This document shows, one piece after another, positions 1 to 20,672 of a DNA stretch of 20,672 nt. The stretch is taken from positions 1-20,672 of IMG/VR virus record IMGVR_UViG_3300025141_012877. One strand, written 5' to 3'. The DNA comes from a virus. Positions within the stretch are counted from its first letter, which is position 1. Every line of letters begins with the position of its first letter. A program made the translations under genes and the position numbers. Under the pieces are notes generated by a model. That model was not told the origin of the DNA, did not search any database, and was given only the letters and a program-made list of their open reading frames with translations.

Positions 1-1
1 C

Positions 2-463
2 CTGGGACGCGTGCTCCTCAACAACAACGCGCGCAAGGCCCTGGCCCAGACGCAGGAGGCGCCTGCGCCTCCTGCCATCGCGGCCCCGCCCAATGGCGCG
101 TCCACCAACGGCGCGCCCACCAACGGCGCGCCCACCAACGGAGCCCCTCCGTCGCGGGAGTACGCAGCACCCCCCACACCCACACCGGAAGCCCCCGAGG
201 GGGAGGCCGTGTCGGCCTTCGACCAGATCCCCGCGGAAGACGCCGACCGGCTGCTCGCATGGCTCGACTCACGCCCCGACGTGGTGCAGGCTCTCGCGAC
301 GCCGGCCGTGCAGGACTACTTGCGCACGTCCGACAACGTGCAGCAGGTAGTAGGGCTGGCCGAAATGATGCAGGAAGCCAGCACCGCCCTTGAAGACCCC
401 GCGGCGGACCCCGCCAACACCCTGCTGCCGGAAGATCCGGCTGCGTTCCCCCCCACTGAGTAG
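2..463 (+). CDS. C-terminal part of low-complexity protein (5' truncated by window edge)
   Basis: The frame is open to the left edge. A GTG at 11 could start it, but the first visible residues (LGRVLLNNNARKALAQ) read like the interior of a longer protein, so I treat it as 5'-partial. An Ala/Pro-rich linker (residues about 15-60) contains a TNGAP repeat. It is followed by a predicted helical, acidic segment (FDQIPAEDADRLLAWLDSRP) and a disordered acidic tail. No enzymatic motif is visible. The stop at 461-463 is followed by TAGGAG, which serves as Shine-Dalgarno for the next gene, so the two are probably co-transcribed. Position before another low-complexity protein suggests a virion-associated or scaffold-type role, but this is only a guess. 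Confidence 0.6.
   Translation: MGRVLLNNNARKALAQTQEAPAPPAIAAPPNGASTNGAPTNGAPTNGAPPSREYAAPPTPTPEAPEGEAVSAFDQIPAEDADRLLAWLDSRPDVVQALATPAVQDYLRTSDNVQQVVGLAEMMQEASTALEDPAADPANTLLPEDPAAFPPTE
104..148 (+). repeat. Tandem 15-bp repeat (3 units) encoding TNGAP
   Basis: Three consecutive 15-nt units at 104-118, 119-133 and 134-148 each encode Thr-Asn-Gly-Ala-Pro. The first two are identical (ACCAACGGCGCGCCC) and the third differs at synonymous positions. A related partial unit (NGA) precedes them at 92-100. The repeat forms a flexible linker in the protein and could vary in copy number by slippage. Confidence 0.8.
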
Positions 464-472
464 GAGCCCTAC

Positions 473-1180
473 ATGGCCAATCGACGGCAGCCCCCGAAGC
501 CCTGGCAGATCAAGCACCCCTCCCTCGCGGCGCTCGACGCCCTCAACCAGACGGGCTTGCTCGACGTGGGCACGATCCCCTCCAACGAACTGGCACAGGC
601 CGTCGGGCTCTGGACCGAGATGCCCGAGGAGGACAAAGAGTTCTTGCAGGACGCCATGCAGTACGCACGGCTCCAGATCGCAGACGAGCAGCGCAGGCTC
701 CTCGCCCGCATCGAGAACCACCTGGGGTCCATCCGCACGGGCTCGCGCCTGACGGTGGAGGCCCTGAAGGGCTTGGGCGCCGGCTTCGACGTCTACGAGG
801 AGGCGGACGGGTTCGGTGTCGAGTTCCCCGAGGACACCCCGTTCCCGCAGGGCTTCGAGACCGACCAGATGGGTGGGGACCCCGAGGACGCGCCCACGGA
901 CGACTCCGAGGCCGACGCCCTGTTCGCAGCCCTCGACGCGGCCGACGATGGCGTGGTGCTCTCGCAGGCCAGCGCCGAGGCCGCCGCCCAGATGGACGCC
1001 ATCGAACCCGCCCCGCCCGCCCCCAAGAGGAAGGCGCGCACGCGTGGGAGCGCCCCCAAGAGGAAGGCGCGCACGCGTGGGAGCAAGTCCCATGCCAAGC
1101 GGGCTGCGGCAGACAACGGCGCCCCGGTGGTGGCCGACGTGCTGGACGCCAACGGAGACCCGATTCAGCCCTCTGTGTAG
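473..1180 (+). CDS. Hypothetical acidic protein with duplicated basic tail
   Basis: A 235-aa protein starting at ATG 473 with AGGAG (465-469) just upstream, overlapping the previous stop region. The N-terminal half (about residues 15-120) is helix-rich with no recognised family. Residues about 115-170 are strongly acidic. The C-terminus switches to a basic segment in which APKRKARTRGS occurs twice in tandem, followed by SHAKRAA. Such basic tails often contact nucleic acid or a negatively charged scaffold, so a DNA- or virion-associated structural role is plausible but not shown. It appears co-transcribed with the preceding partial gene. No catalytic motif is seen. Confidence 0.7.
   Translation: MANRRQPPKPWQIKHPSLAALDALNQTGLLDVGTIPSNELAQAVGLWTEMPEEDKEFLQDAMQYARLQIADEQRRLLARIENHLGSIRTGSRLTVEALKGLGAGFDVYEEADGFGVEFPEDTPFPQGFETDQMGGDPEDAPTDDSEADALFAALDAADDGVVLSQASAEAAAQMDAIEPAPPAPKRKARTRGSAPKRKARTRGSKSHAKRAAADNGAPVVADVLDANGDPIQPSV
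1019..1084 (+). repeat. Perfect 33-bp tandem duplication in coding sequence
   Basis: Units 1019-1051 and 1052-1084 are identical over 33 nt and in frame, doubling the 11-residue segment APKRKARTRGS. Identity at every synonymous position implies a recent duplication or active homogenisation. Confidence 0.9.
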
Positions 1181-1198
1181 CCCCAGGGCAGAAAAGGG

Positions 1199-1227
1199 TT
1201 GACACTCCGTTAAGGGGTACTTAAAGT
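1199..1227 (+). promoter_or_regulatory. Promoter P1 (recurrent family), leaderless for the 1234 gene
   Basis: TTGACA (1199-1204), a 17-nt spacer and TAAAGT (1222-1227), followed after 6 nt by ATG 1234. The spacer carries TTAAGGGGTAC, the variant of the TAAGACGTAC core seen in the other three family members. No Shine-Dalgarno sequence fits between the -10 box and the ATG, so the transcript should begin at or next to the start codon. Confidence 0.7.
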
Positions 1228-1233
1228 CAACAC

Positions 1234-1530
1234 ATGCCCTTCGACCCGACACGGCGCCCTCTCCGCATGGTCACCCCGGTGCAACACACCCGGGTGCGGC
1301 AGGAGGAGGCGCCGTTCGGCGCACGGGGCCAGGAGCACCCGTTCGTACTCTTCCTCCTCCTCATGGTCTTCGGGGCCGTGTGGTGGAGCTTGTCCCTTGC
1401 GCAGCGCAACGACGACGCCTTGCTGACGGCGGCGGAGTGCGCAGACACAGCAGCCCCCGGCGAGGAGGGATCCGACGCCTGGAAGGCCGCCCTGACCGAC
1501 TGCTTGGAGACCAACACCGCGGCCCGCTGA
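1234..1530 (+). CDS. Small single-span membrane protein
   Basis: A 98-aa protein. Residues about 36-55 form one strongly hydrophobic segment (FVLFLLLMVFGAVWW), preceded by an Arg-rich N-terminal arm and followed by a polar C-terminal domain with two cysteines. This suggests a one-pass inner-membrane protein with its basic N-terminus in the cytoplasm. The start is fixed by a promoter whose -10 box ends 6 nt upstream. The gene has its own promoter. Phage proteins of this size and topology include holin/spanin-like and superinfection-exclusion proteins, but nothing specific identifies either. Confidence 0.65.
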   Translation: MPFDPTRRPLRMVTPVQHTRVRQEEAPFGARGQEHPFVLFLLLMVFGAVWWSLSLAQRNDDALLTAAECADTAAPGEEGSDAWKAALTDCLETNTAAR

Positions 1531-1555
1531 CGCCATACACCTGGGAGACCTGACC

Positions 1556-1696
1556 CTGGCCCTGCACTTCGACAAGCCCGCTGCCGCTCGAAAGAGCATC
1601 GCCGCTGCTTCCGGTTGTCGGGTGACCCTCCTCGCTGAGATCGCGGTGGTCAAGGCCGCCAAGGCCCGGGCCCGGAAGGGCGCTGCGGAGGGTTGA
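1556..1696 (+). CDS. Possible 46-aa basic ORF with CTG start
   Basis: The gap between 1530 and 1729 contains an open frame whose product (ALHFDKPAAARKSIAAASG, then RVTLLAEIAVVKAAKARARKG) has coding-like composition and a Lys/Arg/Ala-rich C-terminus. No ATG, GTG or TTG exists in frame after the upstream stop at 1493. A CTG at 1556 has GGGAG (1543-1547) at good spacing. The stop (1694-1696) lies inside the -35 box of the next gene. The unusual start makes this weak; the region may simply be untranslated. Confidence 0.25.
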   Translation: MALHFDKPAAARKSIAAASGCRVTLLAEIAVVKAAKARARKGAAEG

Positions 1697-1721
1697 CATT
1701 CCGCAAGGCCGGCGGCATCCT
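1693..1721 (+). promoter_or_regulatory. Probable leaderless promoter of the glycosyltransferase gene
   Basis: TTGACA (1693-1698), 17-nt spacer, CATCCT (1716-1721), then 7 nt to ATG 1729. The -35 is perfect but the -10 is poor. The geometry is the same as at P1 (1199). The first ten bases resemble the site at 9558 (both TTGAC-n-TTCCGCAA). Confidence 0.45.
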
Positions 1722-1728
1722 CACGCCC

Positions 1729-3393
1729 ATGCCTAAAGTCGATCTCGCTCCTGCCAAGCCCGACGCCCCGCTGGCCGTCGCGGCCCTCATCGTCAAGAAC
1801 GAAGCCAAGGGGCTGCCGGCCCTCTTCGAGCACGCCGCCGCCGCCGTGGACGCGTACGTGATCGTGGACACCGGCTCGACGGACGGGACGCAGTCCCTCA
1901 TCCCGACGCTGGCCGCCAAGCACGGCGTCTACGTCCACCTCATCGAGGACCCGTGGGACGACGACTTCTCCCGCAGCCGCAACGTGGGCCTGGACGCCAT
2001 CGACAAGCTGTGGCCCCCCAAGGCGCTGAAGGCTGGCCGCGGCCCCTGGATCCTCACGCTGGACGGGGACGACCGGCTCCAAGGCGCGGATGCGCTGCGG
2101 GCTGCCTTGGAGAGGGCCGAAGAGGAGATCACAGAGGACCCCCTCCAGGCTGGCGAGTACGCCGACGTGATCGCCCTTCAGGTGGTGAGCCCCGTGGGCG
2201 CAGGGCAGGCGGAGACGGTGGTGATCGCGCGCGTGTGGCGCCAGCACATCGGCGCTCGGTGGGTCTACCCCGTCCACATGCGCCCCGACTTCGGGGAGAG
2301 GGCTGAGACCGTGGTAGCCGGCACCGTGGAGGGCGCCTGGATCCTGCATGAAGGCTACGCCGACGCCGCGCACAAGACCGGGAACTACGATCGAGCCCTG
2401 CGCATCGTGCGTGCGAAGCTGGGCCCCCTCGACCCCCACCGCATCTACTGTGAGTGCCGCGCCCTGGCCGCCAAGGGGGAGTGGCAGGAAGCCGCGGAGG
2501 TCGCACAGCGGGGCATCGTCGCCCACGTCGAAGGTGAGATCGTGCTGGCGAACATCGCGCCGTGGATCGTGCTGGCGAACGCGCACATGCTCCAGGGCGA
2601 TGTGGCCTTGAGCCTGCGCATCCTGGCCGACGCGGTGCAGTTCACCTTCAGCGACCACCCAGGCCCCGACTTCTGGTGGCACGTCATCACCACCGCGGGC
2701 CTCGGGTACATGGCCGCGTCCTTTCGGGCAGCACAGGGGCTCCCCTGCTCCTCCGCAACGTCGCACAAGGCGTATGACGTGCTGACCGCTCTGGAGGACG
2801 TCGGTGTCTTCGAGAACGGGCTCCCCGACGAGATCATGGGCGTCCTCGGGCAGTTCGCAGACCGCATGGAGGGGATTCAGGTCCATGCCCCGCGGATCGA
2901 CGCGTGGGCGCTCCCCGGGGCCGCGGTGGGGTGGATCCAGACGAACGTGCCCGCGCCCGCGACCATCTGGGAGTTCGGCAGCGGGGAGGGTTCGACCCGG
3001 TTGGGGAATCTCGGCTACCGCGTCACGTCCGTCGAGCACGACCTGAACTTCGCCCTCGTGGATCGCGGGCCGACCGTGAAGGTCATCCACGCGCCGCTGG
3101 AGCCTGCCACCGACGGGAAGGTGCCCTGGTACGAACCGAAGATCGTGGAAGCCGGCGCCCCGAAGGGCTGCGATCTCGTCGTCCTCGACGGCCCCCCAGG
3201 CTCCATCGGCCGCGAGGGCATCCTGCGGAACCTCAACCTGCTGCCGCTGGACGTGCCGATCCTCGTGGACGACACGCACCGGCCGCGGGAGAACACCATC
3301 GCGGAGGCCATCGCGAAGGACCGCGGGGTGGAGGGCGCACGCATCGTCACCGCCGACAACCGCGCCTTCACCGTCATCCCGCCGGTGTCCTGA
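1729..3393 (+). CDS. GT2-family glycosyltransferase fused to SAM-methyltransferase-like domain
   Basis: A 554-aa two-domain protein. Residues 15-120 are a family-2 glycosyltransferase: the VKNEA motif, DTGSTDGT (47-54) for nucleotide-sugar binding, DDFSRSRN (78-85), and LTLDGDDR (109-116) containing the metal-binding DxD. A helical middle region (about 215-370) resembles the TPR-like repeats that follow many such GT2 domains. From about 413, WEFGSGEGSTRL and VVLDGPPG (484-491) followed by ILVDD look like the SAM-binding and post-beta4 parts of a class I methyltransferase. It probably adds and modifies a sugar on a virion or host surface target. An upstream TTG at 1693 is in frame but coincides with a -35 box, so I start at ATG 1729. 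The next gene starts 2 nt after the stop, so the two are co-transcribed. Confidence 0.85.
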   Translation: MPKVDLAPAKPDAPLAVAALIVKNEAKGLPALFEHAAAAVDAYVIVDTGSTDGTQSLIPTLAAKHGVYVHLIEDPWDDDFSRSRNVGLDAIDKLWPPKALKAGRGPWILTLDGDDRLQGADALRAALERAEEEITEDPLQAGEYADVIALQVVSPVGAGQAETVVIARVWRQHIGARWVYPVHMRPDFGERAETVVAGTVEGAWILHEGYADAAHKTGNYDRALRIVRAKLGPLDPHRIYCECRALAAKGEWQEAAEVAQRGIVAHVEGEIVLANIAPWIVLANAHMLQGDVALSLRILADAVQFTFSDHPGPDFWWHVITTAGLGYMAASFRAAQGLPCSSATSHKAYDVLTALEDVGVFENGLPDEIMGVLGQFADRMEGIQVHAPRIDAWALPGAAVGWIQTNVPAPATIWEFGSGEGSTRLGNLGYRVTSVEHDLNFALVDRGPTVKVIHAPLEPATDGKVPWYEPKIVEAGAPKGCDLVVLDGPPGSIGREGILRNLNLLPLDVPILVDDTHRPRENTIAEAIAKDRGVEGARIVTADNRAFTVIPPVS

Positions 3394-3395
3394 TC

Positions 3396-3926
3396 ATGGC
3401 GCGCATCTTCGTCACAGGCCCCGGCCGCTGCGGCACCGTCACCTTCGCCACGGCCTGCGCGGCTGCGAGCCTCTCCGACGGGGACAGCCCCATGACGGTT
3501 GCCCACGAGTCCCTGCGAGGGCAGGAGCCGGACTGGACGTACCCCGACAACCACATCGAGACCGAGCCGCGCCTCCTGTGGCAGGTTCACGATCTGCTCC
3601 GTGCGTACCCCGAGGCGCTGTGGGTCGTGCTCCACCGGGACCACGAGGACATGGTGCAGTCGTGGGCCAAGCGCGTGTACACGATGGCGGCCTGGAGCCG
3701 GCTGTCCCTGTTCACGGGCACGATCAGCCCCGACACCATCGGCCTGTACCTCGACTTCGTCTACAGCACCCTCGATGCCCTCCTGCCCCCGACGCGCACG
3801 TTGAACCTGACGACGCCAGTGCCCGGGGAGGAGTTCAAGAAGTTCGTGGAGTGGGCGGGTCTCAAGGCGAAGCGCGTGGAAGCCGGCGTGGCTACCCTCA
3901 AGCTCAAGCACAACCCCTCGAAGTAG
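3396..3926 (+). CDS. Sulfotransferase-like P-loop protein
   Basis: 176 aa. The N-terminal VTGPGRCGTVTF (residues 6-17) matches the 5'-phosphosulfate loop of sulfotransferases (GxxRSGTT type), with Cys in place of the usual Ser. LHRDHEDMVQSW (79-90) resembles the 3'-phosphate-binding segment (RDPRDVVxS). At 176 aa it is shorter than typical PAPS sulfotransferases (about 250-300), so the C-terminal part is reduced and activity is uncertain; a nucleotide-dependent kinase-like role is an alternative. It starts 2 nt after the GT2 gene stop, and a second sulfotransferase follows, consistent with a surface-decoration operon. The stop/start junction (3384-3400) is identical to one at 6387-6403 on the other strand. 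Confidence 0.7.
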   Translation: MARIFVTGPGRCGTVTFATACAAASLSDGDSPMTVAHESLRGQEPDWTYPDNHIETEPRLLWQVHDLLRAYPEALWVVLHRDHEDMVQSWAKRVYTMAAWSRLSLFTGTISPDTIGLYLDFVYSTLDALLPPTRTLNLTTPVPGEEFKKFVEWAGLKAKRVEAGVATLKLKHNPSK

Positions 3927-3935
3927 GAGCCCCCC

Positions 3936-4085
3936 ATGGGCAAACGGACAGACGCGGGCTACTACGATTCCGTCTACAAGGCGCAGGCGTACCACACCGG
4001 CCCCATGAAGAAGGTCCCCTGGCGCCACACGCAGTGGGACTTCTGCGCGCGCATCATCAAGGCCATCACCCCTGGTCGCGGATAG
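3936..4085 (+). pseudogene. 49-aa methyltransferase N-terminal stub
   Basis: ATG 3936 has AGGAG (3925-3929) upstream. The product begins MGKRTDAGYYDSVYKAQAY and ends PWRHTQWDFCARIIKAI then TPGRG-stop. The pattern (YYDxxY, a Pro/Trp segment, then a helix leading to where an LDxGCGxG strand should start) is what precedes the first SAM-binding motif in many small class I methyltransferases. Here the frame ends in TAG exactly where that motif should begin, and the catalytic domain is absent. Only 3 nt after the stop, in the same frame, the sulfotransferase ATG (4089) follows. I read it as a decayed or replaced methyltransferase gene whose start and ribosome site survive; a genuine short peptide cannot be excluded. 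Confidence 0.5.
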
Positions 4086-4088
4086 CCC

Positions 4089-4775
4089 ATGAGCCCCCCC
4101 ATTCTGATTACGGGCTGCGCGAAGTCGGGAACCACACTCCTGTTTCGGCTGTTCCACGCCTTCAAGGGGCTGACTCCCCTCTACGGAGACAGGGGCGACT
4201 CCGAGGTTGATTTTCACCGGCTGATCAGCAAGACCCGAAACAACCCGAAGCGGACCTTCATCGGCAAGCGGCTAGGGGGCTGCGTCTTCTCGGGAGCCCT
4301 CGGCAACGCCCCGCTGGAAGCGCAGGTAGCCGACCTTCGAGCCGGTGGAGTCCGCTGCGTCAACATCATCCGCGACGGCCGCGACGTGGTCACGTCGGAC
4401 AGGAACTACGTCCCGCACGCCCGGTGGGTCGCTTCGATGAAGCACCGCGCCCTGTTCCCCGATCTGATCGTCGCGGAGGTCCGATACGAGGATCTGGTAC
4501 AGGACGCCGACGCGGTCCAGACGGTCTTGGGTGCAGCCCTGGGGCTCACCGCCAAGGCCCTGTTCAGCGAGTTCCCCGCGTTCCTGCCTGCGGCAGCGAA
4601 GAAGCGCCCGCGCGGGTCCAGCGACGCCTACCTGCTGCGGCCCATCGACACCGCCTCCATCCGGGCACGGCCAGAGCGCTCGGGAGCCACCAACGCCTTC
4701 CGACACCAGCTTCAGCTCGCGGGCTACACGGGATGGGACGCGGGCCATTGGGGGTTCGTACTCCCCAAGAAGTAA
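4089..4775 (+). CDS. Sulfotransferase family protein
   Basis: 228 aa. GCAKSGTT (residues 9-16) is the 5'-phosphosulfate-binding loop with the expected KSGTT. RDGRDVVTS (95-103) is a near-perfect 3'-phosphate-binding motif with the conserved Arg and Ser. RYEDLVQD (132-139) matches the common RYEDL element near the C-terminal third of this family. The protein should transfer sulfate from PAPS to a carbohydrate or other hydroxyl acceptor. It completes the GT2-methyltransferase/sulfotransferase cluster. Its Shine-Dalgarno is weak, and it begins 3 nt after the in-frame stop of the methyltransferase stub, so translation may depend on coupling. The gene ends 26 bp before a convergent gene. Confidence 0.82.
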   Translation: MSPPILITGCAKSGTTLLFRLFHAFKGLTPLYGDRGDSEVDFHRLISKTRNNPKRTFIGKRLGGCVFSGALGNAPLEAQVADLRAGGVRCVNIIRDGRDVVTSDRNYVPHARWVASMKHRALFPDLIVAEVRYEDLVQDADAVQTVLGAALGLTAKALFSEFPAFLPAAAKKRPRGSSDAYLLRPIDTASIRARPERSGATNAFRHQLQLAGYTGWDAGHWGFVLPKK

Positions 4776-4801
4776 GCCTACGCCCCACGGTATGCTCTAC
4801 G

Positions 4802-5599
4802 CTATTCCCAGCGGTACACTCCGCAGGATGCCCACGTCATCGTGTAGTCCACAGCGCTATTGCGGTTGACGGCGTACTGGAAGGTAGCTTGCGCAGCAGT
4901 GTAGGGTGCAGTGGGGTCGTTCGGCTGGCGCATCATCGACTGGAACGCGCCCGCCGTGAGCCCTGTGAAGGGCACTGCGGGCGCCACAGCCCCGTAGTAG
5001 GGGAGGCACAGGTCCCCAGACAGGTCAAAGCCCATGACGGCATGGAACGCGGCGTCCAGGGTGACGACCGCAGAGTCAAAGGCGCCGGGGTCTGCCTGCT
5101 TGCGGTTCTGCTTCGTCTCGCTGCCCCCGGCTGCTCTGAAACGGAAAACTTGATGAGCCCCATCCGTGAAGGGATCGTCCCCGAAGCGGCACGATGTCAC
5201 CTGCCCGGAAGTTGTCTGATCTGCCGACGTCGCCACAAAGAGGATGGCCAACCGGTCTGTTAGCGCGAAGGCTCCTAGACCCGGCAAGTTCTGGATGAAT
5301 TGCTGAAAGGTGATTTCGCCGTTCGCGCCGGTCGTCACCACGAGGCCCGTGGCGGTGAGGTCGATGGCGGAGGCGTTGCCATCGCCGTCGATAGTGTTGT
5401 CTGCGATGCTCCACGTCATGCCATCAATGTCGGTGTAGGGCCCATCAACCTTGAAGTCGTGCGCCCCGTTGAGCGCGAACTCTTCCAGCCAATCGACGAC
5501 GTATTTCTCCACGAACGTCGCAGCGACGTCCCCTCCACCTGAAGAAGAGGCGGAAGGGCTCCAGCCGTCTTTGACGTTCGCGCGTGGTGACCAGACCAT
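4802..5599 (-). CDS. Beta-rich probable tail/appendage protein
   Basis: 265 aa; ATG at 5599 (complement) with AAGGACGG as Shine-Dalgarno. After a short Ser/Gly-rich N-terminal linker (residues 13-25), the sequence is dominated by short alternating beta-like segments rich in Thr, Ala, Gly, Asp and aromatic residues (for example DGMTWSIADNTIDGDG and QVFRFRAAGG), with a C-terminus ending in CGVYRWE. No catalytic signature is visible. The composition, and its position 12 bp after a lysin gene in the same operon, suggest a virion surface or receptor-binding (jelly-roll-like) protein. The family is not recognised, so function is inferred from composition and context only. Confidence 0.55.
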   Translation of the reverse strand: MVWSPRANVKDGWSPSASSSGGGDVAATFVEKYVVDWLEEFALNGAHDFKVDGPYTDIDGMTWSIADNTIDGDGNASAIDLTATGLVVTTGANGEITFQQFIQNLPGLGAFALTDRLAILFVATSADQTTSGQVTSCRFGDDPFTDGAHQVFRFRAAGGSETKQNRKQADPGAFDSAVVTLDAAFHAVMGFDLSGDLCLPYYGAVAPAVPFTGLTAGAFQSMMRQPNDPTAPYTAAQATFQYAVNRNSAVDYTMTWASCGVYRWE

Positions 5600-5611
5600 G
5601 GTGCCGTCCTT

Positions 5612-6391
5612 CTACGCCGTGAGCGCGGCAGGCCCACGCGCACGGAGGGCGACCAGCTTGTTGCGCTCGGCGGCGCGCGAGACCATGACGTGCGCCGGGT
5701 CCCAGCCCAGCCCGAACTTCGCCCACTCGGCGTTGGACTTGCTGTAGTCACCGCCGGTGTCGAGGCCCAGCTTCTTGGCTTCGTCGCGGAGCGCCTGGAA
5801 GAACGTGGCCGCCTTCGTCCACGCGGCGGGGTTCTCAGCCAGGGTCTTGGCGGGCCAGCCCACGTCATGCTGCACGATGTCCGCCGCGAGCCCCGCGGGC
5901 GTGCCGTCGGGGTACGTCACGGTGTGCAGGCTGTAGATGATCCGGCTCTTGCCCTGCGCAAACGCGTTGCGCTGCCATGCTTCGTTGCGCCAGCCCACGG
6001 CGATCGAGGGGTCGAACCCCCGCGCCTTCATGGCGGCCAGGAGCTTCGTCACCACGGCCCGGAAGCCGGGTTCCAAGTGCTCAAGGCTTCGGGACGCCGT
6101 CGGGTTCGGGCCGCCGAGAGGTGGCGGGAGCTTCGCGACGAACGCGCGGCGGACGGCGGTGGTCCCGTCCTTCACGGCGGCTGGGACGGTCGGCAGGGCG
6201 CCTGGAGCCGCGCGCATCGTCGGGGGCGTCGCCTGCATCGGGCCCTGCCACCCCCCCGGGAGCTTCGGGGGCGTCGGGGGCGGGATCAGGAGTTCCTCGC
6301 TGCGCCGGCCACCAGCCAGCATGCCGAACCCGATCCCAAGCACCGCTGCGCCGCCGAGCCACACCCACGGACTGAATCCTCCCCGAGCCAT
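5612..6391 (-). CDS. Membrane-anchored M15-type peptidase (probable endolysin)
   Basis: 259 aa. Residues 9-27 (WVWLGGAAVLGIGFGMLAG) are a Gly-rich hydrophobic segment that could be a signal-arrest-release or permanent anchor. A Pro-rich linker (35-70) follows. The C-terminal domain carries the M15 zinc-peptidase pattern: SLH (H156), AGLAADIV (D171) and WDPAHV (H234), matching the SxH...GxAxD...H zinc triad of phage L-Ala-D-Glu/D-Ala-D-Ala peptidases. It should cleave the peptide stems of peptidoglycan for lysis or entry. ATG 6391 lies 2 nt after the stop of the upstream gene. An alternative is a virion-associated muralytic enzyme, given the neighbouring appendage-like gene. Confidence 0.8.
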   Translation of the reverse strand: MARGGFSPWVWLGGAAVLGIGFGMLAGGRRSEELLIPPPTPPKLPGGWQGPMQATPPTMRAAPGALPTVPAAVKDGTTAVRRAFVAKLPPPLGGPNPTASRSLEHLEPGFRAVVTKLLAAMKARGFDPSIAVGWRNEAWQRNAFAQGKSRIIYSLHTVTYPDGTPAGLAADIVQHDVGWPAKTLAENPAAWTKAATFFQALRDEAKKLGLDTGGDYSKSNAEWAKFGLGWDPAHVMVSRAAERNKLVALRARGPAALTA

Positions 6392-6393
6392 GA

Positions 6394-6756
6394 TCAGGAC
6401 ACCCGCCGCAGAGCCCGAACCTCAGACCCCTTGCCGCGGGGGTCCGAGAACCGAGCCGCCAGCGCCTTGCGCACGTTGCGGACCTCACGGGCGATTGCTT
6501 CGCAGGGCGCGTCGTCGTGGTACGCCATGAGCCACTCCTGCGCGAAGGCTGCCACGGCGTCCGCGTTGGACTTGTAGGGGCCCCGGGGGTCCAGCGCACC
6601 CGCCTCCTCACCGAATGCTTCGATCGCCAGCAAGTGCTTGCGGATGCAGTCGGGGCACTGCTTGTGCGGGTGGCAGAGGTGGTCCTCCAGCAAGACCATC
6701 TGCTTGACGGCCTCGCGCAGGCTCGTGCGCGGGTCCGTGAGGGAAAGACGCAGCAT
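6394..6756 (-). CDS. Small protein with Cys/His metal-binding motif
   Basis: 120 aa from ATG at 6756 (complement). An upstream in-frame extension to 6915 runs through AT-rich non-coding-like sequence and is not used. Residues 25-41 (DHLCHPHKQCPDCIRKH) contain C28, H31, C34, C37 and H41, a likely zinc site of a type I have seen in uncharacterised phage and bacterial proteins with a CPDCIRKH signature. The rest is helical (LLAIEAFGEEAGAL, AQEWLMAYHDD, EAIAREVRNVRKALAARF). Function is unknown; a small adaptor or regulator is possible. It is the first gene of the minus-strand lysis/appendage operon and overlaps nothing downstream (2-nt gap to the lysin). Confidence 0.65.
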   Translation of the reverse strand: MLRLSLTDPRTSLREAVKQMVLLEDHLCHPHKQCPDCIRKHLLAIEAFGEEAGALDPRGPYKSNADAVAAFAQEWLMAYHDDAPCEAIAREVRNVRKALAARFSDPRGKGSEVRALRRVS

Positions 6757-6828
6757 GGGCACAGAGTATCGACGGGACGGAGGGGGAGCAAGATGCAGTT
6801 CGTGAGGGAGAGATACCGTATAGGGTAA

Positions 6829-6842
6829 TTGCCAAAAGGCAA
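6829..6842. repeat. Short inverted repeat TTGCC-AAAA-GGCAA
   Basis: A perfect 5-bp stem with an A4 loop in the upstream leader of the minus-strand operon. It could be a regulator site or a minor hairpin. Confidence 0.5.
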
Positions 6843-7018
6843 AACCCGGTGAAACCCGAAAAAGGGCAAACACATATAAGATAAAGCTGACCAACCGGTT
6901 TTCGGCCCAATACACTTCTCCTGCGGGAATGGATAAGTTATCGAATACTTTTTCTTAAACTTATCGATCCCTACAGTCAACGTATTAAATACTGAGAGAA
7001 TCCGTGACCATACTTTAT

Positions 7019-7048
7019 CTTAACACTGGTTATAATTCCAGTGTTAAG
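7019..7048. repeat. Perfect 11-bp inverted repeat around an AT core
   Basis: Left arm CTTAACACTGG (7019-7029), 8-nt centre TTATAATT (7030-7037), right arm CCAGTGTTAAG (7038-7048). The arms are exact reverse complements. No T-tract follows, so it does not look like a terminator. The two-fold symmetry about an AT-rich centre is typical of a dimeric-regulator operator or a recombinase core site. The arm sequence GTGTTAAG recurs at 7098-7105. Confidence 0.75.
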
Positions 7049-7097
7049 GGATTTCCGATCTGAATTCCCCGCGCTTCGGTTTGGGGGGTCTAAAACT

Positions 7098-7107
7098 GTG
7101 TTAAGGT
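7098..7107 (+). promoter_or_regulatory. Third GTGTTAAG site overlapping a leaderless -10 box
   Basis: GTGTTAAG (7098-7105) overlaps TAAGGT (7102-7107), a TANNNT -10 that ends 7 nt before GTG 7115. A protein binding the GTGTTAAG sites would occlude this promoter. A -35 element is not clear; TTGGGG at 7081 is at short spacing. Confidence 0.5.
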
Positions 7108-7114
7108 ATTTTTT

Positions 7115-7993
7115 GTGAAACCACATATCTGCTATACGGGACTGATTCGGGGGTGTTTTGTGCTTTCTGACGTGCTTGCGAAGTTCATCGCCACGAAGGG
7201 CGATTGGTGGTCTGCACAGTCCTGGCGGATCTACTCCAGCGCGTTGCGGGCCCTCCTGCACGATGACCTCCGCAATCCCACCGGGCACTTCACTGCGGAC
7301 GCCCTGGCACAGGCTATCGAACGAGCGGACGCGCTCTACTCCCCCTCCCGCATGGGCCAGACCCAGGCGGCCTACCGACGCTTCTACTCCTGGGCGCGAA
7401 CGGTCGAGGGCATCGAGACGCTGCCGGTCCTCGCCAAGCGTGCCCCCGGGCGCCCACGGCAGGCTACGGACACGAGCCCCTTCCACACGGACGGCGCCGG
7501 CCCGACGCGGGAGGTGTACGAGGCCGCCGACCTCCTGCTCGAAGTCATGAGCCGCCACGTGGGGCAGACGCGCTTCCTCGATACCTACTGGCGCGACCTG
7601 CGCGCCGAGACGGTGGAGGGGGTCACGCCCGATGCACCGCCGCAGGGGCGCTTTCTCTTTCCCACACGGGTTCGGGGCCAGTTCTTCCACTTGGGCGCTA
7701 CGTCGCCAGAGGGCGATGCCCTGCGCGTGCTCCTGAGCTACAGCGTCGGCGTGGAGGGCGAGCACCCGCAAGGGCCGTTGCTGCCCACGACGCCGGGCGG
7801 CGTGCGCCCCCTCTCACGGAGTAGCCTGCGCCGTGGGCTGCGCGAACTGAAGCGCGTACGCGAGACAGAGACCGCAGCCGAGGCCGGCTCAGTCGTTGAA
7901 ATCGAGGGTGTACACGGTCCCACCGCTGACGTGCGTGGGCTTCTCAATAATGAAGCCGTCGGCGCCACCGATGCGGGTCCGGCCGCCCCCTAG
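7115..7993 (+). CDS. Tyrosine-recombinase-like protein lacking the catalytic C-terminus
   Basis: 292 aa from GTG 7115, chosen because a TANNNT box ends 7 nt upstream (leaderless layout); GTG 7160 is an alternative. Residues about 20-110 (WRIYSSALRALLHDDL ... MGQTQAAYRRFYSWAR) resemble the helical core-binding domain of tyrosine recombinases. The following part (RDLRAETVEGVTPD, PLLPTTPGGVRPLS, then SRSSLRRGLREL) resembles the first part of a catalytic domain. The HxLRH box and the Tyr nucleophile region are not found; the sequence ends in an unrelated acidic/Ala-rich tail. It may have become a DNA-binding protein acting on the repeats upstream, or be a recombinase whose end has been lost. The last 105 bp overlap the 3' end of the convergent gene, so the natural end is uncertain. 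The family assignment is tentative. Confidence 0.5.
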   Translation: MKPHICYTGLIRGCFVLSDVLAKFIATKGDWWSAQSWRIYSSALRALLHDDLRNPTGHFTADALAQAIERADALYSPSRMGQTQAAYRRFYSWARTVEGIETLPVLAKRAPGRPRQATDTSPFHTDGAGPTREVYEAADLLLEVMSRHVGQTRFLDTYWRDLRAETVEGVTPDAPPQGRFLFPTRVRGQFFHLGATSPEGDALRVLLSYSVGVEGEHPQGPLLPTTPGGVRPLSRSSLRRGLRELKRVRETETAAEAGSVVEIEGVHGPTADVRGLLNNEAVGATDAGPAAP

Positions 7994-9511
7994 ATCCTCC
8001 TCGTCGGCTGTCCTGTCGTACTTCTTGAGCGGCACTCCGTCGGGTCCGTAGATGACCGGCGCCTCGGCGGGGATGATCTTGTCCTCCAAGGAGGCGGAGG
8101 AGGAGTCGCCCGCGAACAGCGACGGCGCTGCATCGTCGCAGGGGATGAGGCCCGCGCGGACACGGCGCTGTGCTTCTACGACGGACGCATGGACGTCCAG
8201 GGCGGCCTGTACGCCGTCCTCCAGGGGCGCGTTGGGCGCGCGCCGGTACATGTACAGCTTGGGGTCTGGGGACTGCACAGGGTCCGCGAGGCCCGTCGCG
8301 GGCACCATCTCCCTGGCCGTCTCGATCATCCCCTCGCACACGAGGGTGTCAAGAATGGGCTCCAGGGTGCGGAGCAGGAGCTTGGAGCGCCGTGCGATGT
8401 GGCCTCGACGGCACCAGACGTCGCCAATGCTGTCGAGGACGGAGGCGCGGTTGACCATGTCGCGGCTGCCGCCGACGGAGTCGAACACGGCGATCGAGCC
8501 CATGTAGCAGCGAATGGCGATGTCGATCGCGACCTGCATGTGGCGCGTGTCGATGCGCCAGTCCTTGCCACCGTTCCCGTACACCGGGTGCCCGTAGCCC
8601 GAGGCGAAGCACAAGAGCAGGGCGATCTTCAAGGCGTGGGTCGGTGACCGAGCGTGGACGCCAGCGAAACGCTCGTCGGGGAGCAGCGACACGGACTCCT
8701 CGACGCCCAGGTTAAATTCCTTCCAGAGGGACAGCGCGTCGGGGGTGAAGCCGACGCAGGCGCCGAAGGTGTTGGGGGCCGCGTGGAGGGTGGCTTCGCA
8801 CCACAAGCGAAGGCTCTGAAAGAGGGCCGCGTTCCCGGGGGGCATGTTGTGGCGGCGCTCACGGCGTGCGGAGAAGAAGCAGAAGCGTGAGAAGAGGCCC
8901 CCCAGGAAGTCGGTGATCTCCGCGTGCTCCGCCAGGAGGGCCCCGTTGATGGCGCCCAGGATGTTGAGGCGCGGGCTCTCACAGCGCACGGTGGTGCGGG
9001 AGAGGCGGCTACTCAGTGGGCGCCCGTCCCAGCAGTGCAAGAAGGTGGTCTTGAGGGCACTCAAGAAGTTGCCGCCGGTCCTGGCCTTGGTCTGCGCCAG
9101 GAAGTCTGCGAAGTCGGGGTACTCCAGCATTTGCTGGCTCTGCTCGCACAGCGAGTTGACGAGGCCCTGGACAGAGCCCGGGTCGGCCCCCAGGCGGCTG
9201 GGCGCGACCTCCCCGAGGAGGATGGCCGCCTGCTTGATGGACGTGGTCTTGCGATCGAAGCCCTGGCGTCCGAGAACGAGGGAGTAGAAGTTCGTGTTGA
9301 CGATGCCGCCCGGGCCGTTCGACAAGTACAGGTTGGGGGGCGACAACGCCGAGACCAGGGGGAGTGACGCACCCAGCGCATAGAAGAGCGGCGCGTCGGT
9401 TACCTGCTCCATCCACTCCACGAATGCGCGGATGAAGTTCTCCTGGGGCAGCGTCTTGAGGGTGCGCACGATGTCGGCTTCCCTTGACCAGGGAAGGGGC
9501 TTGGAAGGCAA
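7889..9511 (-). CDS. DUF3987-like P-loop ATPase (primase/helicase-associated type)
   Basis: 540 aa from TTG 9511 (complement), which has GGGAG six nt upstream; GTG 9553 would add 14 residues without a ribosome site. The N-terminal part (ENFIRAFVEWMEQVTDAPLF) and LVLGRQGFDRKTTSI (about 78-92) look like the start and nucleotide loop of DUF3987-type proteins found with phage and plasmid primases. The loop has RKTT instead of GK(S/T). ITDFLGGLFSRFCFFSARRE resembles the conserved GLxxRF segment later in this family. Residues after about 370 are poorly conserved, and the acidic end may be a tail. It probably acts in phage DNA replication. It is transcribed away from the helicase gene and converges on the recombinase-like gene, overlapping it by 105 bp. 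Confidence 0.65.
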   Translation of the reverse strand: MPSKPLPWSREADIVRTLKTLPQENFIRAFVEWMEQVTDAPLFYALGASLPLVSALSPPNLYLSNGPGGIVNTNFYSLVLGRQGFDRKTTSIKQAAILLGEVAPSRLGADPGSVQGLVNSLCEQSQQMLEYPDFADFLAQTKARTGGNFLSALKTTFLHCWDGRPLSSRLSRTTVRCESPRLNILGAINGALLAEHAEITDFLGGLFSRFCFFSARRERRHNMPPGNAALFQSLRLWCEATLHAAPNTFGACVGFTPDALSLWKEFNLGVEESVSLLPDERFAGVHARSPTHALKIALLLCFASGYGHPVYGNGGKDWRIDTRHMQVAIDIAIRCYMGSIAVFDSVGGSRDMVNRASVLDSIGDVWCRRGHIARRSKLLLRTLEPILDTLVCEGMIETAREMVPATGLADPVQSPDPKLYMYRRAPNAPLEDGVQAALDVHASVVEAQRRVRAGLIPCDDAAPSLFAGDSSSASLEDKIIPAEAPVIYGPDGVPLKKYDRTADEEDLGGGRTRIGGADGFIIEKPTHVSGGTVYTLDFND

Positions 9512-9557
9512 TGAGGTCTCCCGGTGAGAGTCAGCGCACTGAAGATACAGCACTTAC

Positions 9558-9586
9558 TTGACGTTCCGCAACCCTCCACGTACCCT
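9558..9586 (+). promoter_or_regulatory. Candidate promoter of the helicase operon
   Basis: TTGACG (9558-9563), 17-nt spacer, TACCCT (9581-9586). The first part matches the site at 1693 (TTGAC-n-TTCCGCAA). It lies in the divergent gap upstream of the helicase. The -10 fits only the loose TANNNT rule. Confidence 0.4.
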
Positions 9587-9649
9587 CGGGATGCTGATTG
9601 TCCCGGGATTCACGTGAACGCCACCCCAGCCATACTCGACGGCCCTACG

Positions 9650-11197
9650 ATGCCCACGGCGCTCGTGCTCCCCGAGCTACGCCCGTGGGTCTGGCCGTTC
9701 CTGACGGACTACCAGCGCCAAGGCATCGTGAAGGCCATCGCGCGCAGCAACCTGAACTTCTGGTGGGCCTGCGGCGCGGGCAAGACGCTGAGCGCCCTGG
9801 TGTGGGCCATCGCAGTGCGCGGCCCCGTGGTGGTAATCACGAAGGCTGCGGCTCGTCGGCAGTGGGCGAACGAGGTGCGCCGCTTCACGACGGTGGACCC
9901 GCATGTGATCTTGCCTGTGGGTTCGCAGCGCGCCGGCTACGAGGATCTGGGGGCCTACCTCAAGCGCATTCGCGCGAACAAGCAGCGGGCGCTCGTGCTG
10001 GTTGCCTGGGACGCCCTGCGCGATGACGAGACGTACTTGAATCTGTGCGCACTGGTTGATCCCACCGACGCCGGGGGCGGCTCGGGCTCGATCGTGGCCG
10101 ACGAGATCCACAACGCGAAGGACCACCGCCGATTCACGCCCCTTCCGCAGCAAGACGGGTCGATGCAGTTTGAGGAGCGGAAGACGGCCGCCGCACGCGG
10201 GTCCTTCCTCATGCGCACCGCCAAGCGCAGGCTCGGGCTCACTGCGACGCCGATGCCCGATCGGCCGCGGGACCTGTGGGCGCAGTTGGACGCCGTCGAT
10301 CCCGGGTGCATGGGCAAGTATTGGGACTACGCCGTGCAGTTCTGCAACGCCCACCGCGGCGCGTACGGGATGGTAGATGACGGTGCTTCCAACGCCGTGC
10401 TCCTGCGGGAGACCGTCGCGCCGCGCGTCCACATCGTGCGGTCGGAGGCCGTCTACAAGCTCTTGCCTCCCGTCCGGCGCATGACCACGATCTTGTCCGC
10501 CGACATGCTCGGGATGGCATCGGCAGCGTCCTCGCGCGAGGTGAAGCGCGCCGCCAAGGAGGCGCACGGAGGCACTGGCACTGAGGGTGGCGAGGCCGCG
10601 GGCAACTTGCTGGAGGCGCGGTTGATGGAGACCGCGTCGATGAAAAAGCGGCACGTCGTGGAGCACGCGGCCGAGCTTCTACGTGCCAAGCAAAAGGTGT
10701 TGATCTTCACCGCGCGGCGTCGGGACGTGGCGTCCATCGAGAAAGCTCTGCGCAGGAAGACCGCCAAGATGCAGGGGCTTGCGCTGTGGGCAGCCGACGG
10801 AGGCACCCCCGCCGAAGAGCGCGAGGGGATCCGAGAGGAGTACATGGCCCATCCGGGGCCCGCGTGCATCGTGGGGACCGGTGCAGCTTGGGGCGAGTCC
10901 TTGAACCTGCACGACACGGACCGCTTGGTGGTGGTCCTGCTCCCGTGGACGTGGGGGCAGATTCGTCAGTGGGAGGGCCGCGTGCGCCGGCTCGGAATGC
11001 AGCGTTCGTGCATCATCGAGTACCTGATCGCAGAGGGCACCATTGACGAGCGCATCGCGAACATCGTCTTGGGGAAGCTCGCGGCAGTGGAGGCGATTCT
11101 GCCCGACGAGCAACTGCAAGGTGTCCGTGAGACCGTCCAGGGCGGCACGGACGAGGAAGTAATTGACGGCCTGCTCGACAGGCTGCTGGAGGACTGA
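9650..11197 (+). CDS. SNF2-like superfamily 2 DNA helicase/translocase
   Basis: 515 aa from ATG 9650; an in-frame GTG at 9614 is an alternative start. Motifs in order: a Q-motif-like DYQRQG (20-25), Walker A GAGKT (42-46), motif Ia VVVITKAAARRQW, Walker B DEIH (151-154), motif III LGLTATP (195-201), motif V GAAWGESLNLHD and motif VI QWEGRVRRLG (440-449) containing the arginine finger. The QxxGRxxRxG end is typical of SNF2-type proteins. It should couple ATP hydrolysis to moving on double-stranded DNA during replication, recombination or repair. Its last codons (LLED-stop) contain GGAGGAC, the ribosome site for the next gene. It heads an operon with a small basic protein and an Fe-S nuclease. 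Confidence 0.88.
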   Translation: MPTALVLPELRPWVWPFLTDYQRQGIVKAIARSNLNFWWACGAGKTLSALVWAIAVRGPVVVITKAAARRQWANEVRRFTTVDPHVILPVGSQRAGYEDLGAYLKRIRANKQRALVLVAWDALRDDETYLNLCALVDPTDAGGGSGSIVADEIHNAKDHRRFTPLPQQDGSMQFEERKTAAARGSFLMRTAKRRLGLTATPMPDRPRDLWAQLDAVDPGCMGKYWDYAVQFCNAHRGAYGMVDDGASNAVLLRETVAPRVHIVRSEAVYKLLPPVRRMTTILSADMLGMASAASSREVKRAAKEAHGGTGTEGGEAAGNLLEARLMETASMKKRHVVEHAAELLRAKQKVLIFTARRRDVASIEKALRRKTAKMQGLALWAADGGTPAEEREGIREEYMAHPGPACIVGTGAAWGESLNLHDTDRLVVVLLPWTWGQIRQWEGRVRRLGMQRSCIIEYLIAEGTIDERIANIVLGKLAAVEAILPDEQLQGVRETVQGGTDEEVIDGLLDRLLED

Positions 11198-11200
11198 GAC

Positions 11201-11533
11201 GTGGCGAACGTGATCAAGAAGCGAACCAAGAAGCGGTACACCCTGGTCGTGGTGACCAGCATGGCGACCGAGGACGGCGAGCGCGTGACCGTGCTCCAGC
11301 CCTACCGGATCCCGATGTCCCGTGCGCAGGCGCGCAAGGAGACGATCGCGCAGGCCGCCGCAGCCCAGAAGGACCACCCCACGGCGGAGACCGTGGGCTA
11401 CCTCTTCAGGAAGGCGCCCACCGACGACGTGCTCGGGACCGCCGCGAAGGCCGGCACCCTGCACAAGCAGGAGGGCTTCGTGGGCTTCATCATGCGCAAG
11501 CAGAACGCCGGGGCGCCGCAGGCGGAGGCGTAG
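11201..11533 (+). CDS. Small basic protein of unknown function
   Basis: 110 aa from GTG 11201, with GGAGG (11187-11191) 9 nt upstream inside the helicase gene end. The N-terminus is very basic (MANVIKKRTKKRYTLVVVTS). The middle has an Arg/Lys/Ala-rich helix (SRAQARKETIAQAAAAQ). The end is Ala/Gln rich. Lack of a hydrophobic segment and the basic character suggest a nucleic-acid-binding accessory to the flanking helicase and nuclease. No family is recognised. Confidence 0.65.
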   Translation: MANVIKKRTKKRYTLVVVTSMATEDGERVTVLQPYRIPMSRAQARKETIAQAAAAQKDHPTAETVGYLFRKAPTDDVLGTAAKAGTLHKQEGFVGFIMRKQNAGAPQAEA

Positions 11534-12445
11534 GTGGCGGCCACCACACAGGCGCCGGACACCGGGCGGTCCCGTCGGGGCTGGTCGTACTACGGCACGT
11601 TCTTGGAGTGCCAGCGCAAGTTCGCGTTCAAGAACCGGAGCTACCCCGGGGACCCGGTGTGGCCCGAGCGCGGCCCCGGCGGCTCCATGGGCCTTGGCTC
11701 CTTCGTCCACGAACTGCTCGCGGCGTACTACCTGCACAAGATGGGGCGTGGGGCCGACCCCCGTGAGGGACTGCCGCGTACGCGCTGGGCCTTGGCGGCG
11801 AAGTTCGGGGTGCCGCAGGAGGACGCGGACGAGATGTTCTCGCGGTTCATGCTCTACGCGCTGGAGTACGCCTACGACGACTGGACCCCGTTGGCGGTGG
11901 AGCAGGAGTTCTCGATCTGGTTCAAGGCCGACGATCCGCGGGATCCGTCGTCGCCGGTGCGCGTGGTCCCCGAGGGAACGCCGGGCGCGGCGCTCTTCAC
12001 AGCGCGGCTGGACCTCGTCGCGCGCAACAACGCGGGCAAGATCCTGTCCGTAGACCACAAGTCGGCGGCCATCATCTTCCGCAAGGACCCCGACACCGGC
12101 AAGGTCTACACGCCGGCCACGAACTACGGCACGACGGGGCAGATGCACGGGCACGAGCACATCGGGGAGCACATCCTGGCGCAGGGGTTCCGGCAGCCCT
12201 TCGGCGGCGTCGTGCTCAACTTCTTCCAGACGCAGGGTTCCGACGCCGCGTTCAAGCGCGAGCGCCCGTCGGCGGCACCGCAGATGGTCGAGGGCTTTCC
12301 CCGTACGATCTGGATGGCCGCCGGCATGATCGCCATGTACGACAAGGTGGCCACCTCGGTCCTGCACTGGCCGCCGGTCTCGGGCTACTTCTGCAACCGC
12401 TGCGCATTCTCCAAGGCATGCCGCTTCGGGAGCGCGGTAGGATGA
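11534..12445 (+). CDS. Cas4/RecB-like PD-(D/E)XK nuclease with Fe-S cluster
   Basis: 303 aa from GTG 11534, GGAGG five nt upstream. SYYGTFLECQRKFAF puts the first cysteine at C26. FVHELLAAYY (57-66) carries the motif-I His (H59). TARLDLVARN (D160) and LSVDHKSA (D174, K176) form the D...DxK catalytic core. FCNRCAFSKACRF supplies C287, C290 and C296. One N-terminal and three C-terminal cysteines are the standard 4Fe-4S arrangement of Cas4 and AddB-type nucleases. It should be a DNA exonuclease or end-processing enzyme that works with the upstream helicase in replication or recombination. No CRISPR array or other cas gene is present, so a CRISPR role is not implied. The stop overlaps the following ATG by ATGA. 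Confidence 0.85.
   Translation: MAATTQAPDTGRSRRGWSYYGTFLECQRKFAFKNRSYPGDPVWPERGPGGSMGLGSFVHELLAAYYLHKMGRGADPREGLPRTRWALAAKFGVPQEDADEMFSRFMLYALEYAYDDWTPLAVEQEFSIWFKADDPRDPSSPVRVVPEGTPGAALFTARLDLVARNNAGKILSVDHKSAAIIFRKDPDTGKVYTPATNYGTTGQMHGHEHIGEHILAQGFRQPFGGVVLNFFQTQGSDAAFKRERPSAAPQMVEGFPRTIWMAAGMIAMYDKVATSVLHWPPVSGYFCNRCAFSKACRFGSAVG
12438..12443 (+). promoter_or_regulatory. TAGGAT -10 box, leaderless layout
   Basis: TAGGAT followed by 7 nt and then ATG 12451. TAGGAT is a common actinobacterial-type -10 hexamer. The -35 region (around 12415) is not recognisable, and the box overlaps the nuclease stop codon, so it may be an internal promoter or chance. Confidence 0.35.
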
Positions 12446-12819
12446 TTGCAATGCCACTGGCTCCGCCGACCGTCGCCACCAAGCCCGTCTTCATCGATGA
12501 GGGGTTGTGGGTTGCCCTGCTTGTACTGGTGGGCGACGACTTCGTGATCGCCACGCCGCAGGACTGCACGGACCCGGTTTCCACCGTCGATGAGGCGGCG
12601 ACCGTCGCGCTGGCCTTGTCCGAGGGCGTCCACGAGGAGCAATCCGACGCCGTAGTCCTGTATGGGCTCTATCTGAGCCGCAAGGTCTCGGTGGGTGATC
12701 TGGCGCACTATCTCACTTCGTGGGGGGACCTCGTCTCCCATCCCGCCGTCGTCGGGGGCTTCTACCCCGGCACCGGCACCCTCTCGGACTGCATCAACGG
12801 AGCCGGCCTGAGAGCTTGA
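12442..12819 (+). CDS. Hypothetical protein
   Basis: 125 aa if the ATGA-coupled ATG 12442 is used (overlapping the nuclease stop), or 122 aa from ATG 12451, which sits 7 nt after TAGGAT. Mixed alpha/beta with a hydrophobic strand near the start (LWVALLVLVGDDFVIAT), an Asp/Glu-rich helix (TVDEAATVALALSEGVHEE) and a Gly-rich end. No catalytic residues stand out. The overlap with the nuclease gene suggests shared expression. Confidence 0.6.
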   Translation: MIAMPLAPPTVATKPVFIDEGLWVALLVLVGDDFVIATPQDCTDPVSTVDEAATVALALSEGVHEEQSDAVVLYGLYLSRKVSVGDLAHYLTSWGDLVSHPAVVGGFYPGTGTLSDCINGAGLRA

Positions 12820-12863
12820 ACACAGGGCCCGGGGGCTGACGCCCGCGCCTGGAGGAAGACCGG

Positions 12864-13241
12864 ATGGCCAAAGAAGCTGCCGCCCGCGCAGGGCGGCGTA
12901 CGGGAACGTCTCACGGCGCGCTACGCGCCGCCGTCCTCAAGATCGTGCAGGAGGAACCTCCCGAGGCCCCACTGAGCGACGACGCCATCGGCGCGATGCT
13001 TGACCGTTCGCAGCAAGCCGTCTCGGAGGCCCGCCGTGCTCTGTCCCTCGGGAACAGTCGTGAACGGCTCCGGGGCTACACCCTGCGCAAGGACTACGCC
13101 GTAGGTCCCGGGCTTGCCCGATGCGCGACGTGCTGCACCTGGGCCGAGGTGCCCGCCGGATGGGGCTCTGTGTGCTGCGTACGCGGTCACGGGCGCCTTG
13201 TGCTGTCCAGCTTCCGGCTGATAGTCCGCCGCCCCAGGTAG
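12864..13241 (+). CDS. HTH DNA-binding protein resembling the sigma-54 C-terminal domain, plus Cys cluster
   Basis: 125 aa from ATG 12864, GGAGGAAG upstream. Residues about 37-70 (PLSDDAIGAMLDRSQQAVSE, then ARRALSLGNSRERLR) follow the layout of the sigma-54 (RpoN) DNA-binding domain, where a conserved SDxxIA helix is followed by an ARRTVAKYREALGI-like segment and a basic stretch. Only the HTH is present; no core-binding part exists. The second half has five cysteines (C87, C90, C91, C104, C105), probably a zinc site, and a basic end. Likely a small phage transcription regulator. Similarity to RpoN is by eye only. Confidence 0.6.
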   Translation: MAKEAAARAGRRTGTSHGALRAAVLKIVQEEPPEAPLSDDAIGAMLDRSQQAVSEARRALSLGNSRERLRGYTLRKDYAVGPGLARCATCCTWAEVPAGWGSVCCVRGHGRLVLSSFRLIVRRPR

Positions 13242-13296
13242 GCCCGGGGCCCCTCTAAGGAAGGCGCGTACGCACGTAGCAACAGCCGTGCCAACT

Positions 13297-13321
13297 AAAT
13301 CTTGCGCTTCCGCTAAGATTT
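13297..13321. repeat. Hairpin-forming inverted repeat abutting promoter P2
   Basis: AAATCTT-GCG pairs with CGC-T-AAGATTT around a CTTC loop, giving 10 bp with one bulged T. The right arm ends 3 nt before the -35 box of P2. It may end transcription from the upstream gene (stop at 13241) or be a regulator site for P2. There is no U-tract. Confidence 0.6.
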
Positions 13322-13352
13322 AGGTTGAAACGCAGTAAGACGTACCTATAGT
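13319..13352 (+). promoter_or_regulatory. Promoter P2 (recurrent family)
   Basis: TTGAAA (13325-13330), 16-nt spacer with TAAGACGTAC, and TATAGT (13347-13352). Over 34 positions it is identical to P4 (20366-20399) at 28, including TTTAGGTTGAAAC and TAAGACGTAC. It drives the 13398 gene cluster. Confidence 0.8.
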
Positions 13353-13394
13353 GAAGGTGTCCGGGGCTACTGACCCCCCAGGGCGGAGACCTTC
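13353..13394 (+). promoter_or_regulatory. Leader inverted repeat covering the ribosome site
   Basis: GAAGGTGTCCG (13353-13363) pairs with CGGAGACCTTC (13384-13394) with one mismatch, and GGGG/CCCC lies inside. The right arm contains GGAG (13385-13388), the ribosome site for ATG 13398. If transcription starts near 13359, as the -10 box implies, only part of the left arm is in the RNA. The full palindrome may therefore be a DNA operator, and the shorter RNA stem (TCCGGGG with CCCC and CGGA) could still mask the ribosome site. Confidence 0.45.
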
Positions 13395-13397
13395 AAC

Positions 13398-13766
13398 ATG
13401 CTCACCGAGAACCCCACCACGACCCCCGGCGGCAAGCCGCTGTACTTCCCCAAGTCGGACATGACCGACCTGTTCGTAGGGAGCTGTTTGCCACCCTTGT
13501 TTGACATAGACGAGCGAGCCCTCTTCGTATCCAGCCCGCCGCGAACAGGCACCGTTGGCACCTACGTCGTGCCCTGCGACGGGCTCCGGGCCTGGATCGA
13601 GGCGAACATGATCTACGGCATGGAGGACTGCTACGTGAAGCTGACCTTCCGGGCCGATGGCTCCTGCTTGGTGGCCCTCTCCTACAACCGCATCATCGGG
13701 AGCCGCTGGCTCACCGTGCTCCCCGCCTCCGACGTCCACGACTTCTTCACACCCCTGGAGGACTGA
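13398..13766 (+). CDS. Hypothetical protein
   Basis: 122 aa from ATG 13398, GGAG 9 nt upstream. First gene after promoter P2. It has a Pro/Thr-rich N-terminus, then predicted beta strands (ALFVSSPP, GTYVVPCDGLRAWIEANM, CYVKLTFRADGSCLVALSYN). No known family or active-site pattern. It ends in FTPLED-stop; the GGAGGAC of the final codons provides the ribosome site for the next gene, indicating translational coupling. Confidence 0.65.
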   Translation: MLTENPTTTPGGKPLYFPKSDMTDLFVGSCLPPLFDIDERALFVSSPPRTGTVGTYVVPCDGLRAWIEANMIYGMEDCYVKLTFRADGSCLVALSYNRIIGSRWLTVLPASDVHDFFTPLED

Positions 13767-13770
13767 GGCC

Positions 13771-14241
13771 ATGACCACCACCAAGATCCGCTTCTTCGCT
13801 CGCCGCGCCCTGTCCATGGAGGACATTCCCTTCTTCACCGACAATCGCATTGAGGCCGCGCTGCGTGCCCTGGAGCCGGACCCCGAGCCGGCTCCGCCGA
13901 TGCCCCCTGAGCCCCGGCCCTGGTCGGAGCCCGGCCGCATCCCGAACGCCGTGCAGGTCGAGGCCACGTCCAAGTTCGCCGTGCGCTTCTACGCGGCTGG
14001 CCGGCTGGTCAACTTCCACGCCAAGGCGTTGAACTTGTGCGGCCTGCACAGCGTCCGCGTCGAGGACGTGGCGACCCGCATTGGCCTCGTTCCTCACCTC
14101 TGGGCCAGGGAGCGCACCGGGTCCAACCACCGCACCTTCCAGGGCGCCGACGGGCTCATGGCCCGGGCGATCCCCTGGCGCCGCGGCTGGATCGTCACCT
14201 CCGTGTGGCGCCGCAAGAACCCCTCCCTGGAGGACGAGTAG
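13771..14241 (+). CDS. Hypothetical protein with Pro-rich linker
   Basis: 156 aa from ATG 13771. The N-terminus is basic (TTTKIRFFARRALSMEDI), followed by a Pro/Glu linker (residues about 35-55) and a C-terminal domain of mixed strands (KFAVRFYAAGRLVNFHAK, RVEDVATRIGLVPHLWARER, AIPWRRGWIVTSVWRRKN). No enzyme motif is visible. It ends in SLEDE-stop with GGAGGAC as ribosome site for the next gene, which starts directly after the stop. Confidence 0.6.
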   Translation: MTTTKIRFFARRALSMEDIPFFTDNRIEAALRALEPDPEPAPPMPPEPRPWSEPGRIPNAVQVEATSKFAVRFYAAGRLVNFHAKALNLCGLHSVRVEDVATRIGLVPHLWARERTGSNHRTFQGADGLMARAIPWRRGWIVTSVWRRKNPSLEDE

Positions 14242-14673
14242 ATGCCTGAGCGCAAGCCCGCGCCCGCCGAGATCCAGTACGTCCGCGTGGCGCTGGAGGC
14301 GTCAGGCTTCGTGCTGAACCCAAGCCGAGGTCTTGCGGGGCTGGCGGCGGACGTGGTGGCCGCGCTGAAGTCGGCGCAGGAGGAAGCTGTGCGGTGGAGG
14401 GAGGAGGCGACTTCGGCCGCTGAGTACCTTCCTGTGGGCGAGGTGCGAACCATCCAGGGGCTCAACCTCCCCGCCACCCTCCCCGTCAACCGCGAGGGGC
14501 TGGAGCGAGCCCTGGTCGCGCTGGACCGCATCGGACGCGAGCTTGCTGCGGGGCACCGGGCGTTGACAGGGCTGGCGCCGGAGCGGGAGTGTGACGAGGA
14601 CGGCAACCGGGACCCCGAGGGCTACCTGCTGCCCATCGCCAAGCGGATTCACAGCGCGGCCCTATCACGGTAG
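14242..14673 (+). CDS. Hypothetical helical protein
   Basis: 143 aa from ATG 14242, immediately after the previous stop. Mostly helical: LAADVVAALKSAQEEAVRWR may form a short coiled coil, and GLERALVALDRIGRELAAGH is a second long helix. A short acidic loop (ECDEDGNRDPEGYLLP) follows. Unknown function; part of the P2 operon. Confidence 0.6.
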   Translation: MPERKPAPAEIQYVRVALEASGFVLNPSRGLAGLAADVVAALKSAQEEAVRWREEATSAAEYLPVGEVRTIQGLNLPATLPVNREGLERALVALDRIGRELAAGHRALTGLAPERECDEDGNRDPEGYLLPIAKRIHSAALSR

Positions 14674-14676
14674 ACT
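14648..14676 (+). promoter_or_regulatory. Leaderless promoter for the cysteine-peptidase-like gene
   Basis: TTCACA (14648-14653), 17-nt spacer, TAGACT (14671-14676), then 7 nt to GTG 14684. TTCACA matches TTGACA at 5 of 6 positions. No Shine-Dalgarno site precedes the GTG. The spacing is that of P1 at 1199. Confidence 0.5.
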
Positions 14677-14683
14677 TGCGCGC

Positions 14684-15226
14684 GTGAGCCCCCTCCCACC
14701 CCCCGCCGCCGACATGGGGCCTCGGCGCTTCGCAGAACGCCTCCTCCTCATGCGTGCTGTGACGCAGGACAAAACCGGGTCCCCTTGGGGCAACTGCCTG
14801 GAGGCGTGCTACGCGACGCTCCTGGGCGTCCCCATCGAGGACGTGCCCGACCCTCGGGATCTGTGCGCGAAGGACACGTGCGCAGTCAACGTGCTCAAGA
14901 TCCGCGTCGCGGCGATCACCGAATGGCTCGCCGTGGACTACGGCGTCGGCGTGATTCGGGGCGAAGGCGCCAAGCCGCCCGGCATCCTCCTGCGCACCGA
15001 CGACGTGCCGCTGTTCTGGATCGCCTCCGGCCCGGGCCCCCGCGGCCACGGGCACGCCGTGGTCTACAGCAACGGCAACCTGATCTGGGATCCCTACCCC
15101 AAGGGGGGCGGCCTCCTGAAGGTGGACATGTGGTCGGTCCTGGCGCCCTTGGGGCCGCTGTGGAACCGGCTCCCGCAGGGCTGGGTCGTGCCCTTCGAGG
15201 GCATCCGCACCGGCGTCGCCCCGTGA
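14684..15226 (+). CDS. Papain/C39-like cysteine peptidase-fold protein
   Basis: 180 aa from GTG 14684 (leaderless promoter upstream); ATG 14714 or 14750 are alternatives, the last beginning MRAVTQDKTGSPWGN, closest to the usual start of such phage proteins. GNCLEACYATLLGVPIEDVP (37-56) holds candidate nucleophiles C38/C42, GHGHAVVYSNG gives H122/H124, and NLIWDPYPKGGG gives D136. This C...H...D order is that of papain/C39-like folds. A group of uncharacterised phage proteins shares the GNCxxAC...HAVV...DPHP layout. Whether it cleaves peptides is unknown. The Nudix gene overlaps its end by 4 bp (GTGA). Confidence 0.6.
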   Translation: MSPLPPPAADMGPRRFAERLLLMRAVTQDKTGSPWGNCLEACYATLLGVPIEDVPDPRDLCAKDTCAVNVLKIRVAAITEWLAVDYGVGVIRGEGAKPPGILLRTDDVPLFWIASGPGPRGHGHAVVYSNGNLIWDPYPKGGGLLKVDMWSVLAPLGPLWNRLPQGWVVPFEGIRTGVAP

Positions 15227-15720
15227 GGTGGCGGCGGATCAAGCCCGACGACAACAAGCAGCCGGCGGCCGGGCTCGTAATCATGGCGCCCCCGCGGGGG
15301 GACAGCACCCTGTCCTGCGTGCTGCTCCTGCGGCGCTCCAACGCGATCCACAACCCTCACCTGTGGAACCTGCCCGGCGGCCGAGTCGAGCCCGGTGAGA
15401 CCCCCGTGGAGGCGGCCTACCGCGAAGCCGCAGAGGAGGCGGGCTTCAACGCTGCGACCTGGGGCGCCTTCCCCACGCCGTTCTGGACGTTGGAGCTTCC
15501 TCTGGAGGGGGTGGCCCCGTACACCTACGTGGGCACCAGCGTCCCCAAGGCCGTGCAGCCGACGTTGAACTTTGAGTCCGACGCCTTCCTCTGGGTCAAC
15601 CCCCGAGAGGCCCTGAAGCTCCCGATGCGGTCCGAGCTTCGTGAGGGGCTCCTGCACATGATCCGGGTCCAGCGCGGGCTCGTAGATCCGACGGAGTTGA
15701 TGCTCACTTCGATGGGCTGA
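15223..15720 (+). CDS. Nudix hydrolase
   Basis: 165 aa from GTG 15223, overlapping the previous stop (GTGA). The Nudix box GX5EX7REUXEEXGU is complete at residues 53-75: GRVEPGE, then REAAEEAGF. LWNLPGGR precedes it, as is usual. It should hydrolyse a nucleoside diphosphate linked to another moiety (dNTP cleaning, NAD- or sugar-nucleotide turnover, or RNA cap removal); the substrate cannot be told from the box alone. The 4-bp overlap with the peptidase-like gene implies co-translation. Confidence 0.88.
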   Translation: MRWRRIKPDDNKQPAAGLVIMAPPRGDSTLSCVLLLRRSNAIHNPHLWNLPGGRVEPGETPVEAAYREAAEEAGFNAATWGAFPTPFWTLELPLEGVAPYTYVGTSVPKAVQPTLNFESDAFLWVNPREALKLPMRSELREGLLHMIRVQRGLVDPTELMLTSMG

Positions 15721-15754
15721 GCCCCGGGCCTTGGGCGTGGACGCCAGAACCGTT

Positions 15755-15786
15755 GAACCCCATCCGGTGGTGACTGGACGGGGTTC
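15755..15786 (+). terminator. Stem-loop after the Nudix gene, possible terminator
   Basis: GAACCCCATCC (15755-15765) pairs with GGACGGGGTTC (15776-15786) over 11 positions with one mismatch and a 10-nt loop, 35 bp past the Nudix stop. No T-run follows, so it may work poorly as an intrinsic terminator. The surrounding gap 15721-15966 otherwise holds only promoter P3. Confidence 0.35.
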
Positions 15787-15889
15787 GCGGGGCTGACAGT
15801 TCCCACCTGGGAGGGCGGAAGACCTGTGAACAGAGTAAACGCCGATATACGGGATAGCAACCCTCTTATGGGTATCTTGTGGTTATCGC

Positions 15890-15918
15890 TTGACACTCCA
15901 CTAAGACGTGCGTAACGT
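15890..15918 (+). promoter_or_regulatory. Promoter P3 (recurrent family)
   Basis: TTGACA (15890-15895), 17-nt spacer with CTAAGACGTGC, TAACGT (15913-15918). The first 10 nt match P1 exactly and the spacer core matches P2 and P4 apart from one base. The 15967 gene follows after a leader of about 40 nt with GGGAG as ribosome site. Confidence 0.75.
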
Positions 15919-15966
15919 CGAAGGGCGCCTGCGGTTCATGCTGACTCTGCGAGCGGGAGACCCGAG

Positions 15967-16959
15967 ATGCCCATCGACTACACAGAACGCTACCCCTACG
16001 CCAAGGCCACCTCCTTCGTTCGCATGCAGGCGTCCCGCCGCACCGAACTGGTGGAGGCCCTCATCAAGGACCCCGCAGCCTCCGCGTGCGCCCTCGCCGT
16101 CAGTACCAAGACGGACCCCCGCCACGTCGGGTTCATCAAGCGGGGCGTGCGAACGGCGCTGGGCTGCAAGAACAAGAAGATCCGGTCGGACGCCAACTCG
16201 GTGGCCATGGCCACGGCCAAGGCGCACTACGCCCTGACGTCCTTCGAGGTCGCCGCGGTGGCCCGTGGCGCCTACACCAAGGCGTCGATCCTGCGGGGGG
16301 AGGCCGAGATCGACTTCTCCGGCCGCGTCCATCGGCACCGCGGGTCCGCGAAGATCGCCGCGAAGACGGAGGTGCAGGAGGTGCAGGAGGCCAAGACGGT
16401 CGAGGCCCCCCCGAAGCCCCCTCAGCACGCCGAGCAGCACACGGCGCCCAAGGAGGCCATGTCCGCTGAGGGCATCCCCGATCCCGCGGGCTACGGCACG
16501 CGGGTCGCGTGGATCTACGTGATCCTCGACGCGCAGAACGGCGCTGTGGGCTGCCACGAGTTCATAGCCATGTGCAAGCAGAAGGGCTGGACCTGTACTC
16601 GGGGCACCTACCGGACCGCAGAGACCCGTTGGCGCGCGGCCCACGGGATGCCCCCTCTCCACAAGGTCCGGCGGGGAATGCGCACACGGCACCGGTCGAA
16701 CTGGATGCCCAAAGGGGTCGAGGCCCCCGCCGAGCCCCCGAAGGCCAAGCCGCCGGAGCCGGTGACTGCGCCTCCGCGGGCTGCGACCGAGGTGGACCTG
16801 ACCGACGCCCTCTGCGGCGCCATCCCGCCCATCCTTTCGTGGCTGCGGAAGTACAACGTCGAATCCGTCGAGATCAGCGCGGACGGAGACGTGGCGTTGT
16901 CGAACGATCCCAGCGACGCTCCCCCCAAGATCCACGTTCACGTTTACGTTCGCGTGTAG
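15967..16959 (+). CDS. Hypothetical three-part basic protein
   Basis: 330 aa from ATG 15967. The N-terminal domain (1-130) is basic and helical (RTELVEALIKDPAASACALA, ALGCKNKKIRSDANSVAMAT). A Lys/Glu/Pro linker (130-165) follows. A second domain (about 175-235) has aromatic and Cys/His residues (VAWIYVILDAQNGAVGCHEF, CKQKGWTCTRGTYRTAETRW). A Pro-rich linker then leads to an acidic end finishing in alternating His/Val residues. The layout suggests a multi-contact DNA-binding protein, perhaps a regulator; the domains are not recognised. It is the first gene under promoter P3. Confidence 0.6.
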   Translation: MPIDYTERYPYAKATSFVRMQASRRTELVEALIKDPAASACALAVSTKTDPRHVGFIKRGVRTALGCKNKKIRSDANSVAMATAKAHYALTSFEVAAVARGAYTKASILRGEAEIDFSGRVHRHRGSAKIAAKTEVQEVQEAKTVEAPPKPPQHAEQHTAPKEAMSAEGIPDPAGYGTRVAWIYVILDAQNGAVGCHEFIAMCKQKGWTCTRGTYRTAETRWRAAHGMPPLHKVRRGMRTRHRSNWMPKGVEAPAEPPKAKPPEPVTAPPRAATEVDLTDALCGAIPPILSWLRKYNVESVEISADGDVALSNDPSDAPPKIHVHVYVRV

Positions 16960-16991
16960 CGTCTTTGGCTGCCCACGTTCGCGTCTGCCTG

Positions 16992-16997
16992 TAGGAT
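16992..16997 (+). promoter_or_regulatory. TAGGAT -10 box upstream of the MoxR gene
   Basis: TAGGAT lies 31 nt before ATG 17029, giving a leader of about 25 nt that includes GGGAG. The 10-bp direct repeat ACGTTCGCGT at 16946-16955 and 16975-16984 lies just upstream, where an activator could bind in place of a -35. No clear -35 is seen. Confidence 0.35.
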
Positions 16998-17028
16998 GGA
17001 CGCGCGCGTGCGCGCGGGAGATTCCAGA

Positions 17029-18516
17029 ATGTCAGACAGCCCCTTCGCGGTGGACAACTACGAAAACGAGGACGTCATGCTGATGACCGCGGCGGCCGTC
17101 CAGGCGCCCGGCGTCGAGGGTGAGGTCTTGGGGCTCCCGGTGCTCCTCTGGGGCGCCCCTGGCGTTGGCAAGACGAGCCGCCTCAACAAGCTGGCGAAGA
17201 GCCTCGACTTCAAGCGCCTGCACAAGGGCAAGCTGGTCAAGGGCGCGATCACCGTGCTCGCGTCGGTCCGCGAGGCGTCGGACTTCCTCGGCGTGCCGAT
17301 CCCCGGCGGCACTCTGGATGTGGGCGGCGAATCCGTGGACGTGCTCAAGTTCGCGCCCCCCGAGTGGGCCATCGCCGCCGCCGTCGCAGCGCAGGGGGGC
17401 GACCCCTCCTACGCTTGGGACGCGCACAAGGAGGAGAGCAAGAACGCGTCGGCGCGTGCGGCCGTGTTCTTCGATGAGTTCGCCACGGCGCCCCCGTCGG
17501 TGCAGGCCGCGTTGCTCCGTGTGATTCACGAGCGCGTCGTCGGGGACTACCAGCTTCCCCGCACCGTGGCCATGCTCGCCGCCGCCAACCCCCCGTGGAT
17601 GAGTCCCGGCGGGAAGACCCTGTCGCCGCCGAGCGCCAACCGCTTCATCCATCTGTACTGGACTCCGCCGTCGGCAGACCAGTGGGCCAACTGGCTGACC
17701 GGCGAGGACCGCAAGAGCCTGAAGGACGGGGAGGAGGTCCACCCCAAGCTCAAGGTCACGACCTTCTACCGGATCCTCGATCAGTTGAAGTCGAAGGTGG
17801 CCGAGTGGATCCGCACCGATGAGGGGCGACCGTTCCTCTTCAAGATGCCGGGCCTCGGGGAAGGCGAAGACGAGGTGACTCTGATCTCGCGGTACTTCGC
17901 AGAGCACCCCGAAGCGTCCTCCGGCTACATCCCCGAGTTGGAGCGCGACGTGCTCTTCACGGACCAGTTCGCGTGGCCGTCGCCACGGTCCCTGGAGATC
18001 GCCGTGCGCGCGCGTGCCGCCGTCATGTCCCTGGACGGCGTGGCGAAGAACAAGCGCACGAAGCTGGCCAACGACATCACCTGTGCTACCATTGGGTCCG
18101 AGGCGTGCGGCGTCCTCAACGCCTTCCTCGACGTGATCGCGACCAACACCATCCCGCCCCAAGAGTTCATGGAGGACGCGGCCGTGCGCAACTCGTTCCT
18201 CAAGCGCACGCAGGCCGACGAGGACTTGCGACTCCAGTTGGAGATGGTCCTCAACTACTACCGGGATCTCCCCCTAGAGGATCTCCGCTCCCAGGCGGGC
18301 GCGTTGCAGGCTTCGATCAAGGCATTCGAGGACACGTACATTTCTATCGGCAGCATTCTGAGCGTCACCGACGGCCTCAGCACGTGGATGCAGGACGAAC
18401 GGGAAGGCGCGCCCCGCGTGGTGCGCGAGAACGGACGAGACGCTCTCATGGCACTGCGCCGGATGATGGCCGCGGTGAAGGGCCTTGCCATTGCCAAGAG
18501 GAACGAGGTGGCCTGA
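17029..18516 (+). CDS. MoxR-type AAA+ ATPase
   Basis: 495 aa from ATG 17029 (GGGAG ten nt upstream); ATG 16996 is in frame but overlaps TAGGAT and has no ribosome site. Walker A GAPGVGKTS (42-50), Walker B AVFFDEF (145-151), sensor 1 AANPP (185-189) and the adjacent GGKTLSPPSANRF (194-206) match the MoxR group, which remodels or activates partner proteins and is usually encoded beside a VWA-domain protein. Residues 1-40 and about 230-495 are less conserved, with a helical end (DLPLEDLRSQAGALQASIKA). The next two genes follow without a gap, and the last of them is a metallopeptidase of the class usually paired with such ATPases. Confidence 0.85.
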   Translation: MSDSPFAVDNYENEDVMLMTAAAVQAPGVEGEVLGLPVLLWGAPGVGKTSRLNKLAKSLDFKRLHKGKLVKGAITVLASVREASDFLGVPIPGGTLDVGGESVDVLKFAPPEWAIAAAVAAQGGDPSYAWDAHKEESKNASARAAVFFDEFATAPPSVQAALLRVIHERVVGDYQLPRTVAMLAAANPPWMSPGGKTLSPPSANRFIHLYWTPPSADQWANWLTGEDRKSLKDGEEVHPKLKVTTFYRILDQLKSKVAEWIRTDEGRPFLFKMPGLGEGEDEVTLISRYFAEHPEASSGYIPELERDVLFTDQFAWPSPRSLEIAVRARAAVMSLDGVAKNKRTKLANDITCATIGSEACGVLNAFLDVIATNTIPPQEFMEDAAVRNSFLKRTQADEDLRLQLEMVLNYYRDLPLEDLRSQAGALQASIKAFEDTYISIGSILSVTDGLSTWMQDEREGAPRVVRENGRDALMALRRMMAAVKGLAIAKRNEVA

Positions 18517-18517
18517 G

Positions 18518-19219
18518 ATGCCCGAACCCATCCTGTACGAAGCAGACGGAGGCGCCTTCCTTCAGGCCACACGGCGTGGCGTTCGGCGCTACACCCCCGA
18601 CGGCGCGCCCCTCTACGCCGCGCCGGTGGAGGCCCCGACGGAGTGGAAGCCGGTGAGACTCTTCTACGGGAACCCGGGCCGCGTGCGCGCGGGGTTCTCG
18701 ATGGAGGTCGCCGTGGCCTACCGCCTGGATGAGACCCGCGTGGTGGTCTGGCGCGCGGTGATGCTGTCGCAGGACGTGGCCGAGCAGCGTGCGGGGGGCA
18801 GCGGGGGCTCCTCGGTTCTTGTTGGGATGGCCCTCCACCAGAAAGGGGCCCCCTCGGTGGCGGGCGCGATGGCGGCCGTGCGCACCGCAGACCCAACGGC
18901 GTTCCCCTCCCTGACCCTGGCGGAGATGGTGCGTGCCAAGGCGTTCCCCAAGCAGGGCCACATCCCCTCCGGCGCCAAGACGCCGGTGGACGTTCTCAGG
19001 GGCACCGCGGCCAACCTCATCGCGGCGGCGCTGTTCGCAGGCGCGAAGCCCGACGCCTCCGCGACGGAGGTGGTGAAGCGGCTGGCGATCGAAGCCCTGA
19101 CGGAACACGCCAGCCTCCCCTCCTACGTCCTGCACGAGGACCGGGAGGAGGGTGCAATGCAGGCGGAGGAGGCGACGCTGGCACGCGAGCTTGCCGATCT
19201 CGCGGACCTGGGGTTCTAG
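18518..19219 (+). CDS. Hypothetical protein between MoxR and metallopeptidase
   Basis: 233 aa from ATG 18518, 1 nt after the MoxR stop, GAGG upstream. N-terminal part (1-120): mixed strands (PILYEADGGAFLQATRRG, VRLFYGNPGRVRAGF, VVVWRAVMLSQDVAEQ). C-terminal part: helical (GTAANLIAAALFAGAKPDAS, VVKRLAIEALTEHASLPSYV) ending in an acidic/Ala helix. No motif is recognised. Its fixed position between the ATPase and the peptidase suggests a subunit or adaptor of the same machine. Confidence 0.65.
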   Translation: MPEPILYEADGGAFLQATRRGVRRYTPDGAPLYAAPVEAPTEWKPVRLFYGNPGRVRAGFSMEVAVAYRLDETRVVVWRAVMLSQDVAEQRAGGSGGSSVLVGMALHQKGAPSVAGAMAAVRTADPTAFPSLTLAEMVRAKAFPKQGHIPSGAKTPVDVLRGTAANLIAAALFAGAKPDASATEVVKRLAIEALTEHASLPSYVLHEDREEGAMQAEEATLARELADLADLGF

Positions 19220-20362
19220 ATGGCCGTCGAGTCCTATTGGGATCGAGAGAAGGCGAAGGGGTCCTCTCTCACGCCGGAGATGCAACGGCAGGCGCGCGGC
19301 AACGTACGCGCGGCCCTCATGCGCGCGCGGCTCCTCATGCCCTACACGGCCGCCCTCATCGACAAGCTCCAGCCCATCGCGTCGGAGAAGGTCCCCACGC
19401 TGGCGGTGAGCCCCGACTTGTACCTCATCTACAACCCGTTCTTCTTCAAGGACTACGAGGGGAAGATGGGGCGCTGGGAGTTCGGCGTCACCTTCCTGCA
19501 CGAGTCCCTGCACGTCATCTTCAAGCACTTCTCGCGGTGGGACGAGTACAAGAAAAAGCTCATTCGCAAGGGCGAGACGCCCAGCGCGAAGCGGTGGAAT
19601 TTGGCGGGAGACGTCGAGATCAACTCGGGGCTCGTCGGCATCAAGCCCGTCAACAAGGTTCTGTCGCGCATGATCGGCGCGACCCTCATGGAGATCCGCG
19701 CAGGAGAGCACGGCTGGGACCTGACCTACGCCGACAACGAGAAGCAGCGGGCGGCGGCGCGTCGCATCGGCAAGGCTGAATGGGCGGCGCTGCCCGAGGC
19801 CGAGAAGTACCCCCGCGGGATCACCGACTGGCCCAAGGGGCCAATCAGCCTGCCCCGCTGGTTCTGGTTCGCGGACATGCTCAGGCCCCCGCAGAAGCCC
19901 GGGAGGCGCGCGGAGTTCTACTACCCCTTCGTCCCCAAGGACGGGAAGCCCGGGGAGGTCTACCCCCCGCCGCAGAGGAAGCCCCCGTGGAAGGGCTACA
20001 AGAACGGCGACCGCGTCGTGATCAAGGCCACGAACGAGGAGGGCGTCATCGTAGAGGCGGGCCCCTACGACCCCAACGCCGACCCTCCCCAGAAGTTCAA
20101 AGTCATCGTGACCAACTACGTCACTGAGTCGGCGCGCAGCGTCAAGCACGCCAAGATCGCCGCTGCGGTCGCCAAGGCCAAGAAGGACGCGGGGCTTCGC
20201 CCCTGCGGCTGCCCCGAGGGCGATGAGGAGTGTCTGCACGACTGCAACTCGCCAGCCTTCACGGTGCCCGCGACGACGTCTGCCCCCAAGTCCCGTGCGC
20301 CCTCGACGCCTACGCAGACGTCCAGCGCGGCCGACGATCCGCAGGGCATGGAGTGGGACTGA
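19220..20362 (+). CDS. DUF2201-like putative metallopeptidase without VWA domain
   Basis: 380 aa from ATG 19220, directly after the previous stop. HESLH at residues 94-98 is an HExxH zinc site in the context FLHESLHVIFKHFSR, and WNLAGDVEIN (126-135) provides the downstream Asp typical of DUF2201 N-terminal domains. DUF2201 proteins usually continue into a VWA-like metal-binding domain. Here residues after about 225 instead hold a KOW-like basic strand region (YKNGDRVVIKATNEEGVIVE), a Cys cluster (CGCPEGDEECLHDC, 329-342) and a Ser/Thr/Pro tail. It is probably activated by the MoxR ATPase upstream. Its target is unknown. Confidence 0.75.
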   Translation: MAVESYWDREKAKGSSLTPEMQRQARGNVRAALMRARLLMPYTAALIDKLQPIASEKVPTLAVSPDLYLIYNPFFFKDYEGKMGRWEFGVTFLHESLHVIFKHFSRWDEYKKKLIRKGETPSAKRWNLAGDVEINSGLVGIKPVNKVLSRMIGATLMEIRAGEHGWDLTYADNEKQRAAARRIGKAEWAALPEAEKYPRGITDWPKGPISLPRWFWFADMLRPPQKPGRRAEFYYPFVPKDGKPGEVYPPPQRKPPWKGYKNGDRVVIKATNEEGVIVEAGPYDPNADPPQKFKVIVTNYVTESARSVKHAKIAAAVAKAKKDAGLRPCGCPEGDEECLHDCNSPAFTVPATTSAPKSRAPSTPTQTSSAADDPQGMEWD

Positions 20363-20365
20363 AAG

Positions 20366-20399
20366 TTTAGGTTGAAACCCGCTAAGACGTACTTACATT
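20366..20399 (+). promoter_or_regulatory. Promoter P4 (recurrent family)
   Basis: TTGAAA (20372-20377), 16-nt spacer ending in TAAGACGTACT, TACATT (20394-20399). It matches P2 at 28 of 34 positions. It serves the acidic protein gene starting at 20435 after a leader of about 30 nt with AGGAG. Confidence 0.78.
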
Positions 20400-20434
20400 G
20401 TACATAGCTGACAACCTACCCAGGAGAGCACACC

Positions 20435-20672
20435 ATGCCCGGCACCATCGAAGACACCCGCCTTGGCGAGACCGTCCCCGCCGTCTACGACGAGGTCACC
20501 CGCGTGATCGAGCGCGGAGGCCCCAGCGACTCAGAGGAGGAGCCCGACGACGCACCGCCCCCCATCGTCAAGGAGCGCATCGAAGGCGACGACGAAGGCG
20601 ACGACGACACCGGCGACGAAGGCGACGACGACGACGGTGAGGGTGAAGACGAAGACGGTGAGGGTGAAGACG
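20435..20672 (+). CDS. Acidic repetitive protein (3' truncated by window edge)
   Basis: At least 79 residues from ATG 20435, AGGAG nine nt upstream. The N-terminus (MPGTIEDTRLGETVPAVYDE, then VTRVIERGG) looks folded. From about residue 30 the sequence is Asp/Glu/Gly repeats, including a 21-bp nucleotide repeat near the end (GACGGTGAGGGTGAAGAC at 20633-20650 and 20654-20671, separated by GAA). Strongly acidic phage proteins can mimic DNA or bind basic partners; this is speculation until the rest is seen. It has its own P4 promoter. Confidence 0.6.
   Translation, partial: MPGTIEDTRLGETVPAVYDEVTRVIERGGPSDSEEEPDDAPPPIVKERIEGDDEGDDDTGDEGDDDDGEGEDEDGEGED

Follow-up and report, generated by a model that had tools for sequence, protein, structure and literature searches.

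What becomes of a phage MoxR ATPase and metallopeptidase pair when the VWA half of the peptidase seems to be missing? The question is raised by the last genes of a 20672-base virus fragment from IMG/VR (GC 67.4%), analysed as the entire record and called here the window. A preliminary description had recognised at this locus a MoxR ATPase, an unrecognised 233-aa protein and a HESLH protein with the VWA half replaced, and had proposed the trio as an undescribed system. The proposal of novelty has to be abandoned, as the fused form, a MoxR plus metallopeptidase-VWA pair, has been described in jumbo phages (Iyer et al. 2021, PMC7824862), and N4 gp24 and gp25, found in middle transcripts, are among the 14 core genes of N4-like phages (PMC4193335). 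No experimentally established function was found for cassettes of this kind, though they are core in N4-like and common in other phages. The window is best read, with a probability of about 0.7, as carrying a split-gene version of this machine (N4 gp24-gp25 type), featuring a four-gene anatomy.

The cassette and its peptidase

The cassette is made of three genes placed head to tail, with 1 nt between the MoxR and middle genes and 0 nt between the middle and HESLH genes (Table 1). The extents first given to the three ORFs were correct, and the leading gene is indeed a MoxR gene according to both PHROG 1297 and AAA_5. Primase-, helicase- and exonuclease-like genes, identified by Pfam and PHROG profile searches, precede the cassette, and the contig stops 238 nt into the gene which follows it. 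The window contains no tRNA and no Rfam family.

Table 1. Features of the cassette in the window and in the related phage contig L093
Sequence	Feature	Position	Strand	Remarks
Window	MoxR-clade AAA+ ATPase, 495 aa	17029..18516	+	PHROG 1297 E=4.5e-24; Pfam AAA_5/AAA_3
Window	Middle protein, 233 aa	18518..19219	+	Homologue found only in L093 (203 aa)
Window	HExxH metallopeptidase subunit without VWA, 380 aa	19220..20362	+	N-terminal half of gp25/DUF2201 family
Window	Predicted zinc-binding/catalytic motif H94-E95-S-L-H98	19499..19513	+	Conservation in aligned relatives
Window	C-terminal segment, about residues 255-316	19982..20167	+	Common to L093: PWKGY..G.RVV...T.EEG..V..G
Window	Cys cluster C329/C331/C338/C342	20204..20245	+	Absent from L093
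Window	Promoter-like element TTGAAA-16-TACATT, 35-nt repeat of 13319-13353	20366..20400	+	Gap after peptidase gene
Window	5' end of next gene, at least 79 aa, acidic, cut by contig end	20435..20672	+	L093 VWA-gene position
L093	MoxR	5953-7503		
L093	Middle protein	7500-8111		
L093	VWA-less HESLH protein	8154-9278		
L093	VWA gene	9346-10542		

The AAA_5 score of the MoxR protein exceeds the cutoff of the family. Walker A (GAPGVGKT), Walker B (VFFDEF), sensor 1 (N187), the Arg finger (R205) and sensor 2 (PSPRS) are all present, and are identical in the MoxR protein of L093, a phage contig of 105,738 bp found by a scan for MoxR relatives. The two proteins are 46% identical across residues 1-493. 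No close relative other than L093 was found. When viral contigs were scanned with the window MoxR, middle protein, peptidase and helicase as single proteins, no relatives were retrieved, and alignments were required.

The HESLH protein matches Pfam DUF2201_N (E=6.7e-6; 26.3 bits, cutoff 23.2) at profile positions 7-100 of 271 only, and PHROG 1314 (E=3.1e-10) at positions 10-112 of 394. Given these two matches, the HExxH motif is not a chance pentapeptide. In the 22 sequences aligned, H94, E95, H98, H103, W126, A129 and N135 do not vary, and D131 is kept in 21, being replaced by Glu in the other. An unfiltered profile of the VWA domains of 48 relatives detected no VWA in any of the window ORFs, the HESLH gene included (best E=3.4). 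The DxSxS VWA domain, a usual trait of phage gp25 proteins, is absent from the window peptidase gene as from its L093 counterpart.

Residues 11-80 of the peptidase were modelled by AlphaFold mostly with pLDDT 74-84, the surroundings of the active site with 60-80, and the remainder with low values. In this low-confidence model no Rossmann-like VWA fold was seen after residue 200, residues 225-380 included, in keeping with the earlier remark that the protein lacks a recognisable VWA-like region. The best Foldseek matches among viral structures are phage metallopeptidases (E=4.5e-6); those in the PDB correspond to the selecase of M. jannaschii and are not significant (E of at least 2).

Two acquisitions had been attributed to the peptidase, a KOW-like stretch and a Cys cluster. 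The former is a true conserved segment, being shared with L093, but Pfam gave nothing for it in either homologue up to E=10, and no KOW/SH3-type profile is recognisable; AlphaFold predicts two short strands at low pLDDT. The Cys cluster occurs in the window protein, but a zinc site at this place was rejected as a defining feature, as L093 misses it.

The VWA half is the next gene in the related contig

The two contigs are syntenic over the first two window ORFs, an endolysin-like gene, the primase, helicase, exonuclease and NUDIX genes, and the cassette; exceptions, such as a glycosyltransferase gene and ORF 13657, are located elsewhere. The three genes singled out in the preliminary description thus co-occur in one close relative. 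The L093 peptidase (374 aa) is 40% identical to that of the window, and the adjoining gene encodes a 398-aa protein with VDTSAS and FTDG motifs. In PHROG 1314, which is 394 positions long, the peptidase spans 43-154 (E=2.1e-8) and the product of the next gene 157-301 (E=3.3e-7); over DUF2201_N the two proteins cover positions 7-106 and 143-269, respectively, the second piece scoring below the cutoff. As the profiles are covered consecutively, the gene break lies after the peptidase domain and before the helical linker and VWA with which the protein normally continues. A profile of the C-terminal halves of 78 fused relatives, from which window and L093 were left out, matches the same L093 gene with E=2.7e-10, and this is the only credible match among the 1000 ORFs of the record. 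Loss of the VWA through an assembly error was rejected, since an independent contig about 40% identical ends the peptidase gene alike. DTSAS and TDG are present in the L093 VWA; the customary GGT metal-site loop is degenerate.

The statement that the VWA half had been replaced is therefore to be restated. It is correct for the HESLH gene, which has no VWA, but L093 carries this domain as the next gene, and the window ends first. The fourth gene was out of sight in the preliminary description because the contig ends there. The window gene in the same position is presumed to encode the VWA subunit. The presumption is based on position, on a promoter-like site and on a D/E-rich composition, without sequence similarity. 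D and E account for 43% of the 79 readable residues, and many fused relatives carry D/E-rich linkers at the corresponding place. The residues are of low complexity and match nothing, the N-terminus of the L093 VWA protein included. A single promoter-like site, against 0.2 expected, was counted in the scanned region of the window, and likewise in L093; in both it falls in the gap between the peptidase gene and the next one. A site so placed could allow separate expression of the peptidase and VWA genes.

Fused and split forms in phages

Pairs annotated as MoxR and 'HNH endonuclease' are found in N4 (gp24-gp25), Presley, S-TIM5, Atu_ph07 and Vibrio phage D505. The 'HNH endonuclease' proteins, where read, begin with a domain of HExxH type, HQILH in Atu_ph07, and end with a VWA carrying DxSGS. 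Judged by these domains, the public name of PHROG 1314 and N4 gp25 is misleading and probably a misnomer. The jumbo-phage pair, exemplified by Atu_ph07, resembles the window in having MoxR beside an HExxH-type domain, and the same families are involved, VWA included. In jumbo phages, however, peptidase and VWA form one protein, with MoxR directly adjacent, whereas here they reside in separate genes, as seen in L093 and inferred for the window, and a middle protein is added. The ATPase and peptidase families are shared also with N4 gp24-gp25 of the Schitoviridae (PHROG 1297 plus PHROG 1314). In Presley, which has a pair of this type, a gene lies between ATPase and peptidase, as in the window; N4 gp25 is fused to VWA, unlike the window peptidase.

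A peptidase survey yielded 166 loci; grouped at 80% identity they make 56 clusters, of which 52 have the VWA fused, three are split and one is truncated. In bacterial genomes a scan detected four distant loci only, with VWA fused in all. Separate, neighbouring peptidase and VWA genes were found, in addition to L093, in L169 and in L104, L105 and L109, the latter three being one virus recovered from three metagenomes. These loci are split as in L093, but belong to other MoxR clades and have fused sister groups of their own. In the MoxR tree, window and L093 branch with the fused L094 and L095 (support 0.999), L104 with the fused L122 (1.0), and L169 with the fused L099, L103 and L110 (0.985). 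Three independent fissions are the simplest account of this branching. The L104 cassette has no middle gene, and the MoxR gene of L169 is on the opposite strand; the exact form made of split genes plus middle protein is known from two members, window and L093. The second start codon of L104 comes one base past the first stop, and a frameshift may be the alternative to a split there.

The recurrent split of the peptidase-VWA protein appears, from the sequences compared, to be new here. If true, the recurrence would identify peptidase and VWA as modules of a single complex that can exist apart. Natural splits yield halves which can be expressed separately, and offer a simple way of asking to which of them MoxR binds, to which the target, and if cutting is required.

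The slot between MoxR and peptidase

The middle protein has no significant match in Pfam, NCBIfam, PADLOC or PDB, and its top PHROG match has E=0.0056; that an unrecognised 233-aa protein sits between MoxR and peptidase was a correct observation. The L093 protein in the equal operon position is similar to it (tblastn E=3e-8, 26% identity). AlphaFold models obtained with the two sequences are unusable (mean pLDDT 35). By sequence comparison the protein appears lineage-specific, with no detectable homologue outside window and L093, and new here.

Among the 48 fused clusters with MoxR just upstream, 30 have a gene-sized gap (at least one gene) between MoxR and peptidase, while in 18 the two are directly adjacent. 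Proteins encoded in the gap are unrelated across phages. One family, found at 52 loci, is weakly Nmad5-like, another, found at 15 loci, is weakly DUF3150-like, both calls scoring below Pfam cutoffs, and others occur. Since gene-sized gaps are common and filled by unrelated proteins, an unrecognised protein in this slot is normal in kind. Nmad5-like and DUF3150-like genes of other phages occupy the same slot as the window middle protein but show no detectable homology to it, and its assignment to either family was rejected, the profile-profile probability given by hhalign being below 1%. No similarity to the Presley middle protein was found. A chance-level match (E=0.1) to an ATPase of Salmonella phage Munch might have suggested a piece of MoxR; this was rejected since the part matched is the ATPase core and a complete MoxR is encoded next door in the window. 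Nmad5 has been dealt with in connection with DNA modification and Tmn sensing (PMC11846954); no literature was found on DUF3150.

Most likely the middle protein selects the target, as an adaptor specific to this lineage. The gene at this position has been replaced repeatedly, which suggests a slot for exchangeable adaptors.

Proposed mechanism and alternative readings

According to the logic described for MoxR-VWA systems, VWA captures a target, and an ATP-driven change follows (PMC7159879). The machine proposed here would consist of four proteins, the MoxR ATPase, the middle protein, the HExxH peptidase subunit and a separate VWA subunit encoded by the next gene. The peptidase and VWA halves would assemble in trans. 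A MoxR hexamer would spend ATP in moving a target held by the metal-ion site of VWA, and the zinc peptidase would cut the held target, or its fold may serve without cutting. Proteolysis and target are predictions, and the mechanism in such detail is put at slightly less than even odds. More tentative still is an elaborate version, a four-subunit unfoldase-protease with free peptidase and free VWA under separate promoters, a MoxR ring and an adaptor, in which remodelling and cleavage would be set independently.

Expression in the middle phase of infection is most likely, as replication and recombination genes precede the cassette and N4 gp24 and gp25 are middle genes. The cassette resides near replication genes in the window, in Presley and in a Vibrio phage. 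In view of the N4 middle expression and of the replication and recombination neighbours in these three, an intracellular target, involved in replication or takeover, would be no less likely than a virion protein.

Two functional alternatives are compatible with the split, and both are rather unlikely. The complex could serve in virion assembly or maturation, MoxR-VWA acting as chaperone of structural proteins which the peptidase trims. Such a role, with proteolysis, has been suggested for the fused jumbo-phage form by analogy with a MoxR-VWA pair involved in tail assembly of an archaeal virus (PMC7824862); structural genes are found nearby in S-TIM5 and in Xanthomonas phage XaC1, and a second structural module lies near gp24/25 in a roseophage (PMC4193335). 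The N4 gp24/25 transcripts, however, are middle, not late (PMC4193335), and the cassette has replication, recombination or nucleotide genes for neighbours in the window, in Presley and in the Vibrio phage.

The second alternative, not better placed than the first, is host takeover or counter-defence. The complex would extract and destroy a host protein in the early or middle phase, and the fast-changing middle protein would select the victim. Slot proteins unrelated in different phages are what is expected of target-specific adaptors, the residues of the zinc site are intact, and N4 expression in the middle phase (PMC4193335) is consistent with such a role. No substrate is known, however; core status in N4-like phages suggests a general function, and in the largest group the slot protein shows a resemblance, below the curated cutoff, to Nmad5, a domain associated with DNA modification.

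The split-gene anatomy itself may be questioned. Were VWA truly lost or replaced in the window lineage, the C-terminal segment and the middle protein would bind the target, and the acidic ORF would be unrelated. The available 20.7 kb contain no VWA, the peptidase domain is followed by a conserved segment other than VWA, and the acidic ORF lacks similarity to the L093 VWA protein and has a promoter-like element of its own. This reading is nevertheless improbable, as the syntenic L093 keeps VWA in the very next gene, also placed after a promoter-like site, and its peptidase carries the same C-terminal segment.

MoxR-VWA ternary conflict systems, in which the third component is of the VMAP, iSTAND, FtsH or beta-propeller type, reside in multicellular bacteria (PMC7159879), and share with the split-gene machine the logic of MoxR plus VWA plus a third component; no VMAP or iSTAND domain was found here. 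A phage-borne defence system of this bacterial style, directed against competing phages, is very improbable here, as no effector domain was found, PADLOC has no match to the peptidase or the middle protein and matches MoxR only weakly, over its AAA core, and the cassette is embedded in a conserved phage gene order together with replication genes.

Separation of peptidase and VWA genes

Besides L093, the syntenic relative of the window, two further phage settings encode the peptidase and VWA parts in separate genes. The split in L104, L105 and L109, one virus found in three metagenomes, is an event independent of that in L093. A (GE)n tract, whose length varies, precedes the end of the peptidase, which measures 323, 355 or 411 aa overall in this group. 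As the VWA start codon of L104 lies 1 base past the peptidase stop, a frameshift, programmed or accidental, is possible. The surroundings of this stop codon look like a small KOW/SH3-type strand pattern. In locus L169, a 217-aa HEVMH protein is followed, after a 3-nt gap, by a 376-aa VWA protein carrying DCSGS; the MoxR gene is nearby, in opposite orientation to the pair. The best structural match of the window peptidase, the short phage metallopeptidase BFVD A0A6J5SX34 (249 aa), is probably too short for the usual VWA half and could itself belong to the split or VWA-less forms.

Features of the window and comparison loci
Feature	Position	Remarks
Second peptidase/VWA split	L104:7154-9041	also L105, L109
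Third peptidase/VWA split	L169:644-2431	minus strand
Glycosyltransferase	1693-3393	adjoins the two adjacent sulfotransferase-like genes
Sulfotransferase-like gene 1	2904-3926 (3' part)	below Pfam cutoff
Sulfotransferase-like gene 2	4089-4775	above Pfam cutoff
125-aa protein	12864-13241	sigma-54 DNA-binding domain match, E=3e-5, slightly above Pfam cutoff
35-nt promoter-like repeat	13319-13353, 20366-20400	pattern TTGAAAC....TAAGACGTAC.TA

Slot families and family name

Two large protein families occupy the slot between MoxR and peptidase genes in loci L009-L088, Nmad5-like (52 loci, motif TLNQALKAWP) and DUF3150-like (15 loci), both scoring below curated cutoffs. Database records name the PHROG 1314/N4 gp25 family 'HNH endonuclease' (e.g. 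L183:2165-3307, L003:4983-6188). HExxH-type and VWA domains were read in its translated members, N4 gp25 itself not being among these, and the name is likely a propagated misnomer.

Other elements of the window

The promoter-like repeats, absent as such from 100 shuffles, are 83% identical, and each lies upstream of a gene. The sulfotransferase-like pair by the glycosyltransferase is unusual phage cargo, and the 125-aa protein is a possible phage regulator.
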